Origin: Methylococcus sp. EFPC2
GTDB lineage: Bacteria > Pseudomonadota > Gammaproteobacteria > Methylococcales > Methylococcaceae
Direction: 5' to 3'
Length of the DNA: 64,000 bases
Assembly (NCBI RefSeq): GCF_016925495.1
Contig: NZ_CP070491.1
Span: 3,100,001-3,164,000, forward strand
The notes beneath the pieces are model-generated. The model made no database searches. It was not told where the DNA came from and worked only from the letters and a program-made list of their open reading frames with translations. Positions 1 through 64,000 of this stretch are shown here, in pieces; position 1 is the first letter of the stretch; each line of letters begins with the position of its first letter. The translations under genes were made by a program, and so were the position numbers.

Positions 1-312
1 GCGGCGCAAAGCCAGTTCGGCGTATTTGACGTTGGACTGGCGGTGGAATTCGCAGGCCTTGAGGAAAAGCTCGATGTCGACTTCGTCATCGGCATCGACG
101 CGGCCGGGCGCCAGTTTTTCGGGAAGCTTGCACACCAATGTCCATACCGATCCGAACGACTGCCCCAGTGCCGTGGCGAGATAAACGCCCACGAGCACGA
201 CCAGCAGGCCGGGAAGGTTAAAGACATGGCCACTGGGATCGAAGCGCCATACCAGCGTGAAAAACGCGGCAAGGGCAAGCACCGTGACAGCTAGGCGAGT
301 ATGTCGTTTCAT
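1..312 (-). CDS. MotA/TolQ/ExbB-like proton-channel protein (partial)
   Basis: The first 104 codons of a minus-strand gene are seen; the frame is open to the left edge, so the C-terminus is missing. It starts with ATG at 312 (MKRHTRLAV). A first membrane segment (about residues 8-20) is followed by VFNLPGLLVVLVGVYLATAL, the pattern with which MotA-type proteins begin (short loop, then a second helix with a VVxVGxxLAT motif), and then a charged cytoplasmic stretch (DIELFLKACEFHR) like the MotA loop. MotA/TolQ/ExbB proteins form the ion channel that energises flagellar rotation or outer-membrane transport. The partner (MotB/TolR/ExbD) would lie outside the window. Family assignment is by pattern only; the subgroup cannot be told. 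Confidence 0.5.
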   Translation of the reverse strand, partial: MKRHTRLAVTVLALAAFFTLVWRFDPSGHVFNLPGLLVVLVGVYLATALGQSFGSVWTLVCKLPEKLAPGRVDADDEVDIELFLKACEFHRQSNVKYAELALRR

Positions 313-428
313 GATCGGCACCGGTTGACGAAGACTGATACCGATCTACAGCATATTCCGTTCCACGCCTTAAATTATTGATCTTTCAACCACTCTCAGC
401 CATACATGCGGCACAATCCCGCTGATTG

Positions 429-446
429 CCGGCAAAAGCCTGCCGG
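429..446. terminator. Hairpin after the small membrane gene
   Basis: Arms CCGGCA (429-434) and TGCCGG (441-446) form a 6-bp stem with a 6-nt loop just past the stop of the minus-strand gene at 462. There is no U-tract on the minus side; on the plus side AATTTT follows. It may mark the end of the aro/hem transcription unit, but the support is weak. Confidence 0.25.
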
Positions 447-461
447 AATTTTGACGTCAGC

Positions 462-644
462 TCAATCGGAGCTCGAGCCGAACAGCTTGTTCAACAGGTA
501 GCGGCTGACGATGAAGCCGAGCATGAAACCGCCGCTGAAAAATTCCGAGCCATGATGGCCCATGGTCTGGGCGAGGTATTTCCCGCTGAAGAATCCGATC
601 ACCAGAGCCAGCCCGATGTGGGCACGTTTGTAGAATTCGCTCAT
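462..644 (-). CDS. Small two-helix membrane protein, unknown
   Basis: A 60-residue protein I do not recognise. Two hydrophobic segments (about residues 9-25, HIGLALVIGFFSG..., and 36-53, FFSGGFMLGFIVSRYLL) suggest an inner-membrane hairpin with a short polar tail ending GSSSD. His and Gly residues (MGHHGSEF) sit in the connecting loop. It starts 15 bp after the Nudix gene in the same direction, so it is probably the last gene of the aroK-aroB-damX-hemE-nudix run. No function is implied beyond membrane location. Confidence 0.6.
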   Translation of the reverse strand: MSEFYKRAHIGLALVIGFFSGKYLAQTMGHHGSEFFSGGFMLGFIVSRYLLNKLFGSSSD

Positions 645-659
645 CCCCTGCTCCCGGCG

Positions 660-1223
660 TTATTCAGTCTTCGGAAACAGATCGGGGCGGACCAAGGCCA
701 GCCTGAGCAAGCCGGCCGCGCTGATGGCGTCGGTGATTTTGCCGTCCAGCACCATGCGCACGGCGTCGGCCAGCGGCAGTTTTTTTACCGTGATGTCTTC
801 CGTATCCTCGAACTCGGTTTCACCCTCAACCAGCCCCTCCGCCAGGAAGACATAGCCTTCCTCGTCGGTGACCGAATTGGACGTATGCAGGCGCATGAAC
901 ACGCTCCAGCGCTCCGCGCTCAGGCCGGTTTCTTCTTTCAGCTCGCACTGGGCGGTGACCAGGATGTCTTCTCCCGGCGGGGAACCGCCCATGGGGATCT
1001 CCCAGAAATAGGCATCCGGCACGTAGCGGTATTGGCCGACCAGCCAGGTGTTGCCGGCCTCGTCCAGGGGAATGATGCCTATCGCCTGATTCTTGAAGTG
1101 TATGCGGCCGTAGAGGCTCAGACCGCCGGAGGGATTGCGAACCCGGTCTTCGTCTATGTGTATCCAGGGGTTATCGTAAACCTCCCGCCGGCTCAGCAAT
1201 TTCCAGGGATTTTCCGGCTTCAT
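660..1223 (-). CDS. Nudix hydrolase, ADP-ribose pyrophosphatase-like
   Basis: 187 residues. The Nudix box spans residues 79-101: G79, E85, then E94-L-x-E97-E98-x-G100-L. These Glu residues bind the divalent metals that hydrolyse a nucleoside diphosphate linked to another group. The overall form (an N-terminal beta domain, then the box, then WSVFMRLHTSNSVTDE) resembles NudF-type ADP-ribose or NDP-sugar pyrophosphatases. The conserved Arg that opens the REUxEE motif is Cys93 here (codon TGC), which is unusual. The gene starts 6 bp after hemE on the same strand and is probably co-transcribed with it. The substrate cannot be read from the sequence. Confidence 0.85.
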   Translation of the reverse strand: MKPENPWKLLSRREVYDNPWIHIDEDRVRNPSGGLSLYGRIHFKNQAIGIIPLDEAGNTWLVGQYRYVPDAYFWEIPMGGSPPGEDILVTAQCELKEETGLSAERWSVFMRLHTSNSVTDEEGYVFLAEGLVEGETEFEDTEDITVKKLPLADAVRMVLDGKITDAISAAGLLRLALVRPDLFPKTE

Positions 1224-1229
1224 GGCCGC

Positions 1230-2294
1230 TCAACCGGCGGAATGGTAGACCGGGCTGAGTTCGTGCACGGCCTTGATCATCGCACCGACGTGTTCCGGGT
1301 CGATATCGGGATGCACGCCGTGGCCCAGATTGAAAACATGGCCACTGCCACGACCGAATTCCGCCAGTATCTTGCCGACCTCGGCGCGTATGCTCTCCGG
1401 CGAAGCATATAGTGCCACGGGATCGAGATTGCCCTGCAGTGCCACCTTATCCCCAACCCGCCGGCGCGCTTCGCCGATGGGCGTCTGCCAGTCCAACCCG
1501 AGAGCGTCGTAGCCGGTTTCAGCCATAGCCTCCAGCCACAAGCCGCCGCCCTTGGTGAACAGGACGGCCGGGACGGTCCGCCCGCCGCGGTCTAGCTGTT
1601 CCAGTACGCGGCGGGCGTAGGCCAGCGAAAATTCCGCGTATTGCCCGGTGGTCAGCGAGCCGCCCCAGGTATCGAACAACATGATGGCATCGACGCCGGC
1701 CTCGATTTGCGCGTTCAAATAGGCCGCGACGGCATCGGCCAAAACACCCAACAACTGGTGCAGCAGTGCCGGCTGATCGTACGCCAGCGCCTTGACCTTG
1801 CGGAATTCCCGGCTGCTCTGGCCTTCGACCATGTAGGTGGCCAGAGTCCAGGGACTGCCGGAAAAGCCTATCAACGGCACCTTGCCGCGCAGATGTGACT
1901 GGATCAGCCGCACGGTGTCCGGCACGTAACGCAGCTTGCCATAGGGGTCGGGTACGGCGAGTTTGCGGATGTCGTCGGCGTCGCGTAGTGGGCGTTCGAA
2001 CTTCGGGCCTTCGCCTTCCACGAAATGCAGCCCCAGCCCCATGGCGTCAGGCACGGTGAGGATGTCCGAGAACAGGATGGCAGCATCCAGCGGATAGCGC
2101 TCCAGCGGCTGCAGGGTGACTTCACAGGCCAATTCCGGGGTCGTGCAGAGATTCATGAAGCTGCCGGCCTGCTGGCGCACGCGGCGGTATTCGGGCAGGT
2201 AGCGGCCGGCTTGTCGCATCATCCAGACGGGTGTGCGTTCGATGGGCTGGCGTAACAGGGCGCGGATGAAGGTGTCGTTTTTCAGTTCGGTCAT
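1230..2294 (-). CDS. hemE: Uroporphyrinogen decarboxylase HemE
   Basis: 354 residues, the usual HemE length. It decarboxylates the four acetate side chains of uroporphyrinogen III to give coproporphyrinogen III in cytoplasmic haem synthesis. The family signatures are present: [16 protein letters not shown] near residue 22 (substrate-binding Arg pair) and [16 protein letters not shown] near 145, with FDTWGG near 208. The start ATG at 2294 gives the standard N-terminus. It lies 36 bp downstream of the DamX-like gene; in Pseudomonas hemE also closes the aroK-aroB-damX cluster, there with gltBD in between, which are absent here. Confidence 0.97.
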
Positions 2295-2330
2295 GGGGAG
2301 TTTCGCGTATTGACGTGTTCGTAGGGAGGC

Positions 2331-3344
2331 CTAGTGTCGGCGTTTCTTGCGTTTGCTGCTCTTGGCCTCGGGTTCAGGAACTGCAGTTTGTTCCGCGGAT
2401 GCGGCTTCGCCGGCATTCGGCGGAGGGGGCGCGGCATTGGGCACCGGAGCAGGGCTCGCGGCGGGTGGCGGAGGCTCTACCGGCCTCACTTCGGGAGCGG
2501 GCTGGGCGGGAAGCTGGGGAGCCGCAGCCGGAAGCTCCGCCACCGCAGGCGTCGGGGTGGATGCCGGCGGACTGATGGGCGCCGCGGCTTCGGCCGGGGG
2601 CTTGGCCCCATCCTGCCAGAAGGAACGCACCACGACCGCTGCCGCGGCCGCCAGCGCGAGGCTAGCGGCCAACAGCCAGTGGATCGGGCTGAAGCGAAAT
2701 TTCGCCCACGCCGCCTTCAGCGGTTCGCCGAAGGCAAGCGGCGGGATGGCCGATGACATTGCCGGAAATGCGTTGAATTCCCGCACGGGCGATGGCGATG
2801 GGTTCGATGCTGGATCCGGCCGGGCCTCCGGAAGCGTGACCCGGTGGGCATCGGACAGCGCCAGCGCGTCGCCGATCGCCTTGCCTTGCAGTTCCTCGGG
2901 ACGGAGGCCAAAGGCCAATTTGAGCGGGGCATGCAGCCGGGCGAAACGGCATAGCGCACTCAACAGCCCCGGCATCAGTACGCCCGCGTCGTCAAGCAGC
3001 AGCAGCAACACCCGTCCTTGCTTTTCCAGTTGTACGAGGTAGCCGGTCAAAGCGGTTTCGGGATCGTCGTCCATCGCCGGCTGTCCCGGCCGGCGCAGCG
3101 TGAGCGACATCTCGTCGAGGATGCGCTCGAAACTGTGATTGGGGGTGGCGAGCAGATAACAGACATGCCAGCCGGGTGGTGCCGTCGCCTGGATTTGCCG
3201 CATCAACGCGGTTTTGCCTGCGCCTTTGGGTGCCAGCAAGAGCAAGGACTGCGGCAGGTTGGCGAGCAGATGCAGGACCAGTTCGAGCTTGCTTCGGCCG
3301 GCCCCTCGCTCAGAGGCATACGCCTCAGTGCCGACCGTACTCAT
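2331..3344 (-). CDS. DamX-like AAA-type ATPase without a SPOR domain
   Basis: 337 residues in the damX position after aroB (overlap of 20 bp). Residues 1-170 are a P-loop domain: Walker [12 protein letters not shown] (Lys44) and Walker B LLLLLDDA (113-120). A single membrane helix follows (about 222-239), then a long Pro/Ala-rich periplasmic stalk ending [10 protein letters not shown]. Typical DamX proteins carry a C-terminal SPOR domain that binds denuded septal peptidoglycan; I see none. The role is probably division or envelope related by synteny, but without SPOR the targeting must differ. A frame problem at the 3' end is possible, though nothing SPOR-like was noticed in the 36 bp before hemE. 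Confidence 0.75.
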
Positions 3345-4407
3345 TCAGGGTCCGTCGCAACGGCTCGATTTCCACGCCGACGGGCAGGGTCGCCCGGCCG
3401 ACGGCTTCGAGCAGAATCAAGCGCAGCTTTCCGTCGACATTTTTCTTGTCCACGGCCATCAGCTCAATGAACCGCTCGGCCCCCAGATCCGGAGGCGGAA
3501 CGACGGGGAGCCGGGCCCGCTCGAGCAGGGCGACAATGCGCTCGACATCGATCGCGCTCAACCAGCCCAAACGCCGCGACAGGTCCGCCGCCTGGCACAT
3601 GCCGATCGCGACGGCCTCTCCGTGCAGGCAGGCGCCGTAGCCCAGGCCGGTCTCGATGGCGTGGCCAAAGGTATGGCCCAGGTTAAGGGTCGCGCGCTCG
3701 CCCGTTTCGCGTTCGTCCACCGCCACCACCTCGGCCTTGTTCTGGCACGACCGTTCGATCGCATAGGCCAGGGCTTCGGGGTCTCGCGCCAGCAGCGACT
3801 CGAGATTGTTCTCCAGCCAGTCGAAAAAACCCGGATCGCGGATCAGCCCGTATTTGATGACTTCGGCCAGGCCGGCGCTCAGCTCGCGGTCGGCCAGGGT
3901 GTCCAGCGTCGCCGTGTCGGCCAGCACGCAGAGCGGCTGGTAGAACGCGCCTATCATATTTTTGCCGCGCGGGTGGTTGACCGCCGTCTTGCCACCCACG
4001 GAGGAATCGACCTGCGACAGCAGGGTGGTGGGTATCTGAACGAAGGGTACGCCGCGCTGATAGGTGGCGGCGACGAAACCCACCAAATCGCCGATGACGC
4101 CGCCGCCCAAGGCGATCAACGTGGCGTTGCGGCTGAATTTGCGGGCCAGCAACTCGTCGTAGATGCGCATCGCGGAATCTATCGACTTGTAGGCCTCCCC
4201 ATCCGGCAGGATAAGTTCGACCGGATCGTGGGCTTCCAGGCTCGCTTTCAGCCGCTCCAGGTAAAGCGGCGCAACGACCTCGTTGCTGACGATCATCACC
4301 TGTTTGGATCGGATATGCCTGGCCAACAAGTCGGTCCGTTCGAGCAGGCCGGGTCCGATATAAATGGGGTAGCTGCGCTCCCCGAGGGCTACGTTTAAGG
4401 TTTTCAT
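3325..4407 (-). CDS. aroB: 3-Dehydroquinate synthase AroB
   Basis: 360 residues, normal for the family. It cyclises DAHP to 3-dehydroquinate, the second step of the shikimate pathway, using NAD and a metal. Visible signatures: the NAD-binding [19 protein letters not shown] segment near residues 101-119, the metal and substrate region [19 protein letters not shown], and the histidine metal ligands in [12 protein letters not shown]. It follows aroK by 26 bp and overlaps the DamX-like gene, so translation of the two is probably coupled. Confidence 0.97.
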
Positions 4408-4433
4408 CCTGTTGCTGGACGTGGATCGATCAC

Positions 4434-4997
4434 TTATCGGCTGGTCGCGTGGATCTCGTCGTGACCGCTAGTGCTTTTCTGGACACGGTTGTAGGCCCGC
4501 AAAATCTGGCGTACGGCCGAGCGACTGGAATAAATGCCGGTGTCGATGGTGAAATTAGAGAGCGCACGATAAATCGGGGCGCGTATTCTCAGCAACTCCT
4601 CCAGGCGTGCGCGGGGATTTTCGGTTTTCAGCAAGGGCCGGTTGCTGTCCTTGTGGGTCCGTTCGAGTTGCTTGTCGACCGCGCACTGCAGATAAACCAC
4701 GAACCCGCGCTGGCGCAAATACGCCCTATTTTCCTCCGCCAATACCGCGCCGCCTCCGGTTGCCAGGACGATGGACTCCTTCAGGGTCAAATCGCCCAGC
4801 ACTTCCGTTTCACGCTTGCGAAATCCGGCCTCGCCCTCGTACTCAAATATCATGGGGATACTGACGCCGGTGCGCTGTTCGATCTCCTTGTCGCTGTCGA
4901 CGAAGCTCACTCCCAAGGCCTTGGCCAATAGCCGGCCTATGGTGGTTTTGCCCGCCCCCATGGGTCCGATCAGAAAGATGTTTCTCGACTGTGTCAT
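4434..4997 (-). CDS. aroK: Shikimate kinase AroK
   Basis: 187 residues from the ATG at 4997 (a TTG two codons upstream is the only in-frame alternative seen close by). It phosphorylates shikimate with ATP. Features: P-loop [11 protein letters not shown] near the N-terminus, the shikimate-binding DSDKEIE pair and FRKRE segment, and the LATGGG turn. No strong ribosome site precedes the start. It sits upstream of aroB, separated from pilQ by the terminator at 5071-5099, so it may have its own promoter in the short gap or be reached by read-through. Confidence 0.96.
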
Positions 4998-5070
4998 GCA
5001 CAAAACGGTCTGAAGTCAGCGCCGACATCATAACATGGGCCGCACCGCTCATTTTTCCGCACCGGGACAC

Positions 5071-5099
5071 AAAAAAGGCGCCGCTGGGCGACGCCTTTT
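5071..5099 (-). terminator. Intrinsic terminator after pilQ
   Basis: On the plus strand AAAAGGCG (5073-5080) pairs with CGCCTTTT (5092-5099); two further pairs lie beyond one mismatch, and the loop is CTGGG. Read on the minus strand, the stem ends in a run of U (complement of 5071-5076). It lies 19 bp after the pilQ stop and should end the pilMNOPQ transcript. Confidence 0.75.
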
Positions 5100-5117
5100 C
5101 ACGAGTGTAGGCGGGAA

Positions 5118-7370
5118 TTACCGAGACGCCATTTGCTGCTTCAGTATTTTTGGGGTGATAAAGATCAGCAATTCCTTTTTGTTATCGGTGATCGAGTTTT
5201 TCCGGAACATGAAGCCGACGCCGGGCAAATCTCCCAAGAATGGGACCTTGTTCGTTACGTTGGTCTTGGTCCCCTCATAGACGCCGCCCAAGACCACGGT
5301 TTCGCCGTTGGCCACCTGAGCGGTGGTCTCGATTTCCCGTTTGTCGATGGCGAATTGCACAGACCCGAACGAACCCGCGACGCTTTCGCCCTTGGAGTCT
5401 TTCTTGATCAGCAAGTCCATCAAGATATTGTCGTCGGGCGTGATGTGCGGGGTGACATTCAGCTCCAAGACCGCCTGCTTGAACTGCACCGTCACAGTCG
5501 AACCGGTGGTACTGCCGCTGACGGTGGTATAGGGAATTTCCACACCCTGTTTAATCACGGCCTTGGTTTGATCCGACGTGATCAGGCGCGGATTGGAAAT
5601 CACCTCGCCCCGTCCTTCGGATTGTGCCGCGGACAATTCAAGGTCCAACAGATAATCGCCTGCCTTCAACAGGGTCAGTCCCGCCGCGCCATAAGGATTC
5701 GAGGCGCCCAGGCTGGTCAACAGATTGGCCGCACCGGATGAGGTCGCCACGTCCGTACCGACCCGGGAGCCGGTGAACTGCAAGGTGCTGGCGACGCCCG
5801 CCGGATTCAACCGACCCGGAATGCTGGTGGCGGCGAGGCGGCTACCCAATTCCCGGGTGAAATCGTTGTTAGCGATGACGATGCGCGACTCGATCAATAC
5901 CTGCCTGACCGGAATATCCAGCTTACGCACCAGTTCGCGAACCCGTTCGATGTTGCGCGAAGTATCCTTCACGATGAGCTGATTGGTGCGCTCGTCCACG
6001 GTGACGTTGCCCCGATTGGACAAGATCGACTGGGACACGTCCAGGGTGGTCGACGAACTCTGGCTGCTGCTGCCGCCTATCGCGGAGCTCTGATCCTGCG
6101 ACTCGCTGGTGCGTGTGGTCGTGCCCACCAAAACCTTCTTGATGTCTTCGGCCTTGGTGTAATTGATCTGGACAATTTCCGTCCGCAGCGGCTCCAAATC
6201 CTCGACCACCTTTTGCGCTTCCAGTTCCTCTTTTTCCTGCTTGTTGATTTCGTCCTGCGGCGCGACGCGGATGATGTTGCCTTCCTGTCGTTTGCCCAAG
6301 CCTTTGGACTTCAAGACCAGTTCGAGAGCCTGGTCCCAGGGCACTTCGTTGAGCCTCAGGGTGACATTGCCGGCCACGGTATCGCTGGCCACGATGTTGA
6401 GGTTGGTGAAGTCTGCGAGTATCTGCAGAACGGAGCGGATCGGGATGTCCTGGAAATTGAGCGACAGCTTGTCGCCGGTATAGGCGAACGCTTTTTTCTT
6501 GATTTCTTCCTTTTCGGCGGGAGTCAGCGGCCGCAATTCGACGGTGAGCAACTTGTCCGTCTGATAGGAAGAGTACTCATAGTTTTCGTCCACCGGGAAA
6601 ATGGTCAAACGCGCCTGCCCGCCCGCTTCCGTGGATTCGACACTCTGTACGGGCGTGGCGAAATCCAACACGTCCAGACGACGCGCAAGCGTACCCGGCA
6701 AGCCGAGCCCCGGCAGATCGACGATGATTTGGCGTCCTTCCTGGCGGATATTGGCGACAGCCCTTGGATCGCTCAGCGTCACCAGCAGCCGGCCCTCGCC
6801 ATGTTCGCCACGGCGAAAATCCACGTTCTCGACACGCTTGCCGTAATCCACGGCGTCGGCGATGGCGGCTTGTCTGCCCGGCGCGGGATAGGCGGATGAC
6901 GCGGTTCGGGCTGGAGCGGGCTCCTGATAAACGCCGGGTTGGCTTTTTTTCAGGATCAGGAAAATATCGTTACCTTCGGTACGTGTCGTATAAGGCATCA
7001 TTTCCGTCAGGTTGACGATCACTCGAGTACGCCCGGAAGCCTCCACCGCCTGGATGCTTTGTGCCCCTCCGGCGTTAACCGGGATCTGCTTTTTGTCGAG
7101 GGCGTTGCTGACGCCCGGCAGGTCGAGGGCGACCCTGGCCGGGTTATCGGTGTGAAAAACGCGCGGGGTTTTGGCCGGCCCGCTTAAGGTGAACTGCACT
7201 TGCAAACCGTCGCCGGGCAAGGTGGAAAAGTCCACCGATTGCAGTGTGGTCCCGGCCGCGATGGACTCGGTCAAAGGCAACAGCAGGGCAAGTGCGAAAA
7301 GCAGGCATCCTATACGGATGAAGGGTGAAGCTTTACGGCTGAGGTTGCGATACGGATCCATGATTTTCAT
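5118..7370 (-). CDS. pilQ: Type IV pilus secretin PilQ
   Basis: 750 residues. It forms the outer-membrane ring through which type IV pili pass. Order: signal sequence with hydrophobic core (about 20-38), two AMIN domains that bind peptidoglycan (about 40-280), the STN/N0 and N1 domains (about 305-400 and 470-530), then the secretin domain to the end, with the VPFLGDLPGVGFMFR signature near 712. An unusual Ser/Thr/Gln-rich stretch (about 418-450) interrupts the N-domain region. Its start overlaps the pilP stop (ATGA). Last gene of pilMNOPQ. Confidence 0.97.
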   Translation of the reverse strand: MKIMDPYRNLSRKASPFIRIGCLLFALALLLPLTESIAAGTTLQSVDFSTLPGDGLQVQFTLSGPAKTPRVFHTDNPARVALDLPGVSNALDKKQIPVNAGGAQSIQAVEASGRTRVIVNLTEMMPYTTRTEGNDIFLILKKSQPGVYQEPAPARTASSAYPAPGRQAAIADAVDYGKRVENVDFRRGEHGEGRLLVTLSDPRAVANIRQEGRQIIVDLPGLGLPGTLARRLDVLDFATPVQSVESTEAGGQARLTIFPVDENYEYSSYQTDKLLTVELRPLTPAEKEEIKKKAFAYTGDKLSLNFQDIPIRSVLQILADFTNLNIVASDTVAGNVTLRLNEVPWDQALELVLKSKGLGKRQEGNIIRVAPQDEINKQEKEELEAQKVVEDLEPLRTEIVQINYTKAEDIKKVLVGTTTRTSESQDQSSAIGGSSSQSSSTTLDVSQSILSNRGNVTVDERTNQLIVKDTSRNIERVRELVRKLDIPVRQVLIESRIVIANNDFTRELGSRLAATSIPGRLNPAGVASTLQFTGSRVGTDVATSSGAANLLTSLGASNPYGAAGLTLLKAGDYLLDLELSAAQSEGRGEVISNPRLITSDQTKAVIKQGVEIPYTTVSGSTTGSTVTVQFKQAVLELNVTPHITPDDNILMDLLIKKDSKGESVAGSFGSVQFAIDKREIETTAQVANGETVVLGGVYEGTKTNVTNKVPFLGDLPGVGFMFRKNSITDNKKELLIFITPKILKQQMASR

Positions 7371-7945
7371 TTTTTACCACCGCTTGCTTCGGCCAAGTCC
7401 AGCGACGCTTTGCGTTCGCGCCAAGTTCCCGGCGTGTCGGAAATGATCTCGAGTAATTCAATTTGATCGTCCTTGATACGCAGGATTTTGCCGAAATTAC
7501 GCCCCATGTAATTGCCCGACTTCACCCTATGTATGGTGCCGTCGTTGGCACGAACCAACGCCCACAGCACCCCTTCGCGGAGCAGGGTGCCGGTCATGCG
7601 CAAGCTGTCGAGTTCGTAGGATTCCAGCTCTTCCTTGGGGCGGGCGGTATCGGGGCGGATGCCACTTTCGGCTTTGACTTCCTCCGCCGGCACGGCTTTT
7701 TCATCCAGGACGAAAGGGTCGTGCAACTCATCCGGCCTGAATACGAAGGGCTCCACGGTTTTGACTTCCGGGAGGGGCTCCACCGCACTTTTTTGTCGCG
7801 CCTTGACGTCGGCGACGTAGTCCTTCAAATCCGACATGTCATCGCTGGCGCACCCGGCGATGCAGGAAACCATCAGCAGCACCCAAGTCAGACGCAAGGA
7901 ATCACGGCTCGCTCGGCCCGCTGAGTTCGGCATGCGCTCCATCAC
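7367..7945 (-). CDS. pilP: Type IV pilus assembly lipoprotein PilP
   Basis: 192 residues. The N-terminus is a lipoprotein signal (hydrophobic segment then SCIAGC, acylated Cys32), so the mature protein is an inner-membrane lipoprotein in the periplasm. The C-terminal half holds the beta domain that contacts the PilQ N0 domain (LRMTGTLLREGVLWALVRA, VKSGNYMG). It links the PilMNO platform to the secretin. It overlaps pilO upstream and pilQ downstream by 4 bp each. Confidence 0.93.
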   Translation of the reverse strand: MMERMPNSAGRASRDSLRLTWVLLMVSCIAGCASDDMSDLKDYVADVKARQKSAVEPLPEVKTVEPFVFRPDELHDPFVLDEKAVPAEEVKAESGIRPDTARPKEELESYELDSLRMTGTLLREGVLWALVRANDGTIHRVKSGNYMGRNFGKILRIKDDQIELLEIISDTPGTWRERKASLDLAEASGGKK

Positions 7946-8577
7946 GGCTGCCTCCTGGTCTTTTTGTCCTGGGCGGGCGAGACGCCCCCCTCTTCCAGGT
8001 ATCGGTAAGTCTTCACCAATGCCTCCATGGTCAAGGCCTTGCCCTTGCCGGTGGCCGCATCCTTCCGGCCCGTAATCTTGATGTTGTGCACGGTCACGAT
8101 ACGCGGGAGGGAAGCCAGACCGCTGATGAACGCCCCGAACTCCATGTAATCGCCCACCACACGGATATCGATGGGCAACTCGGCGTAAAACTCCTTGGGG
8201 ATTTCCCCTCCTGGCCTGAACAGCTCGAACTCGAGTCCGCTCGCCAGCCCCGTCTGTGATACATCGACCAGAAGTTCCGGCACCTGGGTCTTATCCGGCA
8301 GTTGCCGCAACAAATCGCCGAAAGACTTTTCGATTTCTTCCAATTGAGCCCGATACTCGTCGAGATTGGCGGCCTTTTTCTGTTTGTTTTCGAAGGTGGT
8401 CTTGAGTTCGGCTTCTTTCGCTTGGGCCGTTTCCAATTCCGCAAGCTGGTTCTGGGTGTCCAGGTAATAGCCCAGGCCGGCTAGCGCCGCACAGATGATG
8501 ACGACCACGGCCGCCTTGACCGGCACCGGCCAATTGCCGGCATTGTCGAGATCCCAATCGATATTGGACAGGTTCAT
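7942..8577 (-). CDS. pilO: Type IV pilus assembly protein PilO
   Basis: 211 residues: short cytoplasmic tail, one membrane helix (about 24-42, VKAAVVVIICAALAGLGYYL), a coiled coil (about 45-95, rich in Glu/Lys) and a periplasmic ferredoxin-like domain. It pairs with PilN to form the inner-membrane alignment complex of the pilus. It overlaps pilN by 4 bp (ATGA) and pilP by 4 bp, so the stoichiometry is probably set by coupled translation. Confidence 0.94.
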   Translation of the reverse strand: MNLSNIDWDLDNAGNWPVPVKAAVVVIICAALAGLGYYLDTQNQLAELETAQAKEAELKTTFENKQKKAANLDEYRAQLEEIEKSFGDLLRQLPDKTQVPELLVDVSQTGLASGLEFELFRPGGEIPKEFYAELPIDIRVVGDYMEFGAFISGLASLPRIVTVHNIKITGRKDAATGKGKALTMEALVKTYRYLEEGGVSPAQDKKTRRQP

Positions 8578-9157
8578 GATGCCCCCTTGGCCTTTTCTTC
8601 AGGCTTGTCGGCGCCCTGCTTGACCTGAAGGGTGAACTTGTTGGTTCGCTCCTTGCGGTTGTCCTTGCCTTCGCTTCTGGACTCGATGATGGTGAGCACG
8701 GGCTCCTTGAGCCAAGGTGAGGCGTCGAGATTGCGCATATAGGCCGATACGCGGGCATTGGACTGCGCATAACCGTTCAAGGTGAGGTTCTTGTCCGTCT
8801 GCGCGAAATCGGTGACGTAAACACCGTCGGGCACCGTCCGTGCGAGCTCGTCGATCAGATGGACCACTTCCGGCCGGCTGACCTGCAATTGCTGGATGAC
8901 GTCCATGCGCGCAAGCAAACGCTTCTTCTTGCTTTCCAAGTCCTCGATCTCCTTGATCTTCTTGTCCAGCGCGGCAATTTCCGATTCCAAATATTGATTA
9001 CGGCCGTATTGGTATTCGATTTCCCCGGCGATATGGGCGCGCACGCCGAGGAATAGAATGAAGGTAACCGCCACGCCCAGGAGTATCGCCGCCGCGAAGT
9101 CTTTTTGCCGCTGTTTGCGCAGTTCCGCGCGCCACGGTAGTAGGTTGATTCTAGCCA

Positions 9158-9158
<1 letters not shown>
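8574..9158 (-). CDS. pilN: Type IV pilus assembly protein PilN
   Basis: 194 residues from the ATG at 9158. This start gives MARINLLPWR, the conserved PilN N-terminus that inserts into the groove of PilM, and lies in TGATG with the pilM stop; AGGAG lies upstream. A longer in-frame start at 9188 would add ten residues and is not favoured. One membrane helix (about 22-40), a coiled coil and a periplasmic domain follow. It heterodimerises with PilO. Confidence 0.95.
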
Positions 9159-10329
<1,171 letters not shown>

Positions 10330-10404
10330 TTCGCACTTTGCCTATCGGGCCCTAGCGGCCGCGATACCCGCCCGATTCGACCCAAACGGGAAAAGCTAAA
10401 GTCC

Positions 10405-12897
10405 TTGCCGAAATCTCAACCGAACCCGCCCCCCAAGCGCCCAGCGTCCCCACGCCGGCCGAGCAGTTTCATCGGCCGCATGGCCAGGTACGTGCTCGCC
10501 TTCGGCGTTATCGCATTCGCCGTCGGCCTGCTGACCGCCTATGGTGTCTATCGCCACCTGGTTCCGCAACTTCCGGACGTCGAGCAGTTGAAGGACGTGC
10601 GCTACCAAATGCCCATGAGCGTTTATACCCGGGACGGCCTGCTCATCGCCCAGTTCGGGGAAAAAAAACACACGCCACTCAGCATAGATGAAATCCCCCG
10701 CGCGGCTATCAACGCCTTTCTGGCGGCGGAGGACGATCGCTTTTTCGACCATCCCGGCGTGGACTATCAGGGCTTGCTGCGCGCAACGTTCAAGTTCTTG
10801 CAGACCGGCGAAAAACGCCAGGGCGGCAGCACCATCACCATGCAGGTGGCGCGCAACTTTTTCCTCAGCAGCGAAAAAACCTTCTTCCGCAAGCTGAGGG
10901 AAATCCTGCTCGCCATCAAGATCGAATCTCGCCTGCCCAAGAAGCAAATCCTGGAGCTCTACCTCAACAAGATCTATTTCGGCCATCACGCTTACGGCTT
11001 CGCGGCGGCGGCCCAAGTCTATTTCGGAAAAACCGTCAACGAACTGAGCCTGGGCGAGATCGCCATGATCGCCGGTTTACCCAAGGCTCCGTCGGCGTAC
11101 AACCCTATCGCCAATCCGGAACGCGCCCTGATCCGGCGCGACTACGTGCTCAACCGCATGCGCAAGCTGAATCTGATCGACGAAGCGCAACATCAGCGCG
11201 CCCTGGCCGAACCGGTCCGCGCCGCCCTGCACAGCGCGGAAGTGGCGTTCAATGCCCCGCAGGTCGCGGAAATGGTACGCGCGGAGATGGTTCAGCAATA
11301 TGGCGAAGACGCCTATGTGAACGGCTACAAGATTTACACCACCGTAGACAGCCGTTTGCAGGAGACCGCACAAACTGCCTTGCGCCGTACTCTGCACGAT
11401 TATGACGAGCGCCACGGTTTTCGGGGCGTCAAGCGTCATTACGACCTGAAGAAAGTGGGCGGGGAAAAGGGCTGGGACGACCTGCTGGCCGACATCCCCC
11501 CCTTGGGCGACACGCTCCCGGGTATCGTGCTGGCGGTGAAAGACAGGAATGCGGAGGTTTATCTCGGCGCCACACGCCGTGCCAACCTGACCTGGGACCA
11601 GATCAAATGGGCGCGTACCTACGTCAACGAGAATACCCTCGGCCCGGTTCCGCGCAGCGTCAAGGACGTGCTCAAGCCCGGCGATGTCGTCCGTGTGCGC
11701 GAACAGGCGCCGGGCACCTGGACGTTGACGCAAACCCCCGAGGTCGCCGGCGCCTTGGTTTCGCTCGATCCTTCGAACGGCGCCATCCTGGCGATCGCCG
11801 GCGGCTACGACTTCAACGACAGCAAGTTCAACCGCGCGACCCAGGCCCAGCGGCAGCCGGGGTCGGGTTTCAAGCCCGTACTCTACTCCGCGGCACTGGA
11901 GGCCGGATACACGCCCGCCAGCGTGATCAACGACGCGCCCTTCGTTTATTACGACCCGTCCATCGAAGGCGGCGCCTGGCGACCGCAGAACTACACCAAC
12001 AAATACTCCGGCCCAACCCGCTTGCGGGTGGCCTTGATGAAATCCCTCAACCTGGTGTCGATCCGGTTGCTGCGCGAGATCGGCGTCAAGAAAGCCATCG
12101 AAACCGCCACCCGTTTCGGCTTCAACCCCAGCGACCTGCCCCACTCGCTGACCCTGGCCTTGGGCAGCGGGACCGCGACTCCGCTGAAAATGGCACAGGC
12201 TTACGCGGTTTTCGCCAACGGGGGTTTCCGGGTGGAACCCTATCTGGTACAGCGCATACTCACGCAGGATGGCAGCACCCTGTTCGAGGCTACGCCGCCG
12301 ACGGCCTGTCCGGACTGCGAGGATGGCGCGACCCGTGTGGGCAATGTCGCTCCGCGCGTCCTGTCCGCGCAGACGCATTACATGATGCATTCGATGCTGC
12401 AGGACGTGGTGCGCAAGGGCACGGCGATCAAGGCCATGCAACTCGGCCGCAGCGATCTGGCAGGCAAGACCGGAACGACCAACGAACAGCGCGACGCCTG
12501 GTTCAACGGCTATACGCCGGCCATGGTTGCGGTCGCGTGGATGGGTTTCGACTCCTACAAGCCCCTGGGCGACGGAGAGACGGGCGGGCACGCCGCCTTG
12601 CCCATGTGGATGAGTTATATGCAGGAAGCGCTCAAGGACGTACCCGAACGCAGTTTCGGCGTGCCGACCGGTATCACGACCGCGCGCATCGATCCGGCGT
12701 CGGGGCAGTTGGCCAGTTCGGGCGGGGTGTACGAGGTATTTCCGACCGACAAGGTGCCGCGGAATTATGCGGCGCCGCGAGAGACAGCCGAGACGGAGGA
12801 AGCGCCGTCCGAGGTGGACGAGGAGGCCACGCCGAGTCTCCCGCCCCCCCGCGAGACGGCCAGGCAGGGCAGCAAACTCCTGGAATCGCTATTCTGA
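10405..12897 (+). CDS. mrcA: Penicillin-binding protein 1A (bifunctional)
   Basis: 830 residues from a TTG start at 10405 (GGGAAAAG lies upstream; the next ATG at 10480 would cut into the signal anchor). Class A PBP of the inner membrane that polymerises and crosslinks peptidoglycan. A membrane anchor (about 27-47) is followed by the GT51 glycosyltransferase domain (catalytic Glu109 in AAEDDRFFDHPG; GGSTITMQ) and the transpeptidase with Ser487-x-x-Lys490, Ser547-x-Asn549 and Lys688-Thr-Gly. The C-terminal tail is acidic and Pro-rich. It is divergent from pilM, as ponA is in Pseudomonas (also called ponA). Its stop overlaps the end of mtfA by 9 bp. Confidence 0.96.
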   Translation: MPKSQPNPPPKRPASPRRPSSFIGRMARYVLAFGVIAFAVGLLTAYGVYRHLVPQLPDVEQLKDVRYQMPMSVYTRDGLLIAQFGEKKHTPLSIDEIPRAAINAFLAAEDDRFFDHPGVDYQGLLRATFKFLQTGEKRQGGSTITMQVARNFFLSSEKTFFRKLREILLAIKIESRLPKKQILELYLNKIYFGHHAYGFAAAAQVYFGKTVNELSLGEIAMIAGLPKAPSAYNPIANPERALIRRDYVLNRMRKLNLIDEAQHQRALAEPVRAALHSAEVAFNAPQVAEMVRAEMVQQYGEDAYVNGYKIYTTVDSRLQETAQTALRRTLHDYDERHGFRGVKRHYDLKKVGGEKGWDDLLADIPPLGDTLPGIVLAVKDRNAEVYLGATRRANLTWDQIKWARTYVNENTLGPVPRSVKDVLKPGDVVRVREQAPGTWTLTQTPEVAGALVSLDPSNGAILAIAGGYDFNDSKFNRATQAQRQPGSGFKPVLYSAALEAGYTPASVINDAPFVYYDPSIEGGAWRPQNYTNKYSGPTRLRVALMKSLNLVSIRLLREIGVKKAIETATRFGFNPSDLPHSLTLALGSGTATPLKMAQAYAVFANGGFRVEPYLVQRILTQDGSTLFEATPPTACPDCEDGATRVGNVAPRVLSAQTHYMMHSMLQDVVRKGTAIKAMQLGRSDLAGKTGTTNEQRDAWFNGYTPAMVAVAWMGFDSYKPLGDGETGGHAALPMWMSYMQEALKDVPERSFGVPTGITTARIDPASGQLASSGGVYEVFPTDKVPRNYAAPRETAETEEAPSEVDEEATPSLPPPRETARQGSKLLESLF

Positions 12898-13662
12898 GAC
12901 GCTCAACGCCGCCCCGGGGTCTTGCCGGTAGAATGACGCGAGTTGTCGGTAGACTTCGGGATAGAGACCCGACAAAAGCACCGGCCGTTCGAAGAAATAC
13001 TCGCTGAGCACGGCGAAGAATTCGCCGGGGCTTTCCGTCGCGTAAGCGTCCAGGGCCGCGTCCTCGCCGGTTTCCACGCGCCGGGTCAGGTCTTCGTAGG
13101 CTGCGGTGAAAACGGCCGTCCAGTCCTTAGGCTTCATGTCTTTATGCAGAGGAGGAAATCCGTCCGCGTCGGTTCCCCCATGCATGTCGAGCTTGTGGGC
13201 CATCTCGTGGATCACCACGTTATAGCCCTCGCCCCAGCCGGACGCTTCGACGTCTGCCCAGGACAGGATCACCGGGCCGCGCTGCCAGGATTCGCCGCCC
13301 AACACGTCTTCCCATTGATGCATGACGCCGACGGCGTCAAACTCTTCGCGCGGGCGGACGAATTCGGCCGGGTAGATCACCAGGGTGCGCCAGTCGTCGT
13401 ACCAGGCCAGCCCGAGATTGAGCACGGGCAGGCAGGCCTGCACGGCGATGCTGGCGCGCATGGGTTCGTTCAGCACCAGCCCACGCACCGATTCGAACAG
13501 CTTCTGCCGCATGAATTCGGCGGTCAGCTCGCGCAAACGGGTTCGCTCGCTTGCATCGAGACGGGTCAAGATGGGGTGGTCCGCCAGGGTTTGTTGCCAA
13601 ACGTCGTCGGTCAAGGAGGCCGGAGCTTGTTTAGGAGCGCGCGACGTGCGGAAAGGCCACAT
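12889..13662 (-). CDS. mtfA: MtfA-family zinc peptidase
   Basis: 257 residues from ATG at 13662 (MWPFRTS, the family-type start; an ATG at 13716 would add 18 residues). The zinc site HEMAHKLDMHGG and a downstream Glu in the EDAALDAYATESPGEFFAVL helix are those of MtfA (Mlc titration factor A), a cytoplasmic gluzincin-like peptidase that in E. coli binds the glucose regulator Mlc. In organisms without Mlc its partner is unknown. It converges with ponA, the 3' ends overlapping by 9 bp, and no terminator is seen there. Confidence 0.88.
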   Translation of the reverse strand: MWPFRTSRAPKQAPASLTDDVWQQTLADHPILTRLDASERTRLRELTAEFMRQKLFESVRGLVLNEPMRASIAVQACLPVLNLGLAWYDDWRTLVIYPAEFVRPREEFDAVGVMHQWEDVLGGESWQRGPVILSWADVEASGWGEGYNVVIHEMAHKLDMHGGTDADGFPPLHKDMKPKDWTAVFTAAYEDLTRRVETGEDAALDAYATESPGEFFAVLSEYFFERPVLLSGLYPEVYRQLASFYRQDPGAALSVSE

Positions 13663-13768
13663 GCGGTTCTGCTTGAGATGGGATCGAGAGTCCGGAATGA
13701 ATTTTACCTGCAGCACCGGCGCGATGTGCGGGTCCGATACGCTGCTCTACCGAATAGCCTAACTGTTT

Positions 13769-14158
13769 ATGCACCGTCAATTTTTGCTTTTGTCTTCACT
13801 CGCGGCGTTTTTGGCCGTGGCCTTGGGCGCGTTCGGCGCGCATGCCTTGCGCGGCCGGCTGGACGACTACGCGCTGGCGATTTATCAAACCGGCGTGCAG
13901 TACCAGTTCTGGCACGCCTTGGGCCTGGGTCTGATCGCATTCGCCGCCCAGTCCAAACCGGACGCGGCCTTGTTGCGTTGGGCCGGCTGGCTGATGCTCG
14001 CCGGTATCGCGCTGTTTTCCGGCAGTCTTTATGTCCTCGCCCTCAGCGGTTTGCGCTGGCTGGGCATGATCACGCCCTTCGGCGGTACCGCCTTCCTCGG
14101 CGCCTGGCTGCTGCTTGCCGTGCACGCCTGGCGTTGTTCTCCCTCATCCAAGCCCTAG
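13769..14158 (+). CDS. DUF423 (YgdD-type) membrane protein
   Basis: 129 residues with four hydrophobic segments (about 5-25, 41-62, 68-90 and 95-120). The N-terminal GAFGAHALRGRL motif and the YQTGVQYQFWHALGLGL segment mark the DUF423 family, small inner-membrane proteins of unknown function found across proteobacteria. It lies alone between mtfA (divergent) and pepN, 48 bp before the latter. Confidence 0.9.
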   Translation: MHRQFLLLSSLAAFLAVALGAFGAHALRGRLDDYALAIYQTGVQYQFWHALGLGLIAFAAQSKPDAALLRWAGWLMLAGIALFSGSLYVLALSGLRWLGMITPFGGTAFLGAWLLLAVHAWRCSPSSKP

Positions 14159-14206
14159 GCTCCTTGATACACTAGGGCACACAACGAACTCAACCCGGTA
14201 GCTCCC

Positions 14207-16864
14207 ATGCGCGACGCGACTCCCCAAACCATTTACCTGAAGGACTACACCCCGCCGGAATATCGGCTGGGCCAAGTCGAGCTGACTTTTAATCTCGACG
14301 AAGAAGATACCCGGGTGATCTCCCGCCTGCGCGTGCAGAAAAACCCCGAAACGGCGGCCCCCAACGCACCGCTGGTCCTGGATGGCGAAGACCTGGAGCT
14401 GATTTCGGTGCGCATCAACGGCCAGGCTTTGCCGCCCGATCAGTACGAGGTGACGCCGGAGAGCCTGATCATCCCCGGCGCGCCCAAGGTCGAGGTGTTC
14501 AACCTCGAGGTCGAGACCCGCATCAATCCGCGCGCCAACACGGCCCTGGAAGGACTCTACCTGTCCTCCGGCATGCTTTGCACCCAATGCGAGGCGCAGG
14601 GCTTCCGCAAGATCACTTATTTTCCCGACCGCCCGGACGTCATGGCGCCGTTCAGCACCCTCCTGATCGGCGACAAGACCCGTTACCCGGTGTTGCTGTC
14701 CAACGGCAACAAGGTCGCCAGCGGCGAATTGAAGAACAATCGCCACTGGGTGAAATGGGAAGACCCCTTCCCCAAGCCCTGCTATCTATTTGCCCTGGTG
14801 GGCGGCCGGCTGGAATGCCTGGAGGAGAAATACACGACCGGATCGGGGCGCGAAGTCACGCTGCAGATCTATGTCGAGGCACACGACCTCGACAAATGCG
14901 GGCACGCCATGCGTTCGTTGCAACAGGCCATGCGCTGGGACGAGCAGGCGTACGGCCGCGAATACGACCTCGACCTGTACATGATCGTCGCGGTCGGCCA
15001 CTTCAACATGGGCGCCATGGAAAACAAGGGGCTCAACATCTTCAACACCAAGTTCGTGCTGGCCAGACCCGATACCGCGTCCGACGCCGACTACGAGCAC
15101 ATCCAGGGCGTCATCGGCCACGAGTATTTCCACAACTGGACCGGCAACCGCATCACCTGCCGCGACTGGTTCCAGTTGAGCCTGAAGGAAGGCCTGACGG
15201 TGTTCCGCGACCAGGAGTTCACCGCCGACCACGTCTCGCGGGCGGTCAAACGCATCGAAGACGTCAACCTGTTGCGCACCCGGCAGTTCGCCGAGGATGC
15301 CGGGCCCCTGGCCCATGCCGTCCGGCCCGACTCCTACATCGAGATCAACAACTTCTACACCCTCACCGTATACGAAAAAGGCGCCGAGGTGGTGCGCATG
15401 CTGCACACCCTGCTGGGTGCCGAACGCTTCCGCAAGGGCACCGATCTCTATTTCGAACGGCACGACGGCCAGGCGGTGACCTGCGACGACTTCGTCCGCG
15501 CGATGGAGGACGCCAACGGCGTCGAACTGCAACAGTTTCGCCGCTGGTATGCGCAGGCCGGCACGCCGGAGCTGTTCGTGGTAGGGGATTACGACGCCGC
15601 CGAGCGCGCCCTTACGCTGACGGTGAAGCAGCATTGCCCGCCCACGCCCGGACAGTCGGTCAAGGAACCCTTGCACATCCCCCTGGCTCTCGGCCTGGTC
15701 GGCCCGGACGGCAACGATTATCCCCTGCGCCTGGAAGGCGAAGACGAGCCGGCGACGAAATCCACCCGCGTGCTCGATGTCACCGCCACGCAGCAACGTT
15801 TCCGCTTCGTCGGCCTGCCGGAAAAGCCGGTGATTTCCGCGCTGCGCGGATTTTCCGCCCCCGTCAGGCTGCACCTGCACCACAGCTACGAGGAACTCGC
15901 CTTCCTGTTGGCGCACGACAGTGATCCCTTCAACCGCTGGGATGCGGGCCAGACCCTGGCCAGCCGCATCGTGCTCAATCTGGTCGAACAACTCATCGAG
16001 GGCGAGCAGCCGCACAAGGCCGACCCGCATTTATTGCAGGCCTATCGCAAGGCGCTGACCCAGGACTGGGACGACCTGTCCTACCTCGCCCTGCTGCTGA
16101 CCTTGCCGTCCGAGGATTACATTAGCGCGCTGATGAAGGTGATAGACCCGGACGCGGTGCACAATGCCCGCCAACTGGTAAAACGCGAACTGGCGCAGGC
16201 GTTGAGGGCGGAATTGACCGCGCTTTACCACGCTCACCATCGCGACGAATCCGGCCGGTTCGACGCCGACGCGGTGGGGCGCCGCAAGCTCAAGAACGTC
16301 TGCCTCGCCTACCTGGCGGAACTGGACACGCCCGAGTCTCACGCCCTGTGCCTCAAGCAGTTCAGGGAGGCGCGCAACATGACCGACCAGATCGCCGCAC
16401 TCGGCGGCATCGTCAACAGCACGCATCCGGAACGCGCCGCTTCTCTCGATGCCTTTTACGAGCAGTGGCAGGGCGAGGCCCTGGTCATCGACAAATGGTT
16501 CGCCCTCCAGGCGACCTGCCATCTCACCGGCACGCTGACCTCGGTCCAGGCCCTGCTGAACCATCCGGCCTTCGACCTGAAGACCCCCAACCGGGTACGC
16601 TCGCTGGTCGGTGCCTTCTGTCAATCGAACCCTGTAAACTTCCATGCCGCGGACGGCGCCGGTTACCGCTTCCTGGGCGATCATGTGATCGAGCTGAATG
16701 CGATCAACCCGCAGATCGCCTCGCGCATGGTCAGCCCCCTCACGCAGTGGAGGCGCTATGATGACGGCCGTCAAAAGCTGATACGCGAACAGCTGCGTCG
16801 CATCGCCGACACCGCGGGCATTTCCAAGGACGTCTACGAAGTCGCGAGCAAGAGCCTGGCCTGA
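14207..16864 (+). CDS. pepN: Aminopeptidase N
   Basis: 885 residues, standard for bacterial PepN. M1 metallopeptidase of the cytoplasm that removes N-terminal residues from peptides and serves ATP-independent protein breakdown. The substrate loop GAMEN starts at about residue 269 and the zinc motif HEYFH is at 305-309, with the third ligand Glu in LKEGLTVFRDQE. The C-terminal helical domain (about 550-885) is present and complete. The start follows a CCGGTAGCTCCC leader, without a strong Shine-Dalgarno. Confidence 0.96.
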   Translation: MRDATPQTIYLKDYTPPEYRLGQVELTFNLDEEDTRVISRLRVQKNPETAAPNAPLVLDGEDLELISVRINGQALPPDQYEVTPESLIIPGAPKVEVFNLEVETRINPRANTALEGLYLSSGMLCTQCEAQGFRKITYFPDRPDVMAPFSTLLIGDKTRYPVLLSNGNKVASGELKNNRHWVKWEDPFPKPCYLFALVGGRLECLEEKYTTGSGREVTLQIYVEAHDLDKCGHAMRSLQQAMRWDEQAYGREYDLDLYMIVAVGHFNMGAMENKGLNIFNTKFVLARPDTASDADYEHIQGVIGHEYFHNWTGNRITCRDWFQLSLKEGLTVFRDQEFTADHVSRAVKRIEDVNLLRTRQFAEDAGPLAHAVRPDSYIEINNFYTLTVYEKGAEVVRMLHTLLGAERFRKGTDLYFERHDGQAVTCDDFVRAMEDANGVELQQFRRWYAQAGTPELFVVGDYDAAERALTLTVKQHCPPTPGQSVKEPLHIPLALGLVGPDGNDYPLRLEGEDEPATKSTRVLDVTATQQRFRFVGLPEKPVISALRGFSAPVRLHLHHSYEELAFLLAHDSDPFNRWDAGQTLASRIVLNLVEQLIEGEQPHKADPHLLQAYRKALTQDWDDLSYLALLLTLPSEDYISALMKVIDPDAVHNARQLVKRELAQALRAELTALYHAHHRDESGRFDADAVGRRKLKNVCLAYLAELDTPESHALCLKQFREARNMTDQIAALGGIVNSTHPERAASLDAFYEQWQGEALVIDKWFALQATCHLTGTLTSVQALLNHPAFDLKTPNRVRSLVGAFCQSNPVNFHAADGAGYRFLGDHVIELNAINPQIASRMVSPLTQWRRYDDGRQKLIREQLRRIADTAGISKDVYEVASKSLA

Positions 16865-16939
16865 ACCTGGCGGTTTTCCGGCACGCACCCCTGTACTTAA
16901 ACTCTAAGCACCACCTTCCCAACTCAGGATCAAGGCGCC

Positions 16940-19213
16940 ATGGTCAAGAAAACGTCCAAAACCGGCTCAAAACCAGCCCGGCCCCATACGGCCGACACGC
17001 CCGAGATAGTGAACAAAAAGAGCCCAGGGAAATCAGCCGCACCCACTCCGCCGGGGCACGCCGCCGCCGAGAAATCCGAGAGCGCGAAATCCGCCGCGGC
17101 GTCCCCGAAGAGCGTATCGGCCGCTCCAACGGACACCGGCAAAGCAAAACCGAAAAGCCCCACCAAACCCGTCATAACACAGCCATCGACGAAAACCCCG
17201 GAACCCGCCAAAGCGGAAGCACCCGCGGCGAAACCCCTTATCGAGGCAGGAACCAAACCTACACTTGCCCCGCCTTCCGCGAGCGGTCCAGCGACGGTAC
17301 AGGAAAACGCGGCAAGTCCCGCCGAAACGGCAAAACCCGCAGACGCGCCTGCACCGGGCAAACTTCCGGCCGGTAAAACGGGCTCAGCGGCGGCCAAGGC
17401 CCCGGATTCGCGGACCGCCAAGGATCGCCCGCCGGCTGAAAGCGGGGCGAAAAAGGCATCCCACCGGGAAAGCGCGCTGCCGGCTCAATTCGCGAGCTCC
17501 GACCTGGAAGCGGCCGAAGCCGAATTCGTGGCCTCTCACGCCCCACTGCCTACGCCGGAATCGGAGGACGAAGCCTACAAGCTGGAACTGCTGCGCGCCG
17601 TGGAAACGCAATATCCCGTCCTGGAGCCGGCACAGGTTCCGGAAGAAGCGGACTCCCAATGGGACGGCCAGCACATGACGGAAGCGGAGGTCGAATCGAC
17701 GCCGCCCCATATCGAACCGGCCCACCCCGCCCAGCCTTCGCTGTTCGTCGTGCAGATCACCCCGGAGCTGGCGCCGGTCGCCAAGGTGGGCGGACTGGCC
17801 GACGTGGTGTTCGGCCTCGCCAGCGAGATGGAGATCCGCGGCAATCACGTCGAAATCATCCTGCCCAAATACGACTGCCTGCGCTACGACCACATCTGGG
17901 GCTTCTGCGAGACATTCCGGGACCTCTGGGTGCCGTGGTTCGGCGGGGCCATCCACTGCACGGTTTATTTCGGCTTCGTGCACGGCCGCAAGTGTTTCTT
18001 CATCGAACCGCATTCCGCCGACAACTTCTTCAACCGCGGCTGCATCTATGGCTTCAACGACGATGTCATGCGCTTCGCTTTCTTCACCCGCGCGGCCATG
18101 GAATTCTTGTGGAAGTCGGGCAAGCATCCGGACATCATCCATTGCCACGACTGGCAGACCGCCCTGGCGCCGGTGTTCCTGTACGAGGTCTACCAGCATC
18201 TGGGCATGACGCATCCCCGGGCCTGCTTCACCATCCACAACTTCAAGCATCAGGGGGTGACCGGCGCGCAGCTGCTGCATGCGACGGGATTGAACCGGCC
18301 GGATTACTATTTCAACTACGAAAGGATGCGCGACAACCACAATCCCCATGCGATCAACCTGATGAAGGCAGGCGTGGTCTATTCCAACTTCGTCACCACC
18401 GTGTCGCCGCGCCATGCCGTGGAAGCCAAGGACCAGGGGCAGGGCTTCGGGCTGGAGCCGACGCTGCACATCCACCACAACAAATACGGCGGCGTCATCA
18501 ACGGCATCGACTACGGGTTCTGGAACCCGGAGATCGATCCCTTGATACCGGTGCATTATTCGGCCGACAACGTCGACGGCAAGTACGCCAACAAGCGCGC
18601 CTTGCGCGAGCGCTTGCTGTTGGCCGACAACGAGAAACCCATCGTCGCCTTCGTCGGTCGCCTGGACCCGCAAAAAGGCCTGGAGCTGATCCGCCACGCC
18701 ATTTTCAACACCCTGGCGCGCGGCGGCCAGTTCGTGCTGCTGGGCTCCAGCCCGGACGGGCAGATCAACAATTATTTCTGGAGCCTCAAGCACCAGCTCA
18801 ACGACAATCCGGATTGCCACATCGAGATCGGCTTCAACGAGGAACTGTCGCACCTGATCTACGCCGGCGCCGACCTGATGCTGGTGCCCAGCCGCTTCGA
18901 GCCCTGCGGCCTGACCCAGCTCATTGCCATGCGCTACGGCAGCATACCCGTCGTGCGGGAAGTGGGCGGCCTGGTCGACACCGTATTCGACAAGGACTTC
19001 TCGAACCGGCCTCTGCACGAACGCAACGGCTACATCTTCCGCGACTACAACGAAACAGGGCTGGAATCGGCCCTGGGCCGGGCCATCGACTGTTACTACC
19101 AGTTCCCGGACCACTTCCGCCACCTCATCGTCAATGCCATGCGCAGCGATTATTCGTGGAAGAATCCGGGGCAGGACTACCTCAACATCTACCACCACAT
19201 ACGCGACAAGTAG
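16940..19213 (+). CDS. glgA: Glycogen synthase with long disordered N-terminal extension
   Basis: 757 residues. From residue 268 (LFVVQITPELAPVAKVGGLA) the protein is a GT5 glycogen/starch synthase that moves glucose from ADP-glucose to alpha-1,4-glucan; later motifs are HCHDWQTALAP, VAFVGRLDPQKGLELI and the catalytic SRFEPCGLTQLIAM region. The usual KTGGL donor loop reads KVGGL. The first 267 residues are not found in E. coli GlgA (about 477 aa): they are rich in Ala, Pro, Lys, Thr and Ser, of low complexity, positively charged early and acidic late (about 187-250). The extension is in frame, with a normal start after CAAGGCGCC. A GH13 enzyme follows 77 bp downstream, suggesting a glucan-storage unit. 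Confidence 0.92.
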   Translation: MVKKTSKTGSKPARPHTADTPEIVNKKSPGKSAAPTPPGHAAAEKSESAKSAAASPKSVSAAPTDTGKAKPKSPTKPVITQPSTKTPEPAKAEAPAAKPLIEAGTKPTLAPPSASGPATVQENAASPAETAKPADAPAPGKLPAGKTGSAAAKAPDSRTAKDRPPAESGAKKASHRESALPAQFASSDLEAAEAEFVASHAPLPTPESEDEAYKLELLRAVETQYPVLEPAQVPEEADSQWDGQHMTEAEVESTPPHIEPAHPAQPSLFVVQITPELAPVAKVGGLADVVFGLASEMEIRGNHVEIILPKYDCLRYDHIWGFCETFRDLWVPWFGGAIHCTVYFGFVHGRKCFFIEPHSADNFFNRGCIYGFNDDVMRFAFFTRAAMEFLWKSGKHPDIIHCHDWQTALAPVFLYEVYQHLGMTHPRACFTIHNFKHQGVTGAQLLHATGLNRPDYYFNYERMRDNHNPHAINLMKAGVVYSNFVTTVSPRHAVEAKDQGQGFGLEPTLHIHHNKYGGVINGIDYGFWNPEIDPLIPVHYSADNVDGKYANKRALRERLLLADNEKPIVAFVGRLDPQKGLELIRHAIFNTLARGGQFVLLGSSPDGQINNYFWSLKHQLNDNPDCHIEIGFNEELSHLIYAGADLMLVPSRFEPCGLTQLIAMRYGSIPVVREVGGLVDTVFDKDFSNRPLHERNGYIFRDYNETGLESALGRAIDCYYQFPDHFRHLIVNAMRSDYSWKNPGQDYLNIYHHIRDK

Positions 19214-19290
19214 TCCGGCGGGGACGGCTCCGGCGCCGGAAAATTCGGCCGGGACCGGAGCCTGCCCTGCCAACATAGCCAGGATTTCCC

Positions 19291-20562
19291 ATGCGCATCT
19301 ATAACCTCTTTCCCCTCCTCGCCGGGACCTTCGATCAATGGCAAGCGCATCTGGTCCGCGCCGCCGAGATGGGGTTCGACTGGATTTTCGTCAACCCCAT
19401 CCAGCAGCTCGGCCGCTCCGGCAGCCTTTATTCGATCAAGGACTATTTCGCCATCAATCCCGCGTTGTGCGCGCGCAGCGCCCAATCGCCGGACGAACAA
19501 GTGCGCGCCGTGACCGTTCAAGCGGAAAAACTCGGGCTGCGCGTGATGGTGGATTTGGTCATCAATCATTGCGCCTACGATTCGGACCTGCTCAAGCAGC
19601 ACCCCGAGTGGTTCGCCAAGGAAAACGGCCGCATCGCCAACCCCTACTGCATACACGACGGCGAGAAAGTGGTCTGGCGCGATCTGGCCCGCTTCGACCA
19701 TAGACGCGGCGGCGATGCCGAGGGCTACTACCGTTATTGCCGTGACGTCGTCATGCACCTGCTGGGCCTGGGATTCAGCGGTTTCCGTTGCGACGCGGCC
19801 TATCAGATACCCGCCGGATTCTGGAAACGGCTGATCGAGGACGTGAAGAAGAACCGGCCCGACGCCGTTTTCGTTGCGGAAACCCTGGGCTGCTCCGCCG
19901 ACCAGACCCGGCAGACCGCGGAGGCCGGCTTCGACGCCATCTTCAACAGCTCCAAGTGGTGGGATTTCGGCAGCCCGTGGCTGCTGGAGCAATACCAGCT
20001 CACGCGCGCCACGGCGCCGTCCATCAGTTTTCCCGAAAGCCACGACACCGCAAGGCTGTATGCCGAGTCCTACGGCAACGTGGACGCGTTGAAACAGCGC
20101 TATCTGTTCGCGGCGCTCTTCTCATCCGGCGTCATGATGCCCATGGGTTACGAATTCGGCTTCAGCAAGGCCTTGAACGTGGTCGACACCCGACCGAGCG
20201 ACTGGGAGCAGACGGACATCGACCTGACCGGCTTCGTGCGGGAGATCAATCACATCAAGCGGCATTACCGGGTGTTTCAGGAGGAAAGCATCACCCAGTT
20301 ATGGGGCTGTTCCAACCCGGCCGTGATGATCATGTGGAAAGCCGCCCCCAGCAACGGCTCGCAAGCCCTGCTGATCCTCAACAAGGACATCTGGAATCGC
20401 CAGCACTGTTACGTGGACGATTTGTATCACTACGTGCAGGTCGCGCCGCCCTTGCGCGACGTGTCGCCGCAATGGCCCATGGAGCATCTGCCCACGCCCT
20501 TCGACTATGAATTGCTGCCGGGCATGGGGCGGGTGCTGGTAGCCGGCCCGGAGGTCAGTTGA
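19291..20562 (+). CDS. GH13 alpha-amylase-family enzyme
   Basis: 423 residues forming one (beta/alpha)8 barrel. GH13 motifs are complete: VMVDLVINH (about 86-94), nucleophile Asp168 in GFRCDAA, acid Glu197 in FVAETLG, and SHD252TARL. There is no signal peptide, so it acts in the cytoplasm, probably on glycogen or a maltodextrin. The opening FDWIFVNPIQQLGRSGSLYS resembles the GlgE maltosyltransferase barrel more than secreted amylases, but the GlgE accessory domains are missing (GlgE is much longer). It lies directly after glgA. Hydrolase or transferase cannot be decided from sequence. Confidence 0.85.
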   Translation: MRIYNLFPLLAGTFDQWQAHLVRAAEMGFDWIFVNPIQQLGRSGSLYSIKDYFAINPALCARSAQSPDEQVRAVTVQAEKLGLRVMVDLVINHCAYDSDLLKQHPEWFAKENGRIANPYCIHDGEKVVWRDLARFDHRRGGDAEGYYRYCRDVVMHLLGLGFSGFRCDAAYQIPAGFWKRLIEDVKKNRPDAVFVAETLGCSADQTRQTAEAGFDAIFNSSKWWDFGSPWLLEQYQLTRATAPSISFPESHDTARLYAESYGNVDALKQRYLFAALFSSGVMMPMGYEFGFSKALNVVDTRPSDWEQTDIDLTGFVREINHIKRHYRVFQEESITQLWGCSNPAVMIMWKAAPSNGSQALLILNKDIWNRQHCYVDDLYHYVQVAPPLRDVSPQWPMEHLPTPFDYELLPGMGRVLVAGPEVS

Positions 20563-20571
20563 GCGCCCGGC

Positions 20572-21423
20572 TCAGACGCTGAGGCGGGCCGCGAAGCCGG
20601 TTTGCCGCAAGCGCTCGGCGGTCGCCTCCATCCACGCGGCGGGCAGGGCGGAAAGGCGCGGCGCTTCCGGCTGTTGCGAGGGCCGCGCCAGGCCGTAAAG
20701 CAGGATGCCTCGCAGCGGAATCCCCCGGCGTCGAACTTCCTCCAGCCAGCCGAGATAGGCGGCAACTTCTTCGTCCGAGGGTGGCAGGCTGTCCAGCGCG
20801 AACCAGCAGGTTTGCAGCCAGGTGGGGCAGCGGGTCGCGGCGCTTTCCAGATTGAGCATCGCCGCCTCCGGCGTCAGACTGACCTGGTTGATGCGGGCGA
20901 TGCCCGCCGCCGTGGCGCTGTCGAGCTTGAACCAGACCTCGCCACCGAGCGCATTCCACCGTTCGAGCCCCCGTTGAACGTAGGCGCGCCGCGTCAGGCT
21001 GCCGTTGCTGATGAGAACCCGCTTGACCTCCCCGGACAGGCCGGCGTCCGATGCGACCTCGCCTATCAGTTCGACGACTTGTTCGAACTCGGCCGCGCTG
21101 GTCGGTTCTCCGTTGCCGGAAATCGCGATGTCGCGTATCACCCGCTGCTCCGGCGGCACTCCGAAACGGTCGTAAAAATCTCCCCGCAGCACGTCGGCGA
21201 GCAAGGAGTCCAACTCTTTCCTTAACAGTCCCAGATCGATGGCGGGCGCGCTGCCGCGTTTCAGATCGGGTACCTGGCAGTAGAGGCAGCGCCAGTTGCA
21301 GGCGTTGTTGGGATTCAGGTTGACGCCGATGGACAGCCCGCCGCTGCGCCGGGACAGCACCGGATAAACGTAGATGAGGCCGGCGCTGTCCCGGCGATGA
21401 TCGGTGGTACTGAGTGAACTCAT
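20572..21423 (-). CDS. Radical SAM protein, function unknown
   Basis: 283 residues from ATG at 21423 (a longer in-frame start at 21468 is less likely). CNWRCLYC (Cys42, Cys46, Cys49) binds the [4Fe-4S] cluster that cleaves S-adenosylmethionine; SGNGEPT is the glycine-rich SAM-binding strand. The C-terminal part (WLEEVRRRGIPLRGILLYGL) completes the barrel with no extra Cys cluster domain. I do not recognise the product. It is 60 bp downstream of ppk2 on the same strand and converges on the GH13 gene 9 bp away. Confidence 0.8.
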   Translation of the reverse strand: MSSLSTTDHRRDSAGLIYVYPVLSRRSGGLSIGVNLNPNNACNWRCLYCQVPDLKRGSAPAIDLGLLRKELDSLLADVLRGDFYDRFGVPPEQRVIRDIAISGNGEPTSAAEFEQVVELIGEVASDAGLSGEVKRVLISNGSLTRRAYVQRGLERWNALGGEVWFKLDSATAAGIARINQVSLTPEAAMLNLESAATRCPTWLQTCWFALDSLPPSDEEVAAYLGWLEEVRRRGIPLRGILLYGLARPSQQPEAPRLSALPAAWMEATAERLRQTGFAARLSV

Positions 21424-21483
21424 GGCAGGCCGTCGAACGGCTGGCTGGAACGATAGGTGCGGTCCCACGGGCCGCCCGCCTCG

Positions 21484-22485
21484 CTAGAATTTCGTGATGG
21501 CCCCTTCGCCTTCCTCGTAGACCCCGCTGGCGGAGCCGACCAGCAAGGGATCGGGCGCATGGGCGACGCGGGGATTCTTGTCCGGATAAGGCAGGGCGCT
21601 CAGGAAATGGCGCATGCAGTTGATACGCGCCCGCTTCTTGTCGTCCGACTTGATGACCGTCCAGGGCGCATCGGCCGTGTCGGTGTGGAAAAACATCGCT
21701 TTCTTGGCCTCGGTGTATTCGTCCCAGCGATCCAGCGACTTGATGTCGATGGGACTGAGCTTCCAATGCTTGAGCGGATCGTCCCGGCGCGAAATGAAGC
21801 GCCGCAATTGCTCCTCGCGGCTGACCGAAAACCAGTATTTGAACAACAGGATGCCGCTGTTCACCAGCATGCGTTCGAATTCCGGCGTCTGGCGTAGAAA
21901 CTCCAGATATTCCAGCGGCTTGCAAAAGCCCATCACCCGCTCGACGCCGGCCCGGTTGTACCAGGAACGGTCGAAGAACACCATCTCGCCGGCGGTGGGG
22001 AAATGGGCGATGTAGCGCTGGAAATACCATTGCCCGCGCTCGACCTCGGTGGGCTTTTCCAGCGCCACGACGCGCGCGGCGCGCGGATTGAGATGTTCCA
22101 GAAAACGCTTGATGGTGCCGCCTTTGCCGGCGGCATCGCGTCCTTCGAACACCACGATGATGCGCTGCCCCGTATCCTTGACCCAACTCTGCACCTTGAG
22201 CAATTCGATCTGCAGATCCTGCTTCATCCGCTCGTACTCGCGGCGGCGTACGCGCGCAGGGTAGGGATAGCCCGACGGCAGCGGCGCCTCGTCGCTGTCC
22301 TCGTCCGTGCCATGAGGGGCCTTGGCCACCAGCAGGGCGGTCGGTTCGTGACTCACCGCCTCGATTTCCTCCGCCGCCTGGGGGTTAGGCGCGACTTCCC
22401 TTTCCGGTACATCACCGGCAATGGCTGCCGCGACGGGCTCGACGGCGCTGTGGCTGGATGTTTTACGGCTGATGCGCTGGGTCAC
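21484..22485 (-). CDS. ppk2: Polyphosphate kinase 2
   Basis: 333 residues. Class I PPK2 uses polyphosphate to phosphorylate ADP or GDP (reversible). P-loop FEGRDAAGKGG (Lys121), Walker B FFDRSWYNRAGVERVMGF and the lid segment with SREEQLRRF are present. Residues 1-75 are a low-complexity acidic leader outside the kinase core. It is divergent from phosphoketolase, whose product acetyl phosphate also feeds ATP formation. Confidence 0.93.
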   Translation of the reverse strand: MTQRISRKTSSHSAVEPVAAAIAGDVPEREVAPNPQAAEEIEAVSHEPTALLVAKAPHGTDEDSDEAPLPSGYPYPARVRRREYERMKQDLQIELLKVQSWVKDTGQRIIVVFEGRDAAGKGGTIKRFLEHLNPRAARVVALEKPTEVERGQWYFQRYIAHFPTAGEMVFFDRSWYNRAGVERVMGFCKPLEYLEFLRQTPEFERMLVNSGILLFKYWFSVSREEQLRRFISRRDDPLKHWKLSPIDIKSLDRWDEYTEAKKAMFFHTDTADAPWTVIKSDDKKRARINCMRHFLSALPYPDKNPRVAHAPDPLLVGSASGVYEEGEGAITKF

Positions 22486-22703
22486 GGGCAGGCTCCTGCT
22501 AGGCGATGCTGACGGCTCGATCTTAAACCCTGGGGGCGGGATGCATTATTCCCCAATCGAGGAAGGGACAACAACGCGTCCAAAATCCTGACCGCGGCCT
22601 CATCGCCGCCACCGATCTCGGGCGCTCGCAGCCCGACTAGGCGCAAATCGGCTCTCCGATCTACACTCTGCCGCTTTCGACTCACTTCCACGGAAACTTC
22701 AGC

Positions 22704-25136
22704 ATGGCAGCCACCCCTCCCAGCACAGCCCCCAACGACCTGACGAGCTTTGGAATCGCTCGCTCGACCGTATCCGGCGCCCCTTTAAGCCCCGACGCAC
22801 TGCATCAGCTCCATGCCTATTGGCGAGCCTGCAACTACCTGGCGGCGGGGATGATTTATCTGCGCGACAACCCGTTGCTGCGCGAACCGCTCAAACCCGA
22901 GCACATCAAGGAGCGGCTCCTCGGCCACTGGGGATCGAGTCCGGGGCTCTCCTTCGTGTACACCCACCTGAACCGCGTGATCAAGCAATACGATGTCAAC
23001 GCGATTTTCATGGCCGGTCCCGGCCACGGCGCCCCCGGCGTATTGGGCCCGCTCTATCTGGAAGGCGCCTATTCCGAAATCTACCCGGACAAGAGTCTGG
23101 ATGAAGAAGGCTTGCAGGCGTTTTTCAAGCAGTTTTCCTTTCCCGGCGGTATCGGCAGCCATTGCACGCCGGAGACGCCGGGCTCCATACACGAAGGCGG
23201 CGAACTGGGTTATGTGCTGTCTCATGCGGCCGGCGCGGCATTCGACAACCCTGATCTGGTGGTGGCGGCGGTGGTTGGCGACGGCGAAGCGGAAACCGGC
23301 CCGCTGGCGACCTCCTGGCATATCAGCAAGTTCCTAAATCCCATCAGGGATGGCGCCGTGCTGCCCATCCTCAACCTCAACGGCTACAAGATCAACAACC
23401 CGACGCTGCTGGCCCGCATCACTCACGGGGAACTGGAAAAACTGTTCGAGGGTTACGGCTGGACCCCCTACTTCGTCGAAGGCTCGGATCCGGCAAGCAT
23501 GCACCAGGCCATGGCGGCGACCCTGAACCGCTGCATCGAGCAAATCCGCGCGGCGCAGGCCGAAGCCCGCAGCACCGGAAAGGCGCTGCGCCCGCGCTGG
23601 CCCATGATCGTCTTGCGCAGCCCCAAAGGCTGGTCCGGTCCCGGCGAGCTCGACGGGCGCAAGGTGGAAGGCTTCTGGCGCGCTCACCAGGTCCCGATCG
23701 CCGACGTCAAAAAGAATCCCGAACATTTGCGGCAGCTGGAAACCTGGCTGCGCGGCTACAAGCCGGAGGAGTTGTTCGACGAAAATGGCTCCCCGAGGCC
23801 CGAGATACTCGAGTTCGCACCCCGCGGCAACCGCCGCATGGGCGCCAATCCCCATGCCAACGGCGGCGCCCTGAAAAAGGCCTTGCGCATACCCGATTTC
23901 CGCGAATATGGCGCCGCACTGGACAAGCCGGGGCAGATCGAAGCGGAAAACACCAAACCCTTGGGCGAGTTCCTGCGCGACGTGATGAAGGCCAACCAGA
24001 AAACCTTCCGCGTGTTCGGGCCCGACGAAAACACCTCGAACAAGCTCGGCGCCATCTACGAAGTCAGCAAGAAATTCTGGATCGCGGAATATTTTCCGGA
24101 AGATGCCGATGGCGGCGAATTAGACACCGACGGCCGGGTCATCGAGATGCTCAGCGAGCATACCTTGGAGGGCATGCTGGAGGGTTATCTGCTCACCGGA
24201 CGCCACGGTTTCTTTTCCACCTACGAGGCCTTCGTCCATGTCATCGACTCGATGTTCAACCAGCATGCGAAATGGCTGTCCATATGCAACCACTTGTCCT
24301 GGCGCGAGGAGATCGCCTCGCTCAACCTGCTGATCACCTCGACCGTATGGCGCCAGGACCATAACGGCTTCACTCACCAGGATCCGGGCTTTCTGGATCT
24401 GGTGGTGAACAAGCGCTCGGAAGTCACACGCATCTATCTGCCGCCGGACGTGAACTGCCTGCTGTCGGTGGCGGACCACTGCCTGAAGAGCGAAAACTAC
24501 GTCAACGTCATCGTCGCCGACAAACAGCTCCATCTGCAGTATCTGGACATCGACGCCGCCCTGGCGCATTGCACCAAAGGCATAGGCATCTGGGACTGGG
24601 CCAGCAACGACCAGGGCGTGGAACCCGATGTCGTGGTCGCCTCGGCCGGCGACATTCCGACGAAAGAGGCTCTGGCGGCAGTCGCCATGCTGCGGGAGGA
24701 GTTCCCGGACCTGAAAATACGCTTCATCAACGTGGTGGACCTGTTCAAACTCCAGCCCGACAACGAACATCCGCACGGTTTGAGCCGACTCGAATTCGAC
24801 AGCCTGTTCACCGTCGACAAGCCCATCATATTCAACTTCCACGGCTATCCCTGGCTGATCCACCGCCTGGCCTACCGGCGAACCAACCACGCCAACCTGC
24901 ATGTGCGGGGTTACAAGGAAAAGGGCAATATCAACACGCCGCTCGAGTTGGCCATCCAGAACCAGATCGACCGTTTCAGCCTGGCGATCGACGTCATCGA
25001 CCGCGTGCCGCGGCTGAAAGTCGCCGGTGCGCACGCCAAGGAGAAGTTCAAGAACCAGCAGATCGCCTGCCGTCAGTACGCCTACGAGCACGGCACCGAT
25101 GTTCCCGCGGTTGCGGAATGGCGTTGGCCGCATTGA
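22704..25136 (+). CDS. xfp: Xylulose 5-phosphate/fructose 6-phosphate phosphoketolase
   Basis: 810 residues, full length. A thiamine diphosphate enzyme that splits xylulose 5-P or fructose 6-P into acetyl-P plus glyceraldehyde 3-P or erythrose 4-P. Visible: GHGAPG in the N-terminal domain, the TPP/Mg motif [34 protein letters not shown], and NHLSWR. The N-terminal 20 residues are Ala/Pro/Thr-rich. In methanotrophs and other C1 users phosphoketolase gives a short route from sugar phosphates to acetyl units. The stop is followed by a long hairpin. Confidence 0.96.
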
Positions 25137-25140
25137 GTTC

Positions 25141-25178
25141 GCCCACGCTGCGGGCCGAGGAAGACCCGAAGCGTGGGC
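25141..25178. terminator. Shared hairpin between xfp and sucB
   Basis: GCCCACGCT (25141-25149) and AGCGTGGGC (25170-25178) are perfect 9-bp arms; CGGG/CCCG pairs inside. It lies between the convergent 3' ends of xfp and sucB. No U-tract follows on either side, so it may be a bidirectional or Rho-assisted stop. Confidence 0.5.
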
Positions 25179-25203
25179 CGGGAGCCTGGCTACGGCGGCC
25201 GGC

Positions 25204-26394
25204 CTATACGTTCAACACCATGCGCGCCGGGTCTTCCAGCAGTTCCTTGATGGTGTAGAGAAACTGCACGGCCTCGCGTCCGTCTATCAGGCGGTGATCG
25301 TAGGAAAAGGCGAGGTAGATCATCGGCCGGATGACGATCTGGCCGTTTTCCACCACCGGCCGCTCCTTGATCGCGTGCATCCCCAAGATGCCGCTTTGCG
25401 GCGGGTTGAGGATGGGCGTGGACAGCATGGAGCCGAAAATGCCGCCGTTGGTGATGCTGAAGGTACCGCCGGTCAGTTCCTCGAAGCTCAGCCGGCCGTC
25501 GCGTGCCTTGCGGGAAAACTCGGCGACGGCTTTCTCGATGGAGCCGAAGTCCAGCTTGTCGGCGTCGCGCAGCACCGGTACGACCAGGCCCCGGTCGGTG
25601 GAGACCGCGATGCCGATGTCGTAGTAGTCGTGGTGGACGATGTCGTCTCCGTCTATGCTGGCGTTGACGACCGGAAAGCGCTTGAGCGCCTCGACCGAGG
25701 CCTTGACGAAGAAGGACATGAAGCCCAGCTTGATGTGATGTTCCTGTTCGAAGCGGGCCTTGTAGAGGTTGCGCAGATCGAACACCTTTTGCAGGTTGAC
25801 CTCGTTGAAGGTGGTCAGGGTCGCGGTCTGGCGTTGCGACTCGACCAGTCGCTCGGCGATGCGGGCGCGCAGCCGGGTCATGGGCACGCGGCGTTCGATC
25901 CGGCCGGCCACGAGAGAAGAGGCCGGCTCGGCCGGCGGAGCTGGCGTGGAGCTTGTTGCCTCCGCGGCCGGCGCGGCGGAGGCGCGTGTCGCCAGATAGT
26001 CCAGCACGTCCTCCTTGGTCAGGCGCCCTCCCTTGTCGGCGCCGGGGATCTGCGACGGCTCCAGGCCGTGTTCGGTCAGCAGTCGACGCACCGCGGGACT
26101 CAAGGGTTGTGTCAAGACCGGGCGCTTTTCGACCGTTGCCGGCGCGGCGGCGGCCGCTTCCGTATCCAGCACGGCCAGGATCGTTCCCCCGGTGACGACA
26201 TCGCCCTTCACGTGCTTGATTTCGCTCAAAACGCCGTCGGCGACCGCCGGCACGTCCAGCACCACCTTGTCGGTTTCCAGCTCGACCAGGGTTTCTCCCC
26301 GGCTGACGCGTTCCCCCACCTGCTTGCGCCAGTCGAGCAGGGTGGCGTCTTGCAGAGATTCGGGCAGTTGCGGAACGGCGACTTCGATATGCAT
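25204..26394 (-). CDS. sucB: Dihydrolipoyl succinyltransferase (E2 of 2-oxoglutarate dehydrogenase)
   Basis: 396 residues. A lipoyl domain (1-75, with [14 protein letters not shown] holding the lipoylated Lys), an Ala/Pro/Thr linker, a peripheral-subunit-binding domain (about 105-140, [19 protein letters not shown]) and the catalytic domain with [13 protein letters not shown] at the end. It forms the core of the complex that makes succinyl-CoA. It follows sucA by 9 bp. No lpd gene (E3) lies beside it, so E3 must be encoded elsewhere. Confidence 0.96.
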
Positions 26395-26403
26395 GGGGAG
26401 TTC

Positions 26404-29169
26404 CTAACGATGGGCTGAGATGGGTTCGACCAGGGCTTCGTCGACCAGCTTTTTCTGTCCGATCAAGTGGCGGTTGAACTGCCCCACCGCGGGTGCGGCG
26501 GCCGCCGGCCGGCCGGCATAAGCCAAGGCGATGCCTCGCTCCTGCGCGGGAGCGAAACGGTGCTTGATCTGATGCCACGCGCCCTGGTTCTCGGGCTCTT
26601 CCTGGCACCAGACCAACTCCTTCAGATTCGGATAGCCGGCCAGCAGTCGGGCGAAATCATCCTGCGGGAAGGGATAGAGCTGCTCGATGCGGGCGATAGC
26701 CACCCGCCGCAGATCGTCCTGCCGTCGCCGGCGGTCCAATAGGTCGTAATAGACCTTGCCGGTGCAAAGAACCAATCGACTGATACCCTCGGGCGCCAGC
26801 GGGTCGATCTCTCCGATGACGGGCAGGAAGCGTCCGCTGCCGAGGTCCTCCAGGCTGGATACCGCGAGGCGGTGGCGCAGCAGGCTTTTGGGCGTCAGGG
26901 CGATCAGTGGTTTGCGGTAGGGCCTGAGGACTTGCCGGCGCAGCAGGTGGAACATTTGCGCCGGGGTGGACGGCACGCAAACCTGGATATTGTGCTCCGC
27001 GCACAACTGCAGATAGCGCTCCATGCGGGCGGAGGAGTGTTCAGGCCCCTGGCCCTCCTGGCCGTGCGGCAGCAGCATGACCAGCCCGCTCAGCCTGCCC
27101 CACTTGGTTTCGCCGGACGTGATGAACTGGTCGATCATGACCTGGGCGTTGTTGGCGAAATCGCCGAACTGCGCCTCCCAGATGACCAGGGTTTCCGGCT
27201 CCGTGGTCGTGTAGCCGTATTCGAAGCCGAGCACGCCCTCTTCGGACAGGAGGGAGTCGTAGATTTCGAAACGCCCCTGTCCGGGCGCCAGATGCTGCAG
27301 GGGTATCAGCGCATCCCCGCTGTTCTGGTCGAACAGGATGGCGTGGCGGTGGAAGAAAGTCCCGCGGCCGACGTCCTGACCGCTCATGCGGATATGGCGG
27401 CCTTCGTCCAGCAGGGTGGCGTAAGCCAGCGTTTCGGCGTAACCCCAGTCCAGGGGCAGCTCGCCGGCCGCCATCAGCCCACGGGACTCCAGGATGGCCG
27501 CCGCGCGCGGATGGGTCTCGAAGCCTTCGGGCAGGCTCAGCAAGGCGCCGGTCAGCCGGCGCAATTCGTCCACGGCGACAGCGGTCTCGCAGGGGAGATC
27601 CCAGGCGGTTCCCAGGTAGTGGTCCCAGCGGGTGCGCGGATAGACGTCCCGCAGAGGGGGGCGGGTGGCGATTTCGCCGCGGTCCAGGTGAGCCTGATAG
27701 TCTTCCTCCAGGCGCCTGACCGTCTCATTGTCGAGCGCTCCGGCGGCGATCAGCTTGTCGGCATAAAGCATCCGCACGCCTGGATGCCGGCGGATATGTC
27801 GATACATGACCGGCTGGGTCACGGCCGGCTCGTCGACCTCGTTGTGACCATGGCGGCGGAAGCAGATGAGGTCGATCACCACGTCGCGCTTGAATTTCAT
27901 GCGAAAGTCGAGCGCCCATCGGGTGACGCGCAAGACCGCTTCGGGGTCGTCGCCGTTCACGTGAAACACCGGAGCCTGGATCATGTTGGCCACGTCGGTG
28001 CAATAAAGCGTGGAGCGGGCGTCGAAAGGATTGCTGGTGGTGAAGCCGATCTGGTTGTTCACCACCACGTGCACGGTGCCGCCGGTGGTGAACGCACGGG
28101 TTTCCGCCATGTTGAGCGTTTCCATCACCACGCCCTGGCCGGCGAAGGCGGCGTCGCCGTGGATCAGCACCGCCAGCACGGCGTTCTCGCCGTCCTCGGC
28201 GCGCCGGTCCTGGCGCGCCCGCGCCGACCCGATCACCACCGGGTCCACGCTTTCCAGGTGCGAGGGATTGAAGGCCATGGCCAGATGCACCGGGCCGCCG
28301 GGCGTATCCACGTCGGACGAAAAACCGAGATGGTATTTCACGTCGCCCGCCCCACCGGGTATCGGTTCGGCCAGCGAGGTCTCTTCGAACTCCTGGAACA
28401 GCAGGGCGGGCTTTTTCCCGAGGATGTTGACCAGCACGTTCAGGCGGCCGCGGTGGGCCATGCCCAACACGATCTCCTTGACGCCGGCCGACCCGGCTTG
28501 CTGGACCAGCTCGTCCAGCAGGGGAATCAGGCTCTCGCCGCCTTCGAGCGAAAAGCGCTTCTGCCCGGTGTATTTGCGGTGCAGGTATTTTTCTATGCCT
28601 TCGGCGGCCGTGAGCAGCTTCAGCAGCCAATGCCGGCGCTCGGCGTCCAGCGGCTCGGGCCTGCTTTCCAGGCGCAGCTGCAGCCATTCGCGGACGTCGC
28701 TATCGACGATGTGCAAGTATTCCGTGCCTATGCTGCCGCAGTAGGCCTCGCGCAGATCGGCGATGATTTGCCGCAGGGTGCGTTGCTCGGAGCCTTGCAG
28801 CACATCGACGAAAAAAGTCTGGTCCAGGTCGTCCTGAGTCAGGCCGTAACTGCTTGGTTCCAGGTCGCGCACCAGGCGCGCCGGAGCCAACTTGAGCGGA
28901 TTGGTGTCCGCCGCGCGATGACCGCGGGCGCGGTATTGATTGCTCAGGCGAGCCACGGCGGCCTGTTTGCGGATCGCTTCGGCGCTGGTCGCGATGCGTG
29001 GAGTCTCCGGCCCGGCAACGGTCTGCTGCAGGGATGAAAACTTCTCCCGCCAGGAGGGATCGACCGACTGGGGGTCGGCGAGGAATCTTTCGTATAACGC
29101 TTCCAGGAAACTCACATTTCCCTCGGAAAATGCGGAAGCCTCCTGAGACGATTGCAGCCGTTTGTTCAT
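26404..29169 (-). CDS. sucA: 2-Oxoglutarate dehydrogenase E1
   Basis: 921 residues. The thiamine diphosphate E1 component, which decarboxylates 2-oxoglutarate and transfers the succinyl group to the SucB lipoyl arm. The N-terminus (SFLEALYERFLADPQSVDPSWREKF region) is the short E2-binding helix; VLGMAHRGRLNVLVNI, the HGDAAFAGQGVVMET TPP/Mg segment and LPHGQEGQGPEHSSAR in the C-terminal domain are family marks. First gene of sucAB. The upstream gap to the divergent HDOD gene (29170-29331) should hold its promoter; I could not pick a convincing one. Confidence 0.97.
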   Translation of the reverse strand: MNKRLQSSQEASAFSEGNVSFLEALYERFLADPQSVDPSWREKFSSLQQTVAGPETPRIATSAEAIRKQAAVARLSNQYRARGHRAADTNPLKLAPARLVRDLEPSSYGLTQDDLDQTFFVDVLQGSEQRTLRQIIADLREAYCGSIGTEYLHIVDSDVREWLQLRLESRPEPLDAERRHWLLKLLTAAEGIEKYLHRKYTGQKRFSLEGGESLIPLLDELVQQAGSAGVKEIVLGMAHRGRLNVLVNILGKKPALLFQEFEETSLAEPIPGGAGDVKYHLGFSSDVDTPGGPVHLAMAFNPSHLESVDPVVIGSARARQDRRAEDGENAVLAVLIHGDAAFAGQGVVMETLNMAETRAFTTGGTVHVVVNNQIGFTTSNPFDARSTLYCTDVANMIQAPVFHVNGDDPEAVLRVTRWALDFRMKFKRDVVIDLICFRRHGHNEVDEPAVTQPVMYRHIRRHPGVRMLYADKLIAAGALDNETVRRLEEDYQAHLDRGEIATRPPLRDVYPRTRWDHYLGTAWDLPCETAVAVDELRRLTGALLSLPEGFETHPRAAAILESRGLMAAGELPLDWGYAETLAYATLLDEGRHIRMSGQDVGRGTFFHRHAILFDQNSGDALIPLQHLAPGQGRFEIYDSLLSEEGVLGFEYGYTTTEPETLVIWEAQFGDFANNAQVMIDQFITSGETKWGRLSGLVMLLPHGQEGQGPEHSSARMERYLQLCAEHNIQVCVPSTPAQMFHLLRRQVLRPYRKPLIALTPKSLLRHRLAVSSLEDLGSGRFLPVIGEIDPLAPEGISRLVLCTGKVYYDLLDRRRRQDDLRRVAIARIEQLYPFPQDDFARLLAGYPNLKELVWCQEEPENQGAWHQIKHRFAPAQERGIALAYAGRPAAAAPAVGQFNRHLIGQKKLVDEALVEPISAHR

Positions 29170-29331
29170 GCCCTAGCGATTCGAATGGCGCGCCACCCCG
29201 TGTCGCGCGGTGAGCGGGGAAGAATATGTGCTTTTGCGGCAATCTCCAAGCGAAGGGTACGACGCTGGTTGTGTTTGTCGGGGCGATTGCTTACTCTCCA
29301 GCGCTGAAAATACCCCGACAGGCTGTTACGC

Positions 29332-30531
29332 ATGTTCAACGGATTAATCGCCCGCACGCCTATTTACACCCGGTCACTGGATCTTTACGGATACGAGCTG
29401 AAGTTTTGCAGCGGTCTGGCCCTGCAATGGGGTATCAACGACGATGACAGCCGCTTCGGCGATTCCCTGGCGCGCATTTCGCGCGATATTCCGCTGGATG
29501 ATTTGATCGGCCATCATCGTGCCTTGATCCGTCCGCCTACGGATGTGTTGCCCATTTGCGAAAAGCTGTCCTGGCCCCGCAACCGCATCGTTTTGGCGCT
29601 GCAGGAAGAGGCCATACGCGACGTCGAGATGGAAAAGTCGGTGCATGAACTGGCCGCGCGTGGTTATACCATCGCCCTGCACAATCCCTCGCGCTCCCTC
29701 ACCGAACTGAATGGCGCGATCAAGCGGGTCACCATGTGCGCGCTCGACGCCGGCGCCGGCATACCCTCACCCATCGCCGACACCACCAAGCGTCCCCAGT
29801 TGCTGGTGAGGGAACTCAAGACGATAGAGCAATACGATTATTTTCACCGCCTGGGCTTCGATTATTACGAAGGCGAGTATTTTACCCACCCCCATCTGAT
29901 ACACGGCCTGGAGATCCCGGCCAACCGCATCGCCGTGCTGCAGTTGCTCGCCCGTCTGCAGGACCCCAACGTCGAAATGGCAGAAGTCGAGAATCTGGTC
30001 AGCCGTGACATCACGCTGAGCTACAAGCTGCTCAGGCTGATCAATGCCGCCTATTTCGGCATGCCCAAGCGCGTCGAATCCATACGCAAGGCGGTGATGT
30101 TCTTCGGCCTGCAACGCGTGAAGAACTGGGCTACGGTGATCCTGGTCAACGCCGTCGACTTCCGTCCGCGCGAATTGCTGACCACCGCGATGGTGCGGGC
30201 GCGCTTCTGCGAACTGCTGGCCATGGAACTGGGCCGCTCGCCCACCGAGCCCTACTACGTTGCGGGTCTGTTCTCGCTGCTGGACGCCATCATGGACGCG
30301 CCCATGGCGCCGATATTGGAACGGCTGAACCTGTCGCCGGAACTGAATGACGCCCTGTTGATCGGAGCCGGACCGATAGGCGAAGCACTGCGCTGCGTCG
30401 TGGCTTTCGAGCGGGCCGACGTGCTCAACGCCCCGCTGCGCGAGTTTCCCGATGTGGACTTCCCGGTTCGCGCCTATCTGGATGCCATCCGTTGGGCGTC
30501 CGAGGCGAACCGGCAAATCGTCGACGCCTGA
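29332..30531 (+). CDS. EAL/HDOD (YuxH-type) signalling protein
   Basis: 399 residues. The first 200 resemble an EAL barrel with degraded active site: it opens with ARTPIYTRSLDLYGYEL, but the EAL triplet is replaced and the metal ligands are not recognisable, so c-di-GMP hydrolysis is unlikely. From about 205 an HDOD domain follows (LLARLQDPNVEMAEVENLVS, SYKLLRLINAAYFG, SIRKAVMFFGLQRVKNW). Proteins of this build are regulatory, often tied to motility or pili. The gene is divergent from sucA and ends 4 bp before the convergent ygiQ. An inverted repeat (29276-29283 with 29313-29320) lies just before its start. Confidence 0.85.
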   Translation: MFNGLIARTPIYTRSLDLYGYELKFCSGLALQWGINDDDSRFGDSLARISRDIPLDDLIGHHRALIRPPTDVLPICEKLSWPRNRIVLALQEEAIRDVEMEKSVHELAARGYTIALHNPSRSLTELNGAIKRVTMCALDAGAGIPSPIADTTKRPQLLVRELKTIEQYDYFHRLGFDYYEGEYFTHPHLIHGLEIPANRIAVLQLLARLQDPNVEMAEVENLVSRDITLSYKLLRLINAAYFGMPKRVESIRKAVMFFGLQRVKNWATVILVNAVDFRPRELLTTAMVRARFCELLAMELGRSPTEPYYVAGLFSLLDAIMDAPMAPILERLNLSPELNDALLIGAGPIGEALRCVVAFERADVLNAPLREFPDVDFPVRAYLDAIRWASEANRQIVDA

Positions 30532-30535
30532 CCCC

Positions 30536-32698
30536 TCATCGACCGGCCGGGAATTTGCGCGGTTTTCCGTGTCCCGGCGTTTTCGGCAAGCCGGTGTGCT
30601 GCGTCTTGAACGGCAAGGCCTTGCGGCCGACGCGCTGGCCTTCCGCCACCGTCCCCGTTCCCGCCGGCTGGTAGCTGGGCACCAGATGGTGCTTGCCGTT
30701 GCCGATCAAATCCGCGCGGCCCATACGCTTGAGGGCCTCGCGTAACATCGGCCAATTCTCCGGGTCGTGATAACGCAGAAAGGCCTTGTGCAAGCGGCGC
30801 TGCTTCATCGCCTTGGGCACGAATACCGACTCGCTGGTCCGGCTGACCTTGTGCAAGGGATTCTTGCCGGAATGATACATGGCCGTGGCGGCCGCCATGG
30901 GCGATGGTAGGAAGGCCTGCACCTGGTCGGCTCTGAAACCGTTGCGTTTCAGCCATAGCGCCAGGTTCATCATGTCCTCGTCGGTCGTTCCCGGATGCGC
31001 GGCGATGAAATAGGGGATCAGATACTGCTCCTTGCCGGCCTCCTTCGAATACTTGTCGAACATCGTCTTGAAGCGATCATAGGTGCCTATGCCGGGCTTC
31101 ATCATCTTCGACAAAGGCCCCGTCTCGGTATGCTCGGGGGCGATCTTCAGATAACCGCCGACATGATGGGTCACCAGTTCCTTCACATATTCCGGCGACA
31201 GCACGGCCAGGTCGTAGCGCAAGCCCGAGGCCACCAGGATCTTCTTGATGCCCGGCAAGGCACGGGCGCGGCGATAAAGCTTGATGAGCGGGCCGTGGTC
31301 GGTGTTCAGGTTCTTGCACACGCCGGGGTAAACGCAGGAAGGCCGCCGGCAGGAAGCTTCGATGTCCGGGCTCTTGCAGGCCAGCCGGTACATGTTGGCG
31401 GTCGGCCCGCCCAGATCGGAAATCACCCCGGTGAACGCCGGCGAGGTATCGCGGATGGCCTCGATCTCGTGGATGATGGAGTCTTCCGAGCGGCTCTGGA
31501 TGATGCGCCCTTCATGCTCGGTGATGGAGCAGAAGGTACAGCCGCCGAAACAACCGCGCATGATGGTGACCGAATGCTGGATCATCTCGAACGCGGGGAT
31601 GCGCGCGTTGGCGTAGCCGCGATACGGCAGGCGGCTATAGGGCAGGCCGTAGACGGCATCCATTTCCTTGGTCGTCAGCGGGATCGGTGGAGGATTCAGC
31701 CACACATCCCGATCGCCGTGGCGCTGCACCAGGGCGCGGGCGTTGCCGGGATTGGTTTCCTGATGCAATACGCGCGAGGCGTGGGCGTACAGCACCGCGT
31801 CGCCCTTGACGGCTTCGTAGGCGGGCAGACGGATCACCGTATGCGCTGGATCGGTGCGGGCGGTGATGCGGTTGAAGCGGATGACGGTTCCGCCGCCGTT
31901 GGTTTCCGGCGCGGTTGCGCAAGCCGTCGGCGCAGGCGACATTGCGTAGGGATCGGCCGGCGGCGCCAGTTCGCCCGGCTCGTCGATGTGGGTCGAGTCC
32001 AATATCGTCCAGCCGTCCGGCACCTGCCTGCGCAGAAAGGCCGTTCCGCGGATGTCGGTGAGTTCGCTTATGGGCTCGCCGGCCGCCAGGCGGTGGGCAA
32101 TCTCCACCGCTTGGCGCTCGCCGTTGCCGTAAACCAGCAGGTCGGCCTTGGCATCCACCAGCACCGAACGGCGCACGGTGTCCGACCAGTAATCGAAATG
32201 GGCGATGCGGCGCAGACTGGCTTCGATGCCGCCCAGCACGATAGGCACTTCACGGTAGGCTTCGCGGCAGCGTTGGGCGTAAACCAGGACACAGCGGTCG
32301 GGCCGCTTGTGCGCCTCGCCGCCAGGGGTGTAGGCATCGTTGGAGCGTATCTTGCGGTCCGAGGTGTAGCGGTTGACCATGGAGTCCATGTTGCCGCCGG
32401 TCACGCCGAAAAACAGATTGGGTTTGCCGAAACGGCGGAAGTCTTCCGCGCTATTCCAATCGGGCTGGGCCAGAATGGCCACGCGAAAGCCTTGCGCCTC
32501 CAGCAGGCGGCCGATCAAGGCCATGCCGAAGCTGGGGTGGTCCACATAAGCATCCCCGGTCACCAGCACGACGTCGCAACTGTCCCAACCCAAGGCTTCC
32601 ATTTCCTCGCGGGTGGTGGGCAGTTGCGGCGCGACGCCGAAGCGCTTAGCCCAGTATTTGCGGTAGGAGAAGAGGTCGGGGGCGGTGAACATGGGCAA
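30536..32698 (-). CDS. ygiQ: YgiQ-family radical SAM protein
   Basis: 720 residues, the length of the YgiQ family. A long N-terminal region with the cobalamin-binding-like fold ([21 protein letters not shown]) is followed by the radical SAM core with [13 protein letters not shown] (CX3CX2C) and the EGRIIQSRS segment, then a Cys-rich part ([15 protein letters not shown]) that may bind a further cluster. The basic C-terminus ([12 protein letters not shown]) is typical. The biochemical role of the family is not established as far as I know. Between its start and the hairpin at 32898 lie about 200 bp with no supported gene. Confidence 0.93.
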
Positions 32699-32897
32699 GG
32701 CCTAAAAAAATCAATAACTTGAATTATGCCATTTTCCCATTGCCCTGGGCAGCCCAGAAGATGCCCAAGGCGGCTTTTCCGTTCCATCGCGCCTGGGGCC
32801 GAGTTCGCCGAACATTACCATCGGCTCCCTGGAAGGCAGCAAGCTCAGCAGACAACCCCCACCAGCGGAAGTTCGTTTTATCCGGAAGTCGCTGCAA

Positions 32898-32927
32898 GGC
32901 TGAGCCCGGCACTTAAAGTGCTCAGCC
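32898..32927 (-). terminator. Hairpin after cimA
   Basis: GGCTGAG (32898-32904) pairs with CTCAGCC (32921-32927); CACT/AGTG pairs inside around TAA, with a bulge of CCCGG on one side. It sits 4 bp beyond the cimA stop on the minus strand. There is no U-run, so termination is plausible but not proven. Confidence 0.45.
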
Positions 32928-32930
32928 ACT

Positions 32931-34508
32931 TTACTCGGGCCGACCATCCGCCTGCTGGGCCCCCATCAACGCATACTCCATGCTATCCGAAAGGGCCTGC
33001 CAACTCGCCTCGATGATGTTGGCGCTGGCTCCGACGGTGGTCCAGGCACGTTCGCCGTCATGAAAGCTGGTAAGGACGCGGGTGACGGAAGCCGTGCCCT
33101 GGCCAGAGTTGAGGATGCGCACCTTGTAATCGGTGAGCCTGATGGGCTGCAACACCGGGTAATGCTGGCAGAGCACCTGATGCAGGGCGCGCGACAGTGC
33201 ATTGACCGGTCCATTGCCTTCCGCGGCGGTAAAGCAGACTTCCTCGCCCACCCGCAACTTGACCGTGGCTTCGGACAATACCCCCCGTCCCCGCCGATGT
33301 TCGGCCAATACCATGAAGTCGATCAGTTCGAACGGCGGCTTGTAATCGCTGCCGGCGCGCAGGATGAGGAGATCGACCGAAGCCTCGGCGGCCTCGAAGG
33401 CGTAGCCCTGGTGTTCCAGCTTTTTCAGATGATCCAGGATGCGCTTCGCTTCGTCCTCGCCGATGTTCAAGCCGCGACTGCCGGCCAGCGCCAGCACGTT
33501 GCCGCGGCCCGACAACTCGGATATGACCATGCGGGAAACGTTGCCGACCACACCCGGCTCGATATGCTGATAACTGTTGGCGGCTTTCAACATGGCGGCG
33601 GCGTGGATGCCGCCCTTGTGGGCGAAGGCGCTTTCGCCCACGTAAGGCTGAAAGCGATCGTGCTGGAGGTTGGTGATTTCCGCCACGTAGCGGGACAGAC
33701 CGGTAAGTTCTCGCAACTGCGCGGGAGTGACGACCGAGTAACCCAGTTTGAGCTGCAAACCGGGGATGATGGCGGTGAGATCGGCATTGCCGACCCGTTC
33801 ACCATAGCCATTGATGGTGCCCTGTACCTGCACGCAGCCGCCACGCACCGCCGCCAGGCTGTTGGCGACCGCGCAACCACTGTCGTTATGGACATGGATG
33901 CCCAGTTTGCAGGGAGTTCTGGCCTGCACCTCGCGCACGATGCTTTCGATCTCCCAGGGCAGACAGCCTCCATTGGTATCGCACAGCACCACATACTCGG
34001 CACCGGCATCGGCGGCCTGTAGCAAGGCCGCCAAAGCATACTCGGGGTTGGCCTTGTAACCGTCGAAAAAATGCTCGGCGTCGAAGATCGTCTCGCGGCC
34101 ATGGCTTTTCATGTAGGCAATGCTCTCGCCTATCATGGCCAGGTTTTCCTCCAGGCTGGTTTCCAGCACCTTTTCGACCTGGAAATCCCAACTCTTGCCG
34201 ACCAGGGTTACCGCGGGCGTGGAGGCGGCCAGCAGGGCCTGTAAATTCTTGTCCGTTTCGCAACGGCCCTGCTTGCGCCGCGTGCTGCCGAACGCTACGA
34301 CCCGCGCCTGCTTGAGCCCCAGCTGTCCGGCGCGCTGGAAAAACTCGGCGTCCTTGGGGTTCGATCCGGGCCATCCGGCTTCGATGTAATGGATACCCAT
34401 CTGGTCCAGGCGCTGCGCGATCGCCAGCTTATCGTCGCAGGAGAGCGAGATGTCCTCGCGTTGCGAGCCGTCACGCAGGGTGGTGTCGTAAAGGTAGATT
34501 TGCGTCAA
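32931..34508 (-). CDS. cimA: (R)-Citramalate synthase CimA
   Basis: 525 residues. It condenses acetyl-CoA with pyruvate to give citramalate, the start of the threonine-independent route to isoleucine. The family start (YLYDTTLRDGSQREDISLS) holds the metal-binding Asp; GIHVHNDSGCAVAN supplies the metal-ligand histidines; the C-terminal LeuA-type allosteric domain (about 400-515) is present, so feedback by isoleucine is likely. CimA-type is chosen over LeuA because of the FGSTRRK segment and the length. A 179-bp structured leader precedes it. Confidence 0.92.
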   Translation of the reverse strand: MTQIYLYDTTLRDGSQREDISLSCDDKLAIAQRLDQMGIHYIEAGWPGSNPKDAEFFQRAGQLGLKQARVVAFGSTRRKQGRCETDKNLQALLAASTPAVTLVGKSWDFQVEKVLETSLEENLAMIGESIAYMKSHGRETIFDAEHFFDGYKANPEYALAALLQAADAGAEYVVLCDTNGGCLPWEIESIVREVQARTPCKLGIHVHNDSGCAVANSLAAVRGGCVQVQGTINGYGERVGNADLTAIIPGLQLKLGYSVVTPAQLRELTGLSRYVAEITNLQHDRFQPYVGESAFAHKGGIHAAAMLKAANSYQHIEPGVVGNVSRMVISELSGRGNVLALAGSRGLNIGEDEAKRILDHLKKLEHQGYAFEAAEASVDLLILRAGSDYKPPFELIDFMVLAEHRRGRGVLSEATVKLRVGEEVCFTAAEGNGPVNALSRALHQVLCQHYPVLQPIRLTDYKVRILNSGQGTASVTRVLTSFHDGERAWTTVGASANIIEASWQALSDSMEYALMGAQQADGRPE

Positions 34509-34529
34509 CGGATTACCTTGGACTGTTGG

Positions 34530-34554
34530 GCGGCTGGGATTGAACCGGAGCCGC
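34530..34554 (-). promoter_or_regulatory. Hairpin in the cimA leader
   Basis: GCGGCT (34530-34535) pairs with AGCCGC (34549-34554) about 22 bp before the cimA start. It is the cimA-proximal element of a GC-rich 179-bp leader (34509-34687) that has at least two other possible stems (GCGG/CCGC near 34577-34592 and GGAGC/GCTCC arms near 34638-34668). It may be an attenuator or simply the mazG 3' region; no leader peptide was identified. Confidence 0.3.
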
Positions 34555-34687
34555 GAGACTAATTACACCGGTACCTGCGGATTTTCAACCGCGGTCCCGC
34601 CGCGCCGGCGTAGGACCCGGCTACCTCACGGTTTCTGGAGCCTGCACGCCCCGCAGCGCGGGCTCCGGACCGGTGCGGCAGGACTCG

Positions 34688-35479
34688 TCAGGCTCGCTCT
34701 TGGCGCTTCGCCTCGTCCCAAAGCGTGTCGAGCTCTGCGAGGTCAGATTCGTCGAGCCGCCGGCCTTTTTGCGCCAAATGGTCTTCGATATAGCGAAACC
34801 GTCGGGTGAATTTTCGACTACTCGCACTCAAGGCCGCCTCGGCGTCGACGCCGAGATGACGGGCGAGGTTGACGGCGACGAACAGCAGGTCGCCGACTTC
34901 TTCCTCGATGTGCTTCACATCGCCGGATTCGTGGGCCGCGCGGGTTTCCGCCAGTTCTTCCTCGACCTTGGCGAACACGCCTTCGATCTCCGGCCAGTCA
35001 AAACCCACGCGGGCCGCGCGTTTTTGCAGCTTTTGCGCGCGCATTAGGGCGGGCAGGGTCGGCGCAACGCCGGACAAGAGGCTTTCCGGGGGCTCGCCGG
35101 TCTTGTCCTGGTGCTCCTCGCGCTTGCTGTTTTCCCAGAAGTGCAGGCGCTCGGCGTCGGACTCGAATTCGACCGCGTCGAACACATGCGGATGGCGCCG
35201 GATCAGCTTGTCGGCGATGGCGCCGGCCACCGCTTCGAAGTCGAACAGGCCCCGTTCCTTGCCGATCTGCGCGTGAAACACGACTTGCAACAGCAGGTCG
35301 CCCAGTTCGCCGCGCAAATCGTGAAAATCTTCCCGCTCGATGGCGTCGGCCACTTCGTAGGCTTCTTCCAGGGTATAGGGAACGAGGCTGGCGAAATCCT
35401 GTTTCAAGTCCCAGGGGCAACCCGTCTCCGGGTCGCGCAATTGGGCCATGATGTCGAGCAGGCGGCGGACGTTATCCAT
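34688..35479 (-). CDS. mazG: Nucleoside triphosphate pyrophosphohydrolase MazG
   Basis: 263 residues, the two-domain E. coli type. It hydrolyses NTPs and dNTPs to the monophosphate and PPi, limiting damaged nucleotides and (p)ppGpp build-up. Domain one (about 1-105) has EEAYEVADAIE and ELGDLLLQVVFHA; domain two (about 135-250) has EEEVGDLLFVAVNLARHLG. The ExxE-x12-ExxD metal patterns are intact in both. It follows the PfkB kinase gene by 16 bp. Confidence 0.95.
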   Translation of the reverse strand: MDNVRRLLDIMAQLRDPETGCPWDLKQDFASLVPYTLEEAYEVADAIEREDFHDLRGELGDLLLQVVFHAQIGKERGLFDFEAVAGAIADKLIRRHPHVFDAVEFESDAERLHFWENSKREEHQDKTGEPPESLLSGVAPTLPALMRAQKLQKRAARVGFDWPEIEGVFAKVEEELAETRAAHESGDVKHIEEEVGDLLFVAVNLARHLGVDAEAALSASSRKFTRRFRYIEDHLAQKGRRLDESDLAELDTLWDEAKRQERA

Positions 35480-35495
35480 GCGGGCGACCGTCGAA

Positions 35496-36428
35496 TCAGA
35501 ATCCGTGGCCGAAATTTTCCCGGTAGCGGTCGTGGAAATCGCTGGGGGTGAAGGTATGGTTCTGCGTGCCGGCGGTCTCGACCTTGATCGCGCCTAACAG
35601 CGAGGCAATGCGGCCGATGGTGGGCCAATCGAACTCCTCCTTCAGTCCATACAGCAGGCCGGCGCGGAAGGCGTCGCCGCAACCGGTGGGATCGAGCACG
35701 GCTTTCGGTTTGGCCGGCGGGATTTCCAAGGTCTTGCCCTCGGTGTAAATCAGTGAACCGTTGGCTCCCTTGGTGACGATCAGCGCACTGACCTTTTCGG
35801 CGAGTTGTTCCGGCGTCAAGCCGGTCCGTTCCTGCATCAAATGGGCTTCGTAATCGTTGAGCGTGATCCAGTCCGCCAGTTCGACGAAATGCAGTAATTC
35901 CTCTCCGTTGAACATCGGCATGCCCTGGCCGGGGTCGAAGATGAAGGGGATGCCGGCCTGCACAAATTGCTCGGCGTGCTGCACCATGCCGTCCTTGCCA
36001 TCCGGCGCGACGATGCCCAACTTGATGCCCCGCTTGGTCGGCACGGTGTTCAGATGCGCAAACGACATCGCACCGGGGTGAAACGCGGTGATCTGGTTGT
36101 CGTCCATGTCTGTAGTGATATAGGCTTGGGCCGTGTAGCTTTCATCTACGGTACGGATGTAGGTCTGATCGATGCCGCAATAAGACAGCCATTGGGCGTA
36201 GGGCTGGAAATCCTTACCGACCGTCGCCATGGGCCGTGGGTCGCCGCCGAGCAGCTTGAGGTTGTACGCGATATTGCCGGCGCAGCCGCCGAATTCGCGG
36301 CGCAGTTCGGGCACCAGGAAGGACACGTTCAGGATATGAACTTGTTCTGGCAGGATATGGTTCTTGAAGCGGTCGTGGAACACCATGATGGTGTCGTAAG
36401 CCATGGAGCCGCAAATCAAAGCGCTCAT
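35496..36428 (-). CDS. PfkB-family sugar/nucleoside kinase
   Basis: 310 residues of the ribokinase fold. The second signature DPTGCGDAFRAGLLYG holds the catalytic base Asp252; the first, FGGCAGNIAYNLKLLGG, lies near 46-62. The overall sequence resembles adenosine-kinase-like members of the family, but the substrate is not predictable. A short gap (49 bp) separates it from gcvH upstream and 16 bp from mazG downstream, all on the same strand. Confidence 0.87.
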   Translation of the reverse strand: MSALICGSMAYDTIMVFHDRFKNHILPEQVHILNVSFLVPELRREFGGCAGNIAYNLKLLGGDPRPMATVGKDFQPYAQWLSYCGIDQTYIRTVDESYTAQAYITTDMDDNQITAFHPGAMSFAHLNTVPTKRGIKLGIVAPDGKDGMVQHAEQFVQAGIPFIFDPGQGMPMFNGEELLHFVELADWITLNDYEAHLMQERTGLTPEQLAEKVSALIVTKGANGSLIYTEGKTLEIPPAKPKAVLDPTGCGDAFRAGLLYGLKEEFDWPTIGRIASLLGAIKVETAGTQNHTFTPSDFHDRYRENFGHGF

Positions 36429-36477
36429 TCGGTCGGATTCCTAAATTGGGTTGGGCAAGAAGAGGGGTAACGGACGC

Positions 36478-36864
36478 TCAATCGGCACCGGCGGACGCCC
36501 GGTAGCCTTCGGCATCGAGCAGGCCGTGCAATTCGGCCGGGTTGGACGGCTTGATGATGAACAGCCAATGGGCGTAGGCGTCCTGGTTGATCTTTTCGGG
36601 GGTGTCGTTCAGTTCCGCATTGACCGCCACGATCTCGCCCGACACAGGACTGTTGATGTCGGAAGCGGCCTTGACCGACTCGATGACCGCACAGGCTTTT
36701 CCGGCCTCGACCGGGCGGCCCACGGCCGGCAGTTCTATGAAAACCACGTCGCCCAATTGCTGCTGGGCATAGTCGGTGATGCCCACCCGCACGTTGCCGT
36801 CGGCTTCGGGTTTGGCCCACTCATGGGTCGGGGCATATTTCAGATCGCTTGGTATGTCGCTCAT
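36478..36864 (-). CDS. gcvH: Glycine cleavage system H protein
   Basis: 128 residues from ATG at 36864 ([16 protein letters not shown]), the family start; an in-frame start at 36963 would add an unrelated 33 residues. Lipoyl carrier that shuttles the aminomethyl group between the P, T and L proteins; the lipoylated Lys65 is in [10 protein letters not shown]. No gcvT or gcvP gene is adjacent, so it is either a lone H gene or supplies lipoyl groups for other complexes. Confidence 0.95.
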
Positions 36865-37016
36865 TCCGCGTGTCCTCCGCGTACAGGGTTCAGGATAGAG
36901 CTCCAACTTAAGTGAAAACGCGGTGCCGGTAAAGACGGCGTACGATTGGCCTGAACAGCCCATTTTTCTTAGAATGGCGCGTTCTTCTTGTTACAGTGCG
37001 GGCGACACGACCCTCG

Positions 37017-38282
37017 ATGACGATACTCACCCTAGGGCTTAACCACAACAGTGCGCCGGTCGACGTGCGTGAACGCCTGGTGATACCCAGCGAACGGTTG
37101 TGCGCAGCCCTGCGCGACCTGGTCCGTTCGCCGCGCATCGAGGAAGCCGCAATACTGTCCACCTGCAATCGCACCGAGGTTTATTGCCGCGTCGAACCGG
37201 CCGGCCAGGAAGTCTTGATCGACTGGATCGCGCGCGAGCAGCACTTGCAGCCGGATGAATTCAGCCCCTACCTCTACACCCACACCGACGCCGCCACCAT
37301 ACGCCACATGTTTCGCGTGGCTTGCGGCCTGGATTCGATGATACTCGGCGAGCCGCAAATCCTGGGGCAGATGAAGACCGCCTACCAGGTGGCGACCGAA
37401 GCCGGGACCGTGGGCAAGACGCTGGGCAAGCTGTTCCAGCACACGTTTTCCGCCGCCAAAAAGGTGAGGACCGATACCGCCATCGGCTCCAGCCCGGTGT
37501 CGGTGGCTTTCGCCGCCGTACGGCTGGCCCAGCGCATATTCGACAGCTTGAGCGAGCAGACCGCCGTGCTGATCGGCGCGGGGGAAACCATAGAGCTCAC
37601 CGCCCGGCACCTGCACGAGCAGGGCATAGGCGAGATCATCATCGCCAACCGCACCTACGACCGCGCCCATACGCTGGCCGCGCAGTTCGACGGCTTCGCC
37701 ATTTCCCTCGCGGAATTGCCCCACCATCTGGCCAAGGCCGATATCGTGGTGTCCTCCACCGCCAGCCAGCTACCCATACTCGGCAAGGGCAGCGTGGAAA
37801 GCGCCCTCAAGGCGCGCAAGCGCAAGCCCATGTTCATGGTCGACCTGGCCGTCCCGCGCGATATCGAGCCCGAGGTAGCGCAGTTGGCCGACGTTTACCT
37901 CTACACAGTGGACGACTTGCGCAACAGCATCGAGGAAGGCCTCAAGTCGCGCCAGGAGGCCGCCCGGCAGGCCGAGGAAATCATCGATACCGAAGTGGAG
38001 CATTTCCTCGCCTGGCTGCGTGCACAAGGCGCCACCGCCACCATCCGCGATTTTCGCAATCACGCCGAACGCCTGCGTGACGAGGCCCTCAACGAAGCGC
38101 TCCGCGCGATCAGGAGCGGCAAGCCGGCCGAAGACGCGCTGGCCCTGCTGGCTCACACTCTCACCAACAAGCTGATCCATCTGCCGAGCACCCAAATCCG
38201 TCAGGCCGGGGTGGATGAGCGCCACGACCTCATCGCCGCCGCACGCGAACTCTTCCAATTGAAGGACACCAAAGCCACGTGA
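37017..38282 (+). CDS. hemA: Glutamyl-tRNA reductase HemA
   Basis: 421 residues from ATG at 37017, which gives the family start [19 protein letters not shown] (a GTG at 36996 would add seven residues). It reduces glutamyl-tRNA with NADPH to glutamate 1-semialdehyde, the first committed haem step. Catalytic Cys is in [12 protein letters not shown] near residue 48; [13 protein letters not shown] and the [16 protein letters not shown] nucleotide-binding region follow. It overlaps prfA by 4 bp, the common hemA-prfA order. Confidence 0.97.
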
Positions 38283-39364
38283 AACCGTCCATCCAGCACA
38301 AGCTCGATAACCTCGCCGACCGTTTCGAAGAAATCACCGCGCTGCTGGCGGAACCGGAAGTTCAAAACGACCAGAACCGCTTTCGCGCCCTCAGCCGGGA
38401 GTACGCCCAACTGAACCCGGTGATCGCCTGCTTCCGCAACTACCAGGCGGCGCTGGCGGACATCGCGTACGCCGAAGAACTCGCGCAGGACGGCGATCCG
38501 GAAGTACGCGCACTGGCCAAGGAAGAATACGCGGCCGCCAAGGCCAAGACGGAAGCGCAGACCGAGGAACTGCAAATCCTGTTGCTCCCCAAAGATCCCA
38601 ATGACGAGCGCAACATCTTCCTGGAAGTGCGCGCCGGCACCGGCGGCGCGGAAGCCGCGCTGTTCGCCGGCGATCTTTGCCGCATGTACATCCGTTACGC
38701 CGAAAGCAAGGGTTGGAAGCCCGAGATCGTCAACGAGAGCGAAGGGGAATTGGGAGGTTACAAGGAGGTGGTCATGCGCATCAGCGGGCAGGACGTTTAT
38801 TCCCAGCTCAAGTTCGAGTCCGGGACGCACCGGGTGCAGCGGGTGCCGGCCACCGAAACCCAGGGACGCATACACACCTCCGCCTGCACCGTGGCGATCC
38901 TGCCCGAGGTGGAGGAGATCGACGAAGTCGACATCAATCCCGCGGATTTGCGCGTCGATACCTATCGCGCCTCGGGAGCCGGCGGCCAGCACGTCAACCG
39001 TACCGAATCCGCCATCCGCATCACCCACATCCCCACCGGCACGGTGGTGGAATGCCAGGATGAGCGCTCCCAGCACAAGAACCGCGCACGCGCCATGTCC
39101 CTGCTGCAGGCCCGCATCCTGTCGGCGCAGCAGGAAAAGCGATCCTCCGAAATCGCCGCCGACCGCAAGCTTCAGGTCGGCTCGGGCGACCGTTCCGAGC
39201 GCATCCGCACCTACAACTTCCCGCAAGGCCGGTTGACCGACCACCGTATCAACCTCACCTTGTACAAGCTGGATGCCATCATGGAAGGCGACCTCGCGCC
39301 GGTGATCGAGCCATTGATCCATGAACACCAGGCGGATCAGTTGGCGCAACTGGGGGATGAGTGA
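38279..39364 (+). CDS. prfA: Peptide chain release factor 1
   Basis: 361 residues from a GTG start that overlaps the hemA stop (GTGA). It recognises UAA and UAG through the PAT motif (190-192) and triggers hydrolysis with GGQ (235-237, in [13 protein letters not shown]). Unlike the usual hemA-prfA-prmC order, the gene that methylates the GGQ glutamine (prmC) does not follow; a YaiI-type gene does. Confidence 0.98.
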
Positions 39365-39842
39365 GGATATTTTGAATCCGCAGATCTGGGTTGACGCCGA
39401 CGCTTGTCCAAACGTCATCAAGGAAATCCTGTTCCGCGCCGCCGAGCGGACGAAAGTGATGGTGACGTTTGTGGCCAATCAGGACGTGCGAGTGCCGCCT
39501 TCCCCCTATCTGCGTGCCGTTCGTGTCGCCCATGGATTCGACGTGGCCGATGACACGATAGCCGCCCGCATGGCTGCGGGCGATTTGGTCATCACCGCGG
39601 ACATTCCTTTGGCAGCGACCGTGGTCGAAACGGGCGGAATCGCCTTGAATCCGCGCGGAGAGTTATACACGGACGTCAACGTCAGGCAGCGCCTGGCGAT
39701 GCGGAATTTTATGGAGGAATTACGCGGTAGCGGAGTCGCGATCGGCGGGCCGGCCTCGCTGTCCCAGGCCGAGCGGCAAGCTTTTGCCGGTCAGTTGGAT
39801 CGTTGGCTGAGTCAGCGCATTGCGCGCCAAAGCAATCTCTGA
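39357..39842 (+). CDS. YaiI/YqxD (DUF188) family protein
   Basis: 161 residues from ATG at 39357, inside the end of prfA (8-bp overlap), which gives [20 protein letters not shown]. The IWVDADACP start, [22 protein letters not shown] and NPRGELYT segments mark the UPF0178/YaiI family, small PIN-like proteins of unsettled function. The start chosen keeps the family N-terminus; the longer frame from 39321 would lie wholly inside prfA. Probably translated by coupling to prfA. Confidence 0.9.
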
Positions 39843-39908
39843 GCGGTGTCGAAACCTTGGCGAGGTGACATTTTTGGCGGACCATTCTGTCAGCTTAATG
39901 TCTGGGGA

Positions 39909-40088
39909 TCACAGAAAGACCGACAATTGGCTGCCACAGACCTCGACCACGGATTTCGTCTGTACGCGGATACGATGGGCGCAGGCGTGTGCCTGTTCCG
40001 GGTCGTTGAAAAAGCCACTGATGATCCCGGCAGTTTCATAAATGGTGCCGTTGAATGCATGGATCAAGGCGACGATGACGGCGTTCAT
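39909..40088 (-). CDS. Small protein, unknown
   Basis: 59 residues from ATG at 40088 with AGGA about 11 nt upstream (starts MNAVIVALIHAFNGTIYETA). The middle, GFFNDPEQAHACAHRIR, reads like a small alpha/beta domain and looks protein-like, with two Cys in the protein. I do not recognise the family. The 39843-40214 gap holds nothing else I can support; an opposite-strand frame covering the same bases has poor composition. Confidence 0.4.
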   Translation of the reverse strand: MNAVIVALIHAFNGTIYETAGIISGFFNDPEQAHACAHRIRVQTKSVVEVCGSQLSVFL

Positions 40089-40214
40089 GACACGAGTCCT
40101 AGGTTGATCGAAGACAGCGCTCTCAGTATGGGGGCGGGTCATAAATTATCAAGCAGCTTCCGTGCCGCTGATCATGAGTACATCCGACGCAAGGCCGACA
40201 TGATAACCGGCGAG

Positions 40215-40514
40215 TCAGGTCCCGCTTTCCGGCGGAATTTGTCCTTGCTTCAACATGATCTTAGAACGGAATAGGCTGGCCAACAGCAACCCGACCAGGG
40301 CCGAGCCGATATCGAAGCTCAAGCCCAACCAGAAGCCATGATTCTTGAAGGCCGGCCCCATCAGTGGGCGTATGGCCAGGTACATGGCCGCGGCAAAGCC
40401 GAGGTAATACACCAGCGCGCCGCCGATCATCCATTGCAGGCTGGGAAGCTGGCGCTGCTGTGCGGTCTGGTAGAACCAGAATACGACCAGCAAGGTCGCG
40501 ATGACGCCTATCAT
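40215..40514 (-). CDS. Membrane protein, unknown
   Basis: 99 residues with three hydrophobic segments (about 1-14, 28-50 and 63-84); N-terminus MIGVIATLLVVFWFYQ. A good ribosome site (GAGGAG, 7 nt before ATG) supports the start. Likely an inner-membrane protein; no motif tells the function. Its end is about 125 bp from the small unknown gene at 39909-40088 on the same strand. Confidence 0.65.
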   Translation of the reverse strand: MIGVIATLLVVFWFYQTAQQRQLPSLQWMIGGALVYYLGFAAAMYLAIRPLMGPAFKNHGFWLGLSFDIGSALVGLLLASLFRSKIMLKQGQIPPESGT

Positions 40515-40562
40515 GAATAGTCTCCTCTGAAATTGCGTTTGTTGAGACGGTACGTGTCGTGC

Positions 40563-41270
40563 TCAGGTGACCTGACTATGATACGGACATTGCGGGTCGG
40601 TCGACAGTTGAGTGGACTCGATGGCATCGGCCACCTGATCCAGCGTGCGAAAGTGGGCGATCGCCATCTCCAGCGCTTCGACGGCAACGGGACGCGCCTG
40701 CACGAGGACAGGTAAAGTCCCGGCTCGGCAGGCGGCCGTGAGGCCGGTAAGCGAGTCTTCGAGCGCCAGGCAGCGCCCCGAAGGAACTGCCAGGCGCCGC
40801 GCCGCTTCCAGAAACAGATCGGGCTCGGGTTTACCGGCTCGGACTTGGTCGCGGCTGACGCGGACTCGAAACCAGGCATCTATGCCCGCTCTCATCAGGC
40901 AAAGTTCGGCATAGCGGGCGTCGCTGTTGGTCGCTAAGGCGTAGGGTATGCGTCGCTGCGTCAACTGCTCCAGCAGCCGTGTGACGCCGGGCATGAGAGC
41001 GATGCCGTGACTGTCCAGGTATTCATGCCAGTATTTCGACGCCGCGGCTTCGAAGCGGGAGCGTTCGAAGCGAGGGCCGATCAGCACTTGGAGCGCCTGC
41101 ATGACGCCATCCGCGTGCCGGCCGAAAAGCGCGTGGCCGACATCGTCGCTCAGCACGGTCTCGAACTCCGCGGCTGCTCGGCGCCAGGCGTGCAGATAGG
41201 TCGATTCGGTATCCAGCACCAATCCATCGAGATCAAACAACACGGCGTCGAAAGCGGGAAGCATACTCAT
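40563..41270 (-). CDS. HAD-family phosphatase (beta-PGM-like)
   Basis: 235 residues from ATG at 41270 (MSMLPAFDAVLFDLDGL); in-frame ATGs at 41312 and 41480 would only add residues without family match. HAD motif I is FDLDGLVLD (nucleophile and acid Asp pair), motif II YALATNSD, motif III the Lys in RAGKPEPDLF, motif IV LEDSLTGLTAA. A cap domain of the alpha-helical C1 type lies after motif I. Substrate probably a small sugar or nucleotide phosphate. The 41271-41473 stretch up to the next gene holds no supported feature. Confidence 0.85.
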   Translation of the reverse strand: MSMLPAFDAVLFDLDGLVLDTESTYLHAWRRAAAEFETVLSDDVGHALFGRHADGVMQALQVLIGPRFERSRFEAAASKYWHEYLDSHGIALMPGVTRLLEQLTQRRIPYALATNSDARYAELCLMRAGIDAWFRVRVSRDQVRAGKPEPDLFLEAARRLAVPSGRCLALEDSLTGLTAACRAGTLPVLVQARPVAVEALEMAIAHFRTLDQVADAIESTQLSTDPQCPYHSQVT

Positions 41271-41473
41271 GCATGGCAAGGGTCTGGAAAGGGTCGGTTG
41301 CGCAGCGCTCATGATAAGCCGATCCGGGCTGAAAAACGGCCGGCAGACAGCAACCACGGCTTGTTCTGTAATCGTGCGGCTTGCCTCCGCCCACAAGCAT
41401 CGCACTACGGCATTGCCGAGGGGCGGTGATGAAGCGCGCTTTCTGGCCGACTCCCTCTGTTTTGAGGGGCGAC

Positions 41474-42142
41474 TCACCAAGGCGTGGGAGGCTTCCGGTG
41501 TATGCGGATGGATTTGGGCTCAACGGTTACGTAGCCGTCATCACTCAACTCCTTCATGATCTTGCTGATCATCTCGCGCGACGCGCCCACGATGCTTCCC
41601 AACTCCTGATGTTTGAACCGCTCTTTGACCACCCATTCGCCGTTTTCCTCGACGGCCAGTTCCATCAGGGTTCTTACCAGGCGGCCGTAGACGTCGAACA
41701 ACATCAATCCGCGGACGTTTTCGGTAAGCAGGCGTATGCGCTTGGTCAACCCGCGCATCAATCCCATGCCGGCTTCGTCCGGGTGCGCGTGCAGCCAGCC
41801 CAGGAAAGCCTGTCGGGGAACCAAGGCGCACACGGTAGCTTCCATCGTCATGACCGAAGCCGAGCGCGGTTGGCCATCCAGCAACGAAAGCTCGCCGAAA
41901 TAGGACGGCTGCCCTTGCATCGAGAGCGTCACCTCTTTGCCGTTCTCGTCGTTCAGAAAGGTACGAACCCGACCGGACAAAACGACGAACAGGGGTCCTG
42001 CCTCGTCGCCCTCGTTGATGATGATCGCACCTTTGGGGAACGTCTTCCGGACAGCGCAGGCCGCAAGCTTGGATAGAATCTCGTCCGGAATATCCGAAAA
42101 ATACGGAATGCTCTTGAGGCCTGAGAGGGTATTGTGCGGCAC
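41474..42142 (-). CDS. Crp/Fnr-family regulator, cyclic-nucleotide-binding type
   Basis: 222 residues. The N-terminal cNMP domain has the phosphate-binding cassette FGELSLLDGQPRSASV near residues 82-97, with the Gly-Glu and Arg-Ser/Ala expected for cAMP (or c-di-GMP) binding. A long dimer helix and a winged HTH (KHQELGSIVGASREMISKIMKEL) follow. There are no Fe-S cysteines, in contrast to the FNR at 44645. It is nearer to CRP/Clp than to FNR; targets are unknown. Confidence 0.88.
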   Translation of the reverse strand: MPHNTLSGLKSIPYFSDIPDEILSKLAACAVRKTFPKGAIIINEGDEAGPLFVVLSGRVRTFLNDENGKEVTLSMQGQPSYFGELSLLDGQPRSASVMTMEATVCALVPRQAFLGWLHAHPDEAGMGLMRGLTKRIRLLTENVRGLMLFDVYGRLVRTLMELAVEENGEWVVKERFKHQELGSIVGASREMISKIMKELSDDGYVTVEPKSIRIHRKPPTPW

Positions 42143-42239
42143 GATGCGCTCACTTCGGTTGGTGTGATCCCTCGACGTCGGTTTGGCTAAGCTGAAGTCG
42201 CCGGTACAATGGTCGGGTAAAACGCCGGGAGGGCCAATT

Positions 42240-42377
42240 ATGGAACACGATCTCGCAATATGTATTGCATCGCATATGAAACAACGCTTGTATGAAACGG
42301 TGACAAGTGGGGAGACATCGGCATTCCGCCACGCGAAAAACCGATGCGGAGAGTCCGAAGCTCCGTTATACCATTAA
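42240..42377 (+). CDS. Candidate 45-residue protein
   Basis: ATG at 42240 is preceded by GGGAGGG with about 6 nt spacing, a strong ribosome site. The product (MEHDLAICIASHMKQRLYET... ending PLYH) is small, His/Cys-containing and soluble-looking. I do not recognise it. It lies in the 432-bp stretch 42143-42574 divergent from the Crp-type gene. Support is the ribosome site alone. Confidence 0.35.
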   Translation: MEHDLAICIASHMKQRLYETVTSGETSAFRHAKNRCGESEAPLYH

Positions 42378-42416
42378 GAATGTGAGGGTGTGTACATGTG
42401 AGACCCGCGGCCCTGT

Positions 42417-42434
42417 CTTGCGTGTACACGCGAG
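42417..42434. promoter_or_regulatory. 18-bp near-palindrome
   Basis: CTTGCGTGTACACGCGAG is a palindrome except for one position pair, centred on GTGTACAC. It lies in an otherwise unassigned stretch between the candidate small gene and the gene at 42575. It could be an operator; no regulator is indicated. Confidence 0.3.
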
Positions 42435-42574
42435 CATGCCCGGGACGCTTGGCAAAGTCGCCGTCTGGGACGAGCAGGATCTGCTCAGCACGCGAGGATG
42501 TCGGCCTCGATGCCGGCAAAACGCTTAATTCGAAATGCGTTGCGCGCGGGCACGCCACGCCTTTTGTCGACCAT

Positions 42575-42781
42575 TTACCGACGTGAAGCTTCTGGAGAGA
42601 TCTCTTTGATCTCTATCTCTTCGATCACCGCCAGCTCGCTCCACTGCTCGAGTATGCCGGGATCGTACAGATGTTCCACGACCATATCGTCACCCTTGAG
42701 CGCTTCGGAGGCTAGATTGACGAAATCGGCTGTCGGGAAGCTGTCGTCGATTTGGTTCTCTTCGATCGTTACGCGGGACAT
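42575..42781 (-). CDS. Small acidic protein, unknown
   Basis: 68 residues from ATG at 42781 with AGGAG 8 nt upstream (a GTG at 42790 would overlap the ribosome site). The sequence is acidic (MSRVTIEENQIDDSFPTADF ... LAVIEEIEIKEISPEASRR) and without membrane segments. No family recognised. It is divergent from thyA, 179 bp away. Confidence 0.6.
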   Translation of the reverse strand: MSRVTIEENQIDDSFPTADFVNLASEALKGDDMVVEHLYDPGILEQWSELAVIEEIEIKEISPEASRR

Positions 42782-42960
42782 AGCGGCCACTCCTGACTCG
42801 GGCTTTACTGATCTTGCGGCAGCTTTCGTGCCGCCCGCACAAACAGCCTGTCAGTCAGAGACTTACAATTTGACTCCAGCCACGCCCCGGCTTCAGTGTC
42901 AAATTTTTCGACAGAAGCTCCCCCACTCTATGACCCTTCCTTCCGCCGCGTAGCTCAAGC

Positions 42961-43932
42961 ATGAAACAGTATCTCGACCTCGTCCAAACCATCCTCGAAC
43001 AAGGTTCATGGCAAAGCAATCGCACCGGCGTGCGTACACTGAGCACACCCGGCGCGATGATGCGCTTTGATCTTCAGGCGGGCTTTCCGGCCATCACGAC
43101 GCGCAAGCTGGCCTTTAAATCGGCGATAGGCGAGCTCGTCGGGTTTTTGCGTGCATCCTCCAGCGCCGCCGATTTCCGCGCTTTGGGTTGCAGGGTGTGG
43201 GATCAGAATGCCAACGAAAATGCCCAATGGCTGGGAAATCCCTATCGGAGTGGAACGGACGATCTAGGACCGGTTTACGGCGTGCAATGGCGTTCGTGGC
43301 CCGCGTATAAATTGCTTGCGGCGGATAGCGAAAAACAGATAACGGATGCCGGCGCTCGCGGTTACCGGCAAGTGGCTCGTTTTGTTGAAGGAGGCACCGA
43401 GCGGGTGCTGTTGTATCGAGCCATAGACCAGCTTCGCAGCTGCCTGGACGCCATCGTCACCAATCCTCTGGACCGCCGCATTCTCTTCCACGGCTGGAAC
43501 TGCGCCCAGCTCGACGAGATGGCCCTGCCGCCCTGCCATCTCTTGTACCACTTTCTGCCCAATGCGTCGAAAAGCGAAATTTCGCTCTGCCTCTATGTGC
43601 GATCCAACGATATAGGATTGGGAGCGCCGTTCAACATCGCCGAGGGAGCCGCCCTATTGAGCCTGGTAGGCCGTTTGTCCGGTTTGGTCCCGCGCTGGCT
43701 GAGCTATTTCATCGGCGACGCCCATATCTACGAAAATCACCTGGATATGCTGAATGAACAGCTCCGTCGCACCCCGCACCCGCTTCCGCGGCTGGTGCTG
43801 TCTGACCGCATTCCCGATTACGCGCTCACCGGCCGTTATGAGCCGGAATGGTTGGACAGGGTGGAGCCGGCGGACTTCCAGTTGCAGGATTACCGCCATC
43901 ATCCGTCCTTGACGGCACCGATGGCGGTTTAA
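42961..43932 (+). CDS. thyA: Thymidylate synthase ThyA, long form
   Basis: 323 residues against 264 in E. coli. It methylates dUMP with methylene-tetrahydrofolate. Active-site Cys192 in [11 protein letters not shown]; phosphate-binding Arg21 in SNRTGV, RR at 172-173 in [13 protein letters not shown] and [12 protein letters not shown] near the end. The extra length is two insertions in the small domain (about 83-99 and 114-157), as in beta-proteobacterial ThyA of the Bordetella type, so it is an established long form and not a fusion. No ribosome site stands out. Confidence 0.95.
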
Positions 43933-43936
43933 CTAA

Positions 43937-44001
43937 GCCCTAAGTAGGGCGCGGCGGCCCCGATGTGGGAGGGGATGAGGGAGTGTACGTGGGGCGCCGC
44001 G
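43937..44001. terminator. Hairpins between thyA and the small membrane gene
   Basis: GCCCT (43937-43941) pairs with AGGGC (43946-43950) over AAGT just after the thyA stop. A longer imperfect stem joins 43950-43961 with 43991-44001 (CGCGGCG then CCCC against GGGG then CGCCGCG, one bulge). The region separates convergent genes and may end both transcripts. Confidence 0.35.
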
Positions 44002-44052
44002 GAGTCATGCCCCCGTCTGGCGACGGGCGCTTTGGATTCCGAATGAGAGGGA

Positions 44053-44217
44053 TCAGGGCTTGTGTAGGTAAGCCGAGTTGGCTGAATCTTCCGCGATAGC
44101 TTTTTGCGCAGTCTCATACTTGCCGTGTTCGCTGCTCTTGACCGTCCACAGCGTCAGGGCTGCAATGACAATGACTCCGCCGATGTAGGCCCAAAAATAA
44201 TCTTTCTGTTGTTCCAT
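44053..44217 (-). CDS. 54-residue single-helix membrane protein
   Basis: ATG at 44217 follows GGAGG with ideal spacing. The product begins MEQQKDYFWAYIGGVIVIAA, has one membrane helix (about 8-26) and a polar C-terminal tail ending YLHKP. I do not recognise the family; it is not CcoQ-like in sequence. An FNR box at 44299-44312 with a -10 match at the class II distance indicates oxygen-responsive expression. It lies two transcripts downstream of fnr on the same strand. Confidence 0.75.
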   Translation of the reverse strand: MEQQKDYFWAYIGGVIVIAALTLWTVKSSEHGKYETAQKAIAEDSANSAYLHKP

Positions 44218-44270
44218 GATTTCCTCCAGAGTCTGTAAGTATTTTTACGCGTGGAATTACGCGCGGAGAG

Positions 44271-44312
44271 ACGATATCCAAAACCGCTTGTTCTGGTTTT
44301 GATATGGGTCAA
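44271..44312 (-). promoter_or_regulatory. FNR-dependent promoter of the small membrane protein
   Basis: TTGAT-ATGG-GTCAA (44299-44312, plus reading) matches the FNR box TTGAT-N4-ATCAA at nine of ten positions. If its centre is -41.5 on the minus strand, -12 to -7 falls on TATCGT (44276-44271), four of six matches to TATAAT. The start would be near 44264, 47 nt before the ATG. This is the geometry of a class II FNR-activated promoter. Confidence 0.6.
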
Positions 44313-44456
44313 TGAAAACTCATATTGAAAGCGAGGGGATCGACACTGTCGTGCTCTAAGCGCAGGGCAGACCGGCCGAGTGGAAGTACGGGCTGAGGGG
44401 ACGGGTGAGCGTTGCCCCAAAGCGGGACGCCGATACTGGGAGCGGAACGAAACGCG

Positions 44457-44492
44457 AAAAAAAAACGGAGCACGTCGATACGATGTGCTCCG
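44457..44492 (-). terminator. Strong intrinsic terminator
   Basis: CGGAGCAC (44466-44473) and GTGCTCCG (44485-44492) form an 8-bp stem extended by TCG/CGA beyond one weak pair. On the minus strand it is followed by nine U (complement of 44457-44465). It lies about 150 bp past the fnr stop, further than usual for the gene itself. Confidence 0.85.
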
Positions 44493-44542
44493 CAAGTGGT
44501 GTTGATGAGGTATCGGTAAGCGACTGGTCCCGCCTACCGCGT
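44457..44542 (-). ncRNA. Candidate FNR-dependent small RNA
   Basis: Predicted transcript of about 86 nt from 44542 to the terminator. Upstream are two FNR boxes, centred at -41.5 and -73.5 to the proposed start, and TAAACT (44554-44549, minus strand) at -12 to -7. The 3' end is a strong stem with nine U, suited to Hfq binding. No open reading frame with a ribosome site is seen in the transcript. The architecture parallels E. coli FnrS; no sequence relation is claimed. Confidence 0.45.
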
Positions 44543-44576
44543 GGCAACAGTTTAGTTTCGTGGGTCTGGCGGCGGG

Positions 44577-44590
44577 CTGATGTGTATCAA
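44577..44590. promoter_or_regulatory. FNR box, proximal
   Basis: CTGAT-GTGT-ATCAA matches the FNR consensus at nine of ten positions. Its centre is 41.5 bp upstream of the proposed sRNA start and 32 bp (about three helical turns) from the distal box. Confidence 0.65.
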
Positions 44591-44608
44591 GCCGCGGAAC
44601 CGAAAAAC

Positions 44609-44622
44609 TTGATCTCGATCAA
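44609..44622. promoter_or_regulatory. FNR box, distal (perfect)
   Basis: TTGAT-CTCG-ATCAA is an exact match to the FNR consensus. It lies 23 bp beyond the fnr stop, in non-coding sequence. Confidence 0.75.
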
Positions 44623-44644
44623 CCCGGTCTTGCGGAGCCGGCAT

Positions 44645-45370
44645 TCACCGGGGTGAGTAACGCTGCAATCCTTCCTCGTCAAGGATGCGGATCAGCTTTC
44701 CTTCGATGGCAATCAATTGCGCCGACTCAAACTGGCCCAACATTCTGCTCACCGTTTCCAGCGCGAGCCCGAGGTGATCGCCGATTTCCTGGCGCGTCAG
44801 CGTCAGGCGGAACTCCACATGCGAGAACCCCCGCAAGCGGTAGCGCTCGGATAAACTGAGCAGGAAAGCCGCGAGCCGCTGGTCCGCCGGCCGGCGTAGC
44901 AGCCTCATGCGCTCCAGACACTCGTCGAATTTGCCGCCTGTACGCTGCAAGATGACTTGATAAAGGGCTGGCATTTCCCTGCTCAATCGGTCGATTTGAT
45001 GCGAGGGAAGCTCGCAGAAGCTGACGGTTTCCAGAGCGACCACGGAACACAGATAACGGCCGGAGGCTACCCCGTCGAACCCGGCCAACTCGCCGGGAAG
45101 CAATAGGCTGACGATGGATTCGCTCCCCATCCGATCCATATGAACCAGTTTCGCCGTTCCGGACTTGAGGGCATAAATGCTGTTGTAATGCTCGCCAGCC
45201 TGATAGATATGTTCGCCCTTCCGCAAGGTACGGTTACGTCGAACGGTGTTGCTCAAGCGCTCGACGTCGCAATGGGTCAAGCCCTGAGGAATGCAAAGCT
45301 CGCCGAGATGACAATCATTGCAGGCGACTTGACTGCGCGTTTGTTGCACTTGTTGAAGTGAGGCTGCCAT
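44645..45370 (-). CDS. fnr: Fe-S oxygen sensor FNR
   Basis: 241 residues from ATG at 45370 (TTG at 45376 is an alternative). Cys17, Cys20 and Cys26 (CNDCHLGELCIP) plus Cys119 (VSFCELP) correspond to the four [4Fe-4S] ligands of E. coli FNR (20, 23, 29, 122), so it should dimerise and bind DNA only without oxygen. The recognition helix has Glu205, Ser208, Arg209 (ETVSR), which read TTGAT half-sites; boxes of exactly this type lie just downstream. It follows fbp on the same strand, after a hairpin at 45391-45411. Confidence 0.95.
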   Translation of the reverse strand: MAASLQQVQQTRSQVACNDCHLGELCIPQGLTHCDVERLSNTVRRNRTLRKGEHIYQAGEHYNSIYALKSGTAKLVHMDRMGSESIVSLLLPGELAGFDGVASGRYLCSVVALETVSFCELPSHQIDRLSREMPALYQVILQRTGGKFDECLERMRLLRRPADQRLAAFLLSLSERYRLRGFSHVEFRLTLTRQEIGDHLGLALETVSRMLGQFESAQLIAIEGKLIRILDEEGLQRYSPR

Positions 45371-45386
45371 TCGCAATTTGGCCGTT

Positions 45387-45411
45387 AAAATCCCGCAAAT
45401 CTAGTGCGGGA
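45387..45411 (-). terminator. Terminator-like hairpin between fbp and fnr
   Basis: TCCCGC (45391-45396) and GCGGGA (45406-45411) form a 6-bp stem with 9-nt loop; on the minus strand UUUU follows. It should partly separate fnr expression from the gap-pyk-fbp transcript. Confidence 0.55.
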
Positions 45412-45422
45412 AATTCAAAGAG

Positions 45423-46433
45423 TCAAGCACGATGTTGGCCATGATAGGAAACGACCCGATCGACTTCGTTCTTCGAGCCCAGAATCACCGGGACGCGCTG
45501 ATGGACATGCTCGGGCCGGATATCCAGGATGCGCTCGCGTCCAGTCGAACTCGCACCGCCGGCCTGTTCGACGATGAAGCTCATCGGATTGGCCTCGTAC
45601 ATGAGGCGCAGCTTGCCGCCCTTGCCCGGTGACTTGGTATCGTAGGGATACATGAATATGCCGCCACGAACCAGGATGCGGTAAACCTCGGCCACCATGG
45701 AGGCGACCCATCGCATGTTGAAGTTTTTCTCCCGCCCACCGTCCAGTCCCAGCATGCACTCGTCCACATAACGACGCACCGGCTCTTCCCAGAAGCGCCG
45801 GTTGGACATATTGACGGCGAATTCCGCCGTGTCCTCCGGGATGCGCATGTCGGGATGGGTGAGGATGAATTCGCCGACGTCGCGATCCAGGGTGAACCCA
45901 TTCACTCCGTTGCCGGTGGTCAACACCATCAGAGTGGTCGGTCCGTAGACACAGAAGCCGGCGCAAACCTGCCGGGTCCCCGGCTGGAGAAAATCGGCCT
46001 CGCTCGGTTCAGCAATGCCGTCCGGCGCGCGCAGGACCGAGAATATGGTGCCGACCGACAGGTTGATGTCGATATTGGACGAGCCATCCAACGGGTCGAA
46101 ACAGATCAGGTATTTGCCGCGTGGGTAATGGGCAGGGATGGGGATGATTTCATCGTTCTCCTCCGAGGCCATCGCCGCCAAGTGGCCAGTCCATTCCAGC
46201 GATCGGATGAAAATGTCGTTGGTGATTATGTCCAGTTTTTTCTGCACTTCCCCCTGCACGTTCTCCGAACCGGCGATGCCCAGGTTGCCCGCCAGGCCAC
46301 CGCGATTGACTTCGTGCGCGATGGCCTTGCAAGCGCTGACGATGTCGTTCAGGAGCAAGGTGAATTCGCCGCTCGCTTCGGGCGCTCGGCGCTGTTCCAG
46401 GATGATGTGTTGAACCAGCGATAAGCCTGCCAC
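45423..46433 (-). CDS. fbp: Fructose-1,6-bisphosphatase, class I
   Basis: 336 residues. It hydrolyses fructose 1,6-bisphosphate to fructose 6-P for gluconeogenesis, the ribulose monophosphate cycle or the Calvin cycle. The metal site [19 protein letters not shown] is near residue 112, with the metal Glu pair in ASEENDE before it and the substrate region ([19 protein letters not shown]) near 269. It follows pyk by 3 bp. Confidence 0.96.
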
Positions 46434-46436
46434 GAT

Positions 46437-47939
46437 TCATTCCTCGGCGGGTGGAGTGGATCCAACGATGACGGGGGATGCCGCCAGCACATCCGCGACA
46501 CGGGAGATCTTGAGCGCATTGGTGCCGCCCACGACCCCGGTGAGATCGCCTTTGGTCAAGATGACCAGGTCGTCATTTTTCACCAGCTTGCGTTTCAGAA
46601 ATTCTTCGACGATGGCCCGGTTCAGCACGGCGTGATCGGAGATGCCCGATTCGTCGAAGCTGATGGGATATACGCCGCGAAACAAGGTCACCTTCCGGCA
46701 GGTTTTTTCGTGCGAGGTGAGCGCGAATATGGGGATTCCGGAGCTGATGCGCGACATCCACAAGGGTGTCGAGCCGGTTTCCGTCAGAGCGCCGATCGCG
46801 CTGACCGGCAGATGATTGGCGATATACATCGCGCCCATGGCGATGGCCTCGTCGATGCGATGGAACGACTGGTCGTTACGATGTTGCGAATGGCGGAGCC
46901 TCGGGTATTTCTCGGCTTCCAGGCAGATCCGCGCCATCGCCGCCACGGCGCGTTCCGGGAAATGGCCGGCGGCGGTTTCGGCGGATAGCATGACCGCGTC
47001 GGTCCCATCGATCACCGCATTGGCCACGTCGGATACCTCGGCCCGCGTGGGCTGCGGATTTTCGATCATGGACTCCATCATCTGCGTGGCGGTGATGACA
47101 ACCTTGTTATGCTGGCGCGCAAGCCGGATCAGGCGCTTTTGTTCGTGCGGCAACAAGGCATCACCGATTTCCACACCCAGATCGCCGCGCGCCACCATAA
47201 TGGCGTCCGATACGTCGATGATCCCTTCGATCACGCCTTCCCGTATCGCTTCCGCGCGTTCGATTTTGGCAACGATGGCCATGTCGCTGCCGGCCTGGCG
47301 CAAGAGCTCACGCGCTTCCAAGATGTCATCCTTGCTGCGGGGAAAGGAAATCGCCAGATAGTCGGCGCCGATATCGACCGCCGTATGCAGATCCTGTTTG
47401 TCCTTGTCGGTCAGTGCGGGGGCAGACAGCCCGCCTCCCAGCTTGTTGATGCCCTTATTGTTGGACAATACGCCGGGGATCGTCACGATGCAGCGGACAC
47501 GGGTATCCTCGACCGATTTAACCTTGAGCTCGATCAGTCCGTCGTTGAGCAGCAAGGTATCGCCCGCCTGGACGTCGCGGGGCAGGGACTCGTAGCTGCA
47601 GCCCACCTGGGATTCATTGCCGGCATCGGCCGGTAAGGCGGTATCCAGGGTAAACGGCTGACCTTGCTGTAGATGAACCTTGCGGTTGTCCTTAAACCGG
47701 GTGATGCGGATCTTGGGACCTTGCAGGTCCGCCAGGATGGCTACATGACGCCGGAGTTTGCTGGAGATCGCGCGGATGCGCTCGGCTCTCGCCCGGTGTT
47801 CGGCGGCACTGCCGTGGGAAAAATTGAGCCGGACCACGTCGGTGCCGGCTCTGAGTATGGCTTCGAGTATCTCCGGGGCCTCGGAAGCGGGCCCCAGAGT
47901 AGCGATGATCTTGGTGCGTCTATACGTCTGTTTGCTCAT
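46437..47939 (-). CDS. pyk: Pyruvate kinase
   Basis: 500 residues. It converts phosphoenolpyruvate and ADP to pyruvate and ATP. N-terminus TKIIATLGPASE, the catalytic-Lys segment MAIVAKIERAEAI near 220, MVARGDLGVEIG near 247 and the ATQMMESMIENPQPTRAEVSDVANA stretch (about 280-304) are the class marks. The C-terminal domain (about 355-500) is present, so allosteric control is possible. It follows gap by 10 bp; pgk is not in the cluster. Confidence 0.96.
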   Translation of the reverse strand: MSKQTYRRTKIIATLGPASEAPEILEAILRAGTDVVRLNFSHGSAAEHRARAERIRAISSKLRRHVAILADLQGPKIRITRFKDNRKVHLQQGQPFTLDTALPADAGNESQVGCSYESLPRDVQAGDTLLLNDGLIELKVKSVEDTRVRCIVTIPGVLSNNKGINKLGGGLSAPALTDKDKQDLHTAVDIGADYLAISFPRSKDDILEARELLRQAGSDMAIVAKIERAEAIREGVIEGIIDVSDAIMVARGDLGVEIGDALLPHEQKRLIRLARQHNKVVITATQMMESMIENPQPTRAEVSDVANAVIDGTDAVMLSAETAAGHFPERAVAAMARICLEAEKYPRLRHSQHRNDQSFHRIDEAIAMGAMYIANHLPVSAIGALTETGSTPLWMSRISSGIPIFALTSHEKTCRKVTLFRGVYPISFDESGISDHAVLNRAIVEEFLKRKLVKNDDLVILTKGDLTGVVGGTNALKISRVADVLAASPVIVGSTPPAEE

Positions 47940-47949
47940 GCGCCACGCG

Positions 47950-48960
47950 CTATTTCGCGTTCACCAGCGCAACCGTGGTATCCAACATGCGGTTCGAAAA
48001 ACCCCATTCGTTGTCGTACCAGGCCAGCACCTTAACCAAGTTGCCGATGACGTTCGTCTGCGTCGCATCGAAATTGGACGAAGTGGTGGTGTGATTGAAA
48101 TCGCTGGAAACCAAAGGCTGGGTGTTGTAGCCCAGGATGCCCTTGAGTTCGCCTTCGGAGGCTTCCTTCATAATGGCGTTGACCTCGTCCTTGCTGGTTT
48201 CCCGTCCGGCGATGAAAGTCAGGTCCACCACCGACACGTTGGGTGTTGGAACGCGGATGGCGAAGCCGGACAGCTTGCCGTTCAACTCCGGCAGCACCAG
48301 ACCCACCGCCTGGGCTGCCCCGGTCTTGGTCGGGATCATGTTCAACGCGGCGGCGCGGGCGCGATAAAGATCCTTGTGATAAACGTCGGTCAACACCTGA
48401 TCGTTGGTGTAGGAATGTATGGTGGTCATCAGGCCGGAAACCAGGCCCAGTTTATCGGCCAAAGGCTTGACCAGCGGCGCCAGGCAGTTGGTAGTGCATG
48501 ACGCGTTGGAAATCACCGTGTCGGTGGATTTCAGCACATGGTGGTTGACGCCATAGACGATGGTCGCGTCGGCCTCGTTCTTGTCGGCCGGGGCCGATAT
48601 GATGACTTTCTTGGCTCCGGCGTCTATGTGCGGCTGGCACTTGGCCTTGGTGCGGAAAACACCGGTGGATTCAAGTACCACGTCGACGCCCAGCGCGGCC
48701 CAAGGCAGCTTGGCGGGATCGCGCTCGGAAAAAACCTTGATGCGGTCGCCGTTGACGATCAAATCGCCGCCATCGATCTCGACGGTCCCGTGGAACGGGC
48801 CGTGCACCGTGTCGTGGCGGGTCAGGTGGGCATTGATGTTGGCATCACCCAGATCGTTGATGGCCACGATCTGAACATCCTTGCGGCCGGATTCGTACAC
48901 GGCGCGCAGAACGTTGCGGCCGATGCGGCCATAGCCATTGATTGCGATTTTGATCGTCAT
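47950..48960 (-). CDS. gap: Glyceraldehyde-3-phosphate dehydrogenase
   Basis: 336 residues. Catalytic Cys155 in [16 protein letters not shown]-binding [14 protein letters not shown] at the N-terminus, and Asp36 after VAIN, which favours NAD over NADP. First gene of gap-pyk-fbp on the minus strand; ATG follows ACGGAG. The promoter is proposed at 49131-49159, giving a leader of about 160 nt. Confidence 0.96.
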
Positions 48961-49130
48961 AGCCTTGCTCCGTAGTGTTTAAATATTGTTATTGGTGATG
49001 TGTGGTCCAGATCAGGCCCGCGCTGCTAGGTATGTGCACCCGTTTCAGGTTGGTGTTTCGTCGACGAAGAGATCGGTCGGTGGCGGGAGCCCGCCAAAAT
49101 CGGGCGTTGCAGCGGATTTCGCTCGCTTGG

Positions 49131-49159
49131 AATATAGCAACTCGCACCCGAACCGTCCA
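49131..49159 (-). promoter_or_regulatory. Promoter of gap-pyk-fbp
   Basis: On the minus strand -35 TGGACG (49154-49159) and -10 TATATT (49131-49136) are 17 bp apart (four and five matches of six). The stretch 48961-49279 holds this promoter and a long leader; otherwise nothing supported is seen except a GCTGAC/GTCAGC stem (49268-49284) at the end of the next gene. Confidence 0.5.
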
Positions 49160-49279
49160 GCGCTCGCCCATAGCGGGCAGGCTTTTTGATGCGCCTTCGG
49201 CACGACGATTTATGCATGTTCAAGCCCCGATGGACCAGGACATCAGTCGGTGACGCCAGCAGCAAGCGCTGACTCGTTG

Positions 49280-49927
49280 TCAGCCTTTTAAGACGCCGCA
49301 ACGGTAAGCCAACCGGGCCAGCTCGGCCGATGTCTGGGCGCCGAGCTTGGTCTTGAGTAGCGTGGTGTAGTTAGCGACGGTTTTGTAGCTCAGACACAGT
49401 TCATCGGCGACTTCGCGGGTGGTAAGACCTTGAGCGAGCCGCATGAATATATCGAACTCCCGAGCCGACAAGGTATTTAGCTCGTCGGTCCGATCGCTCC
49501 GGGCGAGCAGCTCTGCACCCGCGGCGCGGGCGACGTCGGCGCTGAAATAGATTTCGCCCGCGGCGATTTGCAGCACGGCTTCGAGCAATATGTCCGGTGC
49601 CGAGCTTTTGCTGACATAGCCGCGCGCGCCGGCCTCGATGGCGCGCGTCACATAGACCGCTTCATTATGCATGCTGCAGGCCAGGATGCGGGCGCGCGGG
49701 TCGCGGGCGCAGATACGGCGTATGGTAGCCAGGCCACCTATACCGGGAAGGCTGAGATCCATCACGATGACGTCGGCACCGAAGCTGGCGTAGTGCTGGC
49801 AGGCCTCTTCCCCGCGCTCGACTTCGCGGATTTCGGCTACACGCCCGGACTGCGAGAGCAGCAGGCGGAAGCCGGCGCGCACGACCGCGTGATCGTCGAC
49901 CAACAATACGTTCGGTTGCGCGCTCAC
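49280..49927 (-). CDS. NarL/FixJ-type response regulator (orphan)
   Basis: 215 residues. Receiver domain with VDDH (acidic pocket), phospho-acceptor Asp57 in VIVMDLSLPGIGG and Lys in GYVSKSSA; LuxR-type HTH from about 148 (LNTLSAREFDIFMRLAQGLTTREVA, KTVANYTTLLKTKLG). It is close to UvrY/GacA-like regulators in layout. No histidine kinase lies beside it, so its partner is elsewhere. It is separated from hslO by 36 bp on the same strand. Confidence 0.9.
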   Translation of the reverse strand: MSAQPNVLLVDDHAVVRAGFRLLLSQSGRVAEIREVERGEEACQHYASFGADVIVMDLSLPGIGGLATIRRICARDPRARILACSMHNEAVYVTRAIEAGARGYVSKSSAPDILLEAVLQIAAGEIYFSADVARAAGAELLARSDRTDELNTLSAREFDIFMRLAQGLTTREVADELCLSYKTVANYTTLLKTKLGAQTSAELARLAYRCGVLKG

Positions 49928-49963
49928 GATTGTGGATTATCCCCAAGCGGGCGTCTCAACCCC

Positions 49964-50830
49964 TCAATGGCGGGCGTTCGGGGCAAGTACGACCGAATCC
50001 GCAAGCAAGGCGTGGACATCGACGGCATCGAACAGATAGTGGAGGTTGCAAAACTCGCAGTTCACCTCAATTTTTCCTTGCTCGCTCAATATCGCTTCCA
50101 GTTCCTCGCGACCTAAGCCACGCAGCACCGACGAAATCTTGTCGCGCGAACAGCCGCAACGGAATGCCACGGGCTCCGGCGGGTAGAGTCTGACCTCTTC
50201 TTCGTGGAACAAGCGATACAAAAGGGCTTCGCCCGGCAGTTGGAGCAACTCGCATTCAGACACGGTGTCGGCCAGCAGGGCGATGCGGTTCCAGTCGTCG
50301 CGGCTGCCGTGCTGCGAGGGGAGCTCCTGGATAAACAGGCCGGCGACCCGCTTGCCGTCGGCCGCCAGCCACAGCCGGGTGGCCAATTGTTCCGACTGGC
50401 TGAAATAGCTTTGTAAGGCGTGCGCCAGACTGTCCCCTTCCAGGCCGACGATGCCTTGATAGGGCTCCGCACCTTCCTGTTTGACGGTGAGGACCAGTCG
50501 TCCGGGGCCAAACACCTCGGCCAGCGAGGCATCCGGCACCTCCGCTCCCCATTGCGCCAATCCCCGGATGGTGCGTTCATGGGTACATTGGGCCACCAGA
50601 GTATGCAGTGGACCCTGGCCTTGCACCTGCAATATGAGCGACCCTTCGAACTTGATGGTGGCCGATAGCAGAACCACGGCGGCCAGCGCTTGTCCTAGCT
50701 GTTTGGCGACGACCGGGGGATAGGGGTGGCGCTCCAGCACGGACTGCCAGTTCGCATCCAGATGCACCCATTCGCCGCGTACGCCGATATTCTCGAAGGT
50801 GAAACGCCGAAAACTGTCTTGTTCGCTCAT
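49964..50830 (-). CDS. hslO: Redox-regulated chaperone Hsp33
   Basis: 288 residues. A cytoplasmic holdase activated by oxidation. The C-terminal zinc-binding cysteines are Cys225 and Cys227 (FRCGCSRDK) and Cys258 and Cys261 (NCEFCNLHY), the CxC and CxxC pairs that form disulphides on oxidative unfolding. The N-terminal domain is complete (SATIKFEGSLILQVQGQGPL). It is divergent from msrA, 10 bp away, so the two oxidative-stress genes share a very short promoter region. Confidence 0.96.
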   Translation of the reverse strand: MSEQDSFRRFTFENIGVRGEWVHLDANWQSVLERHPYPPVVAKQLGQALAAVVLLSATIKFEGSLILQVQGQGPLHTLVAQCTHERTIRGLAQWGAEVPDASLAEVFGPGRLVLTVKQEGAEPYQGIVGLEGDSLAHALQSYFSQSEQLATRLWLAADGKRVAGLFIQELPSQHGSRDDWNRIALLADTVSECELLQLPGEALLYRLFHEEEVRLYPPEPVAFRCGCSRDKISSVLRGLGREELEAILSEQGKIEVNCEFCNLHYLFDAVDVHALLADSVVLAPNARH

Positions 50831-50840
50831 TTAATCAGGC

Positions 50841-51551
50841 ATGGAAAGTTCGAACGAGGCGGCGGATTATAAGACGTTTTCGCCGCCCCGATTGCTTTAC
50901 CCCGCCGACTTGGAGGATATGCCCGTGAAGCATTTGAGTATGCCCGACCCCTCGCTGGCCCTGCCGGGGCGAGCAGAGCCCATGCCGGTACCGGAGCTTC
51001 ATGCGGTTTCCGGACATCGGATGCTGCCCCCATGGCCCGATAATCTGGAACAAGCGATGTTCGGCCTCGGCTGTTTCTGGGGTGCGGAGCGCCTGTTCTG
51101 GCGCCAGCAGGGCGTCTATCTGACGGCCGTGGGCTATGCTGGCGGCTTGACGCCGAACCCGACCTATCAGGAAGTGTGCAGCGGTCTAACCGGCCATGCC
51201 GAAGTCGTATGGCTGCTGTTCGATCCGGCGATCATTTCCTACGAGTCCTTGCTGCGCCTGTTCTGGGAGAGCCACGATCCGACCCAGGGCATGCGGCAGG
51301 GTAACGACATCGGTACCCAATACCGCTCAGCCATCTATGCCTACGGCGAAGCGCAACTCGCGGCGGCGAAAGCCTCCCGGCAAGCGTTTCAGGTCTCGCT
51401 GCATCAGGCCGACCTGGGCGCCATCACCACGGAAATCGGTCCGGCACCCCGCTTTTACTACGCCGAGCCCTATCATCAGCAATACCTGGCGAAAAACCCG
51501 AACGGCTACTGCGGCCTGGGTGGACTGGACATCCCCTGCCCGGGATTCTGA
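50841..51551 (+). CDS. msrA: Methionine sulphoxide reductase MsrA
   Basis: 236 residues. It repairs S-methionine sulphoxide. Active-site Cys78 in [38 protein letters not shown] and the [20 protein letters not shown] tail (with the resolving Cys) follow. The first 45 residues are an E. coli-like extension. It starts 10 bp from hslO in the opposite direction. Confidence 0.96.
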
Positions 51552-51620
51552 GCCGGTCGATTTGAAGCCGGGCAAGGGCATCGCTATGATCGGTCTTTCC
51601 TTCAGAATCTACCGAATTCC

Positions 51621-52412
51621 ATGCGTCTATCGATTTTTCCCCTCTTAGGACTGCTTGCCCTTGCTGGCTGCGCCACCAGTCCATTGGGTCGCACGCAGTT
51701 CGCCGTGCTGCCGGACGAGCAAATGGCGGTCATGGGCGATCAGGCCTTCGTGAACCTCAAACGCAACCAGGCCTTGGAGCGGGATAGCCGCACCAACGCC
51801 TACGTGACTTGCGTGGCGGAAGCCGTGGTACGGCAGGTCGGCGGGCAGTGGGAAATCGCCGTATTCCAGGATCCGTCACCCAACGCTTTCGCACTACCCG
51901 GGGGCAAACTGGGCGTACACAGCGGCATATTGGCGGTGGCCACCAATCAACACGAATTGGCCACGGTCATCGCCCACGAAATCGCCCATGTACTGTCCCG
52001 CCACACCAATGAACGAGTGTCTCAGGAACTCGCGCTGAAACAGGGCTTGAGTGCGGTTCAGGCTGTCGCCGACCCGGTTTCGCCTACCGGCCAGGCGCTG
52101 ATGGGACTGCTGGGCGTCGGAGCCGAGTACGGCATCCTGATGCCTTACAACCGTTTGCAGGAAAGCGAAGCGGATTTGCTGGGCCTGGACCTGATGGCGC
52201 GGGCGGGATTCGACCCGTCACAGAGTCTGGCCCTGTGGCAGAACATGGATAAGGTGTCAGGCGCTCAGCCCGTGGAATTTCTCTCGACCCACCCGTCTCA
52301 CGCGACCCGCATGCAGGATTTGCAGCGCCGCATCCCGAATGCCACGGCGCTGAGCCGGCAAGCGCAGGCCAACGGACTGGTCCCCCGCTGCGACGATTTA
52401 CGCACACGGTAA
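51621..52412 (+). CDS. M48-family metalloprotease, lipoprotein
   Basis: 263 residues. Lipoprotein signal LLGLLALAGCATS (acylated Cys17). The zinc motif HEIAH is at 119-123 and the third ligand is in RLQESEADLLGLDLM. The form is that of LoiP/YcaL, periplasmic M48 proteases that handle outer-membrane protein quality control. Serine at +2 to Cys is not present (Ala), and no Asp, so an outer-membrane location is likely. Followed by two hairpins. Confidence 0.9.
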   Translation: MRLSIFPLLGLLALAGCATSPLGRTQFAVLPDEQMAVMGDQAFVNLKRNQALERDSRTNAYVTCVAEAVVRQVGGQWEIAVFQDPSPNAFALPGGKLGVHSGILAVATNQHELATVIAHEIAHVLSRHTNERVSQELALKQGLSAVQAVADPVSPTGQALMGLLGVGAEYGILMPYNRLQESEADLLGLDLMARAGFDPSQSLALWQNMDKVSGAQPVEFLSTHPSHATRMQDLQRRIPNATALSRQAQANGLVPRCDDLRTR

Positions 52413-52446
52413 GGCCGACTCGGCTCGGTGAATGATGGACTGGAGA

Positions 52447-52494
52447 TTTTTCCGGGCGGCGGAAAAAGAGATGCAGGGTTAAAAAACCCTGCAT
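52447..52494 (+). terminator. Two tandem hairpins after the M48 gene
   Basis: TTTTTCCG (52447-52454) pairs with CGGAAAAA (52460-52467); then ATGCAGGGTT (52471-52480) pairs perfectly with AACCCTGCAT (52485-52494). AACCCTGCA recurs at 52549-52557, where GGGTTAACCC is also a palindrome. The 411-bp gap 52413-52823 holds these, the RegA-type boxes and no supported gene. Confidence 0.45.
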
Positions 52495-52598
52495 ATCAAA
52501 GAGGAGGATTTGAACACACAGCTCGTGCGTCAGTCACTTGACTGGGTTAACCCTGCAAGTTGGTATCAATACTAGCAGGGGAAAATAGGCTCAGGAAT

Positions 52599-52613
52599 GT
52601 GGCAAATTGTCGC
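52599..52613 (+). promoter_or_regulatory. RegA/RegR-type box 1 upstream of regB
   Basis: GTGGCAAATTGTCGC fits the RegR box pattern GNGRCRTTNNGNCGC at 13 of 15 positions (the central TT is AA). It is repeated 174 bp downstream; with flanks the two share AATGTGRCAAATTGYCGCG. Confidence 0.5.
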
Positions 52614-52766
52614 GCGTGTCAACTCCTAAGCGAAAAAATATGGAAGCGGGATAAAACGCCCCTCTAAAAATAAATAGGAAAATCAGCGCACAATTCCCGT
52701 CGGAATCCGGCTGCGATGGGCCGCCGCGAAAAACCGGGCGCAAGACCTTACACCGCGGGAAGGTCG

Positions 52767-52787
52767 CATAATGTGACAAATTGCCGC
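52767..52787 (+). promoter_or_regulatory. regB promoter -10 with overlapping RegA-type box 2
   Basis: CATAAT (52767-52772) is a good -10; the box GTGACAAATTGCCGC (52773-52787) starts at its 3' end and would cover the start site. This placement suggests negative autoregulation by RegA. No convincing -35 is seen. Confidence 0.45.
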
Positions 52788-52823
52788 GGCACCCACGACG
52801 ACCTTAATTGCTAGAATCGATCC

Positions 52824-54170
52824 ATGAATATGGAGCCCCTGCCCAATATCCCCTTTTCCTACGCCACCGATAACTCGGCGCGCAAGAATCTGCGCTGGCT
52901 CTTCGTGCTGCGTAACCTGATGCTACTCGCGGAGATACTGACCGTATTGATCAGCGTCTACGGCCTGGACATTCAGCTTCACCAAGCCGCTTTGACCGGC
53001 ATCATTACGGTGGGGGGGCTGCTCAACTGGTACACCTGGCTGCGCCTGAGCGACGAGCGCCCGGTCACCGATATCGAGCTGTTTGCCCAACTCGGCTGTG
53101 ATGTACTCACGATTACCGCCATCCTTTATTACACCGGTGGTGCCACCAACCCCATCGCCTGGTTCTTTCTGCTCCCCCTGATCATCGCCGCCACCGTCCT
53201 GCCGCAAGCCTTCACCTGGTATATGGTGGTGTTCGCCTCCTCATGCTACACGGCGCTGATGGGGTTTTACGAACCCTTGCCCAAGATCGTCCCCATGACC
53301 TTGGCGGACGATGCACCCGCCCACTTGCACCTGATGATGGAGCATCACGACATCCAATTGCACGTGTTCGGCATGTGGTTCGGCTTCGTATTCAGCGCGG
53401 TCCTGGTAGCCTATTTCGTCGTTGGCATGGCCGACACCCTGCGCGAACGCGAGCGCAAGCTTTCCGAAGTGAGGGAGCAGGCCCTGCGCAACGAGCGCGT
53501 CGTGGCACTGGGCACACTGGCCGCCGGGGCCGCCCACGAGATGGGAACGCCCCTGGGCACCATGGCCATATTGATCCGCGAACTGGAACGCGAATACGAA
53601 GAGTCCGACTCGGACGTCCTGGTCAAGAAAATGCGCATCCTCCGGGAGCAGGTCAACCGCTGCAAGGAGGCGCTTTCCGTCATGTCGGCCTCCGCCGGCG
53701 AATTGCGGGCGGAATCGGGCCACGTGATGCCTTTGCCGCGTTATATCGATGAAGTGGTTGAGAGCTGGAAACTGCAGCGCATCAAGGTGAAACTGGAGGT
53801 CTACGCCCAAGGCGTCAAGCCGCCGCCGTCCATACTCGCCGAACGGACCCTCACTCATGCCCTGGTCAACATACTCAACAACGCCGCCGAGGTTTCGCCG
53901 GAAGGCATCGAGTTCCGGGCTCGCTGGCAAAGAGACCAGGTCATCCTCGAAATCTTGGATGAGGGGCCCGGCATCGCCCCCACCGTTTCCGCCAACCTGG
54001 GCAAGGCTCCAGTTTCCAGCAAGGAGCACGGTTTGGGCGTGGGCCTATTTCTGGCTTTTTCCACCATCGAACGACTGGGCGGGCAGATCGAAATGCTGGA
54101 CCGCCCCAATCACACCGGTACTTTAACCCGTATCACCCTGCCGCTGGCGGGTTCAGGTGAACAGCTATGA
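52824..54170 (+). CDS. regB: Redox-sensing histidine kinase RegB/PrrB
   Basis: 448 residues. Six membrane helices in the first 205 residues, with the quinone-linked loop motif GGATNPIAWFFL (105-116). The dimerisation box is AAHEMGTPLGT with phospho-acceptor His238, and Cys280 (EQVNRCKEAL) matches the redox-active Cys of RegB. The ATPase domain has ILDEGPGIA and EHGLGVGLFLAF. The kinase senses the quinone pool and oxygen state and phosphorylates RegA, whose gene overlaps by 4 bp. Confidence 0.95.
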   Translation: MNMEPLPNIPFSYATDNSARKNLRWLFVLRNLMLLAEILTVLISVYGLDIQLHQAALTGIITVGGLLNWYTWLRLSDERPVTDIELFAQLGCDVLTITAILYYTGGATNPIAWFFLLPLIIAATVLPQAFTWYMVVFASSCYTALMGFYEPLPKIVPMTLADDAPAHLHLMMEHHDIQLHVFGMWFGFVFSAVLVAYFVVGMADTLRERERKLSEVREQALRNERVVALGTLAAGAAHEMGTPLGTMAILIRELEREYEESDSDVLVKKMRILREQVNRCKEALSVMSASAGELRAESGHVMPLPRYIDEVVESWKLQRIKVKLEVYAQGVKPPPSILAERTLTHALVNILNNAAEVSPEGIEFRARWQRDQVILEILDEGPGIAPTVSANLGKAPVSSKEHGLGVGLFLAFSTIERLGGQIEMLDRPNHTGTLTRITLPLAGSGEQL

Positions 54171-54715
54171 GCACAGACATTTCGGAACATCCGCGCCTGC
54201 TCTTGGTGGACGACGACGAAACCTATTGCATGGTGCTGGAACAAGCCTTGGCCAACCGCCACTATGAAGTACACGTCGCCCATGATGTCGAGAGCGGTAT
54301 TGCCTTGGCCGAGAAGATAGAGCCGGAATACGCGGTGGTCGACCTACGTATCGGCTTCGATTCCGGGCTCGCCCTGGTCAAGCGTCTGGTGGAGTTGGAC
54401 GGCAACACCCGCATCGTCATCCTGACGGGTTATGCCAGCATCGCCACTGCCGTGGAAGCCATCAAACTCGGCGCCATCCATTACCTGACCAAACCGGCCG
54501 ATGCCGACGAAATCGTCGCCGCCTTCCACAAGGAAACCGGCGACGACCGCGTCGAAATCAAGGAAAAACCCTTGTCGGTCAAGCGCCTGGAATGGGAACA
54601 CCTGCAGAAAGTGCTGGTGGAGCATTTAGGCAATATCTCCGCCGCAGCCCGCGCCTTAGGCATGCACCGCCGCACCCTGCAGCGCAAGTTGGAAAAACGG
54701 CCGGTCAAGGATTGA
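54167..54715 (+). CDS. regA: Response regulator RegA/PrrA
   Basis: 182 residues. Receiver domain with VDDDE, phospho-acceptor Asp59 in YAVVDLRIG and Lys in YLTKPADA. The short C-terminal domain is a Fis-like HTH (GNISAAARALGMHRRTLQRK), the almost invariant RegA/PrrA/RegR helix. It overlaps regB (ATGA). It ends 10 bp from the convergent EVE gene. Confidence 0.96.
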   Translation: MSTDISEHPRLLLVDDDETYCMVLEQALANRHYEVHVAHDVESGIALAEKIEPEYAVVDLRIGFDSGLALVKRLVELDGNTRIVILTGYASIATAVEAIKLGAIHYLTKPADADEIVAAFHKETGDDRVEIKEKPLSVKRLEWEHLQKVLVEHLGNISAAARALGMHRRTLQRKLEKRPVKD

Positions 54716-54725
54716 GACTCTAGCG

Positions 54726-55184
54726 CTATTCGAGGCTCAGGATGAATTGCCATTGACCCTCGCTGACCGGCATAACGGACAGCCGATTGCCGCGGCGGAC
54801 CAAGGCCAAGCCCTCCAATTCTGGACGATCCTTCAATTCGCTCAATGAAATCGTGCGCTCGAGCTTGCGCACGAACTGAACGTCCACCATGAACCAGCGC
54901 GGCTTGGCCGGGTCGCTCGCCGGGTCGTAATGTTTGTCATTCGGGTCGAAGGCCGTATGATCCGGATAAGCGGAGCGCGCCACCCGGGCGATACCCACCA
55001 CGCCCGGCGTCTCGCAGTTGGAATGGTAGAACAGCACCTGGTCCCCGGGCTGCATCTCGTCCCTCATCATGTTGCGCGCCTGGTAGTTGCGCACCCCGTC
55101 CCAATGCTCGGTCTGCCCCGGCCGCTTTTCCAGGTCGTCGATGCCGAACTCGCCGGGCTCCGACTTCATGAGCCAGAATTTCAT
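54726..55184 (-). CDS. EVE-domain protein
   Basis: 152 residues, almost entirely one EVE domain (related to PUA and YTH), which binds modified bases. It begins MKFWLMKSEPGEFGIDDL, with the aromatic cage residues in HWDGVRNYQARN and GDQVLFYHSN. The bound modification and biological role of stand-alone members are not settled. It lies 66 bp after the UmuD-like gene on the same strand and could share its promoter. Confidence 0.9.
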   Translation of the reverse strand: MKFWLMKSEPGEFGIDDLEKRPGQTEHWDGVRNYQARNMMRDEMQPGDQVLFYHSNCETPGVVGIARVARSAYPDHTAFDPNDKHYDPASDPAKPRWFMVDVQFVRKLERTISLSELKDRPELEGLALVRRGNRLSVMPVSEGQWQFILSLE

Positions 55185-55250
55185 ATCAACCCCTCTGTGT
55201 TTACTGATGCTGCCCCGGCGCCGGCCCGCGACGCCATCGACGCGATTTCG

Positions 55251-55832
55251 TTAAAACGAGCGGACGGTGTGCTTGACCACACCCCAGATGACCAAATCCA
55301 TCCCGTCGCGGATTTCCAGCGGCCGAAAGGCGGGATTTTCCGGCATCAGCCAGATGCGCCCGTTTTCGACCTTGAGTCGTTTCACGGTCAGTTCGCCGTC
55401 CACCACGGCAACCACGACCGCCCCCGGCTTGGGCTCCAGTGCGCGATCGATCACCAGCAGATCGCCGTCGAAAATCCCGGCCCCTGTCATGGACTCGCCT
55501 TGCACCCGCACAAAAAAGGTTGCGGCCGGATGATGGATCAGCTCCTCATGCAGATCGATACTGTCTTCCAGATGATCGTCGGCCGGGGAAGGCAAGCCCG
55601 CCGGCACCCGCGAACCGAACAGCGGGAGATGCTGTTCCCGGTGCGACAGCGAAGGCAAACGCGCGTCGGGAGGCGGGGTTTTCATACGGCCCGCCAACCA
55701 GGCGCGCACCACGGGCAACAGGGACACCGGCACGCGGATCAATTCGGTAGGCTCGCTATAACTGCCCGTGCCTGGTTTACGCCCGGCGCCGGCTCGCTTG
55801 CCGCCGCGCGGGGAAGAGGTGGGTTCGGACAT
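55251..55832 (-). CDS. umuD: UmuD-like S24 self-cleaving protein with N-terminal extension
   Basis: 193 residues against 139 in E. coli UmuD. Residues 79-193 are UmuD': cleavage site Ala78-Gly79 before LPSPADD, catalytic Ser114 (QGESMTGAGI) and Lys151 (GELTVKRL). The first 50 residues are an extra basic segment (GGKRAGAGRKPG) and a short PTELIRVPVSLLPVVRAWL helix-like part, resembling DNA-binding leaders of mobile-element regulators. No umuC follows; the next gene is the EVE protein. ATG has GGAG 8 nt upstream. -10 TACAAT on this strand lies inside the palindrome at 55861-55878, so it should be repressible. A LexA-type repressor is less likely, since there is no full winged HTH. Confidence 0.88.
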   Translation of the reverse strand: MSEPTSSPRGGKRAGAGRKPGTGSYSEPTELIRVPVSLLPVVRAWLAGRMKTPPPDARLPSLSHREQHLPLFGSRVPAGLPSPADDHLEDSIDLHEELIHHPAATFFVRVQGESMTGAGIFDGDLLVIDRALEPKPGAVVVAVVDGELTVKRLKVENGRIWLMPENPAFRPLEIRDGMDLVIWGVVKHTVRSF

Positions 55833-55860
55833 CGGGAATTCTCCAGGCTTGCGGTTTTTG

Positions 55861-55878
55861 GATTATTGTACAACAATC
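55861..55878. promoter_or_regulatory. Near-perfect 18-bp palindrome, putative shared operator
   Basis: GATTATTGTACAACAATC is palindromic apart from one position pair. It contains TACAAT on the minus strand, a five-of-six -10 for umuD 29 bp before its ATG. It lies between divergent umuD and the 49-residue gene. It is unlike the E. coli LexA box (CTGT-N8-ACAG), so if it is an SOS box it is of another class. Confidence 0.55.
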
Positions 55879-55947
55879 AAACCGTACCGGGGAGCAGCCT
55901 CCGCCGAGGCCGGCACCCCGCCCCTCACATCATACCGGAGTAGATCC

Positions 55948-56097
55948 ATGTTGCAGCGTATTCCCCTAGCCATGCTTTCCGCCCTCCGCGCTTTCCGTGC
56001 CTCCCTGTCGCCTCAGCCCCTGGGCCCGGTGCGCCCGGTATGGGACAACGGCGTCAATTACGACGTGCCGACGTTCTTGCGGCGCGGCGCGGCCTAG
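55948..56097 (+). CDS. 49-residue protein ending in an FtsZ-like C-terminal peptide
   Basis: ATG at 55948 follows CCGGAG with 7-nt spacing. The N-terminal half (MLQRIPLAMLSALRAFRASL) looks like a basic amphipathic helix able to lie on a membrane. A Pro/Gly linker leads to WDNGVNYDVPTFLRRGAA, which aligns with the conserved FtsZ tail (E. coli YLDIPAFLRKQAD) at D-V/I-P-x-F-L-R-R/K. That peptide is what FtsA, ZipA, SlmA, MinC and ClpX bind. The protein could therefore compete for FtsZ partners or tether them to the membrane. It is divergent from umuD across a shared palindrome. The function is inferred; the ORF and motif are plain. Confidence 0.6.
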   Translation: MLQRIPLAMLSALRAFRASLSPQPLGPVRPVWDNGVNYDVPTFLRRGAA

Positions 56098-56144
56098 GTC
56101 ATGTAAATGTGGGACGCGCTCACCGGTCCGCTCGGTGGCCGGCA

Positions 56145-57917
<1,773 letters not shown>

Positions 57918-57970
57918 GCGAGTAGGTTTGAAGATATTGCTTAAGAACGGGACGCTTACGACGTTAAGGC

Positions 57971-59053
57971 TCAGTCCACCGACGGCAGCATTTCGACGCC
58001 GACCTGGGAGAAAACCTGCGCCATATCCTCGCGCTCCCGGTCAGACTTGAACTGGACGAGATCCCAGCCAAAGGCTGCCACGCGGGTATCCGGTCCGTAG
58101 ATCTGCCGCGCGAACAACAAGGCCGACGAGCGCACGCCGACGACGAAATCGTAATGCGTGTGACTCATGTAACTTTCGATGGGCTCGTCGAGGGTCAACA
58201 ATGTGTCGCCGGACTGCTTTAGCTCCAGGCGCGGGTCCCTGGGATGGCCCTTGTAATCGACCATCTCCACGCCCCGATCCGCCAGCCAGCGGTGGATGCG
58301 CTCGGTCAGGCGCGGCAGGTCCGCCTCGGCGAGCAGGCTATTGCCGGTCAAGGGCTGGCCGATGACCAGGGCGCGCGGGCCGGACGAGCGGGTCGCATCG
58401 CCGGACGGCTCGACCAGGGGCGGCAGCACCACGACTTTATCGGCCGGGTATTCGTGCGGCAGTCCCGGCAACGTGTAGATGCGATCCACGAAAGGGGCGT
58501 CCGAACCGATGCGGTCCCCGGAGAAGCACCAGTAATCCAGCTCCGGCGATACCAGGCGGCGCGCCTTGCGCACGAAATGGGTGAAGTGCTTCCAAAGACT
58601 CAGGGGATAACGGCGGATGCTGATGAGACCATCCGGCAATATGCGGGCCGACAGCTTGGTCGCACCGGTCAACCGTGGCAAACCGCGCAGGAAATAGTTG
58701 GTGCCCTCGGCGTCGAACACTGGGGCATGCAGGTGGATGACATCGCAAGGCCCCACCAGTGCTGCGACATTACGCAGATTTTCCAGCAGGCGGCGATGCT
58801 GCCCGAAGAGGCCGGGCAGCGGCCTCTTGCGCGGCCAGGGCAGGAAATAAACGGCGTCCCAATCCTCTTTGCGCACGATGGCTTCCACGCCGCGCTGGTA
58901 ATAAAGCAGGACTTGCCGCCCCTCGCGCTCGAAATCCTTGGCGATCCGTTTCACCGCCAGGTAGTGCAAGGGCGACGCCACGCAGTACACGTTGACTTGG
59001 GCATGAAACTCGCCGCTTGGAGGCATGACTTTGATATCGGGTTCGCGAGACAT
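57971..59053 (-). CDS. Putative sialyltransferase-like glycosyltransferase
   Basis: 360 residues. The opening NVYCVASPLHYLAVKRIAKD and three spaced motifs, Asp141-Gly142 (ILPDGLI), His270-Pro271 (YKGHPRD) and Ser309-Ser310 (VGVRSSALLF), match the D/E-G, HP and SS/T motifs of bacterial sialyl- and polysialyltransferases (GT38/GT52 type), where they bind the CMP-sugar. No sialic-acid synthesis genes are in the window, so a CMP-Kdo or related nonulosonate donor is possible. It lies between msbA and the O-antigen ligase, 3 bp from the latter. Confidence 0.65.
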   Translation of the reverse strand: MSREPDIKVMPPSGEFHAQVNVYCVASPLHYLAVKRIAKDFEREGRQVLLYYQRGVEAIVRKEDWDAVYFLPWPRKRPLPGLFGQHRRLLENLRNVAALVGPCDVIHLHAPVFDAEGTNYFLRGLPRLTGATKLSARILPDGLISIRRYPLSLWKHFTHFVRKARRLVSPELDYWCFSGDRIGSDAPFVDRIYTLPGLPHEYPADKVVVLPPLVEPSGDATRSSGPRALVIGQPLTGNSLLAEADLPRLTERIHRWLADRGVEMVDYKGHPRDPRLELKQSGDTLLTLDEPIESYMSHTHYDFVVGVRSSALLFARQIYGPDTRVAAFGWDLVQFKSDREREDMAQVFSQVGVEMLPSVD

Positions 59054-59056
59054 CTT

Positions 59057-60358
59057 TCAGACTTTTTGCGGTGCGTCGAAGCGGTATCGATGCCCGTAGG
59101 CAAGGCCGCCCGCGAATAGGATCAACTGCCAGCCGTGCTGAAAATAGATGAGGCTGATGGAGAAATTATTCAGGACGATGATGGCGAACGTGCCCATCAG
59201 GCCCGCGAATAGCGCCGTTCCGTGCGGCAAAATGGTTGGCAGCTCCCGCGCCGCCCGATAAACGACGAGGGCTGCCGCGGCATAAAATGCCACGCCTATG
59301 AGGCCGGTGCGCACCAGCAGTTCCACCATGCCGTTGTGCAACTGCACGTTGTCGGACGATTCGGGATAAAGGGTATTGATGGCAATCAATTCCTTGACGT
59401 TGGGCCCCCAGCCGGTCAAGGGGCGCTGGAAAAAATAATCCAGGCCGATATGGGCCAAGCGAAAGCGGGTCCCGAGAGAACTCAAGGGCACATGCTGCCA
59501 GTCGCCGGAGAGGAGTGCCTGCCAGGTATCCGATTCATCGGTGAGTCGCGCGAACATCGCCGGCCCGAAGCCGTATCCGACCAGAACGGCGACCACCGCC
59601 AGCGTCCCGACCAGCGTTCGCAACTGACCCGCCGGCCCCTCTGCCCGCCGGACATACAGACAGGCCAGGGCAAGCAGTACGGCAGCCACGGTGGATATCC
59701 ACGAAGCCCGGGAAGACAAGGTCACCCAGACGTAAAGCAGCAGTCCCAGCACCGGCAACAGGGCGACCGTGGCCACCCCGGGCCGGCGGAACAGCGCGCT
59801 CCTCTGCTCGTTGAGCCACAGGATCAGCCCCAGGAGCCCGGCGTCGATCAGCGGTGCGGTGTTGTTGCGGTTGACACCCAGAGCCTTTTGCCAATTTGCA
59901 TAATCGAAGATCGGCCCCGGTTCGAACCAGTGACCGTCCAGGAGGATCTTGATCGACAAGCCCGCAAGTGCCAGCAGCAGGCTGATGCGCACCCGCTCCG
60001 CCCGGCCCTGTAAGGCTGCGGCGAACAGGGGAATGAAGGCGTAACCGTAGACCTCGATGAAAGACGGCAGCTTTTTCAGATCCAGCAGATAGAATTCGAT
60101 CACGCCCAGGACAGTGACATAAACGACCCAGGCGGCGCCGATGCGGACCATCGGGTCCGCCCACAGGCGTGCCCGATGATGGATCAGGTGCCAAAGGAAA
60201 GGCGCGGCCAACAGAGCGAGCGACACGTTGGCCAGGGCCTTGGACAAAGCGAGGCCCAGCGAGAAACCACCCAGCGCGGCCCATTCACAGCGAGTAACCC
60301 AGGCCGGTTCGGCGGCGTGATGCGCGGCGGTCACCGCCGGCGACAAAGTATCGTTCAT
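59057..60358 (-). CDS. waaL: O-antigen ligase-family protein
   Basis: 433 residues with about eleven to twelve hydrophobic segments. The large periplasmic loop near residues 268-325 with FQRPLTGWGPNVKELIAINT and the following LHNGMVELLVRTGLIG (His-rich end) is the Wzy_C ligase region that joins O-antigen to lipid A-core in the inner membrane. Wzy polymerases share this form; position within the core cluster favours the ligase. Its start overlaps the GT4 gene upstream by 4 bp. Confidence 0.85.
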   Translation of the reverse strand: MNDTLSPAVTAAHHAAEPAWVTRCEWAALGGFSLGLALSKALANVSLALLAAPFLWHLIHHRARLWADPMVRIGAAWVVYVTVLGVIEFYLLDLKKLPSFIEVYGYAFIPLFAAALQGRAERVRISLLLALAGLSIKILLDGHWFEPGPIFDYANWQKALGVNRNNTAPLIDAGLLGLILWLNEQRSALFRRPGVATVALLPVLGLLLYVWVTLSSRASWISTVAAVLLALACLYVRRAEGPAGQLRTLVGTLAVVAVLVGYGFGPAMFARLTDESDTWQALLSGDWQHVPLSSLGTRFRLAHIGLDYFFQRPLTGWGPNVKELIAINTLYPESSDNVQLHNGMVELLVRTGLIGVAFYAAAALVVYRAARELPTILPHGTALFAGLMGTFAIIVLNNFSISLIYFQHGWQLILFAGGLAYGHRYRFDAPQKV

Positions 60359-61476
60359 GCCCTGTTCTGTGGGTGGGGCGGCTTCGCGCCGCCGGATAGA
60401 TCAAGAATCTCCCGGTAAGTCCGGTCGTTGTCCCGCACCATGCGGGCGATGGAATAATGTTGCAACACCAGGCTTCTTCCCTCGGCCCCATATGACCTTC
60501 CGCGATCTGGCTTGTCCAGCAGCTTCAACAGCGCCTCGGCCAAACCCCGGCTGTCGCCCGGTTCGACCAGATAGCCGTTGACGCCGTCGCGTACCGCCTC
60601 GGGTATGCCTCCGGCTCTGCAGGCGACGATGGGGACCCCGCAGGCGGCGGCCTCCAGCAAGGATACGCCCAAACCTTCCATCCAGGCCGGATGCACCAGG
60701 ATATCGAAACAAGGCATGATCCGGGGAAGGTCGGAGCGAAAACCCGCGAATCTGACCGTGGCATCCAGGCCCCGCTCGCGCACGCTGCGCTGCAGTTCCT
60801 CCTGCAGGGGCCCCTGGCCGAATATCAGTACCTGCACATCGGGATGTCGGGCCAACACGGCCGGCAAGGCATCGAAGAGCACCGTGTGACCCTTGCGCGG
60901 TATCAGTTGCGCGACCGTCGCAAGGACGGGACTGCCGCCGCGCAGCCCGAATTCGGCTAGGAAGGAAGCCTTATCGCATTCCGGACGATAAAGCTCGGTA
61001 TCCACGGCGCTGGGAATGCAGCGGACCTTCTCGGCCGGGACGCCGGCCTGCAGCAGCACCTGCCGTATACCTTCCGAAATGGTCACGATGGTCCGGAACA
61101 AGGGAAACTTGCGGCGCAGATCGAAGCGGCCCGGCGGATTGTCAACCCGCCGGCTGTGTATCATGGGCCGGTTCTCCAGCCAGCCCGCCCAAGCGCCCAG
61201 CATGTCGCCGCGGCGGCTGTGGATATGCAGCAAATCGGGCTTTTCCAAGCGTATGAGCTGGCGCAGACGGGGGATGAAGCCGAGGTCCAGGTCGCCCTTG
61301 AACTTCAACGGACAGACCTTGACGGCCGGGTTGCGGATCGCGCCGGCGATTTCGGCACCTTGGGCACATGCCAAGACATGCTCGCCCGGATATTGCGCCA
61401 ACCCGTCCAGCAGATAGGCGACCTGGCGCGCGCCGCCGTAGAGATAGCGCCCCATCTCGACGTGCAGAACCTTCAA
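60355..61476 (-). CDS. GT4 glycosyltransferase of LPS core
   Basis: 373 residues from a TTG start at 61476, which overlaps the stop of the heptosyltransferase (TTGA) and has GGAGG 7 nt upstream; N-terminus (M)KVLHVEMGRYLYGGARQV. The GT-B fold is complete: donor segment VATVAQLIPRKGHTVLFDAL and EGLGVSLLEAAACGVPIVAC, the E-x7-E region of GT4. The acceptor is probably core heptose or hexose. A much longer frame upstream is not used since it would overlap the neighbour wholly. Confidence 0.88.
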   Translation of the reverse strand: MKVLHVEMGRYLYGGARQVAYLLDGLAQYPGEHVLACAQGAEIAGAIRNPAVKVCPLKFKGDLDLGFIPRLRQLIRLEKPDLLHIHSRRGDMLGAWAGWLENRPMIHSRRVDNPPGRFDLRRKFPLFRTIVTISEGIRQVLLQAGVPAEKVRCIPSAVDTELYRPECDKASFLAEFGLRGGSPVLATVAQLIPRKGHTVLFDALPAVLARHPDVQVLIFGQGPLQEELQRSVRERGLDATVRFAGFRSDLPRIMPCFDILVHPAWMEGLGVSLLEAAACGVPIVACRAGGIPEAVRDGVNGYLVEPGDSRGLAEALLKLLDKPDRGRSYGAEGRSLVLQHYSIARMVRDNDRTYREILDLSGGAKPPHPQNRA

Positions 61477-62519
61477 CTGCCGGCCTCCAGCAGAAGTTTG
61501 GCTTCGTGCAGGACGCGCTCGACCGTATGCGATTTCATGCAGTGGAACTCGCCGTGGCAGGTGGGCCGCCGCCGACAGGGCGAGCAGTCCATGGCTTCGT
61601 ACAGCACCTTGGCGTTCGCGACGCCGGTATCCAGGTAAGGCCGGGTGGAGCCGAACAGGGCCAGGGTCGGAGTCTTCATGGCGATGCCCAGGTGGGTCAG
61701 GCCTGTATCGACGCCTATCGCCAGAGCGGCTTTTTCCACGATGGCGGCGCACTGCCCCAAGCCGGTGTGTCCGGCCAGGTTGACCAGGCCTGGCACTTGG
61801 GAGGCGATCGCAGCGGCGTGCTCCTTGTCCCCCGGCCCGCCCAGCATGAGCACGGTAAGGCCCAGGTCGTCTCGCAGCCGGCCAGCCAGTTCGACCCAGC
61901 GCTCGTCGAACCAGTGTTTCTGCGGCCGCGTGGTGAAAGGGGCGATGACGGCATAGGAGCCGGCGCCCGCGTGGGCCTTCAGCAAGTCGCCCGCCTGTTT
62001 TTCGTCTTCCGGCCCGGGCACGATGTCCATGGCGAAATCCCCGGCGTCCAGCCCCAAGGCCTCCGCCAGCTTGCGGTATTCCTTGCCGATCTTCGGGCTG
62101 TCGCAGCGGCGGTCGACCACGCGGGTCATCAGCCACTGGCTGCCCTCGCGCGAGCCCAGGCCGACGCGCACGGCGCCGCCGCTCAGCCAGGCCCAGACGC
62201 CGCTTTTCAGCAAACCCTGAAGATCCAGCACCAGGTCATAATGTTCGGCCCGCAACGAGCCGATCAGGGAGCGGCTCTCGCCCAACCATTGTCGGTATTG
62301 GCCCCGCTCGCGCAACTGCCGCCAGTGGCGGCGCGGCCAGGCGATCACGCGATCGAGGCGCGGATTGTGGACGAGCAGCGGGACATTGGCCTCCTCGGTC
62401 ATCCAGCTCAAGCGCGCGTGGGGGTAAGCCCGACGCAGCGCGGGTATGAGTCCGGACGCCAGAATGACGTCGCCGATGGCACTGAGGCGGACGATGAGGA
62501 TATTGCGCGGAGCATTCAT
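61473..62519 (-). CDS. Lipopolysaccharide heptosyltransferase (WaaC/WaaF family)
   Basis: 348 residues, GT9 family. N-terminus MNAPRNILIVRLSAIGDVI is the family start with the acceptor-side Asp; the C-terminal GHTGLGQCAAIVEKAALAIGVDTGLTHLG segment binds ADP-heptose. Two CxxC-like pairs near the end (MDCSPCRRRPTCHGEFHC) are seen in some members. It adds heptose to Kdo or to the first heptose of the inner core; WaaC and WaaF cannot be told apart here. It overlaps the GT4 gene downstream by 4 bp and is 9 bp after the upstream GT4 gene. Confidence 0.9.
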   Translation of the reverse strand: MNAPRNILIVRLSAIGDVILASGLIPALRRAYPHARLSWMTEEANVPLLVHNPRLDRVIAWPRRHWRQLRERGQYRQWLGESRSLIGSLRAEHYDLVLDLQGLLKSGVWAWLSGGAVRVGLGSREGSQWLMTRVVDRRCDSPKIGKEYRKLAEALGLDAGDFAMDIVPGPEDEKQAGDLLKAHAGAGSYAVIAPFTTRPQKHWFDERWVELAGRLRDDLGLTVLMLGGPGDKEHAAAIASQVPGLVNLAGHTGLGQCAAIVEKAALAIGVDTGLTHLGIAMKTPTLALFGSTRPYLDTGVANAKVLYEAMDCSPCRRRPTCHGEFHCMKSHTVERVLHEAKLLLEAGS

Positions 62520-62528
62520 GGTATTTCG

Positions 62529-63623
62529 CTAAACGCCGAGTTCGGCCATCAGCTTGGCATACAGATCGAGATAAGCGTCGACGATGGCGGATTGGCCGAA
62601 ATGTGATTGCAGAAAAGCGTTTCCCGCCTCGCCCAGGGTACGACGCTCGGCCTCGGAGGCACCGAGCAACTCCCCGAGGCCGTCGGCCAAACCCGAGACA
62701 TCGCCGATGTCGCGCAACACGCCCGTGCGTTCCTCTTCGATCAGTTCCAAGGCACCCTCGTTGCGTGTGCTGAGCACCGGCAAGCGGTGATTCCAGGCTT
62801 CCAGGATGACGTTGCCCAGGGGTTCGTGGCGCGAAGGGCACACGAACACATCGGCCAGCGCGTAATAAACATCGGGTGGATCCTGCCAGCCCAGCCAGCG
62901 CACCCGGTTCGAGATCGCCAATTCGTCCGCCAGTTTGCGCAAGCTTTCCGCGCGGGGCCCGTCGCCTGCAATCAACAGCAGCGTCGGGCGTCCCCCGACC
63001 GTGGCGGGAATTCCGGCCCAGGCGCGCAGCAATTCGTCGAAGCCTTTTTTTTCGATCAGCCTCCCCAGGGCGAACACCACCCGCGCCTCGTCCGGAACGT
63101 CCCAGCGGCGCCGCGCTTCGGCCAGCTCCGCCGCGCTCGCGCCGGCCGGTTCGGGCACGAAATTACCTATGTGGAACACCCGGTTCGCCGGCATGCCCGA
63201 ACGCACCAGGTAATCGCAGATGCCCCGCGTATTGCCTATCCAGGCGTGCGCGTGGCGGTAATAGCCGTCGATCTTGTAATAACCGCCCAGCCGGGCGATA
63301 TGCACGGCGCGCGCGCGCGCCGGCAGGCGGGTCAAGCGGGTGGCCCGCCCCATATAGGTTTGCACGATGCAGGGCTGGCGTTCGTCCACCAGGCGGCGGA
63401 TACGCCAGAGACTCCAGGCGTCCCACTTGTTGGCCATTGGAACATGGATCTGCTCGATGCCGGTGTCGGCCAAGGCGCACGCCACCGGGCTACCCGCCCG
63501 GTTCACTGCGGCGACAGCTTGCCCTCGGGCGTGCAGGGCTCGCAGCAAGCGGACGTAGAACTGGTCGGCACCGCCGAACTGTCGGCTGCCCAGGATGTGC
63601 AGGGAAGGAATCGTATCACTCAT
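62529..63623 (-). CDS. GT4 glycosyltransferase
   Basis: 364 residues, GT-B fold. N-terminal acceptor domain (SLHILGSRQFGGADQFYVRL) and GT4 donor domain with VVFALGRLIEKKGFDELLRA and FVCPSRHEPLGNVILEAW (the E-x7-E motif). The latter form (EPLGNVILEAW) resembles glycosyltransferases of inner-core or capsule sugar addition. Probably part of the same operon as the heptosyltransferase, 9 bp upstream of it. Confidence 0.87.
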   Translation of the reverse strand: MSDTIPSLHILGSRQFGGADQFYVRLLRALHARGQAVAAVNRAGSPVACALADTGIEQIHVPMANKWDAWSLWRIRRLVDERQPCIVQTYMGRATRLTRLPARARAVHIARLGGYYKIDGYYRHAHAWIGNTRGICDYLVRSGMPANRVFHIGNFVPEPAGASAAELAEARRRWDVPDEARVVFALGRLIEKKGFDELLRAWAGIPATVGGRPTLLLIAGDGPRAESLRKLADELAISNRVRWLGWQDPPDVYYALADVFVCPSRHEPLGNVILEAWNHRLPVLSTRNEGALELIEEERTGVLRDIGDVSGLADGLGELLGASEAERRTLGEAGNAFLQSHFGQSAIVDAYLDLYAKLMAELGV

Positions 63624-63701
63624 CGGCCTGTCGGGGGCATCCTCCGGCAGTCCACCGGCTCCGCACTGTCAGTAACCGGCGGCCGGCGAGCGGCAGGAAT
63701 C

Positions 63702-64000
63702 TCACCGCGCGGAATCCTGGTTCCGCCTAAGGTCCGCCCAGTATTTCAGGCCATACCCCAGCACCAGAGAGCAGACGAACGCCAGGCTGAGGTATTGGAC
63801 GCCTTTCGTCACCTCGCCTTGTATCAGACCCGCCCCGATCAAGCAGGCAGTGACGCCCAAAGGCAGGAAGCCCAGCAGGCTGCCGAGCAGGAAATCCCGG
63901 TGAGCGACCGGCGTCAGTCCCAGAAAAACATTATTGTAGAAGCCGTTCATCGGCAATTGCCGCAACAACAGAACGGACAGCACACCGCGCCCTTCCAGGG
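63702..64000 (-). CDS. TVP38/DedA-type (VTT) membrane protein (partial)
   Basis: The C-terminal 98 or so residues; the frame is open to the right edge, so the N-terminus is outside. LLLRQLPMNGFYNNVFLGLTPV and the following FLLGSLLGFLPLGVTACLIG resemble the VTT (SNARE-associated) domain, with its Arg and Pro/Gly turn before a helix. A further helix and a short basic tail end the protein. Such proteins move lipids such as undecaprenyl phosphate or phospholipids across the membrane. It precedes the GT cluster by 78 bp. Confidence 0.6.
   Translation of the reverse strand, partial: LEGRGVLSVLLLRQLPMNGFYNNVFLGLTPVAHRDFLLGSLLGFLPLGVTACLIGAGLIQGEVTKGVQYLSLAFVCSLVLGYGLKYWADLRRNQDSAR

Follow-up and report, generated by a model that had tools for sequence, protein, structure and literature searches.

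The 64,000-nucleotide stretch of the Methylococcus sp. EFPC2 genome analysed here (the window) carries fnr, the gene of a presumed activator, on its minus strand, and the question raised by this locus is what is encoded in the DNA immediately downstream of fnr. An earlier note had proposed that an FnrS-like small RNA lies there, beside the gene of its own activator. The features that bear on this question are collected in Table 1.

Table 1. Features downstream of fnr, in window coordinates (position 1 is the first nucleotide of the window).
Feature	Position	Strand	Description
fnr (243 aa)	44645..45376	-	Presumed activator; best NCBIfam match Fnr
Distal FNR box TTGATCGAGATCAA	44609..44622	-	10/10; centre about -73.5
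Proximal FNR box TTGATACACATCAG	44577..44590	-	9/10; centre about -41.5, class II position
-10 element TAAACT	44549..44554	-	22 bp past the proximal box
Predicted 86-nt small RNA	44457..44542	-	5' end inferred from promoter geometry
5' hairpin	44514..44539	-	Predicted fold; 10 pairs, 6-nt loop GACCAG
Linker AUACCUCAUCAACACCACUU	44494..44513	-	20 nt, unpaired in the predicted fold; candidate pairing region
Intrinsic terminator	44457..44493	-	Predicted fold; hairpin plus nine U (44465-44457)
Third FNR box TTGACCCATATCAA	44299..44312	-	9/10; TATCGT at gap 22 (44276-44271), before the 54-aa ORF
54-aa ORF	44053..44217	-	Putative small membrane protein, one hydrophobic stretch; second FNR-type unit behind fnr

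The fnr product scored 212 bits against the NCBIfam Fnr model, slightly under the curated cut-off of 228, and residues C19, C22, C28, and C110 as well as the motif E207-T208-x-S210-R211, which we take to be positions meaningful in FNR, are invariant in an alignment of nine sequences. Read along the minus strand, the order of elements is the fnr stop codon, the distal box, the proximal box, TAAACT, the RNA, and the terminator. The two boxes, one perfect and one matching at nine of ten positions, were located on this strand with a spacing of exactly 32 bp as the earlier note had described, and TAAACT was present at the distance of a -10 element that gives the proximal box its class II geometry. 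At the sequence level, the locus thus has an FNR box at about -41.5 in front of a short unit, the arrangement looked for in an FNR-activated sRNA gene.

The predicted RNA folds with -34.8 kcal/mol over its 86 nucleotides, relative to a mean of -19 for shuffled sequences (z -5.4; 0 of 200 shuffles equal). The terminator part alone (44457-44495) gave a fold z of -5.2 and the 5' part a z of -2.9. The 3' stem followed by nine U was found where it had been described, and its absence from the output of a simple terminator scan is presumably because the stem carries an internal mismatch. It had also been claimed that no ORF with a ribosome site lies in the interval, and this agrees with the content of the 86 nucleotides, in which there is no ATG, one TTG, and one GTG, neither of the latter with a ribosome site. 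Fold and lack of coding signal together predict a short non-coding transcript with an intrinsic terminator. A scan of the whole window with Rfam returned no family at the gathering score, FnrS included, and a lax scan of 44400-44700 returned only McaS, 23S-methyl, and PyrR204 at E values of 1 to 9.6, all far under the cut-off. Therefore, the RNA may work in an FnrS-like manner without being FnrS itself.

The rarity of the boxes was evaluated against shuffled sequence. FNR boxes with at most one mismatch numbered six in the window, compared to 0.91 expected, and the two-box pattern with at most three mismatches had the 32-bp pair as its sole site in the window (0.03 expected), counted as one site that appears on both strands. 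With zero mismatches, NTGAYNNNNRTCAN-N18-NTGAYNNNNRTCAN matched only this pair in the 4.56-Mb genome. Perfect single boxes numbered six genome-wide, against an expectation of about 4.3 if the four bases were used evenly; the second one in the window (59376-59389) is within apparently coding sequence, as are three of the four outside the window. A perfect box was therefore rejected as proof by itself, its number being close to chance and most copies being in apparent coding sequence. A lone perfect box is weak evidence, and it is conservation that bears the argument.

The other non-coding perfect box in the genome (L222, G000:C1:2938132-2938145) precedes a putative bacteriohemerythrin gene, with TAGAGT at a 22-bp gap. 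Hemerythrin is described in PMC9241951 as rising at low oxygen in methanotrophs. Because a perfect box and TAGAGT stand before this putative gene, the FNR consensus and geometry look live in the organism.

Conservation of the promoter was evaluated among related fnr genes; in the set of 61 genomes, the window genome is the sole member of its own genus. We used 31 fnr rows, the window's included (30 loci from one search and one from a second, both confined to best matches). In each row, pairs of boxes with a spacing of 32 bp were sought between 20 bp before and 300 bp after the fnr stop codon, and the highest-scoring pair was taken. The score was the sum of the two boxes, and a -10 hexamer was sought at gaps of 20 to 24 bp. 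It was found that 8 of the 31 rows, representing five genera, had paired boxes with scores of 13 to 19, and that the remaining 23 scored 9 to 12. The rows with a pair are those of the window, G010 and G018, G007 and G016, G013, and G021 and G026. The best -10 hexamer sat at gap 22 in all eight, and when spacings of 14 to 59 bp were compared, 32 bp was the best in four rows and equal-best in the other four (G010, G018, G013, and G021). A tree of the 31 fnr rows placed all eight in one FNR clade of 11 members (support 100/98), the three members that lack the pair being G032, G005, and G059. On this tree the pair needs three label changes, and 0 of 500 shuffles were equally clustered; one gain and two losses of the paired promoter would fit.

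Most of the named relatives are methanotrophs belonging to the Methylococcales (Methylocaldum, Methylococcus, Methylomonas, Methylobacter, and Methylovulum). Among 80 named fnr loci, the arrangement was convincing in Methylocaldum sp. 14B (L056), PowLak16_MAG14 (L058), and WB5_2B_046 (L059). A loose rule flagged nine loci, and six of them (L083, L084, L091, L107, L113, and L128) were rejected by judgement, as one of the two boxes reached a score of just 6 or 7; except in L084, the pair also lay more than 270 bp past fnr.

What the paired promoter drives differs between genera. In the window and in the FNR sister genus (G010 and G018), it leads into a short terminated RNA. The G010 and G018 RNAs are 98 nt long, 92% identical with single-base indels, and built of a 5' stem, an open linker that is partly like that of the window RNA, and a terminator. 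Their fold z values were -3.5 and -1.7, respectively, the latter a weak fold that was equalled by 8 of 200 shuffles. The comparison of the interval downstream of fnr that had been suggested with the original claim was therefore positive for the boxes, kept as a paired promoter in eight genomes of five genera, and for the terminator, which ends an RNA of like anatomy in G010 and G018. In G007 and G016 (L167 and L166) the promoter leads into a longer terminated RNA of about 153 to 158 nt, which differs from the window RNA when compared by alignment and folding, and both FNR subclades contain terminated RNAs. In G013, G021, and G026 (L168, L170, and L169; two genera), the next gene is pmoC, and in G021 the box pair lies 188 bp past the fnr stop codon. 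No pmoA or pmoB frame was recognised after these three fnr-linked pmoC genes in the stretch examined. The window genome carries three pmoC genes, and the tandem promoter is absent before each of them, all eight two-box sites with at most two mismatches being elsewhere. A second CRP/FNR-family gene (G000:C1:3824819-3825424, minus strand) is divergent from and just upstream of one of these pmoC genes (L144, G000:C1:3825695).

The window RNA and the G010/G018 RNA have a common position behind fnr and a common promoter, and we asked whether they are one family. A covariance model built from the G010 and G018 RNAs only was run over both strands of the 64 kb and ranked the window site first, at 26.8 bits (E 1.5e-4), with a full-length match that starts 1 nt off the predicted +1 and a runner-up of 11.1 bits. 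Run over 38 genomes of the family, the same model gave matches in eight at E of at most 1, the window's own site being unreported at that threshold. Matches of 27.0 to 27.7 bits in G023, G027, G012, and G007 were judged to be unrelated terminators or RNAs because no FNR box of at least 8/10 was present in the 220 nt upstream. Since such unrelated-looking matches reach this score, the model score alone is no proof of homology. The matches in G016 and G020 and two weaker ones in G007 were not accepted as homologues either. With the terminator excluded, 28 to 29 of 1000 shuffles were as similar as the window RNA to the sister RNAs, so that homology of the RNA body to the G010/G018 RNA is suggestive. 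For the window RNA, a body in common with the pmoC leaders or with the RNA of g8 was not supported (z -1.1 to 1.6). In G023 and G027 (L184 and L186, two genomes of genus g10), the matched element lies between genes, is conserved, and ends in a terminator; it contains a stretch rich in A and C, lacks an FNR box, and is possibly another small RNA or leader.

Past the RNA unit, the 54-aa ORF also has an FNR box, which the earlier note had left unmentioned, and a -10, and therefore the locus consists of fnr followed by two FNR-type units. The ORF of the window had no Pfam or NCBIfam match. Its homologues, sought by tblastn over the collected loci (42 rows, several of which are overlapping copies of one genome), are near fnr in many Methylococcales loci. 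An FNR box of at least 8/10 was present in the 250 nt upstream in 34 of the 42 rows, and 30 of these 34 had a -10-like hexamer (at least 3/6) at gap 21 or 22; of the others, six had the upstream region cut off and two had only a 7/10 box. The window also contains another CRP/FNR-family regulator at 41474-42142 on the minus strand, whose best NCBIfam match is CRP at 108 bits (cut-off 266).

The genome has one hfq gene (103 bits), and targets of the RNA were sought by way of its linker. The reverse complement of the linker occurs with at most two mismatches at nine places in the genome, including the gene itself, and none of the seven that were inspected was judged to place the pairing at the start of a clear gene. 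L177 and L178, where the match contains the beginning of a long frame, and L175 and L176, where a frame of more than 70 aa begins 33 to 35 nt downstream, were judged spurious or internal as targets. A looser pattern like a Shine-Dalgarno (SD) sequence, allowing one mismatch, occurred 147, 71, and 68 times in three genomes compared to 92, 49, and 42 times for a reversed control that differs in coding bias. Three of the 24 SD-like loci listed had a long frame 4 to 13 nt downstream and were judged internal or weak. Scoring of duplexes with 69 start regions from the window, most of them unverified, and five chosen ones gave values no better than those of shuffled linkers (12 of 100 equal), and the best-scoring region falls inside thyA. 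Because the target searches yielded nothing, the feed-forward arrangement, in which FNR and the RNA would have to act on common targets, is still a hypothesis.

A mechanism can be proposed in which, as oxygen drops, FNR would bind the proximal box and activate RNA polymerase, and a second FNR dimer at the distal box, three helical turns upstream, might modulate or strengthen the activation. The transcript would end at the terminator, and the ACCU-containing linker between its two hairpins would pair with mRNAs, probably where ribosomes bind them and with the probable help of Hfq. In this way the sRNA may turn down functions that are unwanted at low oxygen, the targets and the sign of the regulation being speculative. 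The boxes, their spacing, the -10, the predicted fold, the terminator, the conserved promoter, and the hfq gene are seen in the DNA, and we infer transcription, FNR dependence, and Hfq binding of the RNA. An FNR-activated short transcription unit right behind fnr is well supported. The proposal of an FnrS-like sRNA beside its own activator thus holds for the short FNR-type unit, given the promoter of eight genomes and the terminated RNAs of the sister genus, and its action as an sRNA is only likely. We assign a probability of roughly 0.65 to the reading that this is a stand-alone, FnrS-like, base-pairing sRNA gene directly downstream of fnr and activated by FNR from a class II site. If it is real, the RNA would add a post-transcriptional arm to the oxygen response of aerobic methane oxidisers, organisms that are often found at oxygen's edge. 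At the level of titles and abstracts, we recognised no report in the open-licence literature of an FNR-dependent sRNA in a methanotroph.

The same unit could instead be the remnant leader of an FNR-driven stand-alone pmoC that was lost or never acquired, such that the promoter was kept and the RNA has little function. The same promoter precedes pmoC in G013, G021, and G026, and there is a likeness between the G021 leader and the RNA of G018 (z 4.6; 1 of 1000 shuffles equal), although it is one of 20 pairs tested and the z values were 1.5 for G021 with G010 and -0.5 for G026 with G018. The window RNA itself was unlike the three pmoC leaders (z -0.3 to 0.4). The strong terminator and the 92% identity between G010 and G018 suggest upkeep of the short RNA, and terminated RNAs in both FNR subclades are not predicted by a simple recent loss; we regard a remnant as unlikely. 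A cis-acting role, in which the terminator would be an attenuator with read-through into the 54-aa ORF 240 bp downstream, draws on the common strand and the FNR-type control of both units. Such a role seems quite improbable to us, as the ORF stands behind an FNR box and a -10 of its own and the predicted fold shows no antiterminator alternative. Furthermore, the homologous ORF is on the strand opposite to fnr in Methylovulum (L020 and L073) and in G005, and therefore the pairing of the RNA unit with the ORF is not kept.

That the RNA is merely a processed 3' end of the fnr mRNA, with fortuitous boxes, would be in line with its position about 100 nt past the fnr stop codon on the same strand. 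It is very improbable because the RNA has its own conserved promoter: the boxes, the 32-bp spacing, and the -10 gap are kept in eight genomes, and the G021 pair is as far as 188 bp from the stop codon. Finally, a very small protein might be encoded, since short frames beginning with TTG or GTG are present in all three RNAs and one with ATG in that of G010. The window RNA has no ATG, ribosome sites are absent, the frames differ between the window and the sister genus, and single-base indels separate G010 from G018, which together make a coding function scarcely credible.

The reading as an FNR-activated sRNA gene can be extended, with considerable doubt, to an ancestral FNR promoter behind fnr whose product switched between a regulatory RNA and a stand-alone pmoC. 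In that case the sRNA might be the former or future leader of the orphan methane-monooxygenase subunit, and both products might serve one low-oxygen methane-oxidation switch. If such a change of product took place, the leader in the genera with pmoC may still release an sRNA. An FNR-activated sRNA is of a kind already known, and interest is added by the promoter that is common to it and to stand-alone pmoC genes. If the sRNA gene is real, this one conserved promoter links FNR to these unexplained genes.

Among known systems, the fnrS gene of Escherichia coli is described in PMC3032703 as under FNR activation through a class II site centred on -41.5, and pulse-overproduction of FnrS is described in PMC8139620 as repressing more than 30 mRNAs with functions that are dispensable under anaerobiosis. 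The window RNA is like the FnrS of E. coli and other Enterobacteriaceae in the class II site at -41.5 and in being short, with mRNA repression known there and proposed here, and it is unlike FnrS in its tandem boxes and in having no Rfam FnrS match. To our knowledge, FnrS of E. coli is not located behind fnr. For Neisseria gonorrhoeae, PMC3032703 describes an FnrS with a class II FNR site, a 5' stem loop, an unstructured stretch, and an intrinsic terminator. The window RNA can be likened to it, by description, in its class II site and in the sequence of stem loop, open stretch, and terminator; the gonococcal gene, however, is in another genomic place and has a single predicted site, as opposed to the tandem promoter behind fnr in the window. 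The gonococcal RNA is also named AniS.

In the pairs oxyS/oxyR and gcvB/gcvA, the sRNA gene adjoins the gene of its own activator, and the two genes are divergent. The window locus is similar in that a regulator and the sRNA it presumably activates are neighbours, and different in that the RNA gene follows that of the regulator on one strand and that the regulator is FNR. A stand-alone pmoC of Methylocaldum, called Type 4, is described in PMC11931723 as adjoining a gene that encodes a regulator domain of the fumarate/nitrate-reduction type, and judged by their neighbour gene, the pmoC genes of G021 and G026 would be of this type. In these two genomes, the position behind fnr and the tandem promoter with its 32-bp spacing are as in the window, whereas the transcript there would enter pmoC and that of the window would stop at the terminator after 86 nt.
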